DNA from: Lampris incognitus | Taxonomy: Eukaryota; Chordata; Actinopteri; Lampriformes; Lampridae | Assembly (NCBI RefSeq): GCF_029633865.1 | Contig: NC_079211.1 | Span: 6,460,091 to 6,524,090, forward strand | Reading direction: 5' to 3' | DNA: 64,000 bases | Shown here: positions 1 to 64,000 of the stretch, piece by piece | Layout: every line of letters starts with the position of its first letter | Position numbering within the stretch: the stretch's first letter is position 1 | Translations under genes and position numbers: made by a program | The notes under the pieces: generated by a model | The model's database searches: none | Seen by the model: only the letters and a program-made list of their open reading frames with translations | What the model was told of the DNA's origin: nothing

Positions 1-374
1 GGTTCGGCGGTTTGAATCCCCGTGTTACCTCCAGCTTGGTCGGGCGTCCCTACAGGCACAATTGGCTGTGTTTGTGGGTGGGAGGCCGGATGTGGGTGTG
101 TCCTGGTCGCTATTCTAGCACCTCCTCTGGTCAGCCGGGGCGCCTGTTCGGGGGGGGGGGGCTGGGGGGAATAGCATGATCCTCCCACGCGCTACGTTCC
201 CCTGGTGAAACTCCTCACTGTCAGGTGAAAAGAAGCGGCTGGTGACGTCACATGTATGGGAGGAGGCATGTGGTAGTCTGCAGCCCTCCCCGGATCAGCA
301 GAGGGGGTGGAGCAGCGACCAGGACAGCTCGGAAGAGTGGGGTAATTGGCCGGATACAATTGGGGAGAAAAAGC
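1..374 (+). mobile_element. tRNA-derived SINE, family A (5' cut by window edge)
   Basis: The start carries a tRNA-like B box (GGTTTGAATCCCC) and the copy ends in the family's tail (ACAATTGGGGAGAAAAA). The same ~390-bp repeat recurs at 3983, 5615, 9042, 13458 (fragment), 46028 (-) and 49828 (-). Complete copies also show an A-box-like head with GGGCGTCCGGGTAGC. Family A is a label used only here; I did not assign a library name. Confidence 0.85.
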
Positions 375-727
375 GAGGAGGGGGGATCTCCCCAAAAATT
401 GTGTTCTGTATTTTCATGTCCACTCGCATTTATTCTTCTTACTGGACCTTTTTGTTGTTATTCTGGGTGGTTGTGTACTTGTCAATGAGCATCAGAATTC
501 AGACCAATAATACTGATCAGAGCTCTCTGTACACCCCCATACCAAAACCTGTCGACTGTTAAACTGTTTGCGGTGCTGGTTGGATTTCATATGTTTTGAG
601 GAAGCAGCAGTTTTTGGTAGTTGTGTGTCGCACCGTAGTGCTCCGTTTCGCCAGGATCCACATCAGAGTGAGGAAGAAAAACACTCTCGAAGTCCTTTTT
701 GTCTTGACTGTTAGGTGCCTGTGACTC
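375..727. other. unannotated stretch
   Basis: No gene, repeat or motif recognised. The short open frames here show no family resemblance. Confidence 0.5.
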
Positions 728-731
728 TTAA

Positions 732-1353
732 GCCTCCTACACACTGTGTGATTTTAGCAGTCCTGTAAGTTTACTGCAGGCCACACTGTGCGATATGGAT
801 CTAATAAACTTGGGTACGACATTGAGTTTTATGTGTGTAGACTGTACGATGAGAACACTACTGACTCGCAGGCTACGATGCAAGTCCATAAAAACGTCAT
901 CAGCGCGTGTAATCAAGCTACGCCGCTGGTAGAGCAACATGGCGCCAAGCAGGAATCGAGTCCTTTCAGTAGTCGCCGCAGCTCGTTGTGTTGCTCATTG
1001 TGTTGAATCCACAGCATTTGGACCACAGATGCTAACAGTGTGTTTGTTTGTGTTTAGCGCCAGCAAAGATTCTGCGTCGTGTTGATCAGTGCGTCATTTC
1101 GTGCTGCATTTCTATTGGTTGGTTAGTAGACGCAGGTCGTAGCAGCAGTCACACTGAGATGGTCGTCCTTCATTTCTGGCAGTCAGACTTTAGTCCCAGG
1201 TTGTCTTCGGTCCCAAGACCGTAATAACGGCCGTCTCTGAACCTGTCTCACAGTGCGACGCAGGACTGCCGTTTTGGAGCCACGACCAAAGATATCGCCA
1301 CGTTTAATCATCTCTCATCTGAGACGGCCCACATCACACAGTCTGTAGGAGGC
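732..1353. mobile_element. non-autonomous DNA transposon with TTAA target duplication (piggyBac-like MITE)
   Basis: Terminal inverted repeats start GCCTCCTACA at 732 and, inverted, at 1353. They match over about 21 bp with one mismatch, continuing as CTGTGTGAT. Both ends are flanked by TTAA (728-731 and 1354-1357), the target used by piggyBac-type transposases. The 622-bp interior has no transposase. The superfamily is inferred from the target duplication only. Confidence 0.65.
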
Positions 1354-1357
1354 TTAA

Positions 1358-2599
1358 GGCAGGTGTATAGAAAGTACTTCAAAAGTACTTCCTATGGATA
1401 GGGAGCTACATCACACTACAAAAACATAATCAGCATATCAACTTGTATTTCAATTTAGTTATCGGTAATAAGCTGTTTAAATGCCTAATCGGTGATATAC
1501 TAATATATATGTGTGTGTGTGTGTAAATATATATATGACCTTCTAAAACTGGGGAATATTTACATCGATAGTTGAAGAGTTGTCATTGTAAAATAACTTT
1601 TATGTCTTTCCCAACTGATGGTGAAAAATGGGTGTTTTAGTGCAATAATCACAACCACTGTGAACGAACCTAAACAGCATCAGGAAAGATCAGGTGTAGT
1701 GGTTGTTTAGTGTTAGTCCTTGTACTAACAGACCTGTCAATCAACCTGGGAGACGGCAGCTTCCACAATACTGTGTTGTAGTTCGGTTGGACATTTGAAT
1801 TAAGAACCGTACCTTTATTATTATGCAGAGCAACGCAGGGCGAAGGGTGAAGAGTGGGGTCAAAGGTTAAGAAGGGAAAGGGCACATTTAACTGGCAGGC
1901 GTCAGATCCAGCATGGGGCTTTCATTAGCAGCAGATTGTAGACAGCGGATGTGGTGCAGCTCGCTAATGAACCTCCCACAAACTTCCTGGTCTGTTGAGC
2001 TTCACCTGCACTTAACTGACACTGACTCACGACAGGATGTCTGGGAAACACACACACACACACACACACACACACTCGTTGAAGCTGTCTGGATGTTTTG
2101 GCAGACTAGGGTCAGAGTCCAGGAAGCGCTGGTAGCTCGAGTTACACAACATAATGGATTAACATTAAGTTGTGTTTCTTTAGAACCAGAGCTTCTAAAC
2201 ATTTACGCTTGTATTTACCTTCCTGGTTTCTCCAGTTGGCTCTGATTTTATACAGAACTTCTGTCGGTCTGTGTTATGGGTTGGACATCATGTCATCACT
2301 GTACAAGTTTTAGTAACCGAAATAACAGGGAGGTGAAGATCTTCCTCCTCTTCATTACGGAGACCTTACCAGAACATGCTGCCCGCCTACCGGAGGTCCC
2401 TGAACTTCCCTTTGCGACCCCCAGCCTTTAATGGTTTTAATTCCTGACTAGAGGATGCTCATTAACATCAGTTATGGCCATGTTGCCTTGTTAGGGATGT
2501 GGGAACATGGGTCGTTATAATGGTGATTTAAGTCCACAGCTCAGTAAAAACATGATCATTAATTTGTTGTGGTTTAGAATAGTTTTAGTTTGGGGCAGG
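1358..2599. other. non-coding stretch with a CA microsatellite
   Basis: AT-rich DNA with a short TG run near 1509-1523 and a (CA)n run at 2048-2075. No exon recognised. Earlier prominin exons were looked for here and not found. Confidence 0.5.
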
Positions 2600-2865
2600 G
2601 CGGCATGGTGGTGCATTGAATAGTGCAGCCTCACAGCAAGACGGTCCTGGGTTCGAGCCCCGGAGTAGTCTAACCTTGGGGGTCGTCCTGTGTGTGGAGT
2701 TTGCATGTTCTCCCCGTGTCTGCGTGGGTTTCCTCCCACAGTCCAGACATGTAGGTCAGATGAATCGGCCGTACTACGTTGTCTCTAGGTGTGTGGGCCC
2801 TGTGATGGCCTGGCGGTCTGTCCAGGGTTTCTCCCCGCCTGATAATGGACGGACAGTTTGGGGCA
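2600..2865 (+). mobile_element. tRNA-derived SINE, family B
   Basis: The head reads GGCATGGTGGTGCATTG with a clear B box (GGTTCGAGCCCC). The conserved body follows (GTGTGGAGTTTGCATGTTCT and CCTCCCACAGTCCAGACATG). Further copies are at 33059 (+), 34466 (-), 49066 (-) and 49357 (+). This body is very widespread in fish genomes. Confidence 0.8.
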
Positions 2866-3230
2866 ATGACAAAACAAAACTGAACGCATAAATCAGCTGT
2901 AAACACTGGAAGAGGGTAAAAATATTAGACAACTAAAATGAAGAAAATACATTCCTCTCCACTTCCGACGAAACAGCAAACTGATGTTTATCTTTGTCTA
3001 TTTGTACAATATCTATTACCGTTTCTCCATCTATCTCCCTCTATACAGCTCTCCATCTGTGTACAGTAGGTCTCCATCTATATGTATAGAACTTATCGCT
3101 CTCTCACTCCATCTCTCTCCTGTCTATCTGTACAGTATCTCTCTTCCTCTCTGTTTATCTGTGTTTATTTGCTGAAGTGTACGTGGAGTCGTACCTGACG
3201 CCGTGGTGTGGATGTGGTCTTGCTTGACAG

Positions 3231-3346
3231 AATACTTTCTGGATGGGTCTGGGCTGCAGTACTCTGTTCCTCCTGCCCAGTATCATCCTGGCGGTAAAAC
3301 TCGCCAAGTACTACCGCAGAATGGACACAGAAGACGTCTACGACGA
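3231..3346 (+). CDS. prom1: prominin-1-like, exon with last transmembrane segment and start of cytoplasmic tail
   Basis: Prominin is a five-span membrane glycoprotein concentrated in plasma-membrane protrusions and needed for photoreceptor disc formation. This 116-nt exon follows an acceptor (cttgacag) and ends at a donor (GA|gtgagt). It reads [15 protein letters not shown], a hydrophobic fifth membrane span, then [11 protein letters not shown] and DTEDVYD, nearly the same as mammalian prominin-1 at this point. The exon starts in phase 0 and ends with two bases of a codon, completed by the first base of the 4809 exon. The exons run in order on the + strand and lie upstream of fgfbp2, as in mammals. 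Earlier exons are not visible in the window. Teleosts have prom1a and prom1b, and I cannot say which this is. Confidence 0.92.
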
Positions 3347-3434
3347 GTGAGTACGGCGAGCCTGTCCACGCCTCACACCATGACACGAGCTACAGCCAGT
3401 ACGATGACGGATGGTTTACTCTGTAGTGATGGAT

Positions 3435-3606
3435 AGAAGAAGAAAGATCACACCAGTCTTGACGCATGCTCATTAATCCAAGTAAGAGGTTGAATCAGTT
3501 CCTCTGGATACAACGTTTATGGAGTGATGAAACGCATCTGTCAATAAACGTTGTATCCAGATGAACAGATTCAATCATGCATCAAGACTGGTGTGATCTT
3601 TCTTCT
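3435..3606. repeat. fold-back palindrome built from PLE terminal sequence
   Basis: The left arm (3435-3520) and right arm (3544-3606) are inverted copies around a 23-nt loop. The outer parts pair through AGATCACACCAGTCTTGA and the inner parts through GGATACAACGTTTAT. The arms match the terminal sequence of the PLE family seen at 14640-14975 (CAATAAACGTTG, CCAGATGAAC). The left arm has about 20 extra bases. It lies in a prominin intron. Confidence 0.75.
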
Positions 3607-3982
3607 TTGTACAGAGTGAACTAGCCGTCATCGTCATTACTAATCATTCAGTAGATGTAGGAGTTGGTGTGTTTTGTTGGTGAAGATAGAGTCCATGTTT
3701 TTAACGTGGTAAAGAACTTTATTTCCCTTCCGTGCAAACTATGAAATGTTTTGTCTGCCTCAAGTGACAATCTTGTTTTGAGTCTTGAAATGTTTTCTCT
3801 CATGCCATTCTCGATAATCCCATTCTTCTTCTGTAATTCCTAACAAGTATTTTAAATATAAATCAACTTTTTAGACAGACATTACTTTGAGAAGAGACAG
3901 ATCGCCCAACATCAACATTGTTGGATTGGATAAAATTCTTAAATGAAGTTGTAAACAATACATCTATTTTAAAATCTATTTT

Positions 3983-4373
3983 GGGGCGTCCGGGTAGCAT
4001 AGCGGTCTATTCCGTTGCCTACCAACACGGGGATCCTCAGTTCAAATCCCCATGTTGCCTCCAGCTTGGTCGGCATCCCTAAAGACACAGTTGGGAAGTT
4101 GGATGTGGGTATGTGTCCTGGTCGCTGCACTAGCGCCTCCTCTGTTCAGTCGGGGCGCTTGTTTGGGGGGAGTAGCGTGATCCTCCCACATGCTACGTCC
4201 CCTGGTGAAACTCCTCACTGTCAGGTGAAAAGAAGCGGCTGGTGACTCCACATGTATGGGAGGAGGCATGTGGTAGTCTGCAGCCCTCCCCGGATCAGCA
4301 GAGGGGGTGGAGCAGTGACTGGCACGGCTTGGAAGAGTGGGGTAATTGGCCAAGTACAATTGGGGAGAAAAAA
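3983..4373 (+). mobile_element. tRNA-derived SINE, family A (full length)
   Basis: The copy begins GGGGCGTCCGGGTAGCATAG, has a B-box-like GTTCAAATCCCC and ends CAATTGGGGAGAAAAAA. It sits in the prominin intron between exons 3231-3346 and 4809-4832. Confidence 0.85.
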
Positions 4374-4808
4374 TTGGGGTGGGGGAGGGATTTCTATTAC
4401 AGAAGACTGATTTTAAGACTCAATACAAGTTTACATGACTCAGGGAATCTACTTGTCTGTCTGTCTAGTTTCTGTTAATTCTTTTCTCTTTCTCTTCCCT
4501 GTAGTTCTTCCGTTTCGGGGACTTGGCACTTTACTTTGTGATAACCATTTCTACTGTTTCCATCTCGTCCTCCATGCCCTTCACCTTTCTCTCTCACTCC
4601 TCTCAATGCACTCGGCACTTTAAGAACAAACATTTGTGTTTGTCCGGCTTGTTTTCTGTGGATCGTCCCCGAGCGTACGCCGTCATCAGGGCGCCATCGT
4701 GTCGCTCGGTGACCTCGTGGGTCATGTTATCAGCTGTTTTACAGAAAACCCATATGTTGCATTTCATTAACATCCTCACATTTTTTTTTTGTTCTTGTAT
4801 CTTCATAG

Positions 4809-4832
4809 CATTGAGACAGTTCCCATGAAAAC
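4809..4832 (+). CDS. prom1: prominin-1-like, 24-nt micro-exon
   Basis: The micro-exon lies between acceptor cttcatag and donor gtaagg. Its first base completes the aspartate codon left open by the previous exon. It then encodes IETVPMK and ends with two bases (AC) of the next codon. The joined reading is YDD-IETVPMK, matching the prominin-1 cytoplasmic tail (mouse DVETVPMKN). Exact phase agreement on both sides is the main support; an exon this short would be missed by most gene finders. Confidence 0.9.
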
Positions 4833-5268
4833 GTAAGGTTCATCTTCCCCATCTCCCTCTTCCTCTCCTTCATCGCTCTGGGTGTTGTACATAGAACTGT
4901 TTACTAAACTTCTTGGTGCTGGTCTACGTTTTTAATCTTGAGCTCGCTCTTATGTGGGTGGATGGTGTCCGCTTCCTGTCGTGTGCAATCTTTGAAAAGT
5001 GCCCTTTACCTTTCATCAAGGGCTCTTACAGTCAATACCTTACAAAAACAACAGCCCACCTGTGTTTTGTAAGTTATGGTGTAAGATAAAATGATTTCTA
5101 CTCAACGAGGCTTTATGAACATATTTTTGTCGTAGTGCTGGAGACTCGATTCCTAAAGTCTCACTAGTCAAAGGAAGGCCTTTTTTATCTGGAGGTCTTG
5201 CGAGCATGCCATGTCGCTCATATTGTCCCGTTTCATCCTTTTCTTTGTATACAATAGTTTGTTGTCAG

Positions 5269-5327
5269 TATGGAAATTGGTAATAATGGTTATCATAATG
5301 AGGTATCCCAAATCCTAAACCAACAAG
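5269..5327 (+). CDS. prom1: prominin-1-like, probable alternative tail exon
   Basis: The acceptor gttgtcag is followed by T, which completes the AC left by the micro-exon, and then MEIGNNGYHNE. This resembles mammalian prominin-1 (mouse LEIGSNGYHKDH). Two donors are possible: 5303 (GAG|gtatcc) or 5328 (CAAG|gtaata). The longer form continues VSQILNQQ, loosely like the mammalian YGIHNPVM part. Neither donor keeps the frame that gives the long ending of the last exon, so this exon should produce a different, shorter C terminus. Prominin tails are known to be alternatively spliced. The 3' boundary is uncertain. Confidence 0.65.
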
Positions 5328-5614
5328 GTAATAGTGGAAATGTTCCTTTAACATGCATGTTTACTGCAGTAAAGGCATGATCTCAACGAGCAATTACCAC
5401 AAAGTCTAAAATACACTGCATGCCTTGAGGTGGAGGTCTGAATCACCACACACACACACACACACATATATATAAATATGAGAACTACACAGTCAAAAGT
5501 GATGGTAAATCTAAGACTTTTCATACAAGTTGCGTTTTATTTGGCCTCAGCACACAAAAAAAATGGTAACCCCTTGAATTCCGGGCCATTCATTACTTAG
5601 AAATAACTGGTTAT

Positions 5615-6009
5615 GGGGCATCCGGGTAGTATGGCTGTCTATTCCGTTGCCTGCCAACATGAAGATCGCCGGTTCGAATCCCCTGCGTTACCTCCAGCTT
5701 GGTCCGGTGTCCCTACAGACACAATTGGACATGTCTGGGTGGGAAGCCGGATGTGGGTATGTGTCCTGGTTGCTGCACTAGCGCCTGTTCAGGGGGGAAT
5801 AGCGTGATCCTCCCACGCGCTACAGCCCCCTGGCAAAACTCCACACTGTCAGGTGAAAAGCTGGCGACTCCACATGTATGGGAGGAGGCATGTGGTAGTC
5901 TGCAGCCCTCCCCCGGATCAGCAGAGGGGGTGGAGCAGAGACCGGGACGGCTCGGAAGAGTGGGGTAATTGGCCGAATACAATTCAGGGGGGAAAAAATC
6001 CAAAAAAAG
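5615..6009 (+). mobile_element. tRNA-derived SINE, family A, with target duplication
   Basis: The copy begins GGGGCATCCGGGTAGTATGG and ends in an A-rich tail. It is flanked by a 13-bp duplication with one mismatch (AAATAACTGGTTA at 5601-5613, AAATAACTGATTA at 6010-6022), as expected of LINE-driven insertion. Confidence 0.88.
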
Positions 6010-7247
6010 AAATAACTGATTAACTTGTGAGTAAAATAGGTGAAGTATGATGGCTGGTAAGAGTATAATATGGACTCTTCAATATCTATAGTTTGTCTTT
6101 AATTGTGACTTTTGATCAATATAATCTACATCAAACAATATATGGGATAAATTCACACATTGGATCAAACAAGTATTTTCAACCCTTGGTGTCACAAGGA
6201 TAAATAGTCATTATCTTGAATAAAGGTGAACATTAAATTTCGTGCTGTCATTGCTATGGTTATGTTACGTTACTCGGCGCCTGTCATAACCGACATACGT
6301 TAAACTGGTTATTAAAAGAATACCCGTTTACCTGGGTGTTGGAGAGATTCTGTTACTTCACGCCACACCAACACTTCAGCATACACCGCCTTACACTAAC
6401 TAGTCTTACTGGTGTGCATGTGAACACAGTGGAAGTGTCCCGTGTAGGCCAAACGTTGACTAGCATCTATATGTTCAGTTTAACTACCATCACTTCTCTC
6501 TGTGTTATAAATGTGACACGGTCGGTGCATTATGGGTGATTGTTTTTCGGGGTCTAACCTGCTGCATGCTGACACTGTCCTCCTGTCTCCTCTTTAGAGT
6601 CAGCCAAAACCCAATGAATGTTCAGCTGATCATTTTGTTCAGAGAAAGGCAAGCATGTCGCGCTTTGGTGTGACGCTGAGAATGACGCTCCTCTGACCTC
6701 GTCCTTCTAACACAACCCTAACTGCATGGTTGTTGTTGTTTTGAACAGGCGGTCTTTGGACAGCCAAACAACAGTAAAAGATTCTGAAGGCAGAGCGCAA
6801 AACAGCAAAATAACAGATCAGACACAAACTGCTCAGGGCTTCCTTACTGATCTATCATCAGTAGTAATGACAATAAAACTGATTATACGTAGAAGCACAC
6901 TTGTGGTGTTTGCTATTTCAAGAGCTTTACTTACAAAACAGAAACTTCTGAAGAAGTTCTGTCCACATGTTGCCTTCTTGGATGGTATCCACTGCGTTTG
7001 TCCTAAAAATGAACGCACATTTAAAAGAGAAGCTGATTGTTATGCAAAGTTTGATTTCGACTCTCAGCTGTGAACCAAGAGGATGCTGGTGAGGCTGTTC
7101 TGCTCTCTGGCTTCTGAACCAAAACGCCACCGTGTGAAGACAGTCGACCAGAGCCTAACAATATGGCGACCGTTGAACTTGCTGTGTCTGGTTGATGATG
7201 TTTTACCTCCCATGTTTTTGTGTGTATGTGTGTCCCTGTGCCTTTAG
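6010..7247. other. prominin intron, no repeat recognised
   Basis: Intronic DNA before the last prominin exon. An acceptor-like ctcctctttag at 6586-6596 is followed by an open stretch with no prominin resemblance. Nothing else seen. Confidence 0.5.
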
Positions 7248-7317
7248 CATCCCTGCCTATGACACTATGAACAGGTTCCCGAGGGCCTCGGCCCCCCCAA
7301 GACACATCGACTGGTGA
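7248..7317 (+). CDS. prom1: prominin-1-like, last coding exon
   Basis: The acceptor gcctttag precedes the exon. Its first base completes the AC left by the 4809 micro-exon, giving MKT-IPAYDTMN then RFPRASAPPRHIDW and TGA at 7315-7317. This is the direct-splice ending. If the 5269 exon is included, the frame changes and stops earlier: ASLPMTL with TGA at 7268-7270 when donor 5328 is used, or HPCL and a stop when donor 5303 is used. The sequence therefore allows at least three C termini from one last exon. The conserved-looking longest reading and exact phase support the exon; which isoforms exist needs transcripts. Confidence 0.8.
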
Positions 7318-9041
7318 CGGAGTGCTGGCCTTTGTACTGAAAGGTACTAGAAAAACCGCCCGACCAAACATGCGGGACTCCATTTTGCCTGCAGCACCAC
7401 TCTCTTCAGCACCACCCACCTTACCTTCCTCCCTGCCTTTATGTCTTTCCGTTCTTCCTTCCTTTGCTCCCAGCTCGCATGGCGTTGGCCGTTTGTCCAT
7501 CGCTGCCGTGCGGACCGCTTGCTGTATATCGCCGTTCGGTATCCTTTCTGCCTTGTCGTTTCCTCGCATTAACACGTTTTCCTCGTCTCTCCTCACTGCC
7601 GGCCATGTTTCACCTTCTTGACAGCTTCTTGTAGTGCTTCACCGCTTGCAGGGGGAAAACTGCTGGTGAGAACTGCCGTTTCTTTCTTTGGGGATTGGGG
7701 GTATTGGGGCTCATATGACGCCAGACCCCATGCTACTGCTCTGTCAATGGTTGATGTTTTTAAAAGGCTTTCAATGAGATAAAAATAGTACAATGCTTGT
7801 TCGGTCCTGATTTTTGGGAGAATTTTTGAGTTTTACTTTTTACCGAAAAAAATATCAACAGTTAATAATGTAACACATCGTACAGGGAGGTGATATCCAC
7901 CAGTCTATTTGTGACACTTACATGTCATTTACTCCTGCCATGAAAGTAATTATCTAAGGAGCATTTTTTTCAAATGGTGAATGATAAATTCAAAATGGAA
8001 ACACAATTATGGCGTTAAACTTTTTTCTTTTCCAAGAGGCTAAAAACCCTTTCCCAGTGTACATAATTGGACCCACTGTAGCAACAGATTCAGTCAGATT
8101 AAAATCACGTTTTCCAGTCTCACTGTATTTCTTAACAGAGGGTTTATTGAAGTTACCCAGACTATTACAACTGTTGAGGTAAAAATTTGACAAAAAACTC
8201 CTCCTGGTTATCAATGTAATTAAAACGTTTCAGAAAACCAATCAGCTTCTGGTGATAAATGACATCATCTAAGACTCTGATTTGATTGGACAGTTAATGA
8301 CTTGTTGCCAAGCAACATCATGCTAGTTAGCGAGCGAGCTATCAATAAAGAGACTTGTGAACGCAACCTGTTCAGAGGGGGGGCGTTAAAACAGTTACGT
8401 CAAATCAAATGATAACTTCTGAAGATGAGAAAATGACTCCTAACACTGATATTACACAATAAAACTAGTTGAACTGGAACTTTTACATTATCACATGAGT
8501 AAGAAACACTGAACTCGTCCATGGAGTCTCACTGACAGAGCAGGGTGGTGTCATTTCACCAGCCAGATGGAGGCTCATGAGTCTCCGGGGCCTTTCAGAA
8601 GGTGAACGTCATATGTTATGAAATATTCGCCTGCCTAAACTTACAAAAACCGGAAATAAAACACTGGATTGTAAGTTGGCTGTTTTTAATTAATTAAACA
8701 GTTTAACATTTTCCAGTTTAGATACCCAAATGACACTCACAACCGGTGTTACTTAATAACATTTAAGTCAGACCACAACTGAAACGCTACATCACTTACT
8801 TTAATTGTTGTGCATTTTGGACCGTCTCTTTCTACTGAAAAATAAATATATAAGGCAGAATTCTATTTTTATTTTTAAAAGAGCTTCTCTTTTGCTTCTC
8901 TTAGCTGATTTCCCCCCCCCCCAATACTCATGACATCATCAGATACTCATTTACATATAGCCAATCAAATTATGAAACCCCACCCACCCTTATGCTGTGA
9001 ACCCTCGCTTGTGCTTGTCAATCAAAGGTGATTTCTAAGAA
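7318..9041 (+). other. prominin 3' UTR and downstream DNA
   Basis: No further exon recognised. Poly(A)-signal candidates AATAAA occur at 8344-8349 and 8458-8463, either of which could end the prominin transcript. No repeat family recognised. Confidence 0.4.
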
Positions 9042-9425
9042 GGGGCGTCCGGGTAGCGTAGCGGTCTATTCCATTGCCTACCAACACAGTGATCACTGGT
9101 TCGAATCCCTGTGTTACCGCCGACCAAGCCGGCGGTAACACAGACACAATTGGCCGTGTAGCGCCTCCTCTGATCAGTCAGGGCGCCTGTTCGGGGGGGG
9201 GGACTGGGGGGAATAGCGTGATCTTCCCACATGCTACGTCCCCCTGGTGAAACTCCTCACTGTCAGGTGAAAAGAAGCGGCTGGTGACTCCACATGTATG
9301 GGAGGAGGCATGTGGTGGTCTGCAGCCCTCCCCGGATCAGCAGAGGGGGTGGAGCAGCGACCGGGATGGCTCAGAAGAGTGGGGTAATTGGCCAAGTACA
9401 ACTGGGGAGAAAAATGGGGGGGAAG
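9042..9425 (+). mobile_element. tRNA-derived SINE, family A
   Basis: The copy begins GGGGCGTCCGGGTAGCGTAG, has B box GGTTCGAATCCC and ends AACTGGGGAGAAAAATGGGG. It is shortened in the middle relative to the 3983 copy. Confidence 0.85.
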
Positions 9426-9429
9426 GTGG

Positions 9430-11780
9430 TTTATAAGAAGTAGACCACTCTGTTGTTGAGACAACTACAAACAGTTCTGGTTAAAAGCATGAAATACACA
9501 ATAAGAGTAATTTACAAAATAGGAAGTTGTCGCCTAATGTTTTACGTTGTGTTCAAGATTTTTAGACATGAAGTGAAATCCAATAACTGATTTCACTCCA
9601 GTTTTAGTGGAATCAAGAGCGAGGAGGTCAAGGGTCACACCCACAATGCTGTGGCAACACTCCTGTGTTCATCAGCTGAAATTATACTGAAGTTGTGCAA
9701 GGAAAATAAATCTAGATATAGAGCAAAGAGGAGAGATTTTTGATGATTCACCTTGACAACCAGCAGTTAAGACTTGTAACACATGAGTATAATAGTAAAC
9801 TAAGAAAAATCTGCATCCTGGTAACCAAACAGTGTTCATGTTGTTTCCTGCTCTTCTCTTCTACGTGTTCAGGACTGAGCGCCGCGAAACCCACAGAGGC
9901 AAAACCATCTGAAGCTGCTGTGGTTTGTCTCACGTCTTCACTGATCAACCCGGCTAATCACATTATGGAACCGATGCCTGCTGCCCAACGTACCCCCATC
10001 ACCCCGTCCCAGACGCCCCGGGGGGCAGGACACTGAGCTCGACCCCCTTCTCAAAAAACATGTCTGCGTTTACATTTGTTTGGAGACGATACGAAGCCGA
10101 GAAGATTTTCACCGAGGAGACGTGACGATAACTGTACTGTCTGTCGATGCTTTCTTTCTTTTTTGGTATTTTTTATTTACTTGTTCTGTGGACATGGTGG
10201 CTTGGAAAAAGGTCACCAGAGGGTCATGGCACACTTCCAGGAGACACATGACGATTATTTTTGAGAATAATTATAAAAAAAACAAAAACAAAAAAGGACA
10301 TGTCTTTCAACACAGCGGCGTCTCGTCTGAGGAAAGGCGTTTGTGGAGGCGTCTCTACGCAACACATTACCAACACGCTAAGACGACACGCTGACCACCC
10401 GTGGTGTACAGAGAAGAAACGCAGATGTGTTGTTTGCCAAATGGACACATGGATGTGACGGAGATGACGAATGGCAATTTTTAAAGAGTGCAGTAGGAGT
10501 CAGAGAGGTGTGTAAGGTGGAGGACTTAGAGGTAAAAATATAAAGAGATGGTTCCTGGGTTTATTTTTGTGCTCAAGACAAAATATTAGCATGACTTTTT
10601 AATGTTTACAGTATCACGTGACAACCAGAGTTTTTGCCGTGTTCGCAGGTTTGAGGCGTCCTGCAAATGACCGGCTGCCTTTCAAAAACACGCTTCCCCG
10701 CGGCGTTCTGACAAGATGCCCGCCCTCTTAAATCATTTCATGTCAATTTGATACCTAACAACTTGACCTGTATAGCATTCCTTTGATTAACTGATTAACG
10801 ATAATTAAAAAAAAATAATGTTGACGTCACTAACATGACATTTTAAATCCAGCTCTCTCTCATCTTCATAGTGGTCAACCTTTAAAGTGGAGGACTTCTT
10901 TTTCAAGCCAAATCCTGTTCTTACATTAGGTCTCAGGTCTTTGTGGTCCATAAACTACATACCATTTCACCAGTTTTACCCCACGGTAGCGACATGGGTA
11001 GGTTTGAGACTCTGGGGTGAATGTATTCAAGTCGTTTGTCACATGTCACTTCATATGGCTGCTGGCTGAACTAAACTGTGACCACCTGTAGCCAATCCAC
11101 TGACTTCCAACCCACTCCCGTCTCTTGTTTACAGGCTGTAGATGTGTTCGTAGTCGCCGTCAGCTTAGACCAACTTGGAATAATTATAGACAATCTGTTC
11201 TTGTCCGTCAACTGGACGAGAAAGCACCGTCAATCAAACCCCGAAAATCTGTTGAAAGCATAACAGTGTCCAGACATGCTGCAGAAATTAAAGAAATCCA
11301 TATCAGAATTCTGAATTTTCATTTTTGCACACTTGGCAACAGATTTTATCCAGTCACTAAAACTATGGAATAAGTCTCAACGCTTAGATCACCGACTCTG
11401 AAGAACCCCTTGATTAAAAAAGGTGAATAAGAAAATTATCAACAGCATGTGATAATCTGACTACTTCTGCTGTTCGAAGGTGTCAGAGATTTTATCCAAG
11501 CACAGCAGTGTGTTTGATTCCAGATACTCTTGTCAAGTGTTTTCCCACTGCTTCCAGACACACAGCATCAGAAGTCTCTGTGCTGGATTAATAACTTGTT
11601 GAGATGTACTACTTTTGAGGGTTTGAATTCTCTAGTATGCACAGTTTGACTAAGCTACCGCTGTTAGTTGGGTAATAAAGAGTCTGCTTATTCAAGTCAA
11701 CTTGAGGGAATAAACGTTATGATCAGTTCAACTGTTTTACTAAGTGCTTAAACTAGATGTCTTTTACCTATCTGCTGTGT
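9430..11780. other. long unannotated stretch
   Basis: No gene identified. A good acceptor (tctacgtgttcag, AG at 9871-9872) is followed by an open segment to TGA at 10034-10036 with no family resemblance. It could be an unrecognised exon or chance. The rest is AT-rich and shows no repeat I know. Confidence 0.4.
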
Positions 11781-11914
11781 GGACATCAGGGAAGACAGCC
11801 GAGACTAGTCTGAATTGTGGCGCTCCATAGTATGGCAGCTGGAGCCACTGGAGAAAACGTATGTTTCATGTGGTGGTGAACAGAGTGTACAAATTGTGAA
11901 TAAACTTTAAATTT

Positions 11915-13200
11915 CAGTTCAGTTTTGTTCTGTATTTCTTTCCACGCTTGCATAGTCCATAGCCGTCCATGTTTCGAACATGTCCAAAACAGATTGCCCT
12001 GCACCTTGCAGTCGGAGATAGAGCTCGTTGAGGTGTCCAGTAATACCTGTGAGAAACATAAAGTTTCACAACCCACTTCTCGTCCTCTAGTTTGGGGTAG
12101 TCTTGGCCTTTTTCCGCCAGGAAGGCCTTGATGGCATCAAAGCAGCCGACAAACCGAACCAAAACCTTTCCGCAGCTTAGCCACCTAACCGCTGCCTGGA
12201 AAGGGATATCTCTGTAAAAGCAGTCCATTTCCTCGAGCAGGGACCGGAGCTGTCCTTGTGTTAGCAGGTTTCTTAACTGAAGTTAACAACCTTTACCACC
12301 GTAGCCATAACCTCAGTAAGATCTGATTTTTACATCTTTTCACAGAGGTTTTCTTGGTAAATTATGCAGTGGAGTTTCATGATGGGGTGACCAACTTCTT
12401 CCTCAATTAATCTGACAGCTCCCCTCTGTTTCCCGACCATGGCAGGAGCGCCATCTGTTGTCACTGTGAAGATCTTCCTGATGTCAGATCCTCGCTCCTC
12501 AAAATGTTCCATAAACACCTTGGCTATGTCCTCACCTTTTGTTGTGTCAGACATTGGCTTTAAGCAGCAGAGCTCCTCTCTCACAGCCGAATCATCACAA
12601 TATCTTGCCATGACTGCCAATCGTGGCATGTCATTTACGTCGGAGCTCTCGTCAAGGGCTCTGCTAAACACCACCCCAGCTGTTTGCTGCTCGTTGACTT
12701 TACATGCCATCGCCTCGATGCGCCGCTCTACGGTTCTAGCTGACATGGCAATGTCCTGTATTCTTGCCTTGATTGCTTCTTTGTTTGGTAGGCTGTCTAA
12801 CAGAACATCTGAGGTACACAGAAAAGCCTCCTTGATGTAATCACCATCAGTGAACAGCTTCCCGTGACACAGTGAGCAATGCGATAGCTCGCTTCAGTCG
12901 CATGGTTTTTAGCTGTTGCAGCGGCAAAGAGTTTGAGGTGGTTAGCTTGCTTTCCATAACTGGATACTGCACGTCTGATGGATTCTGCCTCGTCTGCCTG
13001 ATCTTTGAAAAGTTTTCTTGTGCTTTGTCTCAAAATGGCGTTTAAAACTTGACGTTCGGCAAACAATGTTTTCAAAACAAAAAGCACACACAGCACGGGT
13101 CCTTCTGAGAAACAAAACTACTCCTCTGTCCATGAGGGATGGAAAGGCCAAACGTCTCCTTTAGATATCTTAGCTAGCGGGGCTGCCATTGTGCCATCAC
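11915..13200 (-). pseudogene. hAT-type transposase relic
   Basis: Read right to left on the minus strand, pieces of one transposase appear in shifting frames. First comes a short N terminus (MAAPLAKISKGDVW), then a BED-like zinc finger with CAFC and KRHFETKH. A middle part follows (ARTVERRIEAMA). Next is the RNase-H-like core with the hAT-typical TVTTDGAPAMVGKQRG, then QAAVRWLSCGKVL near 12150-12210. Several frameshifts and stops break it, so it cannot be active. The final hAT dimerisation region is missing or too decayed to see. A matching hAT end lies at 13556-13590. Some host genes (ZBED, FAM200) derive from such transposases, but the broken frame argues against a domesticated gene. Confidence 0.85.
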
Positions 13201-13457
13201 CGATCTTGAACCGCTGCACTGCACTATGAGCGGGAGGCGAATTTTCTAAACATAGGATGGCAGGAGCAGGTTCATTAATATTCACAAGAGAAGCGCTACC
13301 TGATTGGCTGCTGAAATGTGGCCACTCTGATGTTCGCGCGGGAGACATCAGGCCGTGAGCGAAAGGCCGTGAGGACAATCAAACTGACAGGCCGAATGCA
13401 GCTGCGAGAGCACGGACACATTTCTTAAAAAAAATAAAAATAAAAATCACTCTCTTG

Positions 13458-13555
13458 CCCGTGTGCCAATGATTACGCTGCCGGTTCGAATCCCCGTGTT
13501 ACCACCGACTTGGTCGGGTGGGAAGCCAGATGTGGGTATGTGTCATGGTTGCTGC
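13458..13555 (+). mobile_element. SINE family A fragment
   Basis: Only the B box (CGGTTCGAATCCCC) and the following ~70 bases of the family are present. The copy stops abruptly at a hAT-like terminal sequence. Confidence 0.75.
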
Positions 13556-13590
13556 ACCATTGGCATGCGTGCCATAGGTTGCCGACCCCG
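13556..13590 (-). mobile_element. hAT terminal inverted repeat
   Basis: On the minus strand this reads GGGGTCGGCAACCTATGGCA then CGCATGCC, the familiar end of Charlie-type hAT elements. It is oriented to belong to the transposase relic at 11915-13200, although a SINE fragment lies between them. The partner end was not found near 11.4-11.9 kb. Confidence 0.65.
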
Positions 13591-14975
13591 TGTCTACACC
13601 ATCTACAGGCCAGTGGCCACTCTTTCAAGGATGAGGGTGTGCACATCCTTGATAGGGAGGAACACTGGTTTGAATGGGGAGTCAAAGAGGCCATCTATGT
13701 GAAGAGGGAACAACCATCCCTGAACGGGGGGGGGCTAAGAGTAAATCTGTCACCATCTTTGAGTATTAGAAAAGTGCTATATAAGATTGATTTATTATCT
13801 TACAATGCTGTGATTACAAACATTCCCAAATCCTGTCTTGATGCATGCTCAATAATCCAGGTAAGAAAATCAAAGGTTGAATCAGTTCCAACACATACTG
13901 ATCTGTACTTAAGGTCTGACTCTCATCATCCACGGGAGCACAAACTAGGAGTCATCAGGATGCTGCACCACCGAGCTGACAGCATCCCCACCGACACAGC
14001 CAGGGAAGGGGAGAAACCCCGCATGACACAGGCACTGGTCAAGTATGGTTATCCTAACTGGGTGTTTGTCAAAGCCAGGAAGACGCCTAAAAAGTGCACC
14101 AGCCAACTGAAGAGAGGAGAAAGACAACAGCTGTCTAAGTGTAAACCAGTGGTGATTCTGTATGTGGCGGGGGTGTCAGAAAAGCTGAGACGCATATTTT
14201 CAAAACACTGCGTCTCAGTTGCTTTCAAACCCCAAAACACGCTGCATCAGAAGTTGGTCCACCCCAAGGATCGGGTCCCCCGGCACAAACAGCGCAATAT
14301 AGTGTACGCTGTTAAATGCCAGGATTGCTGTGACTTGTAACATCAGGGAAACTAAACAGATGTTGGCCAAGATGATGGCACAACACAGGAGAGCTAACAC
14401 GTCAGGCCAGGACTCCACAGTCTACACCATCTACAGGCCAGTGGCCACTCTTTCAAGGATGAGGATGTGCACAACCTTGATAGGGAGGAACGCTGGTTTG
14501 AATGGGGAGTAAAAGAGGCCATCTATGTGAAGAGGAAACGGCCATCCCTGAATCAAGGGGAAGGGCATAAGAGTACATCTGTCACCATCTTACAATGCTG
14601 TGACTGCAACAATCCCTAATCCTCTTTGAATAGTACACATGGCCTTTGAAACTCCAGTTAAAGGTCACACCCATATTTGCATATGAAACTGGTCGTTGGT
14701 TTCAGTCGTTAGGCCACTGTATTGTACTGTATTGTTTATAAGGGTGGGATACCTGCAGTCAGTTTAGACTGAAGCGGTCACTTAGTTGAGTGATGAAACG
14801 TATCTGTCAATAAACATTGCATCCAGATGAACTGATTCGACCTAGTACACATGGCCATTGTAGTTAATGGCCACAGCAATTTGCATATGAGACTGATGGT
14901 TGGTTTCGGTCGTTATGAAATGTTTCTCTCAATAAACGTTGTGTCCAGATGAACTGATTCAACTTTCTGTGATTT
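13591..14975 (+). mobile_element. Penelope-like element (PLE), 5'-truncated and rearranged
   Basis: A first fragment (13591 to about 13890) encodes the end of the GIY-YIG endonuclease part (VYTIYRPVATLS). A second longer one (about 13890-14640) encodes the region after the reverse transcriptase (LGVIRMLHHRADSIPTDTA, VAGVSEKLRRIFSKH) and the endonuclease part, here broken (ETKQMLAKMMAQHRRANTSG). The sequence from 14640 to 14975 is non-coding terminal repeat with CAATAAACATTGCATCCAGA, partly duplicated. Conserved residues and order match Neptune-type PLEs. Frames are interrupted, so the copy is dead. Confidence 0.85.
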
Positions 14976-15532
14976 CCTTACATGGATCACTGAGCATGCA
15001 TAAAGACAGAGTTTTTGTTTGATCCAAAAGCAGCTGTACTGGTCTTCGGCAAGAGACATTTAACATGAGACCGACGGGTTAAACAGCAAGTATCTTAAGC
15101 GTTTAACACAAACCGCACATTCTTCTGGGAAGCAGCCAGTACACACTGCCGTGTTACTGGTCAGCTATTTTCAATAAGAGATGATTATCCTCTTCTATAA
15201 AGCTTTGCTCTTGAGGTTTCCTCAGTCAGGGTACTATGGGATTAAACGTCACCCCAAAAACCACCGGGCGAGTCTTTACCCCGTAAATAAGTTTCTCTCT
15301 GAGGCAGATGAAGACAAAGGGGTGAAAAACACACTGTTCAGAGAGACTACAGAGTGTTTACCCAGTTTTTCCACTAAAACCCAGCCCTTATTCACCAGGT
15401 TCTGGATCGTGTTATGTTTTGCACATCTCCCCTGTTGTGTTTGAAGTACCATGCAGTCAGATGTAAGTACTTCAACAGGTGGATCTCAGCTGGACACTGA
15501 TGGATGTGTAAAACACTGCGGATAAAGACAGG
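14976..15532. other. unannotated stretch
   Basis: No gene or known repeat seen. Confidence 0.45.
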
Positions 15533-15936
15533 TGTAATGTGCACAGATAAATGGACTCACTGGCCGGTTGGCTAACGGGTCGGACCCTTTAGTCGACTGG
15601 TTAACGTAGTCGCCCGTGATGCAGGAGACCCGGGTTCGCTTCCTGACTGCCCCCTGAATTTTGCTACATTGGTGTCAGAAGTGGGATGGTGAGACCGCGA
15701 GGCCACCGGAAGCACGTGTGCCCAGAGGCGTGAGGAGAGATGATTTGCTCAAGTGCTGAGACGCACTTCCTGAAGGAGGGGGGTAGTCTAACGACCATGA
15801 ACGAGCAGACTCACTGGCCGGTTGGCTAACAGGTCGGACCCTTTAGTCGACTGGTTAACGAATCGCCCGTGGTGCGGCAGACCCGGGTTCGCGTCCCAGC
15901 TGCGGCGGTACCCGGCTGCCCCCTGAATTCGCTACA
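15533..15936 (+). mobile_element. miniature LTR retrotransposon (TRIM-like) with tRNA-like LTRs
   Basis: Two direct repeats (about 15533-15668 and 15784-15936) share GACTCACTGGCCGGTTGGCT, CGGACCCTTTAGTCGACTGG and CCCCCTGAATT, and both end GCTACA. Right after the first is TGGTGTCAGAAGTGGGA (15670-15686), complementary to the 3' end of tRNA-Leu including CCA, a classic primer-binding site. Just before the second is a purine run (15772-15783), a likely polypurine tract. The internal part is only ~115 bp and codes for nothing, so the element depends on another for replication. The LTR contains a T-arm-like block (CCCGGGTTCGCGTCCC) resembling a Pol III B box, preceded by a D-arm-like GACTGGTTAACG. 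No target duplication was found. Confidence 0.7.
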
Positions 15937-16963
15937 CATGGATTTATGTGACGGCTCATAATGGTGACAGACTGGACCAAAAACGACCCAGCAGCTATGA
16001 CATACACTGGCTCCTTTTCCAAACCTGATGCCAACCCGTGGTGCTCAGATAAACGGCTCGAGATAAAAAACTACACAGACTGACGAGGATGCAGAAACCG
16101 ACACAAAAAATAAATAAATAAATAAATAAAATATGGACGACTTCCAATAACGCAAAGGAACACAAACTCAGACCGGCAGTGTTAATGAAACGCTCCACTA
16201 GTACATCACAGACCCATTTAACACAAATACACAGAGAAACGTTCAGAAACGCTCAGAAACAGAAGATAACAACACCGTGTCACATGACAGAGCAGCGTAA
16301 TGACATAAGCCACGGCCACGCAACTGGAGAAGCTGCGAGATGTTCAGCATGGGCCTGGTCACTGTAGGCCATCACTGCTCCAGAGCACCGCTGCTGATGT
16401 TGGTCAGCAGAGAAACATCTTACTGGTCGTACCTTTAAGGAAGACATCATCCTTTACGCCTTTAAATACCGAGCAATGAACTACCGACTATACCAGAGAT
16501 CTGCAATATTTCAAAATGCAAGCCTTCACTTCTTCTGACTCCGTCCTATTAAAACCCGAAGCAAAACCGAGGCGAGCTCGTTCATTTGGCCTCAACAGTC
16601 ATCGGGCTCGTTTGTGGGCGCTTTCAGCCAAAGTAAATTAATGGTTTTTCTCATTTCAAAATGTTCCGCTTGATTCATGTCGCTAGAAATTAAAAATAGG
16701 CATCAAGGAATTTATTCTGGGACCACCTCATTTCAAGCCCGTTCTTGAATAAGAAAACACACAAGTATTAAAAATACCAAATTCGGAAAAAAGCTAAACA
16801 ACAATAACATTAAACCAAAATAGATAAAATTCTCTACACATAAAAAAAGTGTCTTGGACCTGATGTGTGTTTAACTACCCTCAGCCAGACCTTCTTCTCT
16901 ACATGGGATCAATTACTAGCAAGCAAAATGTGTCCTCACCCACCTGCAGCGCTGTTTCTGGCT

Positions 16964-16964
16964 C

Positions 16965-17006
<42 letters not shown>
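16964..17006. repeat. (CA)n microsatellite
   Basis: About 20 uninterrupted CA units ending in a C run. Confidence 0.95.
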
Positions 17007-17007
<1 letters not shown>

Positions 17008-17557
17008 CCCTCAGGTCAACGCTTGTAGGCTTCTCGTTACTTGCTTAATTGGCACAGTAATTACTTCCCCTCCCAGACTAAGTGCTCCTGCCGGTGTGTA
17101 AGGAGGCTCGCGTGGACCTCCGTGTGCTCCGTGTCGTGGAATGTGGCCGTGTCTCCGCCGGTAACTATATCTGGGGAGGAAATAACTGGTTGTGCTGCCT
17201 GCCTGTTTAAACCTCAGCCACCTTTCAACAAGTAGGAACTTAAGTGGTTCGGCACGTGCTGGCAGGAGGATTTTCTGAGACACACCACGCTCTTTATTTT
17301 TTTTTGTTTAATCCTCGCTTGTGATGCGCTTACCAAACGACATAAGCCCTGTGCTGGCGTGAGTGCAGTACCCTCATTGTGTGGAGCTGTTATGACATCA
17401 CATGCACAATAAGTGAGTTTCAATGAATTTATTTGTGTGTTTGTTATTCAACACCTCAACACTGGTGTCTGAAGACTTTCTGGTTCTGTGCACAGATGAG
17501 ACCCTCCGTAATCCTCGTACATGTACCCCTTGGTCCCTTGTCCCCGGACAACCACAA

Positions 17558-17558
<1 letters not shown>

Positions 17559-17602
<44 letters not shown>
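17559..17602. repeat. (CA)n microsatellite
   Basis: Just over 20 CA units, about 160 bp upstream of the fgfbp2 start codon. It makes a false open frame that extends the fgfbp2 reading frame upstream. Confidence 0.95.
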
Positions 17603-17605
<3 letters not shown>

Positions 17606-17668
17606 GAAGTCTCCAAGTCTGGCTGGGTTTTTTTCCCCACCTGAATTCCTGCTTTGTGTTTCTCCACC

Positions 17669-17676
17669 CATAAATA
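17669..17676 (+). promoter_or_regulatory. TATA-like box of fgfbp2
   Basis: CATAAATAG lies about 85 bp before the start codon. A start of transcription near 17700 would give a short 5' UTR. An alternative is that tttcag at 17741-17746 is a splice acceptor and the promoter is farther away. Confidence 0.4.
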
Positions 17677-17756
17677 GCAGGAGGGACATGTGGGCTCATA
17701 TAGTCCTTCATCCCCCCTTTCGCTCTCGTTCTCTCTCTCATTTCAGGTTTGGCACC

Positions 17757-18536
17757 ATGTGGGTTCACATCAGCGCTGTGCTGCTGCTCGTCTGCTGCCT
17801 TCAGGCGGTGGAAGCTCAGGCCGACGGGCGCAGGAGGAGCATCTGGGAGGACCCCATTCGGTTCATCAGCCGGGACCGCGACCAGTGCACCATGATGGTG
17901 ACGGGCCAGGCCCAGCTGACCATGCTGCGGGTGTTGTGCCGGAGCACCGAAACGCCAGGCGACATGTACTGGTGCGATTACGTGGGCCAGCCTCACACCT
18001 GTCGCCCCTACAACAGCAACCCTCGACACTTCTTCACCCAGATCATGTGGAACCTGAGAAAGCTCTACAACGCCTGTGACGCACCGCCTGTGCTCGTGGC
18101 CCATATGTGCAGAAAGGGACCCACAGACGCCCATATGCACCTGTCTGCTTCGTCCTCAGTCCACCCTGGGACGGGGACCACCAGGGAGGCCACCAGCAGG
18201 CAGCCGGGACCAAAACCGGCTTCCAGATCTACGAGACCAGCTCAGCCCAGAACCAAGACGCCAGCGACCCCTGCGAGGGCGGACCACACCAAGCTGGAAC
18301 ATGTGAGACGGGCGCATCTTAAATCTACCACAGAAGAACCTGAGTGGACCACAAGTGGCACCATCAGGCCAGCGGTAGAAAGCACGACACCAAGAGAGAT
18401 GACGACTGCAGAAACAAGCGCTCCCCAACTGACGACAAGCACCAGCAAGAGTTATGCTAAAAGGAAGGCGCAGGAGGTCTGCTGGCGGTCATTCCAGGGC
18501 ATCTGTTCCTATTTCATTGGCTTGTTTAAGAACTGA
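17757..18536 (+). CDS. fgfbp2: fibroblast growth factor-binding protein 2
   Basis: A secreted carrier protein that binds heparin-bound FGFs and releases them from the matrix. The start ATG (context GGCACCATG) opens a 259-residue protein. Residues 1 to about 22 form a signal peptide (VHISAVLLLVCCLQ). The cysteine-rich FGF-binding core follows, to about residue 125 (RDQCTMM, YWCDYVGQPHTC, ACDAPPVLVAHMCRK). After it comes a Thr/Ser/Pro-rich linker that is probably O-glycosylated. The C-terminal module CWRSFQGICSYFIGLFKN parallels human FGFBP2 (CWKPFQALCAFLISFF). All eight family cysteines are present and the frame is intact in one exon. An upstream in-frame extension exists only because of a CA repeat. 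It lies 3' of prom1 on the same strand, as in mammals. Confidence 0.95.
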   Translation: MWVHISAVLLLVCCLQAVEAQADGRRRSIWEDPIRFISRDRDQCTMMVTGQAQLTMLRVLCRSTETPGDMYWCDYVGQPHTCRPYNSNPRHFFTQIMWNLRKLYNACDAPPVLVAHMCRKGPTDAHMHLSASSSVHPGTGTTREATSRQPGPKPASRSTRPAQPRTKTPATPARADHTKLEHVRRAHLKSTTEEPEWTTSGTIRPAVESTTPREMTTAETSAPQLTTSTSKSYAKRKAQEVCWRSFQGICSYFIGLFKN

Positions 18537-18544
18537 TGCTGAAG

Positions 18545-19245
18545 GTGAGTTGGAATGAGGAGTCTCTTCATTTCCATATTGAATAGTGTTGTTTCATAAC
18601 CAGTTCAATACTGTATGGCTGAATGGCGCCGGTAATGCCAACATGCGGCATCAGTCGTGTGCAGGTACTTTTATTGTAAGCTTCCAAGTTTTCACCTTGA
18701 CAATGCCTTCATGAAAATATGTTATTCCCGTTTTGTTGAATCGGGCCTTACATTCTCCTTTGTCAGCTGGTACGAGTCACTTACCCTCAAAAATAGCAAC
18801 AGATTGGAGGGTATTGTCAAAGTGTGCAGCAAACTTGCGGGCATGACTTTGAATGCTTCCTCATCTGTGCAAGGGTTGGACCTTGAAGAAGGACCAGTCA
18901 ATCCTGGCTGATCCTGTCCAAGGCAAGTTGCTTCCATTTGGCCGCAGATACAACCTGCCAACATGCAGGAGCAGCAGAGCTACAAACTCATTTGTCCCGG
19001 TCGCCCCTGGCCTTTTAAATAACTCACGTGTGCTTTTTGTGTTGTGTGTGCTTTCCATGTATTGTTGCTTGTCTAATGGTTATGTGTCACTGCTGGCTGC
19101 ACAACAACCTTGACCTTGAGAGAGAAGTTGTATGTTTAAAGTATGCCCGACTTGAAACAAGACCGCTTCCGGAAACCCTTCTTCTCGTCTTCATTACCTA
19201 ACATTTTACAGCAGCATGGGTCTCTCTGTTTTGTTATATCCACAG
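18545..19245 (+). other. probable intron in the fgfbp2 3' UTR
   Basis: A strong donor (AAG|gtgagt) begins 9 nt after the stop codon, and a good acceptor (ttatatccacag) ends at 19245. Human FGFBP2 likewise has its coding region in the first exon and a separate 3' UTR exon. With the junction so close to the stop, the spliced mRNA should not trigger nonsense-mediated decay. Confidence 0.6.
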
Positions 19246-19785
19246 ATATACAGCTGTGATGAGAAGCCAGACTTAAAGCGGCACCTTGGGGGAAACGGCC
19301 AGAAGAAATTTACGGGTAAATGGTAGAACTCTATCGCCCTCCTCAGGCGAAGAGATGCCATTGCAAAGACAAAACGAAATATTTCCTGGCATTGTTTTAC
19401 AGTGAGCTATGCGTGTATGCGCCGTTCAGAGCAACGATACAAGTATTGTGTTACAGCAGGACATCTAAGCATTACAAGACACCAAGAGCTTGACTACGAG
19501 ACAACTGTGTCATGTATGAAAATGTGTTTCGTAAATCCAATTGTAAAATAATTTCCCCGATTGTCAGTTTTTGTACGGCACTCGGCTGCCCCACAAACAC
19601 ATAAAGCCATTATAACGCAGACGGACCATATAATTACATTTATTTTTACGTATGTTATTTCTATGTATACTTATTTTCATAAATATTTGTATCGCGTACA
19701 CAACATATTTGTTATCAGAGACACTAGAAAGGTTTTGAGTGTTTGATGGAAAAAATGAACGTCAGAATTTCTTTTTTATTCAATG

Positions 19786-19791
19786 AATAAA
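19786..19791 (+). terminator. polyadenylation signal of fgfbp2
   Basis: AATAAA preceded by a T-rich stretch, about 540 nt into the predicted 3' UTR exon that starts at 19246. Confidence 0.55.
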
Positions 19792-20101
19792 CGATTTACT
19801 GTGTTAAGAAGATCCATACTGTCACTCGTGGCTCTTGATGTTCTCTGAAAACACTGAGAAGTAAAGAATACCGGTCTGAGTCCTGGCTAAACGTTTTAGA
19901 AAGTAAACTTTAATGTCACGTGTTGTCCAGTAGGTGTCACTGTTGCAGTGCTTTAACAGGGACACGTGCCTTAAAATGGAGGTATTTTACAGTTTTTCTC
20001 AGTTGTTTTGGCTCAATTCTCAAATGAGAATTACCTTTTTCAAAAGAATAAGTTCAAATCTCTGAACAACTAGTTTCTGGACCACACCGACTTGAATTTC
20101 T

Positions 20102-20572
20102 GGTAACACTTTAGTATGGGGAACATAGTCACCATTAATTAGGTGCTTATTAGCATGCAAATTAGCAACATATTGGCTCTTAATTGGTCGTTATTACGTA
20201 CTCATTAATGCCTTATTCTGCATGGCCTTATTATACAACCAGTAAGCCATTAACTATGAGTTTTCCCTCTATAACCTCAGAAGTATTGCTTATTAGTAGC
20301 ACCATCTCAATATGCTTTGCTTAGTATGGCCTTTATAAGGTGGTAGTACCACAAGAAGAGTTATTCTCCCTTACCAACACTTAATGAATATGGTCTGTTC
20401 TTACATAACAACACACAAAACTACAAGTGTTCATAGTGTTAAATTACTGTAAATTACGTTTTTGTTATTTAGAATATATTCCCCATACTAAAGTGACATC
20501 TTGATCATTACTAATTCACTAGTAATTAAGTTTTTTTTACTTAGAATATGTTCCCCATACTAAAGTGTTACC
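20102..20572 (+). mobile_element. hAT-type MITE, copy 1
   Basis: Terminal inverted repeats GGTAACACTTTAGTATGGGG are present at both ends, and an 8-bp target duplication (GAATTTCT, 20094-20101 and 20573-20580) is perfect. It is 471 bp with no coding capacity. An inner copy of the terminal motif lies near the right end. The second copy is at 41269-41737, inverted. Confidence 0.92.
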
Positions 20573-20998
20573 GAATTTCTTATTAATTTAACGTTTTGAC
20601 ACATGCAATTGGCACATAAGTACAATTGTCAGCAATTTGCACAATAACTACATGCACATGGCTAGCTGATCAAACTGATGAGCTGGTTCTCAGTGAAACT
20701 GTCACAACTCTCACCACTTCTAAACATTCTTCACTGTGTGAGCCATCACATGCAACATGATCTGTTCAACGTTCAAAAATCTCTCAGACATACAGGTATA
20801 GCCCATAAATATCTATGATATGGAATGCTTGTGATGTCTGCTACATTGGCAAATCCCCTGCCAGGTGATATAGTAATGAAATAGGAATCACAATCTTACC
20901 AATCAAGTTCGGAAGCATATATGTAAATATTCTGTAAATTGTGTAAACACAACATCCATTGCATGACTGTCCATCTTAGGAGAGAGATCAAATCAAAT

Positions 20999-21480
20999 CA
21001 ATTCTATTTGTTTGGCCCAATATCACAAATTACAAATTTGCCTCAGTGGGCTTAACAGCAACACAACATCCTGTCCTCAGACCCTCTCATCGGATAAGGA
21101 ACAACTCCCTAAAAACCCCTTTAACAGGGAGAAAAAATAGGAAGAAACCTCAAGGAGAGCAACAGAGGAGGGATCTCTCTCCCAAGACGGACAGCGTGCA
21201 ATGGATGTTGTGTTCACGCAATTTACACAATACAACATTGAAAGAGGATAACAGAATTATAATGGACATAAAATTTATGAAGAACATGATGCACAGGATG
21301 CAGAGGAGATCCCTCCTCTGTTGCTTTCCCTGAGGTTTCTTCCTATTTTTTATCCCTGTTAAAGGTTTTTTCTTATAGGGAGTTGTTCCTTATCCGATGT
21401 GAAGGTCTCCGGACAGGATGTTGTGTTGCTGTAAAACACCCTGAGGCAAATTTGTAATCTGTGATATATAGGGCTACACA
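20999..21480. repeat. inverted pair of a 3'-tail repeat (family D)
   Basis: The arm at about 20999-21200 is the reverse complement, with scattered mismatches, of the arm at about 21300-21480. Shared blocks include GGAGTTGTTCCTTATCCGAT, GGACAGGATGTTGTGTTGCT and CCTGAGGCAAATTTGTAAT. A direct copy lies at 31575-31802. It is probably the 3' part of a retroelement. Confidence 0.75.
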
Positions 21481-21499
21481 AAGAAATATGAATATGAAA

Positions 21500-21675
21500 T
21501 ATGCTGAATATGGAGCTGCCAGGCAAGAGGAAAAGAGGCAGACCAAAGAGGAGGTTTATGGATGTAGTGAGGCAGGACATGCAGGTGGCTGGCATGACAG
21601 AGGAAGACGCAGAGGACAGGAAGAGATGGAAACGGATGATCTGCTGTGGTGCCCCCTAACGGGAGCAGCCCAAGG
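21500..21675 (+). mobile_element. 3' end of an RTE-type LINE, short fragment
   Basis: The sequence GGAGCTGCCAGGCAAGAGG through CCCCCTAACGGGAGCAGCC matches the 3' end of the RTE copy at 42957-44190. It ends in a GTA-type simple tail. It is inserted in the tail of family D, with the flanking AGGGCTACACAA / AGGGCTATACAA looking like a target duplication. Confidence 0.8.
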
Positions 21676-21734
21676 TAGTAGTAGTAGTAGTCGTAGTAGT
21701 AGTCATAGGGCTATACAAATAAAATTGACTTGAC

Positions 21735-22480
21735 TATATATGGAGCAGGCCCACAGTCACTAACATTTTTGAACATGGAGGAACATCACAGCCATGACAG
21801 CAGCTACAAGCCCGCAGAAGAGGAATAAGAAGAACGTGTGATGGTGTTGGGGGAAGACATAACAGATGATGAGGTAGAAGGCAAAGAATAAGAGTCCTTG
21901 ATGAAACCAGAGCTACAACTGGCACAGTAGGCCAACGTGGAGGCCATATTACAATGTGTGATGCAATTTGTGAGAACGGCGTGAGCTCATATATTCCACA
22001 CATTGGGCCCTATAAGACCCAACCTCTCCTGGCCTTCCTAAACACACTTTACAGAGACCCAATACCAGAACAGAGGTTTAGTTAAGAGCAGATTTGCCAA
22101 ATAATGTAATTATGTGGGATAGGGTGAGCTTCCATAAGCAACATTGCTAGGGAATGGTTTGCTGTGCATGAAAGGGTAACAACGGACGTCATTCCTCCCC
22201 ATTCCTGAGTCCGACAGAAGAGTTCTTTTCAGCACGGAGGTGGAAAGTACACGACTGTCCGGCACGAGACCAGACGTCACTGTTAGATGCCATGAAGGCT
22301 GCTCGCGAGGACATCGCAGGCCATCATGGCAGGGGATGTTTGCACCATGCAAGGAGATTTTCCTGCAGTGCATCGCAGGGAAAACATCCAACATCAGATG
22401 TGATGTTGATGAAAATCTCCGGCCAGACCAACAAGAGCTCGACAGGATGTCCACCAAGATGGGAACTTGTACCGAGAGGA
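21735..22480 (+). pseudogene. IS630-type (DDE_3) transposase relic
   Basis: The clearest parts are a VIMWDRVSFHK block (family pattern: Trp-Asp-Asn-x-x-Phe-His) and SPTEEFFSARRWKV near 22205-22250 (family pattern: N-P-I/T-E-x-x-W/F). After these come LLDAMKAAREDIAG and a stretch with HHARRFSCSAS and SDVMLMKISGQTNK. These appear in different frames, interrupted by stops, so no active enzyme is possible. The order of blocks matches the DDE transposases common as relics in fish genomes. The N-terminal half is not recognisable. Confidence 0.75.
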
Positions 22481-22654
22481 GGTGTAATTTATTGTTTTTA
22501 CAGAACTACCGCAGGTGTTTTCATTGTTGTGTGTTTTTTTTGTTTTTGTTTTTGCATGGATGTCATTTTGTGGCAAACTTTCTGTTCACTATACACAACT
22601 TTACAAGTAAGAAATATGTAAAAATGGCATTTCATGGTGACATGTAACATTGCT

Positions 22655-23476
22655 CCAAATTAAATTTACTGTCTACATACAAATGTGCATATCCTTTTTG
22701 TGAGTACTACAACATTGTACAGACTTCTCCTAGTAAACTTTCCCTCTGGCTGAACTCAGTGTGTGACACCCAGCAGACGGCCTGTGGTGCCGTCAGAACA
22801 TGTGCCGGGTGACCGGCCCACACACTATTCATTTAATCTACTGACACAGCTACAGGTTCTGAAGCATGAGGTGGGTGTTTTGGGGAGTCACTACTTTCTG
22901 CAGACACACTGTAGCTGTGATGTCCCGTAAGACAGTTGTGACATTTCCATTTACAGTTTAGAGATTGTGAAGGCTGTTTCAAAACATCTGAGAAAAACTA
23001 AAACATTTAACTGGCAAGTGAATCTCTCTCTCTCTTAGACTTCACCATCGATTTGTTTTTGTTGCCTTTAATAATACAGACCCTTCAAGGATTTTTATAT
23101 TCCGTTAGTATTTCCCACTTGTTCATAAGGTGAATTTAACATGACACAAAGTTTACTGGGGGGATACAGATTTAATCACCATCAACATTACAACCATCAT
23201 CATGTTCACTCTGATGGATTACTTCAGTACGTTTACATTTTTTACTAGTTGATTTTAACACCGTACTGAAATGAATGGAAACCAATGGCTCACTGGAAGG
23301 TAAAAATAAACAAACAAACAAACAGAAAGGCATGCTTTCAGGGTAATGTAAAGTACACGCCATTTGCAAAGCACCAGGATGGTCTGTACCACAGACTAGA
23401 TCTGATAAAATGAACCTCATGGTCGGATCCGACTTCCAGTGCGCCTCCTCTGCAGGTTCTGGAAAGCCGTTGGGAC
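22655..23476. other. right end of the transposon, then unannotated DNA upstream of fgfbp1 relic
   Basis: Up to 23000 this is the non-coding right part of the IS630-type element. From 23001 to 23476 no repeat or exon is recognised. Confidence 0.5.
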
Positions 23477-24062
23477 ATGGCGCTCCTTACCAGTTTCCCC
23501 GTATCACTGGTGCTTGTCTGCATTTGTCAGCAGATGAGCGACCAGCTGTCAGAACAAGGCTCATGGACAAAGAGGAAACAGCAGATAAGAGGAAAGAGGA
23601 GGTAAAGGGACAGTCTGATGAGAGGGCCAGTCGTGCCGAGGCTCCAGTCAGGGGGAAACTCTCTGCTAAAGACAAGTCTCGGTGTACCTGGACTGCAACA
23701 GCAGAGCAGGATTCAGTTCTTCCTGTGAACTGCATTAAAGGAGGTAAGAGTTCTGGGTTTGAGTATGTCAGTAAACCGGCCGTCTGTCTCCATTACGCAC
23801 CGAAGGCGCAGCTCTACTGGAGGCAGATCAGAGCACTGATGAAGCAGAAACACAAACGCTCTGGGTAAAGCTGCAGTTTGCAGAAGATTCTCATTTCAAA
23901 CTCAACAATGATCCACGGATTTCTCCACCTGCACCTTCCCAACCGGCTGCTGGCGAGTCCGGCGAAGCTGACAGCAGGAAGCTGGCGGAGGAGAACCACA
24001 ACGAGACCTGGTCCAGCTTCTGTACTTTCCTTTTTGCGATGGTCCAAAGTCACATTTGCTGA
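23477..24062 (+). pseudogene. fgfbp1: fibroblast growth factor-binding protein 1 relic
   Basis: The order of parts is that of FGFBP1, a secreted FGF carrier, but in changing frames. ATG at 23477 opens a signal-peptide-like MALLTSFPVSLVLVCICQQ, which runs into TAA at 23603. The cysteine-rich core (SRCTWTATAEQD, VNCIKGG, YWRQIRALMKQKHK) is in another frame and stops at 23866-23868. The C-terminal module (NETWSSFCTFLFAMVQSHIC, stop 24060-24062) is in the third frame. Mammalian FGFBP1 ends with a similar ETWSSLCTF motif. The coding part of this gene is normally in one exon, so introns do not explain the shifts. Neighbouring exons are clean, so decay is more likely than sequencing error, but indel errors cannot be excluded. 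It lies next to fgfbp2, as in mammals. Confidence 0.8.
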
Positions 24063-24203
24063 AGAAGTGAACCGAAAAGTTCCTCAGACTGACTCCCATT
24101 CACTTGAGCCTCTGTCCTCTCTGAAAGCTTTGAACAGTGACAGAGAACCTCATCTTCTGATGACAGCATAATAATAATACCAACACCAAACACATGTAGC
24201 TAT

Positions 24204-24526
24204 ACAGGTACATCTCAAAAAATTAGAATACTGTGGAAAAGTTCATTATTTTCCTTAATTTAATTCAAAAAGTGAAACTTTCATATATTCTAGATTCATT
24301 ACACATAAAGCGAAATATGTCAAGCCTTTTTTGTTTTAATCTTGATGATTACGGCTTACAGCTCATGAAAATCAAATATCCAGTATCTCGAAATATTAGA
24401 ATATTACAGAAGACCAATCAAAAAAAGGATTTAAAATACAGAAATGTCGACCTTCTGAAAAGTATGTTCATTTATGCACTCAATACTTGGTCGGGGCTCT
24501 TTGCACGAATTACTGCATCAATGCAG
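24204..24526 (+). mobile_element. end of a Tc1-like transposon, truncated
   Basis: It begins CAGGTACATCTCAAAAAATT after TA and runs through the usual terminal region (GTGAAACTTTCATATATTCT, ACTTGGTCGGGGCTC). It is cut at about 24526 by the start of the LINE. No transposase part is present. Confidence 0.75.
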
Positions 24527-27500
24527 TAATTTGCCGAGGGACGCTGGAGACGCCAGCGGGCGCGCATCGGCTGTGGATAATGGCGAGACGGTGGCTACAG
24601 CTGCAGGTGACTCTGGTTCCTCTGCCGCTGTGGATTCCAGTGTTGGCACAGGTCCTGCTCCTTGCGCGGAGTTGACCCCGGGCAGTGGAGTCGGTGTTGG
24701 CGTGGGGAGTGCAGTGAGCCTGCCTGGAGGGTGTACAGTAGTAGCAGAAGACTCGCCGAAATGGAGTCAGGTTGCAGAGCGGGGCTTACGCCTACATACG
24801 AGGAAGAATACCGAGGGCCAGCCCGGCTTGTCAAAATGGCATCCTGACAAACCTAAACGGAGGATCATGCCTAAGCCTATTGTTGGCACTGGGGCGCATG
24901 GCAATATTAAGGTGGTGCGCACGAAGCTGGTAAGTGTTTTTGCTACCAAATTCGGACCAGACTTTGATGCAGTGACGCTGTCTATCTATCTTATAGAAAA
25001 GCTTGGCCGTGATGTGATTTGTGAACGCATTGACACTGCGCGCAACAGATTCAGCTCATTTAAAGTGTGTGCTGAATGCAGTGAAGTCACGGAGATGCAT
25101 AACCTGGAAATCTGGCCGGAAGGCTCTGTTGTGAGGCAATACTATGAGCCACGCAAGCCTCTGGTTACAGGATCTAGCGCTGGTGCTACTGTGCCAGACA
25201 GGGCAGCAGCCGCACCCGGCACCTAAACTCTCAAAATGCGGGTTGTATCTTACAACGCACGCAGCCTGCGTGTAGGACAAAGAGCTGCGGATAAATCAAG
25301 ATGTTTGGTGGCTGACACACTGCTGGACGAGTGTGACATTCTGTGCATACAAGAGACCTGGCTTGCCAAACAAGACTTAGACAGACTGAACTCTATACAC
25401 GAGGATTTCCATGGTGCTGGTGAAGCCACCACTGATCTCAGCACGAAAATAGTACGAGGTAGGATACCTGGTGGTGTGACTATACTCTGGAACTGCAAAT
25501 ACAATCCACTGGTTAAGGTGGTACGTTTAAATGTTGATTGGGCCACTGGGCTCGAGTTTAATTATAATGATAAAAAGTTTATCATTTTAAATATATATAC
25601 ACCTTATGAATCCTATGAGACTGAGGATGGATTTCTGAACAGGCTAGCCTTTGCTCATTCTTTTATTGAGGACAGTGACTCAACTTGTGTCTGTGTAATT
25701 GGAGATTTTAATGCTGACTTGTCAGATAACAATTCTATATTTGCAAAACATCTGCTGCAGTTTTGTAATGATAGCAGTTTAATACTATCTAGCAAAGTAT
25801 TCTTGCCTGATAAGAGTTTTACTTACGTAAGTGAAGTGTGGCATACTGCTTCTTGGCTTGACCATTGTATGTGTACAGCAGATCCCCATGCCTCTGGATA
25901 ATACGGAGATATGCTATGGGTTGGCCACCTCTGATCACACACCTATGTTACTAAATGTTGAGAATGTACCCCTGCTGGCTGTTACTGGTAATGCTGCTAA
26001 TACAGGGAAGCTAGATTGGACAAATCTGACTGAGGAGGATATTGATAGATATTCTACCCTAACTGACAGATTGCTTAATAATATTGCACTGCCTAGGGAT
26101 GCTTTAATGTGCCTAAATATGAATTGCGAAGACCTACATCATGATGCTGACCTCTGCGCCATGTACGATAATATTGTGACAGCTCTTAATGCCTCCAGTG
26201 AGTCCTTCCGTAAACACAGGAATAAGGTGCATAATATCAAACCTGGGTGGAATGAGTTTGTGGCTGAACAACATGCTGCAGCTAGAGAAGCCTTTGCACT
26301 CTGGTCTAAGTCAGGAAGGCCTAGACAGGGGGCATTGCTTGAGCATAAAAAACTTACAAATACAAGATTTACATATGCTCTTCGTTTTATTAAGCAAAAT
26401 GAGAACACAATGAGAGCTGACTCGCTTGCCAGGAAGTTGCAAAGTAACAATCATAATGACTTCTGGAAAGAGGTCAAAGTCATGAATAATCATAAAACCC
26501 CTCTACCGTCTGATATTGAGGGTGTTTGTGGCTCAGACAAAATAGCTGAGGTATGGCGAGAGCATTATTGTAATTTATTTGTGTTAAAAGTAATGCAGTT
26601 GTAGTGGGTAATGCTGATCTCTGTTAACACAGTAGTCAGGTCAGCTGATGTCTCCGATGCCACATAATACCAAGACTTGTGGTATGGACTGCATTACTGC
26701 AGAACACCTAAAGTATGCCAGTCTTAGGCTCTGCCCAACGCTTGCCATGTGTTTCACTGGTCTTATGGTTCACGGGGTTCTTCCTGATTCTATGATGTCT
26801 GTACTGTTAGTCCCTGTCCTTAAAGACAAGGCTGGCAAACTAAACGGCATGGACAATTATAGACCTATTGCCCTTGCCAGTGTTCTTTCTAAAGTGCTGG
26901 AAAGAATTTTCCTAACTAGGTTGGAAATGTATATTCTCAAGACTGACGATCAATTTGGATTTAAAAGAAAACACAGCACTGATTTATGCATTTATGCTCT
27001 AAAGGAGATAGTGGCCAAATATAGAAGCCAAAATTCTACTGTATTTCTGTTTTATTGATGCTTCCAAGGCATTTGACAGGGTTAACCATGCGAAATTATT
27101 TATGAAATTGCTGGCTAGAGGTGTTCTAAATGATATAGTCAGAACTCATGTCTTCCGGTATGCTCATCAGACGTTTCAGGTTAAATGGGACAATGATGTG
27201 TCTGCCCCATTCCGTGTAGGCAACGGGGTTCGCCAAGGTGGGATTTTGTCTCCTTTTTTGTTCAACATGTATATGGATGACCTGTCGAGACAGCTGAATG
27301 GGTGTAACACGGGCTGTCTTTTGTGGGTGGCTCTGTCATCAATCACCTCATGTATGCTGATGATTTAGTTTTAGTTAGCCCATATAGTGCTGGACTTCAG
27401 CAGCTACTGAAGGTGTGCTCGCAGTATGGCGAAGAACATGACATTAAATTTAACACCAAAAAAAGTAACGTCATGATTGTCTGAACTAGAGAGGACAGGA

Positions 27501-28327
27501 TTTCAGTTATCAGATAGTCCTCTCGATACATGTAAGGAAATAAAATATCTTGAAATAAAATATCTTGGACATGTCCTCACTGATGATCTGATGGATGACA
27601 GAGATATATACCGGCAATGCTGTAAAATCTATGCCCAGGCTAATATGTTGCTTCGGAAGTTCTCTATGTGCTCTGTTAATGTCAAGTGTTCATTGTTTAG
27701 AGCTTATGTAACACCTCTGTATACAGCTCATCTCATACAGCTTGTTTAGATGCACTTATCACCTCTGATGAGTAGTAGTTCTCCTGATTTCCTACGTTAA
27801 ATGCACTTATTGTAAGTCACTTTGGATAAAAGCGTCGGCTAAATGACTGTAATGTAATGTAATCTCTGGTCCTCTTACAGGAAAAGAAGTATGCAGAGGC
27901 TCAGAGTAGCTTACAATGATGCTATATGAGGTTGCTGCTGCATGTCCCCAGATGGCATAGTGCCAGTCAGTTGTTTGTGTCCTCAGATGTGCCTACATGT
28001 GATGTACTTTTAAGAGTGCTAATGTATAATTTTATGTTTCGCCTGGATGTGTTGGAGAACAGCATCATAGAGGCTCTAACCAGCCCTACGAAAAGCTGCT
28101 ATCGGTTCACATCCAGACTTCAAAAGCACTGGCGTGACAGCCTGTATCTGTTATGAACTGACTGTGTTGTATGTTGTGTGTGTGTGTCCACGCACGCGCA
28201 TGCTCGTGGAGTGTAGGGGTGTCATGTAGGCCTAAATGTTTTTTTTTTTCCTTTCTTTTATCGTATTGTTTTCTTTAATTGTATTGTTGCTTGTATGCTA
28301 TGGACCGGCTGTGTGTCCGAAATAAAG

Positions 28328-28359
<32 letters not shown>

Positions 28360-28360
28360 A
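24527..28360 (+). mobile_element. non-LTR retrotransposon with ORF1, endonuclease and reverse transcriptase, frameshifted
   Basis: An almost full-length LINE. ORF1 (frame open to 25226) has a conserved-looking C-terminal part (GAHGNIKVVRTKLVSVFATK). ORF2 begins near 25236 with an apurinic-type endonuclease (VVSYNARSL, CIQETWL, VIGDFNADLSD). Reverse transcriptase motifs follow in several frames: YRPIALASVLSKVLER, FGFKRKHSTD, DASKAFDRVNH, RQGGILSPFLFN and a YADDLVLV. Frameshifts near 25890, 26600, 27050 and 27350 inactivate it. The 3' end has a polyadenylation-like AATAAAGG and a tail of ATT units (28328-28360). A short L2 tail is inserted at 27733-27863. The clade is not certain; it looks like the CR1/L2/jockey group. 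Confidence 0.88.
27733..27863 (+). mobile_element. 3' tail of an L2-type LINE inserted in the host LINE
   Basis: Nearly identical to the end of the L2 copy at 57830-57940 (TTGGATAAAAGCGTCGGCTA, then repeated TGTAA units). Removing it joins the two parts of the host LINE reading (CTGTATACAGCTCATCT with GGTCCTCTTACAGG). Confidence 0.85.
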
Positions 28361-28696
28361 CACACACACTCATTCTGCAACCAAAACAAAAGTGTCTTTT
28401 AAAACCAAAACAAAACGATGCAGGCCCAAGTCGTCGCTTGGGAGCGCAATGATCTAAAACAAATGGCCGCTCCACTTGCTAGTGCAAGCTACCAAACAAA
28501 ATAGCACATGCATTGGTTAGCGGTTACTCACAAACCCCCGAGTTGCAAACATGGGCGAAGGATGAGGAACTGGGCGATGCAGGACCATGGGGAATGATGA
28601 GTGGAGTTACAGGCTGGCTGGCGACAACAGTCCAGATGAGAGGATAGCCGAGTGGGAGACGTCTACTCTTCCATAAAGTCCAAGGAGTGTTTCCTG
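28361..28696. other. unannotated stretch
   Basis: Starts with a short CA run. A splice-donor-like actcac on the minus strand at about 28528 has no recognisable exon. Nothing else seen. Confidence 0.4.
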
Positions 28697-29340
28697 CAGT
28701 GGCGGCTGGCCAGTACAGGGCACAGGGGCGCCGCCCCCTTCAAACATCAAGAGATTAAAATTTACTTAAACATGTTAAATATAATTTAGTTGTATAATGC
28801 AAATAATGATGAAATAAAAGTGTTTTTCAGTCTGTGAGCGCTGGTCAGTAGCATTAAATATTGATTCAAATGGTATTTGGTTGATTCCTGTCTGAATACA
28901 TATACTTCCTGTCTGAATGCATATACTTCCTGGGTGAGGATGGCGCCGGCCAAACCATACCTTATGTAAGCCCTCAAACTTGTGGCGAGCAGGTGACCTG
29001 AGGCTGCTGTCTGATTGGTTTCTTCAGATTTTCCAGGGGGCGCAGTTCTGTGCCCCCCCAGACACTCCCACTTCTATTGGCAGCGAATTGGCATTGTTTC
29101 ATGTTTATTGATCTAATGTGATTGGACAATTCTCATGGCAGTCAATCATGTCCACACCCACCACGACGCCTCGACTGTCAATCATCCACCGTCTACGAGC
29201 CCTGATAACATCTATAGGCTACATGGTCCTTCTTAATAACTCTGACTGTGTGGACATTAAAGCAGCTGTCAGGTGTGCTGCACCAAGGTAAACTGCGCCC
29301 CCCCCCCCCAAAAAAAATTATTTTCGCACCAGCCGCCACT
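28697..29340. mobile_element. non-autonomous DNA transposon, hAT-like ends
   Basis: The left end CAGTGGCGGCTGG is matched by the inverted right end CCAGCCGCCACT. The interior has no transposase. No convincing 8-bp target duplication is visible, so the superfamily call is tentative. Confidence 0.55.
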
Positions 29341-29509
29341 AGTTCGTGGTCCTCTCAGTCTAACGAGTGTACATGACAGTTTTTTCAGGCACTTCACTCG
29401 TCTCATGTCGCGTTCATTTGAGCTTTAAAACGACTTAACAACGTTAACACAGACTAGCAACACAGCAAGATTAGCTGCTACTTCAGTGAAATACATGCTA
29501 ATATAGTGG

Positions 29510-29575
29510 AAACTGCTAATAAGACACGTTAGCCCCTAGCTAGCTAACGGGTCTAACGTGTCTTATTAGCAGTTT
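29510..29575. repeat. perfect 23-bp hairpin
   Basis: AAACTGCTAATAAGACACGT (29510 on) and its exact reverse complement (ending 29575) flank a 20-nt loop containing CTAGCTAGCTAACGGG. Confidence 0.9.
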
Positions 29576-29589
29576 ACACTAGCTAGCGG

Positions 29590-29890
29590 GCGCGCTACTG
29601 CGCTAATGGCGGTTAGCATCTGTCTTTTCCACATTACATCGTGGTGAAACGATAAAACAACACATTCACCGAGGTATTTACCTTCTGCCGGCCGCAATAT
29701 GTCGGTTACCCGCCGGTGAAACTCCGCCGTCCTCCCCAGCGGCGTTCACCCCCGCCATACAGCCGGCGGGTCCCGTCGCCCGGCTAGCCCGTGGCTTTAC
29801 GCTACGGGGTCGCCTTTACAGCCCGCCCCCCCTACCTTTGCGATTGGCTGACGAGTTGGTGACGACCAATGGAATTAAGAAAATAAGACG
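29590..29890 (-). promoter_or_regulatory. CpG-rich promoter-like segment
   Basis: Rich in CG dinucleotides, with a GC box (CCCGCCCCCCC near 29821-29831), an inverted CCAAT box (GATTGGCTG near 29841) and a direct one (ACCAATGG near 29868). The density of these motifs is unlike the surrounding AT-rich DNA. Orientation toward the minus strand is inferred from the candidate first exon at 29682-29758. Confidence 0.45.
29682..29758 (-). CDS. candidate first coding exon of an unidentified gene
   Basis: On the minus strand an ATG (29758-29756) opens MAGVNAAGEDGGVSPAGN and runs to a good donor (AGAAG|gtaaat) at 29682, ending in phase 2. The exon lies inside the CpG-rich segment, downstream of CCAAT boxes. 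I do not recognise the protein. The opening MAGV is shared with TAPT1, a neighbour of PROM1 in mammals, but the resemblance is only a few residues and the human first exon is much longer. No second exon was found downstream. It may equally be a chance frame in GC-rich DNA. Confidence 0.25.
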
Positions 29891-30332
29891 GGACAACCTC
29901 GTGCCCCTCCAGGGCTAGGTTGTGAGCCAGCCACCCTAAGCGCATTTGTACGGCAACCAAACTACTTGACTGTAGAGGAACTTCACTAACGCAAAGGACT
30001 CCAGATTAGTTTATCCACCTACAGCGTTTTATTTACACATCTCTACCTCGCCTGCCGCCCGGCGGCTGCTGGGATAGGTTCCAGCAGCCCCGCCACCCGG
30101 ACAGCAGGATAAATGGATGCATGGATCTCTATTTATTCACATATTTGTCTAAAATGTAATATTTTTAGATTGGGCTATAATAGTGGTCAGTTCTGAACTC
30201 TTGATAAATATGTTCCGAGTTTATCACTGCTTCGATTCAGAACATACTTTTTCACCAATACGTCATGTGATCATTAGATACACAGGCACTGGACTTTGTC
30301 TTGGTGTCACTGAGGCTGTGGAACGGCTGACA
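29891..30332. other. unannotated stretch with a SINE-tail remnant
   Basis: A segment at 30060-30125 resembles the 3' tail of family B SINEs (GGCTGCTGGGATAGGTTCCA, then GGATAAATGGATG). Otherwise nothing seen. Confidence 0.45.
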
Positions 30333-30749
30333 ATACACAACCCAGACAGCATCCGGATGTGGGCCACTTCAGGTAATTGATGCGGCACTGGTGGCCTTCT
30401 TCTGGACCTGACAACCTGGACGTGAGCCTGAAGTGGCCCACATGTATAACAGCAAATATGGCCCAAATATGCCAACTCAAATGTGGGGCCTTTTCTGGCA
30501 AAGATGCGGTGCTCTGGGCAACATGTGATCTGGATGTGACCCTGAAGTGGCCCGTGTGGTAAATGGTGAATATGGCCCAAATATCACAAAACTAATATGG
30601 GCCACCTTTGGCAAATATGTGGCACATGCGGCCCAGATCTGGCAAACGAGCGGACCGCCCAAGTGCCATCATTCCACGTGGTATGTGGGCCGGATGAAGT
30701 GTCGGGTGTGGGACGGGTCCAGGCCACAGCAGTTTTGCGATCTGGGAAT

Positions 30750-30755
<6 letters not shown>
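30333..30755. repeat. interspersed repeat family E, copy 1
   Basis: A ~420-bp block sharing CATCCGGATGTGGGCCACTT, CAACATGTGATCTGGATGTG and GGATGAAGTGTCGGGTGTGG with the copy at 33866-34290. Short internal motifs (GAAGTGGCCC, ATATGGCCCAAATAT) recur within each copy. No coding capacity; type unknown. Confidence 0.8.
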
Positions 30756-30788
<33 letters not shown>

Positions 30789-30795
30789 CACACAG
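30750..30795. repeat. (CA)n microsatellite
   Basis: About 22 CA units with one CG interruption. Confidence 0.95.
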
Positions 30796-31574
30796 ATGTA
30801 TGTAGTTGCACAAGCTCCAATTCACCTGTCTAACACTTCATGTGTCTCTCTGCCCCCCCCCGACAAACAACATATTTATAAAATGCCTTTATTCACATTT
30901 TCACACAAACTGCTTTCCACCATCATCTTAAAACACCATGATTTTGATATAACAAAAAACTTTTTTTTTACAATACACAGTTTTAACGCCCTTTTTTCTG
31001 GTCTCCAACACGTGCTAACTGCTGCTCAAGGCCATTTCCACAACTTGAGGTGTCTGAGCATGTTGGGTTATTACTCACTAGTTTAACAAAGTTTTTCCAG
31101 AGTACTCAGTCTGCATTCCTTGGCACAGACAAGCCACCAAATTCTACAGATGGAAATTCTAAGACCTTTTTAATGCGACCCCAGAGCTCATAGCCAACAC
31201 GTCACCTCAGGCTGCAGCTCAGCCTGCAGAGGCGACGAGGAAGAAAAACCAAATGAGCCGCAGCCTCCTGCTTGTTTGTAGATGTTGAGCATCCCGGTTC
31301 CTGCAGGCCTAAGAGCTGCCACTCAGATGCTGAGGGAGGGCTGTGCAGTGGAAAAGGGATTAATATGAACGCTGGTTCTTTTGCCCTTAAAACCACGACT
31401 TATTTATTCTTCAACGTGTGTTTTGGGGGTTTTTTGGTTTTGTTTTTTGTCTCCACGGTGATGATGGTCATGTAGCTCAGGTCCTGGGCTGTTCCGGTGG
31501 CATCTGGACACTGCTTGGCATCCTCCTCGTCATATTCTTCATATATCATATAATTGTGTTATCCTCTTTCAATG
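30796..31574. other. unannotated stretch
   Basis: No gene or repeat recognised. The open frame on the minus strand at 31202-31396 has no family resemblance. Confidence 0.45.
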
Positions 31575-31802
31575 TCGTGTTCTGTAAATTGTGTAAACAC
31601 AACATTCATTGCACATCTGCTCCTCTGTTTCTCTCCCTGAGGTTTTATTCCTATTTCCCCTCCACGTTAAAGGGTTTTTTAGGGAGTTGTTCCTTATCCG
31701 ATGCGAGGGTCTAAGGACAGGATGTTGTGTTGCTGTAAAGCCCCCTGAGGTGAATCTGTCATTTGTGATATTGGGCTATACAAATAAAACTGACTCGACT
31801 TA
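31575..31802 (+). mobile_element. 3'-tail repeat, family D
   Basis: Shares CTGTAAATTGTGTAAACACA, GGAGTTGTTCCTTATCCGAT and GGGCTATACAAATAAAACTG with 20999-21480. It ends in an ACTGACTCGACT simple tail, as retroposed ends do. Confidence 0.75.
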
Positions 31803-32144
31803 AACAGATGCAGATAAATATCTGAGTGTGCTGGCCGTAGTGTAAGTGTGCTGCTACAAGAATAGAATGGAAAACCAGAGGAACTGTCGCTGAGGACCTG
31901 ATTGAGAACCATTATGCTAAAGACAAATCAATCTAGAGACAATTCTACAGATATCACACTAAGAAATCCAACTCAGCGGCCGGGCTGTGGCGGAGTATTT
32001 ACTCTGTACATGATCATTAAAGACAGCAGCAGTCAGAAGACGGCTGGTTCCCGACACTGTCGTGTTTTCTCAACACACGTCTTTCACCTCCCAAATGTGC
32101 TGCTGCTGCCATGATCCAACCGCATTTCAGACAAGTGTCTACAT

Positions 32145-32969
32145 CAGGCACGGCTCCAGGATTTCAGTTTTGGGAGGGCCAGGCCGATTATGGATGGGCT
32201 TGGAATTCCCTAGGGGGGTCCGGGGGCATGCTCCCCCGGAAGAAAATTTTTCAATATTGATATTTTAAATGCATCAATTTGGTGCATTTTGAGACCAGAA
32301 TCGAGCTAGAAAGAATAACAAATGTAATCACACAAAAAGCCCCTCATAATTCATGCAACACTGACAAAATGAGCCAAAATGTTACAAATTACTCAGTGCA
32401 AAATATATATTGCTTGAACAGCAGCGGTACCATCACTTGCCAACGTTGAAAGCCAGTGAGTGACCATTTTGAACTATAATCCTATCACTGACCGACCAAT
32501 AGAGGGCGCAACAGGTCTGTGACCAAGCAACCACAGCCCAATCAGAGGCCCTGTCCCGATCCCCACCCTACGCGCTACCTAGAGTGGGGCAGTTTGGTAT
32601 TACAGCGTGGCGTAGGGCATGCAGAGTCCCCTTTGGGAAGGAGGTTTTAATGAATTGAATTGGGACGCCCGAGTAACGCGAGCAGAGCAGCGAGCCAGTA
32701 TTCAGAACTCGCTCATAACGTCATCCGTCATGTAAAGACGTGCGTGTCTCATGAACTTGCTTTGCGCATGAACATCAACACATAAAATTATGTTTATAAA
32801 AACTATTTTTAGCACAAAATCATGCGATTATTGGCTGATTTCGAATCATTTATGACTAAATGAAAATTTGTAAAAAATAATTTTTTTTTGGGTAGGAAAA
32901 TTGCAGGGTGGGCCTGGTGAAAAGTGGGCGGGCCTAGGACCGTCAGGCCCACCCATAACGCCGTGCCTG
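32145..32969. mobile_element. non-autonomous hAT transposon with perfect 8-bp target duplication
   Basis: The ends are CAGGCACGGC (left) and its inverse GCCGTGCCTG (right). The flanks are an exact GTCTACAT duplication (32137-32144 and 32970-32977). The 825-bp interior has no transposase frame. Sub-terminal regions are G/C-rich and contain GGGCGGGCCTAGG-type motifs. Confidence 0.9.
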
Positions 32970-33058
32970 GTCTACATGATCCTTACGTTTTCTAGCCCCT
33001 AACAACCACTGACAGCCCACAGTTTGTTCCCTCCGGACTGGTTGTTATGTCCAACATC

Positions 33059-33407
33059 AGCACGGTGGCACAGTGGTTAGCGCAGTCGCCTCACAGCAAG
33101 AAGGTCCTGGGTTTGAGCCCCGGGGTCGTCCAACCTTGGAGGTCGTCCTCTGTGTGGAGTTTGCATGCTCTCCCCGTGTCTGCGTGGGTTTCCTCCGGGG
33201 GCGCCGGTTTCCTCCCACAGTCCAAAGACATGGAGGTCAGGTGAATCTGCCGTACTAAATTGTCCCTAGGTGTGAGTGAGTGAGTGAGTGAGTGTGGGCC
33301 CCGTGATGGTCTGGTGGTCTGTCCAGGGGGCCTCCCCGCCTGCTGCCCAATGACTGCTGGGATAGGCTCCAGCATCCTGCGACCCTGAGAGCAGGGTAAG
33401 CGGTAAA
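33059..33407 (+). mobile_element. tRNA-derived SINE, family B (near full length)
   Basis: The head is GCACGGTGGCACAGTGGTTA, the B box is GGTTTGAGCCCC and the tail is TGGGATAGGCTCCAGCATCC then GCAGGGTAAGCGG. It contains a GTGA microsatellite at 33272-33298. Confidence 0.85.
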
Positions 33408-33865
33408 CTCTGCTCCTGCAGCTCCATGTGTAGAAGCTAACCAAAGCATGAGGTGTGATTCCTGCTGCCGCAACCTTACATGTTAGTTTACCTTGCTAAC
33501 GATATGAAGGAAAAACCATCCGCTTTATCCACGAAACTTTTAATGACGAGATGAAGAAGACGAAAAACTGAGGCAATCACGGTCACAGATGGACAAAACG
33601 TATTTAGATTCTACTCCTACTTCTGTTGCTGATAGATAACCATGACTGAGGCCTATTTTCCAAACCGTGCTCCTGCTGAGGGATATAATGTCCATCGACG
33701 AAGACTCAAGTCTGTTTGTCATACTGTGGTAGGAGGGTGTTCAAGATTTAAGCAGGTGACCTTCCAGTCACACGCCTGCCTTTCTTACAGCTGAGATGAA
33801 GTCAGCACTCTCTTTGGGTTTATCGTGCTACAAGAAAGCCACTCCAGAAGAACGAAGAGAGCTGC
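33408..33865. other. unannotated stretch
   Basis: No gene or repeat recognised. Confidence 0.45.
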
Positions 33866-34290
33866 CCCAGATAGCATCCGGATGTGGGCCACTTCAGGCA
33901 ATGATGCGGCACTGGTGGTCTTCTTCTGGCCCTGATGAAATGGATGTGAGCCTGAAGTGGCCCACATGTATAATAGCAAACGTGGCCCAAATATGGCAAA
34001 TCAGATGTGGGCTTTTTTGGGCAAAGATGCGGTGCTCTGGGCAACATGTGATCTGGATGTGACCCTGAAGTGGCCCGTGTGGTAAATGGTAAATATGGCC
34101 CAAATATCACAAAACACATATGGGCCACCTTTGGCAAATATGTGGCACACGCGGCATTGCTATGGCTTGGCTCTGACCCATATCTGGCAAACAGGAGCGG
34201 ACCGCCCAAGTGCCATCACTCCACGTGGTATGTGGGCCGGATGAAGTGTCGGGTGTGGGACGGGTCCGGGCCACAGCAGTTTTGCCGTCT
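33866..34290. repeat. interspersed repeat family E, copy 2
   Basis: Direct copy of 30333-30755, with about 25 extra bases near 34156-34190. Confidence 0.8.
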
Positions 34291-34465
34291 GGGACTTTAT
34301 TTTGTCATTGTATCGTTACAATGAAATGTGTCTTCTGCATGTAACCCATCCTGTTGTATAGCAGCAGGGGGCAGCTGCAGCACCCAGAGACCAACTCCAG
34401 TTCTTCGTTCCACTGCCTTGCTCATGGGCACGGGCAGGAGTATTAACCGTAACATGCATGTCTTT

Positions 34466-34626
34466 TTGATGGCGGGAGGAAACCGGAGCACCCGGAGGAA
34501 ACCCACGCAGACACGGGGACAATATGCAAACTCCACACAGAAAGGACCTGGGATGGTCTGGGGTTCAAACCCAGCACCTTCTTGTTGTGAGGCAACAGTG
34601 CTGACCACTGGGCCACCGTGCCGCCC
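34466..34626 (-). mobile_element. SINE family B, reverse orientation
   Basis: On the minus strand it starts GGGCGGCACGGTGGCCCAGT, has B box GGGTTTGAACCCC and continues through the family body to GGTTTCCTCCCGCC. The tail is missing. Confidence 0.8.
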
Positions 34627-35174
34627 AACAACTCTTGTCTTTGTGTAGGGTAAAGCATCTCTGGGTCCAGGGAGTTTTGCCGGGTCTGGACCAGCTGGAC
34701 TGATGGAAGATCTGCTCAGCGTGTCAGCTCATATTCAGAGTTATTTACACGGTAAATGAAAAGGTTTGCCACAAGGTATTTTACAGAAGGAAAACAAAAC
34801 CAGGAAAAATCTCTTGGGAAATCACAACAAATGCACACACATAAAAAAATCCCTTACTATATGTCAAAGGAAATTATTTTTGTAAATCTATAATGTGATT
34901 CTACCTAAAACTCAGAAAAGCAAGCTTAGGACGAATTCAAATCCCAGGGCCCGCTGCTCCGTACTCCTCTGTCAACATGTACTGAGGAGCCTGTGAGCAA
35001 GGCACAAAAGCAGGTGAATGTGTTTTCTGTCCCGGGACCTTCACCAGATACTTCCCAAAAAACTACCTCATCAAAATCCCAAACTAACACCGAAGACAAC
35101 AGAGAAACTTACAATGTGTGACACATCACACCTTGTTCACCGCCTGCTCACAGCCTGCAGCACCACCTAAAGAC
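34627..35174. other. unannotated stretch
   Basis: No gene or repeat recognised. Confidence 0.45.
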
Positions 35175-36010
35175 ACTCGAAGAGGATGAATCAGTTCATG
35201 TGGACTCAACGTTTACTGACACACACGTTTCATCACCATCTAAGTGACCCCTTCAGTCTCACCTGACTGCAGGTACCCCACCCTTATAAACAATACAGTG
35301 GCTGCAGGTGTCCCCACCCTTATAAACAATACAGTGGCTGCAGGTGTCCCCAACCTTATAAACAATACAGTGGCTGCAGGTGTCCCACCCTTATAAACCA
35401 GACAGTGGCTGCAGGTGTCCCCACCCTTATAAACCATACAGTGGCTGCAGGTGTCCCCACCCTTATAAATAATACAGTGACTGCAGGTACCCCCACCCTT
35501 ATAAACAATACAGTGGCTGCAGGTGTCCCCACCCTTATAAATAATACAGTGACTGCAGGTACCCCCACCCTTATAAACAATACAGTGGCTGCAGGTGTCC
35601 CACCCTTATAAACAATACAGTGACTGCAGGTGTCCCACCCTTATGAACAATACAGTGACTGCAGGTACCCCCACCCTTATAAACAATACAGTGACTGCAG
35701 GTGTCCCACCCTTATGAACAATACAGTGACTGCAGGTACCCCCACCCTTATAAACAATACAGTGACTGCAGGTACCCCCACCCTTATAAACAATACAGTG
35801 GCCTAACAACCGAGACCAACGACCAGTTTCATATGCTGGTTGTTGGTCTCGGTCATGGGTGTGACCATTAAGTAGAGTCTCGATGGCCATGTGTACTATT
35901 AACAGAGGATTTGGGAATGGTTGCAATCACAGCATTGTATGATGGTGACAGATTTACTCTTAGATCCCCCCCCGCCCCCCCGGTTCAGGGATGGTCATTA
36001 CCTCTTCACA
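35175..36010 (-). mobile_element. Penelope-like element terminal region with internal array
   Basis: On the minus strand it matches the terminal part of the PLE at 13591-14975 (TGAACTGATTC, AACCAGCATATGAAACTGGT, AGTACACATGGCC, AGCCACTCTATGTGAAGAGG). A 36-bp unit from within it is expanded to about 15 copies (35268-35800). Confidence 0.82.
35268..35800. repeat. 36-bp minisatellite, about 15 units
   Basis: The unit is CTGCAGGTGTCCCCACCCTT plus ATAAACAATACAGTGG. A single copy of the same sequence, reverse complemented, is part of the PLE terminal repeat at 14715-14765. Units alternate between GTGTCC and GTACCC variants, showing higher-order duplication of blocks. Confidence 0.95.
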
Positions 36011-36060
36011 TAGAGTGGCTATGTTGCAGGTGGCTGCTGGAGGTGAGGGTGGCATCACAG

Positions 36061-38412
36061 AGTGTACCAGGCCCCAGTGGCGTCTCCAGTGTGCCAGGCC
36101 CCAGAGGCATCTCTAGTGCGCCAGGCCCCAGAGGGGTCTCCAGTGTGCCAGGCCCCAGAGGTGTCTCCAGTGTGCCAGGCCCCAGTGGCATCTCTAGTGC
36201 GCCAGGCCCCAGAGGGGTCTCCAGTGTGCCAGGCCCCAGAGGTGTCTCCAGTGTGCCAGGCCCCAGTGGCATCTCTAGTGCGCCAGGCCCCAGAGGCGTC
36301 TCCAGTGTGCCAGGCCCCAGCAACGTCTCCAGTGTGCCAGGCCCCAGTGGCATCTCTAGTGCGCCAGGCCCCAGAGGCGTCTCCAGTGTACCAGGCCCCA
36401 GAGGCATCTCTAGTGCGCCAGGCCCCAGAGGGGTCTCCAGTGTGCCAGGCCCCAGAGGTGTCTCCAGTGTGCCAGGCCCCAGTGGCATCTCTAGTGCGCC
36501 AGGCCCCAGAGGGGTCTCCAGTGTGCCAGGCCCCAGAGGTGTCTCTAGTGCGCCAGGCCCCAGAGGTGTCTCCAGTGTACCAGGCCCCAGAGGCGTCTCC
36601 AGTGTACCAGGCCCCAGAGGTGTCTCCAGTGTACCAGGCCCCAGAGGCGTCTCCAGTGTGCCAGGCCCCAGTGGCGTCTCCAGTGTACCAGGCCCCAGAG
36701 GCGTCTCCAGTGTGCCAGGCCCCAGAGGTGTCTCTAGTGCACCAGGCCCCAGAGGCATCTCAAGTGTGCCAGGCCCCAGAGGCGTCTGCAGTGTACCAGG
36801 CCCCAGAGGCGTCTCAAGTGCGCCAGGGCCCAGAGGCGTCTCTAGTGTACCAGGCCCGAGGCGTCTCCAGTGTGCCAGGCCCCAGAGGCGTCTCAAGTGT
36901 GCCAGGCACCAGAGGCGTCTCCAGTGTACCAGGCCCCAGAGGCGTCTGCAGTGTACCAGGCCCCAGAGGCGTCTCAAGTGCGCCAGGGCCCAGAGGCGTC
37001 TCTAGTGTACCAGGCCAGAGGCGTCTCGAGTGTGCCAGGCACCAGAGGCGTCTCCAGTGTACCAGGCCCCAGAGGCGTCTCAAGTGTGCCAGGCCCCAGA
37101 GGCGTCTCAAGTGTGCCAGGCCCCAGAGGCGTCTCAAGTGTGCCAGGCCCCAGAGGCGTCTCCAGTGTGCCAGGCCCCAGAGGCATCTCCAGCATGCCAG
37201 GCCCCAGAGGCATCTCCAGCGTGCCAGGCCCCAGAGGCGTCTCAAGTGTGCCAGGCCCCAGAGGCGTCTCAAGTGTGCCAGGCCCCAGAGGCGTCTCCAG
37301 TGTGCCAGGGCCCAGAGGCGTCTCCAGCGTGCCAGGCCCCAGAGGCATCTCCAGCGTGCCAGGCCCCAGAGGCGTCTCTAGTGCGCCAGGCCCCAGAGGC
37401 ATCTCCAGTGCACCAGGCCCCAGAGGCGTCTCTAGTGTGCCAGGCCCCAGAGGCGTCTCAAGTGTGCCAGGCCCCAGAGGCGTCTCCAGTGTGCCAGGCC
37501 CCAGAGGCTTCTCCAGTGTGCCAGGCCCCAGAGGCATCTCCAGTGTGCCAGGCCCCAGAGGCGTCTCTAGTGTGCCAGGCCCCAGAGGCGTCTCCAGTGT
37601 ACCAGGGCCCAGAGGCGTCTCTAGTGCGCCAGGCCCCAGAGGCGTCTCCAGTGTACCAGGCCCCAGAGGCGTCTCCAGTGTACCAGGCCCCAGAGGCGTC
37701 TCTAGTGTGTCAGGCCCCAGAGGCATCTCAAGTGTGCCAGGCCCCAGAGGCGTCTCCAGTGTGCCAGGCCCCAGAGGCGTCTCCAGTGTACCAGGCCCCA
37801 GAGGCGTCTCTAGTGTGTCAGGCCCCAGAGGCGTCTCAAGTGTGCCAGGCCCCAGAGGCGTCTCAAGTGTGCCAGGCCCCAGAGGCATCTCCAGTGTGCC
37901 AGGCCCCAGAGGCGTCTCCAGCGTGCCAGGCCCCAGAGGCATCTCCAGCGTGCCAGGCCCCAGAGGCGTCTCTAGTGCGCCAGGCCCCAGAGGCGTCTCC
38001 AGTGCACCAGGCCCCAGAGGCGTCTCTAGTGTGCCAGGCCCCAGAGGCATCTCAAGTGTGCCAGGCCCCAGAGGCGTCTCCAGTGTGCCAGGCCCCAGAG
38101 GCTTCTCCAGTGTGCCAGGCCCCAGAGGCGTCTCTAGTGTGCCAGGCCCCAGAGGCGTCTCCAGTGTACCAGGCCCCAGAGGCGTCTCTAGTGCGCCAGG
38201 CCCCAGAGGCGTCTCCAGTGTACCAGGCCCCAGAGGCGTCTCCAGTGTACCAGGCCCCAGAGGCGTCTCTAGTGTGTCAGGCCCCAGAGGCATCTCAAGT
38301 GTGCCAGGCCCCAGAGGCTTCTCCAGTGTGCCAGGCCCCAGAGGCGTCTCCAGTGTGCCAGGCCCCAGAGGCGTCTCCAGTGTGCCAGGGCCCAGCGGCG
38401 TCTCCAGTGTGC
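36061..38412. repeat. 27-bp minisatellite, about 87 units
   Basis: The unit is GTGCCAGGCCCCAGAGGCGT plus CTCCAGT. Because 27 is a multiple of three and the unit lacks stops, three frames stay open for hundreds of codons: + strand VSSVPGPRG, + strand SPVCQAPEA, - strand LETPLGPGT. Small indels near 36855 and 37013 swap frames. There is no start context, splice evidence or flanking domain, so I treat the open frames as artefacts rather than a collagen-like gene. Confidence 0.93.
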
Positions 38413-39499
38413 ACAGTTCGGCCACGGTGGAGGTCAGCCAGGCCCCAGCCCATTTACAAACAATTTGGTTGTTCGAGACTCACTTAGTAGAACTGAATGA
38501 TTGTTACATGTTTGTCTCAGTGAGCAGAGAGTTATTTTAGTTTGCATCTACTACAAGTCTTAATTTAAGGTCCTTTTCATTCCCATATCCGATTACCAGT
38601 ATGCTAGTACATGGCCGGCAAATATGTACCTAAACAACAACTTGTAAAATGTCTTTAGGTTTCACAAAATAATCATGCTTATTTGAACAAACAAGTTGCA
38701 GAGGAACAAAACATTCACGGATACTGCAGCAACATGTTAAATGTAATACACCAATAAAAAATGTCATCTTTAATTAGTGTGTTACAGTCTGATGGAGAAA
38801 TGAATCGACTTAGTTTGCAGTGAACTGTGGTGAAGGCATTTTCAGACGTTTTAAACCTTAAGGTGATGTTATGAATAGACCTACAGTTGTTCAGAAACCC
38901 CTACAGCCACATAAGATGGGGCTTTGAATAATCACCCGGAATCACGCCTAGAATAATTTGCATAATTTATTTGGATAACCACCACAGCTGATAAAGTCCC
39001 AAATTCAGGACGTTGTTCCAAATCCTTTATCATGCCACCAAAATATAGAAATCTGAGGTAGTAGATCCCAGATCAGCCTGCTCATCTACATTTTGGCCTG
39101 CATGACAGTGAGACTTGAAGTGAACCTTAGCTGATTGCCTTTCACATTTAAATACATTTTAAGTTATAACAAACATGAGCAATATCCAATATTGTTAGAT
39201 AGAAATAGAAACATAAATAACATTTATCTTTCCTTGATTTCCAAACATGAATATTTGGATAATTTCACCTTTTATTGCATATTAAATTCACCTCGTGACC
39301 AGTGGCAGTGATCTGAGCCCTCAACTTCGAGGGAAGAATAATTTAAGGGGATAAGTTTTACATCCATTCTGGGGAAAAAGTGCCAGCCAATGTTTTGGTC
39401 AATATTTACAAAACACAGAATGATATTTTGGAAGTAAAGAGCTTAAGCTTAAAATTCCTATAAAATCACCACAGGGTTTGTTTTCATAATTTTCCTCCA
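38413..39499. other. unannotated AT-rich stretch
   Basis: No gene or repeat recognised. Confidence 0.45.
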
Positions 39500-40390
39500 T
39501 CGCCTCAGGTTGAGAGTGACAGCACGTTATCTTCTGACGCTCACATCAACAGTGTGACTCGGTCTGCATAAGTCCACCTACGCAATATTAATCATCTCCG
39601 CCCATCACTTACACCTAACAGCACTGCCATACTCACTCACACCCTGGCTACATCCTGTACTGACTACTGCAGTTCTATCCTCTTTGGTCTTCCCCTCAAG
39701 TGTCTTCATAAACTTCAGTCGGTCCAGAATCCAGCTGCCGGTATCAGTACCAGAACTCCTTCCATAGATCATATCCCTCCTGTTCTTCAGCAGCTCCACT
39801 GGCTCCCTGTTAAATACCGTACTGACTTCAAGATCCTGCTCCTCACCTTTAAGGCCCTTAATAACCTAGCTCCTTCATGTCTTTCTGAACTCCTTCATAT
39901 CCACACGCCCTCCTGCACTCTCAGATCCTCTTCTGCTCTCCAACTCACTACACCATCGGCCCGCTGGACTACCATGGGATCTAGAACTGGACTACCATGG
40001 GGTCTAGAACTGGGCTACCATGGGGTCTAGAGCCTTCGGTCATTCTGCCCCCCGCCTGTGGACCTCTCTCCCACAAGACATTCACAACACTGACTCTATT
40101 TCAACCTTCACATCCCATCTCAAAATGCACCTTTTCACACTGGCATATTCAGTCTGATCCACGCTGCACTGAGTTTTGTGCAGATGATGATTTTATACTT
40201 TATACTATCTGTTGTGTTAACTTTTTATGGTCTACCCTGCTTTGTTTTGCTTTTATGCTGTCTGATACAGTGCTGCTTGTTTTTACTGGGTTCTGTAAGG
40301 TGTCCTAGAGTGCTCTGAAAGGCGGCCACAAATAAAATGTATTATAATAATTATTATAATAATTATTATTATTATTATAATTATTATGTC
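39500..40390 (+). mobile_element. 3' part of a LINE (L2/CR1-like), 5'-truncated
   Basis: It encodes the typical C-terminal region after the reverse transcriptase ([47 protein letters not shown]), with frameshifts, and ends in ATT-rich repeats (40337-40390). A short CTACCATGGG motif is triplicated near 39970-40022. Confidence 0.8.
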
Positions 40391-41268
40391 GTCGGTGATG
40401 AATCGCTGATCTATGAATGCAACTCCTTCACTTTGAAGGAAAACCTCGACCAAGGTTTATTTCGGCCACCTTGTGGAAATAACCGGAATTACATCACACG
40501 CACCGAAATAAGGGCTCGATTAGATTTGTCACGAGGGGCACAATCCTGTAGAATGACACAGAGGCAACAGATGTGTAAAGGACAGATGTGTAAAGGACAG
40601 ATGTGTAAAAGGCATCGGACATATCTAACAGCGTGGCATTACTTATTGATCCCTCCCCACCGTGTTGCAGCTGAGGTGCGGATCCGGGGTTTCACTTGTG
40701 ATTAATGGGAGCGGGAGCAGTGTTGACAAGGCAGTTTTAATAATTCAGCGGAGGGATTGTATTTTCCAGGTTGCATCCAGCACGTGCAGTCACGCTAACG
40801 CTCAGTGACGGTCAGCTTTCACAAACACCGTGCAACTGCTGCTCTTCCAGTCACGTGGCGGGGCAACTGGGGCTCCCGCCCCGCAGGCCCAACACTTACT
40901 AGCCAGTATTCTCGGTAGACAGAAAACCCCGTCTCACAAACACTGCAGAGATGTGAAGATGATGCATCGTTTTAATACAAGCCCCTCTATGGTGGTAATA
41001 ATAACAATACAGTGTGTTTCATCTCCAACGGTCGATGTCTCAGTTCATCTCCAGCTGCATGTTGGCTGAAAGCCCTTTTATTTTCCAGCTGCATACTGTA
41101 TAATAAGCACATTACCCTCCACTGCTCCATAATGGTGTGGTTTATCCGATAACTGCTGACTCTCTGGTCTCTTTGGATAAAGGTGCCTGCTAAATACACA
41201 CAATTTACACTGCAATGCGGTTAAGGTTAAAGGAACAGCGTGACACAAAGGCTTCAGACAGAACACGT
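40391..41268. other. unannotated stretch 3' of the annexin gene
   Basis: Contains a 15-bp motif (AGATGTGTAAAGGAC) repeated three times at 40568-40611. A reverse AATAAA (TTTATT at 41077-41082) could be a poly(A) signal of the annexin transcript on the minus strand. Nothing else seen. Confidence 0.4.
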
Positions 41269-41737
41269 GGTAACACTTTAGTATGGGGAACATATTCTAA
41301 GTAAAAAAACTTAATTACTAGTGAATTAGTAATGATCAAGATGTCACTTTAGTATGGGGAACATATTCTAAGTAACAAAAACTTAATTTAGAGTAATGTA
41401 ACACTATGAACACTTGTAGTTTTGTGTGTTGTTATGTAAGAACAGACCATATTCATTAAGTGTTAGTAAGGGAGAATAACTCTTCTTGTGGTACTACCAC
41501 CTTATAAAGGCCATACTAAGCAAAGCATATTGAGATGGTACTACTAATAAGCAATAATTCTGAGGTTATAGAGGGAAAATCATAGTTAATGGCTTACTGG
41601 TTGTATAATAAGGCCATGCAGAATAAGGCATTAATGAGTACGTAATAATGACCAATTAAGAGCCAATATGTTGCTAATTTGCATGCTAATAAGCACCTAA
41701 TTAATGGTGTATATGTTCCCCATACTAAAGTGTTACC
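41269..41737 (-). mobile_element. hAT-type MITE, copy 2
   Basis: The same 470-bp element as 20102-20572 but inverted, with perfect 8-bp target duplication (GAACACGT at 41261-41268 and 41738-41745). It lies within about 200 bp downstream of the annexin stop codon, probably inside the 3' UTR. Confidence 0.92.
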
Positions 41738-41927
41738 GAACACGTTTGTAACGGCTCTCCCTGAACCTGCTGAAACAAACAACTCCATGAGTCAAAAATC
41801 AGAATCAGGTAATTCACACGAATCCAATCAACAGCAAACTCATGTCAGAGAAACGGCTCCGGATCAATAACCTCCTCCCCCGCTGTCACCGATCATCTCC
41901 CAGCGCCCCCGTAAGGCCGCGTTGCCA

Positions 41928-41987
41928 TTAATCATCGCCACCACAGAGATACAGCAGAGTCTTCTGGTAGTCTCCGGTCGTGTCCTC
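41928..41987 (-). CDS. anxa5: annexin A5-like, last coding exon
   Basis: Minus strand, acceptor ctctag, then EDTTGDYQKTLLYLCGGDD and TAA (41930-41928). This is the C terminus of annexin repeat IV; annexins of this group end LCGGDD or LCGEDD. It joins the 45283 exon in phase 0. Annexins bind phosphatidylserine membranes through calcium; annexin A5 forms two-dimensional lattices on membranes and is cytosolic or extracellular. Confidence 0.95.
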   Translation of the reverse strand, partial: EDTTGDYQKTLLYLCGGDD

Positions 41988-42757
41988 CTAGAGCACAGAG
42001 ACACGCTGCTGTGAGTTCAAACACAGAATTCACGACTCAGACAAACACCAGCCTGACCGAACTCTGCCGCTACCCAGGGTTCCGGTCCAAATCAGCATGT
42101 TGGGAACGGTCTCGCCCGGACGGAACAGCTAACACACAGCACGTGAAAGGCACGAGAAAGTGTTTAACCTGAAGAGGTAAACAACATTTAACCTCAGGGG
42201 TTTGCCCCATTAGCCCTCACAACCACCGGCATTTCACTCCTACCAAAAACGGTCATTTTGACCGCCCACGGTTTTTAAACTCTATATTGTGTCAAGATAA
42301 ATACCCAGTTGAGATATTAATGCATTACATACGTTAGTATGTCTGTTATGAAACTAACTGACACCAAAATTAACATTTTAACAACTTTAAGATACTATTT
42401 TTCCAACAATTCAAAATGGCCGCTGTCCAACGCCTGTAAATACTGCAACGCCTCGGTGGTAGTCATGGTGCGTCTGTAAGCAGACATGTTGGACATTATC
42501 ACACATCAAGTTTAGACTATTTCTCTGCACTGGAGGACGCTAGTGTGTTTCTAGGACAGAATAACGAACTTCACGAAGGAAGGTCATAAATACTGACGTG
42601 ACGCACACGATGACGCGCAAATCACGAGCGGACATTTTGACTGCTCGTGGTCGTTTTAGGTAGAGTTTATCATAACTTTTTTGTGCAATTAATCTAAAAC
42701 TCATTTTAATGCAAATATATGCAATTTTAGGAGCATTCAGGGAGCAGCAGGTCTCTA

Positions 42758-42789
<32 letters not shown>

Positions 42790-42956
42790 ATTAAACTTTA
42801 AAAATCCAAAAAGGTCAAAATGACCTGCTTGATCATTCTAGCGTTAAAAGTGTAATTTAAAGCGGCAATCTCGAAGATTCCTACTTCAATAAATATCCAT
42901 TAGGTTACTATCTTTCATCAAACGAGATGACACTAACGATTCCAACAGGGGAATGA
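41988..42956. other. annexin intron, possible piggyBac-like remnant
   Basis: Around 42235-42850 repeated motifs such as GGTCATTTTGACCGCC and AAAGGTCAAAATGACCTGCT, followed by GCGTTAA, recall TTAA-targeting fish elements, but I could not match both ends. A short CA run lies at 42768-42784. Confidence 0.35.
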
Positions 42957-44190
42957 TGGAATGTGCTGACAAGCGAGGAGAGTGTGCTGAGAAGGTGGAA
43001 GGAGTACTTTGAGGGGCTGATGAATGAAGAAAATGAGACAGAGAGAAGGTTGGATGATGCGGGGATAGTAAATCAGGAAGTGCAGTGGATTAGCAAGGAG
43101 GAAGTGAGGGCAGCTATGAAGAGGATGAAGAGTGGAAAGGCAGTTGGTCCTGATGACATACCTGTGGAGGCATGGAGGTGTTTAGGAGAGATGGCAGTGA
43201 GGTTTTTAACTAGATTGTTTAACACAATCTTAGAAAGTGAGAGGACGCCTGAGGAGAGCCTGGAGAGATGGAGGTATGCACTGGAGAGAAGAGGAATGAA
43301 AGGCAGTAGGAGCAAGACTGAATACCTATGCGTGAATGAGGGAGGACAGTGGAATGGTCAGGATGCAAGGAGTAGAGGTGAAGAAGGCCTATGAGTTTAA
43401 ATACTTGGGGTTAACTGTCCAAAGTAATGGTGAGTGCAGAAGAGAGGTGAAGAAAAGAGTGCAGGCAGGGTGGAGTGGGTGGAGAAGAGTATCAGGAGTG
43501 ATTTGTGACAGAAGGGTACCAGCAAGAGTTAAAGGGAAGGTTTACAAGATGGTAGTGAGACCAGCTATGTTATATGGTTTGGAGACAGTGGCACTGATGA
43601 AAAGACAGGAGGTTTTTAATTTGTGTATGTTTACTTTGTTTTGTTTTTTTTTTTGTTTTTTTTTTGGGTGTATGTTGTTTAAAAACAGGAAAAGAGGACA
43701 GTTGAGTTTGTTGAATACTTGTGTTATGATGCATTGTGTTTGTGGATGCAATTGTTGATCTGTCCAGAAAAATATCAATTAATAAAAAGAAAAATGTTAA
43801 AAAAAAAGACGGGAGGTGGAGCTGGAGGTGGCAGAGTTGAAGATACTAAGATTTTCACTGGGAGTGATGAAGAAGGACAGGATTAGGAACGAGTATATTA
43901 GAGGGACAGTTCAGGTTGGACGGTTTGGAGACAAAGCAAGAGAGACAAGATGGAGATGGTTTGGACATGTGTGGAGGAGAGATGCTGGGTATACTGGGAG
44001 AAGGATGCTGAACATGGAGCTGCCAGGGAAGAGGAGAAGAGGAAGGCCAAAGAGGAGGTTTATGGATGTGGTGAGGGAGGACATGCAGGTGGCTGGTGTG
44101 ACAGAGGAAGATGCAGAGGACAGGAAGAGATGGAAACGGAGGATCTGCTGTGGCGCCCCCTAACGGGAGCAGCCGAAAGAAGTTCATCAT
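42957..44190 (+). mobile_element. RTE-type LINE, internally deleted
   Basis: It encodes WKEYFEGLMNEENE, SKEEVRAAMKRMKSGKAVGP and then, after a junction near 43252, the C-terminal part (KYLGLTVQSNGECRREVKKR, RPAMLYGLETVALMK, RWFGHVWRRDAGYTGRRML). The catalytic reverse transcriptase core that should lie between is absent. It ends TGGCGCCCCCTAACGGGAGC. A ~190-bp insertion at 43613-43805 splits it. It is antisense within the last annexin intron. Confidence 0.88.
43613..43805 (+). mobile_element. poly(A)-tailed insertion inside the RTE copy
   Basis: The insert begins after AAAGACAGGAGG and ends with AATAAAAAG and a poly(A) run followed by AAAGACGGGAGG, so a ~12-bp target duplication with one mismatch flanks it. 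It has T-rich 5' sequence and looks like a 5'-truncated retroposon, perhaps an L1-type 3' UTR. Confidence 0.7.
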
Positions 44191-45282
44191 TCAGTGTACA
44201 GAGGGTTTTAGATGATGTGAGAAAATGTCTTCTGACTCTTACTGGGTATGTGGCATGTAGTGTGACATGTTTGGCACTTTTCTTGGACTAACTAACTAGC
44301 TAATTAATTGTGTTAATGGTGGACAGAATCGGTTGTGTGTTAACAGTGAAATGTCAAAGCCGGAGGGAAGCAGTCGGGCTGCAACCGACAAGGCGGGTTG
44401 AGACTAGACGTCCATCAGAAACCAAAGTAGACACGTATGAAATAAGATCTGAAACATTCCCAACCCAGCCGTCCCAAAGCATCGAACCAACGGCCATTCA
44501 CAAATCTAGACGGGTTTACTTTACAAAATGGTGAACATCATTCAAAATAACTACCACTTTAAGTTCTTGACAAAATGTTTCATGGATAGATGATTTCCTT
44601 CTATAAATGTGTTGCCTTTTCATGAGGCAACGTCTACGGGCAGGTTAACAACGTGGAGGTGTTCAGTAATGAGTAGCGCCTTTTCCAAGTTCTCATGATA
44701 AGCTCTTTTTTTTCCTTCAACTAATGAAAATCTCTTGCAGGAGTTAAACTCTTTTCCACCAAAATCGAGTAATTGAAGACAGCAACACGTCTCTGCTCGG
44801 AGAGCGGTGAGGGCCCACAGGGACTCCATTTAATTTACCGGTCTTGTGGAAATCAGAATAATTGGCCTGTTACAGGTCTTTTTAAGGAAATCCCATTTCC
44901 CTCTTTCGGCCCATTTTATCACTTGGCTGGTGTGACGGGTGGAGGAGCTCTTCCATACATCCACGTTGTGCCCTCGGATTCACACGGACGGCTGGAGAAA
45001 CAGAGGCTTTCGTACAAATCCTAAAGAATCGCGAAAGAACGAGCAAGAAATGGATTTGAATCAAAACGGCTTAATTACTTAAATTAAGTATTCGATCATT
45101 TTTCAAACTAATCCCACCTTACCCGCCAACGCTCACAAAAGTGATGGGGGGAAACATGCTAAAGTCAGACTGATTCGGACTGCACTGACCGAACTGATCG
45201 ATTGAACTGATCGATTGATTGATTTGATTGACAGTTTGTGACAGGATCGAGTGTTTGCCCCTGTACTCCGGTAGCTCGGTAC
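44191..45282. other. annexin intron, nothing recognised
   Basis: No exon or repeat seen apart from a short ATTGATTG run at 45190-45230. Confidence 0.5.
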
Positions 45283-45405
45283 CTGGATCGTGCTGTAAAG
45301 GGAGACTCCATACGTCTTTTTATAGCTGGCTCTGATGTCCAACATGTCCACCTCGCTCCTTGACACCATGATCCTCATCAGCGTCTCATCGTCGGTTCCA
45401 GCTCG
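45283..45405 (-). CDS. anxa5: annexin A5-like, exon of repeat IV
   Basis: A 123-nt exon, the standard annexin length, between acceptor gcttag and donor CAG|gtaccg. It encodes [20 protein letters not shown] then [21 protein letters not shown]. It contains the AGTDD part of the type II calcium site and the MVSRSE signature of repeat IV. Arginine replaces the usual glycine before AGTD. Confidence 0.96.
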
Positions 45406-45539
45406 CTAAGGGGGGGAAAAAAAAAACGACATGAGCAGAAGCTGTGAATCCACTGCGTTTATCAGGAGTATGAACGGACTTCACAGACACGGTGTTATAC
45501 TTCCACTAATTTCAGCACTCATAAAGAGCCGTCACTAAT

Positions 45540-46015
45540 ATTCTTGGGAGTTCACACCACAGAGGACCTCTCCTGGTCCTCACATGTCACTGCGCTCTCC
45601 ACGAAGGCCCAGCAGCGTCTTCACTTCCTGCGGCGTCTGAAGAAGGCGAGTCTCCCCCCACCCACCCATCCTCATCACATTCTACAGAGGCACCATAGAG
45701 AGCATCCTGACCAGCTGTATCTCTGTCTGGCATGGGACCTGCAAGGCCTCCGACCGCAAACCCCTACAGCGGATAGTGAAGACAGCTGGAAAGATCATAG
45801 GAACTGCTCTCCCGTCCATCCAGACCATCTATGATGCACGGTGCACCCGGGAGGCTCTCAGCATCGTGAAGGACCCCACCCACCCTCCCCACATCCACTT
45901 CACCCTCCTACCCTCTGGCAGGAGGTACCGGAGCATCCGTGCTGCCTCCAGCAGACTATGCAACACTTTCATTCCTCACTGTGAGGTTCCTCAACAGCCT
46001 GAGCACTCAGACCTC
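45540..46015 (+). mobile_element. LINE fragment (CR1/L2-like C-terminal region)
   Basis: It encodes GVHTTEDLSWSSHVTALSTK, AQQRLHFLRRLKKASLPP, then GTCKASDRKPLQ and KIIGTALPSIQTIYDARCTR in shifting frames. It is truncated at both ends and interrupted at its 3' end by a SINE. It is antisense to the annexin gene. Confidence 0.82.
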
Positions 46016-46027
46016 CATAAAATGACT

Positions 46028-46468
46028 CCCTCCCCCCTTTTTTTCTCCCCAATTGTATTCAGCCAATTACCCCACTCTTCCAAGCCGTCCTGGTCACTGC
46101 TCCACCCCCTCTGCCGATCCGGGGAGGGCTGCAGACTACCACATGCCTCCTCCCATACATGTGGAGTCGCCAGCTGCTTCTTTTCACCTGACAGTGAGGA
46201 GTTTCACCAGCGGGACATAGCACGTGGGAGGATCACACTATTCCCCCCCAGTTCTCTCTCCCCCCTGAACAGGCGCCCCGACTGACCAGAGGAGGTGCTA
46301 GAGCAGCGACCAGGACACACACCCAAATCCAGCTTCCCACCCACAGACACGGCCAATTGTGTCTGTAGGGACGCCCAACCAAGCTGGAAATAACACAGGG
46401 ATTTGAACCGGCAATCCCCGTGTTGGTAGGCAACAGAATAGACCACTACACCACCCGGACGCCCCCAC
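46028..46468 (-). mobile_element. tRNA-derived SINE, family A, with target duplication
   Basis: A reverse-oriented full-length copy (minus strand starts GGGGGCGTCCGGGTGGTGTA). It is flanked by AAAATGACT at 46019-46027 and 46469-46477. Confidence 0.9.
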
Positions 46469-46574
46469 AAAATGACTTTTTGACCTTCTTACTCACAGTC
46501 CGTGTCAGGTGTGCTTGTGATGTTTGGGTCTGCGAAGTAATTTTTGTTTTTAATATTTATTGCATATTATTTCA

Positions 46575-47735
46575 AAGGTTGAATCAGTTCATCTGGACAC
46601 AACGTTTAGTGACAGATACGTTTCATTATCATCTAAGTGACCTCTTCAGTCTCCACTGACTGCAGGTATCCCACCCTCATAAACAATACAGTGGCATAAC
46701 AACCGAAACCAACGATCAGTTTCATATGCAAATATGAGTGTGACTATCAACTAGAGTTTCGATGGCCATGTGTACTATTCACAGAGGGTTCGGGAGTAGT
46801 GGCAATCACAGCATTGTAAGATGGTGACGGATGTACTCTTAGCCCCCCCCCCCCCCCGGTTCAGGGATGGTCGCTCCCTCTTCACATAGATGGCCTCTTT
46901 GACTCCCAATTCAAACCTGCGTTCCTCCCTATCAAGGATGTGCACATCCTCATCCCCGAAAGAGTGGCCACTGGCCTGTAGATGGTGTAGACTGTGGAGT
47001 CCTGGCCTGTAGATGGTGTAGACTGTGGAGTCCTGGCCTGTAGATGGGTGTAGACTGGAGAGTCCTGGCCAGCAGATGGTGTAGACTGTGGAGTCCTGGC
47101 CTGTAGATGGTGTAGACTGTGGAGTCCTGCCCTGTAGATGGGTGTAGACTGGAGAGTCCTGGCCTGCAGATGGTGTAGACTGTGGAGTCCTGGCCTGTAG
47201 ATGGGTGTAGACTGGAGAGTCCTGGCCTGCAGATGGTGTAGACTGTGGAGTCCTGGCCTGTAGATGGTGTAGGCTGTGGAGTCCTGGCCTGCAGATGGTG
47301 TAGACTGTGGAGTCCTGGCCTGTAGATGGGTGTAGACTGGAGAGTCCTGGCCTGTAGATGGTGTAGACTGTGGAGTCCTGGTCTGTAAATGGTGTAGACT
47401 GTGGAGTCCTGGCCTGTAGATGGTGTAGACTGTGGAGTCCTGGTCTGTAGATGGTGTAGACTGTGGAGTCCTGGCCTGTAGATGGTGTAGACTGTGGAGT
47501 CCTGGCCTGCAGATGGTGTAGACTGTGGAATCCTGGCCTGTAGATGGTGTAGACTGTGGAGTCCTGGTCTGTAGATAGTGTAGACTGTGGAGTCCTGGTC
47601 TGTAGATGGTGTAGACTGTGGAGTCCTGGCCTGTAGATGGTGTAGACTGTGGAGTCCTGGTCTGTAGATAGTGTAGACTGTGGAGTCCTGGCCTGTAGAT
47701 GGTGTAGACTGTGGAGTCCTGGTCTGATGTGTTAT
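46575..47735 (-). mobile_element. Penelope-like element, 3' part with expanded coding segment
   Basis: On the minus strand it carries the PLE terminal repeat (TGAACTGATTCAACC, TAGTACACATGGCC) and the end of the GIY-YIG coding part (GAATTGGGAGTCAAAGAGGC, CAGGCCAGTGGCCACTCTTT). It then dissolves into a 31-bp tandem array. Confidence 0.85.
46973..47725. repeat. 31-bp minisatellite, about 24 units
   Basis: The unit is TCCTGGCCTGTAGATGGTGT plus AGACTGTGGAG. Its reverse complement is the PLE endonuclease coding segment that reads DSTVYTIYRP in the copies at 14410 and 63820. Two main variants (GGTGTAGACTGTGG and GGGTGTAGACTGGA) alternate. Confidence 0.95.
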
Positions 47736-47993
47736 TTGTTTGTTTTTATGAGGTCCATGTGAAATGTAACCTCGTTCTCCATTTTGTATGAGACATGCAT
47801 GTGAGGCAATGACAAGTAAAAGCAGTCTGAGTGTGAGTCACCGAACACCAACCTGATATACTAATTTAAATGACCTTTTGGACTCTCTCTCTCCTCTCTC
47901 TCTTCTCTCTCTCTTTGTGTCACATCTAACTTATCAGTTCCAGTTCCTGGTATTGTAAAAACTTGTTAGTTAAATTCAACAGATTCTGATTCT
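47736..47993 (+). mobile_element. LINE 3' tail remnants
   Basis: A segment like the end of a fish LINE (GCATGTGAGGCAATGACAAG) is followed by another ending in repeated ATTCTG units near 47975-47993. Only tails remain. Confidence 0.5.
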
Positions 47994-48514
47994 GACTGGG
48001 AATAACAAGAAGTGCGTCAATGAAACAAGTTATTCCGGAACGGCTGATGTCCAACCCAACACATTTACACCTGCTGTTGTGGTGAAGTCCGATTCTGCGC
48101 TGAAGGACAGTTTGGACGTGGAAACTAATGTCTCTGCCAACATGTCAGCAGAGGAAGGAACTGTAGTTACTTGAGGGGGATTAAAAAAAGGAAATAAACA
48201 CCACTCAACCACTTCTAGTGTTCCCATCATTTATTAAACCAAACACGAGCTCTGATTGGAGACCTGATGAGTCCCCGAGTCAAAGCAATGAATAAATCAT
48301 CTGGAAAGTAAAAGGAAGTGAGTGATGTTCTTTCCTTCCTCACTAAGAACATTTTTTTCCCTTTTTTCCAGCTGACGGACAAACTTGACAGAGACAACAG
48401 TTCCTTTGTTCCAGTTCTGTCCACTTGCAGCAGGGCTACGGACGTCATGTCCTCGCATCAGCAGTCTGCCACGGCTGAATAGGACACAAAGAACTAGAGG
48501 AGAAGTAATATACT
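47994..48514. other. annexin intron, unannotated
   Basis: A 60-codon open segment on the + strand ends with TGA at 48171-48173 (SANMSAEEGTVVT). I found no resemblance to a known family and no splice sites that make it an exon. Confidence 0.35.
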
Positions 48515-48850
48515 CAGTGTCCAAATGTGTATCCTATGTCCTGTGTAGGTCTGTTAGTCCTAAATAGAACCACACTATATCCTAGGGTATGTCCAAATGT
48601 CCTATGTAGGTTTATTTATCCCAAATGGAACCACAAAGTGTGTCCATCAGTATGTCTAAATGTCCTATTTAGACCGATTAGTCGTAAATTAAACAGTACA
48701 TGTCTGAGGAGATGTCGAAATGTCCTTTGTACCGTAGAGCTACGGGTCCGAAATAAAATCATAGTGTTACCACTGGCATGTTCAAATGTCCTGTGTAGGT
48801 CTATGTAGGTCCATGTAGGTCTATGGGTCCTAAATAGAACCACTCAGTGT
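48515..48850. repeat. degenerate ~62-bp tandem repeat, about 5 units
   Basis: Units share TGTCCAAATGTCCTATGTAG, CCTAAATAGAACCAC and a variable spacer. Divergence between units is high, so it is old. Confidence 0.75.
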
Positions 48851-48967
48851 GTCTATGTCTGTGTCCATGCGTCTGGGGATTGGTCCTATATCCTAAAGCA
48901 ATATGTCTCGTGTGTGTGTGTCCTTTGTGTAGTACGTGTTGGTACACAGTGTAGTACAGATACTCAC

Positions 48968-49026
48968 CCTCATCGATCCATACAGGGCTTCTGCAAAATA
49001 GCCTGGCACGCTCTGGGCACACTTCA
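48968..49026 (-). CDS. anxa5: annexin A5-like, 59-nt exon
   Basis: A standard 59-nt annexin exon between acceptor cccacag and donor AGG|gtgagt. With the G carried over from the previous exon it reads VKCAQSVPGYFAEALYGSMR, matching the start of repeat IV (human SIRSIPAYLAETLYYAMK). Confidence 0.95.
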
Positions 49027-49065
49027 CTGTGGGGGGGAATAAAACAGACAGTGTTGAAAACTATG

Positions 49066-49260
49066 ATCCATCCATTATCCAAACCGCTTATCCTGCTCTC
49101 AGGGTGGTGGGGATGCTGGAGTCTATCCCAGCAGTCACTGGGCGGCAGGCGGGGAGACACCCTGGAGAGGCCACCAGGCCATCACAGGGCCGACACACAC
49201 ATTCACACCTAGGGACAATTTAGTACGGCCGATCCACCACCTGACCTACATGTCTTTGGT
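49066..49260 (-). mobile_element. SINE family B, 3' half
   Basis: Reverse complement of the body and tail (GATAGACTCCAGCATCCCCA, AAACCGCTTATCCTGC on the + strand). It stops at CCAAAGACATG and passes directly into an LTR fragment. Confidence 0.78.
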
Positions 49261-49345
49261 CTCCCGCACCACAGGTGACTATGTTGGGCCAGTCGACTAA
49301 AGGGTCCGACCCATTAACCAACCAGCTAGCGAGTCTACTCTTTAT
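49261..49345 (-). mobile_element. fragment of the tRNA-like LTR (same family as 15533-15936)
   Basis: The minus strand reads AACGACCATAAAGAGTAGAC, GGTCGGACCCTTTAGTCGAC and GTGGTGCGGGAGA, the first two-thirds of the LTR, ending before the B-box-like block. Confidence 0.7.
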
Positions 49346-49356
49346 GGTCGTTACAA

Positions 49357-49550
49357 ATTGGGCAGCGCAGTGGTTAGCACGGTCGCCTCACAGAAAGAAG
49401 GTCCTGGGTTCGAGCCCCAGGGTAGCCCAACCTTGGGGGTCGTCCCGGGTCGTCCTCTGTGTGGAGTTTGCATGTTCTCTCCGTGTCTGTGTGGGTTTCC
49501 TCCGGGTGCTCCGGTTTCCTCCCACAGTCCAAAGACATGTAGGTCAGGTG
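49357..49550 (+). mobile_element. SINE family B, 5' half
   Basis: GGGCAGCGCAGTGGTTAGCA, B box GGTTCGAGCCCC and body up to CATGTAGGTCAGGTG. With the 49066 piece it would make one complete SINE if the left part were inverted. Confidence 0.8.
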
Positions 49551-49653
49551 AAAACTATGTGTACTGTTGAATTTCATGAGTATTTTGATCTGACACCGTT
49601 TTCCACCTTTAATGATGTTGGAGTCTTTATTATAGAAATGTAATGGGTCTTAC

Positions 49654-49749
49654 CGACAGCGAGCAGCAATTTCTCCAAGTTGCCAGTGGTCTCGCTTTTA
49701 ATGCTGTCCTCAATATCAGAGCCAGACAGCTTCCTGTAGGCATCAAACA
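49654..49749 (-). CDS. anxa5: annexin A5-like, 96-nt exon
   Basis: A standard 96-nt annexin exon (acceptor cttcag, donor G|gtaaga). It reads VFDAYRKLSGSDIEDSIKSE then TTGNLEKLLLAV, the second half of repeat III (human VFDKYMTISGFQIEETIDRE). The first and last codons are split with the neighbouring exons in exact phase. Confidence 0.96.
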
Positions 49750-49827
49750 CTGAAGAAAAGCAGCACATCTCAGCATGCCCCACTACGAAGACCGGAGATA
49801 TCCTGACACACTTTTTTTTTTTTGTGG

Positions 49828-50254
49828 ATTTTTTCCCCCCCTTATCCTCCCCAATTGTATCCAGCCAATTACCCCACTCTTCCGAGCCGTCCCGGTCTCT
49901 GCTCCACCCCCTCTGCTGATCTGGGGAGGGCTGATGACTACCACATGCCTCCTCCCATACATGTAGAGTCGCCAGCCGCTTCAATTCACCTGACAGTGAG
50001 GAGTTTCACCAGGGGGACTTGGGAGGATCATGTTATTCCCCCAGTTCCCCCTCCCCCCGAACAGGGGCCCCGACCGACCAGAAGAGGCGCTACTGCAGTG
50101 ACCAGGTCACATACCCACATCCGGCTTCCCACCCACAGACACAGTCAATTGTGTCTGTAGGGACACTCGACCAAGCCGGAGATAACACAGGGATTTGAAC
50201 TAGCGATCCCCGTGTTGGTAGGCAACGGAACAGACCGCTACTCTACCCGGATGC
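49828..50254 (-). mobile_element. tRNA-derived SINE, family A
   Basis: Full-length reverse copy. Flanks TATCCTGACACACTTTT (left) and TATTCTGACACTTTT (right) look like an imperfect target duplication. Confidence 0.87.
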
Positions 50255-50339
50255 ATATTCTGACACTTTTAAAGACTGGTATTTCAAGCAGGTGTGTGTC
50301 CTGTTGAAAATCAACAAAACATTGTGTTCATATTTAAGC

Positions 50340-52925
50340 CCTGATGTGTGATAGTGATATATTGTATTAATGTGTTGATAATGATATAAGGTATTAATGT
50401 GTTGATAATAATATATTGTATTAATATGTCGATATTGTATTAATGTATTGATATAATATATTGTATTAATGTGTGATATATTTTATTTATACACTACCGT
50501 TCAAAAGTTTGGGATCACCCAAACAATTTTGTGTTTTCCATGAAAAGTCACACTTATTCACCACCATATGTTGTGAAATGAATAGAAAATAGAGTCAAGA
50601 CATTGACAAGGTTAGAAATAATGATTTGTATTTGAAATAAGATTTTTTTTACATCAAACTTTGCTTTCGTCAAAGAATCCTCCATTTGCAGCAATTACAG
50701 CATTGCAGACCTTTGGCATTCTAGCTGTTAATTTGTTGAGGTAATCTGGAGAAATTGCACCCCACGCTTCCAGAAGCAGCTCCCACAAGTTGGATTGGTT
50801 GGATGGGCACTTCTTTGAGCAGATTGAGTTTCTGGAGCATCACATTTGTGGGGTCAATTAAACGCTCAAAATGGCCAGAAAAAGAGAACTTTCATCTGAA
50901 ACTCGACAGTCTATTCTTGTTCTTAGAAATGAAGGCTATTCCATGCGAGAAATTGCTAAGAAATTGAAGATTTCCTACACCGGTATGTACTACTCCCTTC
51001 AGAGGACAGCACAAACAGGCTCTAACCAGAGTAGAAAAAGAAGTGGGAGGCCGCGTTGCACAACTGAGCAAGAAGATAAGTACATTAGAGTCTCTAGTTT
51101 GAGAAACAGACGCCTCACAGGTCCCCAACTGGCATCTTCATTAAATAGTACCTGTTAGAGCCTGTTTGTGCTGTCCTCTGAAGGGAGTAGTACACACCGG
51201 TGTAGGAAATCTTCAATTTCTTAGCAATTTCTCGCATGGAATAGCCTTCATTTCTAAGAACAAGAATAGACTGTCGAGTTTCAGATGAAAGTTCTCTTTT
51301 TCTGGCCATTTTGAGCGTTTAATTGACCCCACAAATGTGATGCTCCAGAAACTCAATCTGCTCAAAGAAGTGCCCATCCAACCAATCCAACTTGTGGGAG
51401 CTGCTTCTGGAAGCGTGGGGTGCAATTTCTCCAGATTACCTCAACAAATTAACAGCTAGAATGCCAAAGGTCTGCAATGCTGTAATTGCTGCAAATGGAG
51501 GATTCTTTGACGAAAGCAAAGTTTGATGTAAAAAAAATCTTATTTCAAATACAAATCATTATTTCTGACCTTGTCAATGTCTTGACTCTATTTTCTATTC
51601 ATTTCACAACATATGGTGGTGAATAAGTGTGACTTTTCATGGAAAACACAAAATTGTTTGGGTGATCCCAAACTTTTGAACGGTAGTGTATGTTGATAAT
51701 AATATACAGTATTAATGTGTTGATATAATATACGGTATTAATGTGTTAATAGTAATATATTGTATTAATTTGTTGATAATAATATACTGTATCAATGTGT
51801 TGATATAATATATAGTATTAATGTGTTGATAGTAATATATTATATTAATGTGTTGATAGTAATATATTGTATTAATGTATTGATATAATATATTGTGTTA
51901 ATTTGTTGACATAATATATTGTATTAATGTGTTGATATAATATATTGTATTAATGTGTTGATAATAATATATTGTATTAATGTGTTGATAGTAATATATA
52001 GTATTAATGTATTGATATAAAATATTGTATTGTGTTGATAGTAATATATTGTATTAATGTGTTGATAATAATATATTGTATTGTGTTGATAATAATATAT
52101 TGTATTAATGTGTTGATAATAATATATTTTACTGTGTTGATAATAATATACTGTATTAATGTGTTAATAATAATATATTGTATTATGTGTTCATAGTAAT
52201 ATATTGTGTTAATGTGTTGATAATAATATATTGTATTAATGTGTTGATAATAATATATTGTATTAATGTGTTGATAGTAATATATTGTGTTAATGCGTTG
52301 ATAATAATATATTGTATTAATGTGTTGATAGTAATATATTGTATTAACGTGCAGATAGTAATATATTGTATTAATTTGTTGATAATAATATATTGTATTT
52401 ACGTGTTAATAATAATATATTGTATTAATGCGTTAATAATAATATATCGTATTAATGGGTTATAGTAACATATTGTATTAATGTGTTGACAGTAACATAT
52501 TGTATTAATGTGTTGATAGTAATATATTGTATTAATGTGCTGATAATAATATATTTTACTAATGTGTTGATAATAATATACTGTATTAATAGTAATATAT
52601 TGTATTAATGTGTTGATAATAATATATTGTATTATTGTGTTGATAATAATATATTGTATTAATGTGTTGATAGTAATATATTGTGTTAATGTGTTGATAA
52701 TAATATATTGTATTAATGTGTTGATATTAACATACTGTATTAATGTTAATAATATATTGTATTAATGTGTTGATAATAATATATTGTATTGTGTTGATAG
52801 TAATATATTGTATTTATGTGTTGATATAATATATTGTATTAATGTGTTGATAGTAATATATTGTGTTAATGTGTTGATAATAATCTATTGTATTAATGTG
52901 TTGATAATAATATATTGTATCAATG
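50340..52925. repeat. AT-rich 26-27-bp minisatellite, about 50 units, split by a transposon
   Basis: The unit is close to TTGATAATAATATATTGTAT plus TAATGTG. A short block lies at 50340-50485 and a long one at 51690-52925; the Tc1 palindrome sits between them. Variation is mainly in the GATAATAAT / GATAGTAAT / GATATAAT part. Confidence 0.93.
50492..51688. mobile_element. snap-back Tc1-like element (1.2-kb palindrome)
   Basis: The left arm (50492-51026) and right arm (51154-51688) are each 535 bp and are reverse complements with only two mismatches seen. The ends are CACTACCGTTCAAAAGTTTG with flanking TA on both sides. Both arms carry the same 5' end of the transposase gene (MARKRELSSETRQSILVLRN, helix-turn-helix region). 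The 127-bp spacer continues the left-arm gene (RKRSGRPRCTTEQEDKY) to LASSLNST. There is no catalytic domain. The intact TA flanks suggest it moved in this form. Confidence 0.9.
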
Positions 52926-53057
52926 TGTGCTGAATTTATGAAAGTGGAAGCAAGACAAGTCAGACATTATTAAAAGATGTAATGAAAGGTTTGTGAATTG
53001 AAAGCAAGAGTGCTGGAAATGCATGTGAATTTAAAAACTGATTTATGCACATAAACA

Positions 53058-53072
53058 TGCACACACACGCAC

Positions 53073-53141
<69 letters not shown>
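53058..53141. repeat. (CA)n microsatellite
   Basis: About 40 units with CG interruptions at the left, ending a few bases from the donor of the neighbouring annexin exon. Confidence 0.95.
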
Positions 53142-53142
<1 letters not shown>

Positions 53143-53147
53143 CAAAC

Positions 53148-53241
53148 CTTTTCTGAGATGCTCTGTGCTCCTGTTGCCAAGAATTGTAATGAACTCATCC
53201 TCATCTGTGCCAAACTTGCCTTCACCGGCTGCATATAAATC
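53148..53241 (-). CDS. anxa5: annexin A5-like, 94-nt exon
   Basis: A standard 94-nt annexin exon after acceptor tactccag. It reads DLYAAGEGKFGTDEDEFITI then LGNRSTEHLRK, the calcium-binding first half of repeat III (human ALFQAGELKWGTDEEKFITI). The donor (AAAG|gtttgc) is weaker than the others and a long CA/TG tract begins right after it, which could influence splicing. Confidence 0.96.
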
Positions 53242-53624
53242 CTGGAGTACACACACACACACAGACTTTACTGAGAGGACACAACTGAACAAACAAAACA
53301 AGTGTCAAGTAAAGCTGTGTGTTATGGTCAGCGCGGCCCAGTGCCGCTTTAAGTGGATTTCATTCAGTGACATTAAGACTCATTAACTTATCTGCAGTAG
53401 GAACGTTTCCATTCAAATCCAATTTCCATCCAAAAAACAAAAACAAAGTCAAAAAGAATACAAAATAAAAATAAAACCAAAACCTGCCCCTTCCTTAAGC
53501 TGGTTTTAAGCAGATGAACATCGTGCCATCATCTAGAACAGCGGTTTCCAACCTGTGGCTCACGGCCCACAGACGGTTCGCAGTAGAGCAGCAGCTGAGC
53601 TGTGGGACGTCACAATAAAAATAA
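53242..53624. other. annexin intron, unannotated
   Basis: Short CA run, otherwise nothing recognised. Confidence 0.45.
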
Positions 53625-53775
53625 TGTGGCGAATTCAGGGGGCAGCATGAGAAGCACCGCAGCCGGGACGCGACCCCGGGTCTCCCGCACCACGGGCGAC
53701 TACGTTAACCAGTCAACTAAAGAGCCCGACCCGTTAGCCAAGGGCTAGCGAGTCTACACATCCGTGATCGCTACA
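53625..53775 (-). mobile_element. solo LTR of the tRNA-like mini-element
   Basis: On the minus strand it starts TGTAGCGATCACGG and ends TTCGCCACA, fitting the TG...CA rule over 151 bp. It contains D-arm-like GACTGGTTAACGTAGTC, an anticodon-arm-like CCCGTGGTGCGGG and a perfect T-arm-like CCGGGTTCGCGTCCCGG. No 5-bp flank duplication seen. Confidence 0.7.
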
Positions 53776-54559
53776 CTATTTTGTTTGGAGAGAGAGGGAA
53801 AAAAAATCTTTTGTGATCAAATATCTATTTTATTTGAATTAAAAATAAAATTTTAAATAAAATAAATAATAACAAACAATAAAAACAAAAAGAAAAAAGA
53901 AAAACTTATTTTCAAACTCAACAGTCAATGGAAACTATGCAATGATTTAGTCATGTTACAAAATTCACATGGGTATACATATTTATAAAATATCACATAG
54001 GTATACATATTTATAAAAAACAATGTTTTTCGTTTGCTCATTAGTAGGTCATGAGTGAAGGCTGAAAATGGGAATATTGCACTGATCACCAACATAGAGG
54101 ATTGTTAATTATCTCTTTTTAACTGGTAATAACAACTTATTGATTATTTTGCTGCACAAAATATTTGGTGGGTCTTGGGTCAAGAAGTATCTCTGCAGGT
54201 GAGTCACTACAAGTGTTGGACCCCGGATCTAAAAGACAACGTCATGAAAAATATCATAAAGCAAATGGAGACGTGTCCATGTGGATTAGTTGCTAAAGGA
54301 GAATTAGAAAAGTCCACAACCATCGCTTGATATCTTTATCAACAAGTCAACTTTTACCACTCAGGCTGGTATGAAAATTCAGCTCTTTCGATCTGTTACT
54401 AACATGTACCATTTTACATAAAATAACTTGATGGAACTAGTTTATGAAACGGATAGCTCAAATCAAGCAATCTGATTGGGTGTTAGCCATGGTATAATAA
54501 CCGTATACATCAGCGATGACATCTAATTCCTTTATTATTTATTGCCTCACTCAGTACCG
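53776..54559. other. annexin intron, unannotated AT-rich DNA
   Basis: A 19-bp motif around GGTATACATATTTATAAA occurs twice near 53972-54017. Nothing else seen. Confidence 0.45.
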
Positions 54560-54960
54560 GTGTGGGAAGGAGGCGGCGCAAACTTACGTTTGCGGCGGCC
54601 TCACCCATTACTGTCCATGCAGTGTCTTTGTCCATGTCTGCATTTAAGTTTGTGTCCTTCTTGGATGGCTGGGAGAGCTTGGTCTGCGGCGTCCTGTGGG
54701 CCCAGGGACCACGGCCCTGCCTGGAGCTGCACCCGAAGAGGAAACACCAAGGGCGGTCCGACAGGACACGAAAGAGGGGCAGGCTAAGCTAACTGCTAGC
54801 CCATGCAGACCAGCAGTTCCGATAACACCGAGGGTTGTCTGGTGGCGGCCTCGCCTAGCATTGACTGTGTTTTTGGTGTTGTTGTGTGGCGTGCGGGGCC
54901 GTGTGCATTTTAACTTCTGGGGTGATTCTGAATTGCTCGTTCATCTAGAATAGAGTAAGT
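54560..54960 (+). mobile_element. 5' part of a LINE
   Basis: Shares GGCTGGGAGAG, GTGGGCCCAGGGACCAC, CCTGCCTGGAGCTGC and GGGCAGGCTAAGCTAACTG with 57955-58160. It encodes the basic segment before the endonuclease domain of a fish LINE (WAQGPRPCLEL, then QAKLTASPCRPAVP). The rest of the element is missing. Confidence 0.6.
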
Positions 54961-55299
54961 ATAATCTTTCTTACTCAACAAGTTGCTACTAATCTTATTC
55001 CAGCTGCTTGAGTATTAGTCCTTTTGTCTATACATCTGCTGCTGGTTCTTAGTGGGATCTTATTCTAGCTGTAGCTGTCTTATTCTATTTACTTACTTGT
55101 CTTATTTACTTATTCTAACTGTAGCTGATTTTAATCTAGTGTGTCCTTAAATATTTCTTGTTGCCTAGCTGTTTTGACTTAGTTATCCTTTTAGCTTATA
55201 AATATATTCCTTGGTAACTTGCTGTTTGCAGTTTTAATAGTATTGTGTGAGGTTTGATAGAGTTTTACATGAGTGACCAGTTTCTGGGCAATAGGCCTC

Positions 55300-57945
55300 T
55301 TTTCAGTGTACCTCTTTGGCCAATTGGGTGTTAAGTGGCCAGGGTGTGGCCTGCACTCATGGCAGACAATTCCTCTCCTCCTTTGACCTTCACCTCTCAC
55401 CCTCTCCTCCTACCCACAAGGCTGGCAACCAGCTGGACCTTATCTTTACTAGACACTGTCCTATTTCCAATCTCTCTGTTACTCCCCTCCAGCTCCCTGA
55501 CCACTATTTCATGTCCTACTCTCTCTCCCTCTCTTCACCACCCTCAGCCCCTTCCCCTACCCACATAGTTTACACCCGTAGACACCTCCGCTCTCTCTCC
55601 ACCACTGATCTTTCTTCCTCTGTTACCTCTATCCTCCCTACACCTGAATCTTTCTCTCTCCTACCCCCTGACACTGCTACTGATCTTCTTCTCTCTACCC
55701 TCTCCTCTTCTCTGGACAATCTCTGTCCCCTCACCTCCAGGCCTGCACGCCCAACTCCACCTGCCCCTTGGCTGACCGACTCAGTACGTACTGACAGACG
55801 GAGCCTGAGAGTGGCAGAGCGCAAATGGAGAAAAGTCAAACTCCCAGAGGATCTTCTCAACTTCCAGTCTCTTCTTTCCACTTTCTCCTCCTCCCTTTCT
55901 GCTGCTAAGGCTGCCTTCTATCGCTCCAAAATCCTATCCTCTGCCTTTAATCCTAAGAAACTATTTGAAACCTTCTCTAGACTTCTTCAACCCCACCTCC
56001 TCCTCCTCCTACTTCCTCCTTTCTCCCAGATGACTTCGCTAACTTCTTTGACAAGAAGGTAAATGACATCAGATCCTCCTTTTCTCACCACCCGGTTAGT
56101 GATGCTTGCACTATCCCACCCTCTGCACCCTCCTTCATCTCTCCACGTCCCACCCTATCCCACCTCGCTCCCCTCTCCCCCAACGACATTCTAAACCTCA
56201 TCACATCCAATCGCCTCACCACATGCTCCTTGACCCGGTCCCCTCCCCTCTTCTTCAGTCTATAGCACCTGAACTCCTTCCCTATCTAACCCACCTCATC
56301 AACACCTCCCTCCAGGCAGGATGCTTTCCATCTGCCTTAAAGACTGCTAGAGTCACGCCCTTCACAAGAAACCATCACTTAACCCCTCTGACGTCAAAAA
56401 CTACAGACCAGTTTCCCTTCTACCCTTTCTATCCAAAACTTTCGAACGTGCTGTCTTTAACCAACTTTCTTTGTACCTCCACCAGAACAACCTCCTGGAC
56501 CCCAACCAGTCTGGGTTCAGGGTGGGTCACTCGACAGAGACGGCCCTCCTTGCAATGACAGAATCGATGCACTCTGCGAGAGCAAACTCTCTCTCCTCTG
56601 TCCTGATACTCCCGGACCTGTCAGCTGCGTTCGACACAGTGAACCACCAGTTCCTCCTCTCTACCCTCAAGGGGCTGGGTGTCACAGGCTCTGCACTCTC
56701 AGTTGTTTGCAACCTACCTGACGGGTCGCTCCTACCAGGTGACATGGAGGAGAGCTGTGTCGGAGCCTCACAGACTAACTACAGGCGTTCCACAGGGTTC
56801 GGTTCTGGGTCCTCTCCTTTTCTCCCTGTACACGACATCCCTGGGTTCTGTTATTCACTCGCATGACTTCTCTTACCATTGTTATGCCAATGACACCCAG
56901 CTGATCTTGTCCTTTCCTCCCTCTGACACACAAGTAGAGACACGCATTGCTGCGTGCTTGACTGACATCTCGGAGTGGATGGCGACACACCACCTGAAGC
57001 TCAATCTGGACAAGACAGAACTGATGTTCCTCCCGGGGAAAGGTTGCCCACACCGAGACCTGGCCATCACCATTGACGACACCGTGGTGACGCCAAATCT
57101 GACTGTGAGGAATCTGGGTGTGATCCTGGACGACCAACTGTCGTTTGCTGAAAACGTTGCATCGGTTGCTCGCTCCTGCAGATTTCTCCTCTATAACATC
57201 AGGAGGATTCGCCCATTCCTCACCAACGAGATGGCGCAGGTGCTCATCCAGGCTCTGGTCATCTCCCAGCAGGACTATGGAAACATCCTCCTTGCTGGCG
57301 CCCCTGCGTCGGCCATCAGACCTCTGGAGCTTGTTCAGAAAGCTGCAGCTCAGCTGGTGTTCAACAGCTCTAAGTTCTCCCACACAACTCCCCTTCTCAT
57401 GTCCCTACACTGGCTCCCAGTAGCTGCTCGCATCCAGTTTAAGACTCTGGTGCTAGCCTACAGGGCAGTGAAAGGAACAGCGCCTTCCTATCTCCAGGCC
57501 ATGGTCAAGCCCTACACCCCCGCCCGAACACTTCGCTCTGCCGCCTCGGGACACCTGGTTGCCCCGTCGCTCAGAGGACCTTTCTGCCGATCGACCCGGT
57601 CACGGCTCTTTTCTGTCCTGGCCCCACAGTGGTGGAATGAACTCCCCACTGATGTCAGGACAGCGGAGTCGCTGCCCATCTTTCAGCGCAGGTTGAAAAC
57701 TCACCTCTTTAAGAACTACTACCCTGTTACTTGTTCTTAGCACTTATTGTATTCACTCATTAAAAAAAAAAAATCTCTTTCTTGCACTTTTACTTTAGCA
57801 CTGGTTTTGCTCTTAGATGCTTGTTTAGATGCACTTATGACCTCTGATGACTAGTAGTTCCCCTGATTTCCTACGTTAAATGCACTTATTGTAAGTCGCT
57901 TTGGATAAAAGCGTCAGCTAAATGACTGTAATGTAATGTGTGTTG
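55300..57945 (+). mobile_element. L2-type LINE, 5'-truncated, frameshifted
   Basis: ORF2 starts within the endonuclease (NQLDLIFTRHCPISNLSVTP). It passes through FNPKKLFETFSRLL and reverse transcriptase blocks NQSGFRVGHSTETALL, DLSAAFDTVNH and TGVPQGSVLGPLLFSLYTTS. The C-terminal region is intact to the stop at 57738-57740 (LHWLPVAARIQFKTLVLAYR, WWNELPTDVRTAESLPIFQ). The catalytic YADD box reads YAND, so one catalytic aspartate is asparagine. Frameshifts near 56080, 56550 and 56700 break the frame. The 3' tail is AAGCGTCAGCTAAATGACTG followed by TGTAA units. It lies in an annexin intron, antisense. Confidence 0.92.
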
Positions 57946-57954
57946 AAGGTGTCT

Positions 57955-58330
57955 GGTTGGGAGAGCTGGTGTTGGATCGGCTGGGAGAGACTGGTCTGCT
58001 GCATCCAGTGGGCCCAGGGACCACAGCCCTGCCTGGAGCTGCGCCCGAGGAGGAAACACCGAGGGCAGTCTGACAGAAAGTGGAAGCGGGGCAGGCTAAG
58101 CTAACTGTTAGCCCATGCAGACCGGCAGTTCTGACAGTCCTCCTGGTGTTCACTCTCTTGGACAGTGAATTTTTGTTAGATAGATGTGTTTTTGTAGCTT
58201 TTTTGTTGTTGTTGTATAGTTTGGATTTATGTGTTCTTGTAGTTTGGATGTGTTATTGTCTTTGTGTTGCACTGCTGTGGGCTGGGGGAAACGATATTTC
58301 ATTTAATTTCATGTACACAAGTGCATGAAA
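57955..58330 (+). mobile_element. LINE 5' region fused to its 3' end
   Basis: The same 5' segment as 54560-54960, then directly a non-coding end (GGGGGAAACGATATTTCATT). The coding part appears to be deleted. It borders the L2 copy on the right as 54560-54960 does on the left. Confidence 0.55.
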
Positions 58331-58745
58331 GTCCTGGGTACGACGTTAAAGTGCAACCGTCGGGTCGTCGGCGACTAAACAGGCACCCCCACTTCAACCC
58401 TTGTGTTGTTGTGAGAAGGGTGTGTGGACACCCAGCAGGACTAAAAACAAAACCTGTCAAAGGGTGGATGAGTTCCTCTGTGGACCAACGGCCATCCATA
58501 CCTGGAGAGCAGATAGGAACCACCAGGTACTCCCCCTACTGACTCAACCTGCTGAGGCATCAGCTGTGCTGTTACGACCTCCATAGGTTATGGAACTGAT
58601 GATGATGATAAATAGAATAGAATGGAATAGAACAGAATATTCTATTGTGCTCCTATGACCTCCATAGGTTACGGAACTGATGATGATGATGATGATGAAG
58701 TGCATGAAATGAAATGACAAATAAATGTTCCTTATTACACAACAC
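58331..58745 (+). repeat. retroelement tail with GAT repeats
   Basis: CCTCCATAGGTTATGGAACT plus GATGATGATG occurs twice (58579-58612 and 58659-58698), probably a tail duplication. The upstream part (AGTGCAACCGTCGG) is not classified. Confidence 0.45.
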
Positions 58746-59565
58746 AGTATCACTCCGCATTGCCTAGCAACCACCTTACACTGTGTGCCGGCAGCCAGGA
58801 GGGCCTATTTCTTTCTACGAACAATGCTTAATGAACATATTAATTTCATATTACCACATTTGGTAACCATTTTGTCATGCCATGAGCTGTTGCTTAAATT
58901 ATCCACGCAGCTTGTGTGTTTGAACTTTGGAGGGAACTGGTTGGTTTCTACTTCATGAACCTCCTACTGAAGACCTTCCAGTACTGACCCACACTGGCTC
59001 TCGTGTTGGCTTGCAGCTTTACTACAGCTTCATGTATTTACACTGGTTTGTGTAAATCCTTAAACCGGGACCTCCATGTCTGCACTGCCTGAAACTGTAC
59101 CACCATGGTGCTGATGAGACAGTCAGCATCACATGTGTCTGGTGCACTCAGTACCCAAACCCACTTTCAGGAACCAGGACGAGCGGTTCTGAAGAATCAG
59201 GACTCGCCATTCCAGGAAGTTAACACCCTTAAATTGATTTATCTGGTTGCACATTTTTCAGCGTGCACAACAACGTACCCTTGGATCCCTTGGCCTTTTC
59301 TCTCTCTGTGGCACGTGGCCCCTCCCTTAACATGTTGACATTTGAAAAAAATTGATTTAATTATAATTTAATTTATTCCTGCCCCCTGCAGCGGAGAGGT
59401 CATCTTCCTGTTGTGTAAGGTTGCGTCTCCTCTCTCCGTCTTTTCAGGTTTTTAAGAGGTTTTACTTCTAAACTGATCCAACAACCATTTTCAGAATGTG
59501 ACTTTTAGAAAAGGTGGGGAAAAAAAATATTTTCCAGGATGTCGGCTGTCATCGCGCCCTCTTAC
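58746..59565. other. annexin intron, unannotated
   Basis: No gene or repeat recognised. Confidence 0.5.
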
Positions 59566-59616
59566 CTTGGCGTCTTTCTCAATCTTTGACTCGTCTATGT
59601 CTGTCTCTCGGCTCCC
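59566..59616 (-). CDS. anxa5: annexin A5-like, 51-nt linker exon
   Basis: Minus strand, acceptor ttcgaag, donor AAG|gtaaga. It encodes GSRETDIDESKIEKDAK, the linker between annexin repeats II and III (human ANRDPDAGIDEAQVEQDAQ). It is 51 nt, two codons shorter than the usual 57-nt exon. The frame is kept on both sides. Confidence 0.9.
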
Positions 59617-59624
59617 CTTCGAAA

Positions 59625-59650
59625 AGACAGACAGACAGACAGACAGACAG
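59625..59650. repeat. (AGAC)n microsatellite
   Basis: Six ACAG/AGAC units directly upstream of the 51-nt annexin exon on its acceptor side. Confidence 0.9.
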
Positions 59651-59903
59651 GTAGAGGGGTAAAAAAGAAAAAGCGGTTAGGGCGGCACTTTACTTGGTAA
59701 TCTCTGTGCCTGGTGACCAGTAAAGATTACATCTCTGTCTCTGAAACAAACACACCTGAGAAATCAACGGTATGTGATGCAGCCCTCTGCCCCGCCCACC
59801 CACCCACACACACACACACACTTCCATTCCAACCCCCTTTGGGACTCTGTAATGAAACATCACCATGGCGCCTCATTACCAGGAAAAGAAAGATATGTCT
59901 CCC

Positions 59904-59908
59904 CAGCA

Positions 59909-59942
<34 letters not shown>
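59904..59942. repeat. (TC)n microsatellite
   Basis: About 19 TC units in the 330-bp annexin intron, a few bases beyond the donor of the 59948 exon. Confidence 0.93.
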
Positions 59943-59943
<1 letters not shown>

Positions 59944-59947
59944 CTAC

Positions 59948-60027
59948 CTGCAGCAGGATCACCAGTAGTCTCTGGTAGTGCCCTGAGGTGTCACCACAGA
60001 TATCTTTCTCCAGCTTTCCACCACAAT
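59948..60027 (-). CDS. anxa5: annexin A5-like, 80-nt exon (most upstream exon in the window)
   Basis: A standard 80-nt annexin exon, acceptor ttctccag, donor CAG|gtagag. It reads CGGKLEKDICGDTSGHYQRL then LVILLQ, the end of repeat II. The pattern GDTSGxYQRxLVxLLQ is that of annexin A5 and separates it from A3 and A4. The first two bases complete a codon from an exon beyond the window; a T there would give tyrosine as in human EEY. The seven exons together encode about 186 residues, the C-terminal 60% of the protein. Annexin A5 paralogues (a/b) exist in fish; I cannot choose. Confidence 0.95.
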
Positions 60028-60109
60028 CTGGAGAAATGAGGGAGATATTATTTACACCTCTCGCTCACCACAGTCGCTAATGGTTGAAATCAGATCCCAG
60101 AGGGCCCCC

Positions 60110-60275
60110 CTCCTCTCTCTCTCTTTCCTCTCTCTCTCTTCTCTCTCTCTTTCCTCTCGTTCTCTCTCCCCTCTCTCTCCTCTCTCTCTCTCTCTCCTCT
60201 CGTTCTCTCTCCCCTCTCTCGCTCCTCTCGTTCTCTCCCCTCTTTCTCTCCCCCCCTCTCTCTTCTCTTCCCCCC

Positions 60276-60361
<86 letters not shown>

Positions 60362-60363
60362 AT
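60110..60363. repeat. CT-rich low-complexity tract with (CT)n and (CA)n
   Basis: An imperfect CTCTCT/CCCTCT region is followed by a pure CT run (60284-60336) and a CA run (60337-60363). It makes false Ser/Leu-rich and Arg/Glu-rich open frames on both strands. Confidence 0.95.
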
Positions 60364-60842
60364 GCAGCAGGATCCAACAGACACCAGAGACTGGATTAGT
60401 CATCGGATGGACAGAACACCTCGGGCCTTTGGTGTTTTGTGCCTTGGTTTATATAATTACTATTTTCCCCTGAATGCTTCACTCCACTGGTCTGTCCAGT
60501 TCGCTTTGGCTGCACGTCTGTCACAGATGTGTGAGGAGGGCAGGCAGCCATATCTGCTAAAAAAAAAAATTCTGGCAAAAATCTTGAAATAAGCATTATG
60601 AGACTTAAAACATGAAATAAATACCTTAAGAAGCTTGTGTTTTTTTAAGTGTAAGGTTTGTGATGCAATAGAATTAATTGTTAAAAAAAAGCTGTTTTCT
60701 AATATAGCATCCATGTTCTGATCTTTACAGTTGAAACAGCTTGTCCATGGCATTAAACTAAGAAGTTTAATTTTTTGATTTTTTAAAGGAAATTACCTTT
60801 AACAAAACAGCCACTCAACTCTGGACAACATGTAGGCCATCC
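60364..60842. other. unannotated stretch in an annexin intron
   Basis: No gene or repeat recognised. Confidence 0.5.
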
Positions 60843-61864
60843 TGCTACAAGCCATCCGGTCCTTGTATAACCAAAGTGAGAACTACTATGTCCGCATTCT
60901 CGGCACAAACATGTTTTCGGTGGGTGTCGGACTCTGCCAAGGTTGTCCCTTGTCTCCGATTCTGTTTGTGATATTCATGGACAGGATCTCAAGGCGCAGC
61001 CAAGGTGAGGAGTGTGTCTGTTTTGGGAACCTCAGAATTGCATCTCTGCTCTTCGCAGATGATGTGGTTTTGTTGGCTTCATCAGAACATGACCTCCGGC
61101 GCACACTAGGGCGGTTTGCAGCTGAGTGTGAAATGGCCGTGATGAGAGTCAGCAACTCCAAGTCTGAGGCCATGGTTCTCTACTGGAAAATGGTGGATTG
61201 CTCCCTCCGGGTTGGGGATAAGTTGTTGCCTCAAGTGAAGGAGTCAAGTATCTGGGGGTCTTGTTCATGAGTGAGGGTGGAATGGAGCAGTAGATTGACA
61301 GGCGGATTGGCACAGCATCAGCAGTAATGCGGATGTTGTACCGGACCGTTGTGGTGAAGAAGGAGCTGAGCTGGAAGACAAAGCTCTCAATTTACCAGTC
61401 AATCTTCGTTCCAACCCTCACTTATGGTCAGTAACTTTGGGTAGTGACCGAAAGGGTCAGATCGCGGATACAAGTGGCTGAAATGAGTTTCCTCCATAGG
61501 GTGTCTGGGCTCAGCCTTAGAGATAGGGTGAGGAGCTTGGACATCTGGAAGGAGCTCAGAGTAGAGCCGCTGCTCCTTCGCGTCGAAAGGAGCCAGTTGA
61601 GGTGGTTCAGGCACCTGATTAGGATGCTTCCTGGGTGCCTTCCTTTGGAGGTTTTCCGGGGACATCCAACTGGGGGGAGATCCCGGGGTAGACCCAGAAC
61701 TCGCTGGAGGGACTATATGTCTAATCTGGCCTGGAAACATCTTGGGATCTCCCAGAAGGAGCTGGAGGGCGTTGCTGGGGACAGGGACATCTGGACTGCC
61801 CTAGTTTGCTTACTGCCACCGTGACCCGACCCCGGAGAAGCAGCTGATGATGAGATGAGCTGAG
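60843..61864 (+). mobile_element. Rex3 LINE (RTE clade), 5'-truncated
   Basis: It encodes VRILGTNMFSVGVGLCQGCP, LSPILFVIFMDRISRRSQGE and the intact catalytic box SLLFADDVVLLASSE. The C-terminal region follows in other frames (MSFLHRVSGLSLRDRVRSLD, GGRSRGRPRTRWRDY). It ends in GATGATGAGATGAGCTGAGA, the usual Rex3 3' tail. Frameshift near 61265 and internal stops make it inactive. Confidence 0.93.
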
Positions 61865-62099
61865 ATGCCAATGATCATATGCTAATGATTGCAGAGTGAA
61901 GAACAAAAATCTTATGAACATTGCGACATGGCTATAATGAGGTACAGGAAATCATTTCCACCAATTATTTCTGATCTTCATTCAGTAATTTACAGTTTGA
62001 AAGTAAGATTTATATGATTGTGAAGATTAAACAATGGACCTTTTGCCCTTTCATCCCAATTCATTTACACAACTCTCATTTGTCGACAGGTACCAAGCC
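61865..62099. other. unannotated stretch
   Basis: Nothing recognised between the Rex3 tail and the PLE. Confidence 0.45.
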
Positions 62100-64000
62100 T
62101 AACCTGTGTCCTCTGATCTTAACTTTTCATGTAAACATGTTTTGGTAGGCAGTAATGAACATCACATTCAGAACACTATGGATTTTGTGGATAAGGTGAG
62201 GGACATCATTATGGAGAGGGATAAAACAATGGTCTCTTATGATGTTACATCTCTCTTCATGTGCGTTCCTGTTGATGAAGCAGTGGAGGTAGTCTGTATG
62301 ACATTTCAAAACGACCCCACCCATAGCAATAGGATCACCATTCACACTAACCAAGTGTGTCTGCTCCTGAAGCTGTGTCTGTCGCCGGCGACGAGGACCA
62401 TCTAGTCACCTTGTGATAGATGACTGATGACTTGCACAATGATTAAAGTGAGGAAGAATTGTGCATCATCAACCCCACTCTCTCGTCCGAGACCACCTAC
62501 GTACTACCAGTGGCAAGACTAAGCGAGACGACTGGCAATGGAAGCGGATGCAGATTTTTCCTCAGTGTTTCTTCCCAAAGCCTTTCCCACAGACGAGTAT
62601 ACCCGCAAGGCAGCGGAGGTTTAAAATCAGAGTTTGCCTTCTCCTAGATGAATTGCCTGACAAGGTTAATGGGCTTCATCTACCCAGGTTTGAAATCAGA
62701 GTTGTCCTTCTCCTAGACTGGCAGCCAACCAAGGCTAATGAGTCCAATTGACCCACCCGGTTATACCGCTGGGAACCTGGTCGCTCCTGCAGCAGACTTT
62801 GTGAAACAGGAGGTACCACGAGAAGGTGCTGCTGCGGACACATCTGCATAGGAGCAGCCATATGCTAAGGTCCTGATGGACCCGCGGCGATCACTACACC
62901 AGGAAGCAAGAGGCCACCGCACCGCTTCACATTCCTTTTGGCAAGTAGGACATCTGGCCCAATACTCACCACCTCCCAGTAGCACACCCGTCGTACTATA
63001 GTATCATGGGTGTCCTATGGGTTCCCCAGTCTCACCTATAGTGGCCAACTTGTATACGGAGGAAGTGGAAAAGAGGTCTCTGATGTCCTGTTCAGGGATA
63101 CCACCTAGCCATTGGTTCAGATTTGTGGACGACACCTGGGTTAAAATTAAATCTCAGAACGTACCACATTTCACCGACCACATTAACTCTGTGGACACCA
63201 CATCAAGTTCACCAGGGAGGATGTGCAAAATGACAGGTTAGCCTTCTCAGACAGTGAAATTGCAATTGGTGATGGGGGACATTTGATTGTTGATGTTTAC
63301 CGTAAACCAACACATACTGATCAGTACTTAAGGTTTGACTCTCATCACCCACTGGAGCACAAACCGGGAGTCATCAGGACGCTGTGCCACCAAGATGACA
63401 ACGTCCCCACTGACACAGTAGCTGGGGAAGGGGAGAAATCCCACATTAAACAGGTCCTGGTTAAGTGTGGTTATCCTAACTGGGCATTAGTCAAAGCCAA
63501 GAAGGCGCCCAAACAGTGCACCAGCCAGTCGAAGAGAGAAGGACAACAACTACCAAAGTGTAAACAGTGGTGATTCTGTATGTGGCGGGAGTGTTGGAGA
63601 CGCGTATTTTCCAAACACCGCATCTCAGTTGCTTTCAAACTCCAACACACGCTGAGCCAGAAGTTGGTCCACCCCAAGGATCGGGTCCCCCGGCACAAAC
63701 AGAGCAATAAGGTGTACTCTGTTAAGTACCAGGAGAATTGCAGTGACTTGTACATCGGGAAAACCAAACAGACACTGGACAAGAGGATGGCACAACACAG
63801 GAGAGCTAACACGTCTAGCCAGGACTCCACAGTCTACACCATCTACAGGCCAGGGGCCACTCTTTCAAGGACGAGGAAGTGCACATCCTTGATAGGGAGG
63901 AACGCTGGTTTGAACAGGGAGTCAAAGAGGCCATCTATGTATGTTAATAGGGAACGACCATCCCTGAATCGAGGAGGGGGCCTTAGAGTACATCTGTCAC
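62100..64000 (+). mobile_element. Penelope-like element, RT and GIY-YIG regions, runs off the window
   Basis: The reverse transcriptase begins with YDVTSLFMCVPVDEAVEVV. It is interrupted by foreign sequence at about 62400-62998, then continues MGSPVSPIVANLYTEEVEKR and the catalytic RFVDDTWVKIKS (VDD). The region after RT follows (IVDVYRKPTHTDQYLRFDSH). The GIY-YIG nuclease part comes next (SDLYIGKTKQTLDKRMAQHR, VYTIYRPGATLS), in shifted frames. PLEs insert using this endonuclease and often sit near telomeric or repeat-rich DNA. This copy is inactive. Confidence 0.9.
62400..62998. mobile_element. insertion inside the PLE reverse transcriptase
   Basis: It separates two consecutive PLE coding blocks. 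It contains a near-repeat of TTTGAAATCAGAGTTGTCCT / TTTAAAATCAGAGTTTGCCT with CTTCTCCTAGA and GGCTAATGAGTCCAATTG. The element type was not identified; ends are approximate. Confidence 0.5.

Follow-up and report, generated by a model that had tools for sequence, protein, structure and literature searches.

The element at positions 15533–15936 of the window, that is, the whole 64-kb stretch of DNA analyzed here, is a miniature LTR element, as an initial annotation of this DNA had observed. We consider it very likely that it is a decayed member of a high-copy family of non-autonomous TRIMs of the Helenus type, with a start by RNA polymerase III (Pol III) and mobilization by a Gypsy-type element predicted as parts of one joint explanation. 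In this scheme, Pol III would begin transcription at about position 40 of the 5′ LTR, slightly ahead of box A, and would continue into the 3′ LTR across an element poor in terminators. An autonomous Gypsy-type element would supply the proteins that package and reverse-transcribe the TRIM RNA, with reverse transcription primed by tRNA-Leu at the primer-binding site (PBS) and then from the polypurine tract (PPT), and the Gypsy-type integrase would insert the TRIM cDNA, often at RTAY-like sites. The structural reading given in the initial annotation, namely that of a non-coding LTR element that has a PBS, a PPT and a tRNA-like Pol III-type promoter in its LTR, is supported across the family, since paired LTRs, PBS, PPT, 4-bp duplications and box A/B, the features on which that reading had been staked, recur family-wide.

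All parts of the window element lie on the plus strand. The 5′ LTR (15533–15668, 136 bp, TGTAATG...GCTACA) is a short form without a 16-bp segment and carries box A and box B motifs; the stretch from box A (TAGTCGACTGG) to box B (GGTTCGCTTCC) extends over 15589–15644, limits that are approximate and read from the sequence. A single T separates this LTR from the PBS (15670–15687), which is complementary over 18/18 nt to CCA-tailed tRNA-Leu, so that the annotated tRNA-Leu site with its CCA complementarity stands but is 18 instead of 17 nt long. The non-coding interior between the LTRs spans 15669–15786 and measures 118 bp once the LTR start is set by alignment, a slight correction of the roughly 115 bp given before. 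The PPT GAAGGAGGGGGG (15772–15783) is indeed found ahead of the second LTR, from which it is separated by TAG. The 3′ LTR (15787–15936, 150 bp) likewise carries box A and box B motifs and ends in GCTACA, but it begins with TC instead of TG. The two direct repeats are confirmed with identities of 98% over 53 nt and 83% over 41 nt at spacings of 254 and 253, respectively. A 'perfect' T-arm with the loop TTCGCGT, which had also been described, is not present in any one window copy when judged by eye: the 3′ LTR has the loop TTCGCGT with 4/5 pairs, and a solo LTR at 53.6 kb has the loop GTCGCGT with 5/5 pairs. The window element is flanked by the 4-bp sequences CAGG and CATG, which are alike at 3/4 positions, and its total length of 404 bp lies within the published Helenus size of 311–1263 bp (PMC10886601).

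The tRNA-like motifs were evaluated at the level of the family. Typically, box A follows the consensus TRGYNNA and then GG, and box B the consensus GGTTCGANNCC. With these consensuses, 131 LTRs and 59 interiors were scored along with 2,620 dinucleotide-preserving shuffles. Both boxes at tRNA spacing, with at most two mismatches in total, were present in 109 of 131 LTRs versus 33 of 2,620 shuffles, which upholds the claim of tRNA-like Pol III-type promoter motifs inside the LTR; with at most one mismatch, the counts were 59/131 and 3/2,620. The start-to-start distance from box A to box B is 43 in 97 copies, and an acceptable box pair is absent from four of the 131 LTRs and from all 59 interiors. 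Since the LTR copies are relatives, a fair reading of these counts is that one family carries a box pair found in about 0.1–1% of shuffles. Box A carries TAGT, and in most copies one position of box B lacks the usual A, two departures that speak against the promoter. Judged by these motifs, the LTR probably holds a putative Pol III promoter.

The same data bear on a different explanation, according to which a conventional Pol II promoter in the LTR drives the TRIM and the likeness to box A and box B is a functionless leftover of an ancient SINE or a product of chance. Such an origin would agree with the observation that the box B columns show no extra conservation (mean 0.90, equal to the LTR average), and the reverse strand passes the box test at up to two mismatches in 10/131 LTRs, both being points against a promoter. 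It would also agree with the weak scores of tRNA models and the unclear isotype. In the Infernal-type tRNA check proposed in the initial annotation, the sole Rfam tRNA match of an LTR (locus L023, model positions 8–63), which counts in favor of the tRNA likeness, reached 21.7 bits and remained under the cut-off of 29; it was the only one among the first 20 loci, none was found in the second 20 loci, and the window copies had none even at E ≤ 10. Three window LTRs aligned to six host tRNAs with modest z-scores of −0.4 to 3.8 and no clear isotype, and when all 131 LTR copies were compared with these six tRNAs, the Thr and Val types were most often top-scoring. We nevertheless regard a Pol II-driven TRIM as unlikely, since both boxes at tRNA spacing occur in only some 1% of shuffles when two mismatches are allowed and some 0.1% when one is, the ten best conserved LTR columns (51–60, mean 0.96) run into box A, and TTTT, a Pol III stop, is rare in the element (9/131 LTRs and 0/59 interiors).

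A functional tRNA, as opposed to a tRNA-like promoter, is unsupported. ARAGORN called no tRNA within the window, and the RNA of the three window copies folded no better than shuffles (z-scores of 0.98, 0.99 and −0.16), without a cloverleaf.

We compared the family to already described systems. Kojima named such animal elements Helenus (TRIMp3) in 2024 and reported them from zebrafish relatives, sturgeon, coelacanth and others (PMC10886601). Helenus elements are short and non-coding, possess two LTRs with tRNA-like sequence and box A/B, have a PBS after the 5′ LTR and a PPT before the 3′ LTR, and in animals are flanked by 4-bp duplications (PMC10886601). A further trait is a Gypsy partner with a common PBS region, and in zebrafish thousands of Helenus LTRs and tandem arrays occur; Pol III function of Helenus has not been experimentally shown according to the same author (PMC10886601). 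The window family fits the Helenus kind, matched by described features and not against Helenus consensus sequences: it is like Helenus, including the fish families around LTR-11_DR, in size, box A/B in the LTR, PBS, PPT, 4-bp duplications, a tRNA-Leu primer and thousands of copies with tandem arrays, but differs in its box A, which reads TAGT here and TRGCY in Helenus (PMC10886601). Since Helenus has already been published, the window element belongs to a known kind, and an animal counterpart of Cassandra, which the initial annotation had suggested, is no longer new. A literature search from 2024 on for Helenus as a TRIM and LTR retrotransposon yielded the Kojima study alone, one covering TRIMp3 and LTR-11_DR yielded it besides unrelated papers, and a search for miniature LTR elements in teleosts returned no paper.

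Cassandra itself is a plant TRIM whose LTR carries 5S rRNA sequence, and transcription from its Pol III promoter has been stated (PMC10886601). Like Cassandra, the window family is a TRIM with putative Pol III-type promoter motifs within the LTR; unlike it, the motifs are tRNA-like and not derived from 5S rRNA. Identity with Cassandra is ruled out, as Rfam yielded no 5S rRNA match at E ≤ 10 in 15500–15970 and 53600–53800. The TRIMs of the red harvester ant (PMC3532108) and of Echinococcus (PMC4558846) are also small non-autonomous LTR retrotransposons according to the portions of these reports drawn on here, in which a small-RNA promoter in the LTR is not mentioned.

The predicted primer could be traced in the host genome (1.48 Gb, 537 contigs), in which a 22-nt tRNA-Leu 3′ sequence occurs 39 times and its reversed control 0 times. 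When two globin exons were set against PDB chains, the names and top-ranking chains would suit a teleost host, although fused constructs are among the top alpha-chain entries. ARAGORN called one of five fetched places (L163) a tRNA-Leu(CAG) gene, and the window PBS is perfectly complementary over 18 nt to the 3′ end of this tRNA with CCA added. Among the other places, L160 resembles a decayed tRNA-Leu by eye, and L161, L162 and L164 hold the 3′ part only; at L161, this part directly follows an LTR end of the TRIM family. PBS and PPT are well conserved across the 59 interiors.

A pattern spanning the junction of LTR and PBS matched 8,104 times in the host genome with at most two mismatches (4,067 + 4,037; reversed control 0). 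From these, 20 loci were drawn out of 100 listed exact matches on contig C1. An upstream match to the LTR core was present in 18/20 loci. The match to the interior covers 63 nt or more in 14/20 and only 19–30 nt in 6/20, 19 of which are supplied by the search pattern itself; downstream, the LTR core is matched from a start no more than 140 bp away, likewise in 14/20, and some of the sampled loci have a shorter interior.

These junctions are informative for a further explanation, in which the element arose by deletion from an autonomous Gypsy element with the same tRNA-like LTR. Some Gypsy elements use such a PBS, and tRNA-Leu is among the primers of vertebrate Helenus (PMC10886601), both of which would suit this origin. 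Still, we deem it very improbable given the short interior and the nearby downstream LTR core, each in 14 of the 20 loci. An LTR core within 140 bp downstream was missing at six junctions (L143, L146, L150, L152, L157 and L159), and in the three of them that were translated (L143, L146 and L157) a gag-pol frame was not seen by eye. Instead, the junction at L143 leads into a reverse-transcriptase-like frame, by eye a LINE fragment, that at L146 into sequence resembling a repeat of the window (ORF 45641–46285), and that at L157 into an apparent shortened variant of the element. No autonomous partner, for which the initial annotation had proposed to search, was found in these three translated junction loci out of 20 sampled of 8,104.

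The mode of insertion was deduced from the flanks of 40 copies with both outer ends callable, to which the window element does not belong because the start of its 5′ LTR failed to align. An exact 4-bp target-site duplication flanks 15 of these 40 copies, compared to a mean of 2.8 for shuffled 3′ flanks, and none of the 2,000 shuffles reached 15. Compared base by base, the flanks agree at 113 of 160 positions versus 73 expected, and frame offsets from −4 to +5 other than the true one yielded 0–2 exact 4-bp duplications. Of the 4–6 bp duplications that had been suggested as a check, those of 4 bp are thus borne out and those of 5 and 6 bp are unsupported among the 40 copies, with 0 and 1 exact cases, respectively. 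Among the 15 duplications, ten have the form RTAY (ATAT, GTAT, ATAC). The flanks of L057 and L072 are nearly identical, so that these two may not be independent. An exact duplication is absent in 25/40 copies, including the LTR at 53.6 kb of the window, whose flanks are alike at 2/4 positions, and this counts against the TRIM explanation. A later sample of six copies, in at least two of which PBS-like sequence follows, contained 2/6 exact duplications, compared to a mean of 0.67 after shuffling; with 672 of 5,000 shuffles doing as well, this is not significant.

Single LTRs make up ten of the 40 copies, and exact flanks were found for four of them (L054, L057, L065 on the plus strand and L072). 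The minus-strand copy at L065, also counted among the ten, is followed by PBS-like sequence and hence is no genuine solo LTR. Of the four tandem arrays with callable ends, all but L031 possess exact 4-bp outer flanks (L015, L042 and L058), as if these three arrays had been inserted as multimers or had grown by post-insertion recombination.

A tRNA-derived SINE consists of one unit that has neither LTRs nor a PBS or PPT, and its insertion is of the LINE type. The suggestion that the element might be a dimeric SINE of two tRNA-related monomers and a linker, moved by a LINE, draws on the tRNA-like boxes in each of the two repeats and is extremely improbable in view of the TG...CA ends, 4-bp duplications, PBS, PPT and LTRs without interior. 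The same duplications, PBS, PPT and interior-free LTRs, together with the pairing of LTRs, rule out the SINE reading in general, and the element is therefore a TRIM.

The TRIM family is numerous in the host genome. The window element as query gave at least 61 genome matches from the best 40 of 5,001 first-look candidates, the interior at least 40 from the best 40 of 1,310, and the 53.6-kb LTR at least 43 from the best 40 of 2,554. The fetched loci contain three arrangements, namely LTR-interior-LTR units, single LTRs without interior and tandem arrays. The array at L042 has a period of 268 with 5.6 copies and 78% matches, and that at L131 a period of 397, which exceeds one LTR plus interior, with 3.8 copies that are 98% alike; the latter, with its TRIM sequence, resembles a satellite seeded by the element. 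The K2P distance of LTR pairs within a locus has a median of 0.168 (range 0.014–0.314, 53 pairs), and that between LTRs from different loci is 0.194 (2,966 pairs). Based on the within-locus median, the family is old, and its copies now look old and inactive. Scans of viral contig and genome contig collections with the LTR-core pattern returned 0 matches in each.

These independent tests support the claim that TRIMs with a tRNA-type LTR promoter can grow very numerous in a vertebrate genome, and they add measured 4-bp duplications, LTRs without interior and duplication-flanked arrays. Such LTRs could be misfiled in annotation as SINEs or tRNA pseudogenes. If the predicted Pol III transcription holds true, the route of a Pol III transcript into Gypsy-type particles becomes testable.

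The unequal length of the window LTRs recurs in many copies, in which the 5′ LTR lacks the 16-bp segment and the 3′ LTR is complete; by eye, the segment is bounded in other copies by the direct repeat CCCGGCTGC. When the window element, itself short/long, served as query, 39 loci comprised 19 short/long, nine long/long and no short/short pairs, and four others were unclassified on one side. Omitting pairs with an unclassified LTR, the LTR as query (29 loci) gave ten long/long and one long/short, and the interior as query (36 loci, four common to the element set) three short/long, seven long/long and one short/short. Among 56 loci found regardless of LTR form, 25 of 45 pairs could be classified, namely 14 long/long, six short/long, four short/short (three from one array) and one long/short. 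Since the 5′-short polarity is weaker in these form-independent loci, much of it may be due to ascertainment.

In textbook LTR replication, both LTR ends are copied from one template, so that an asymmetry inherited from copy to copy would mean non-standard copying of the TRIM, perhaps tied to its predicted Pol III transcript. LTR column 107 shows G in 33% of 5′ versus 81% of 3′ LTRs of 21 short/long elements (p = 0.0044, uncorrected for the number of columns); no other column beyond the deletion and its edges had p < 0.005, and three short/long elements (L012, L045 and L047) have exact 4-bp flanks. We consider inheritance of unequal LTRs across element copies highly doubtful; query bias and recurrent slippage between the short direct repeats are simpler readings, and the inequality in many copies is probably for the most part a sampling effect.

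BLAST within the window recovered the two further LTR copies that had been annotated near 49 kb and 53.6 kb, with matches at 49258–49353 and 53625–53778, both on the minus strand. The latter corresponds to a solo LTR without adjoining interior (53625–53775) that runs from TG to CA over 151 bp, as had been stated; the former is a truncated copy lacking the box B end by eye. A 29-nt core pattern with at most three mismatches matched three times in the window (both LTRs of the element and the 53.6-kb copy), compared to 0.00 for 100 shuffles. Beside the truncated LTR lies a tRNA-derived repeat (49358–49560) that is SINE-like by eye and has a weak Rfam match to mascRNA (18.5 bits versus a cut-off of 42.5). 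A LINE remnant at 55295–57931 contains a reverse-transcriptase domain and a UnaL2 3′ element (57878–57931), and an Exo_endo_phos endonuclease domain at 25227–25901 probably stems from another LINE. Long frames at 35872–38540 and 46775–47837 consist of short repeats, are open in several directions and appear by eye to be minisatellites. A frame at 17427–18536 matches Pfam FGF-BP1 (FGF-binding protein 1) with 153.6 bits and is probably a host gene.
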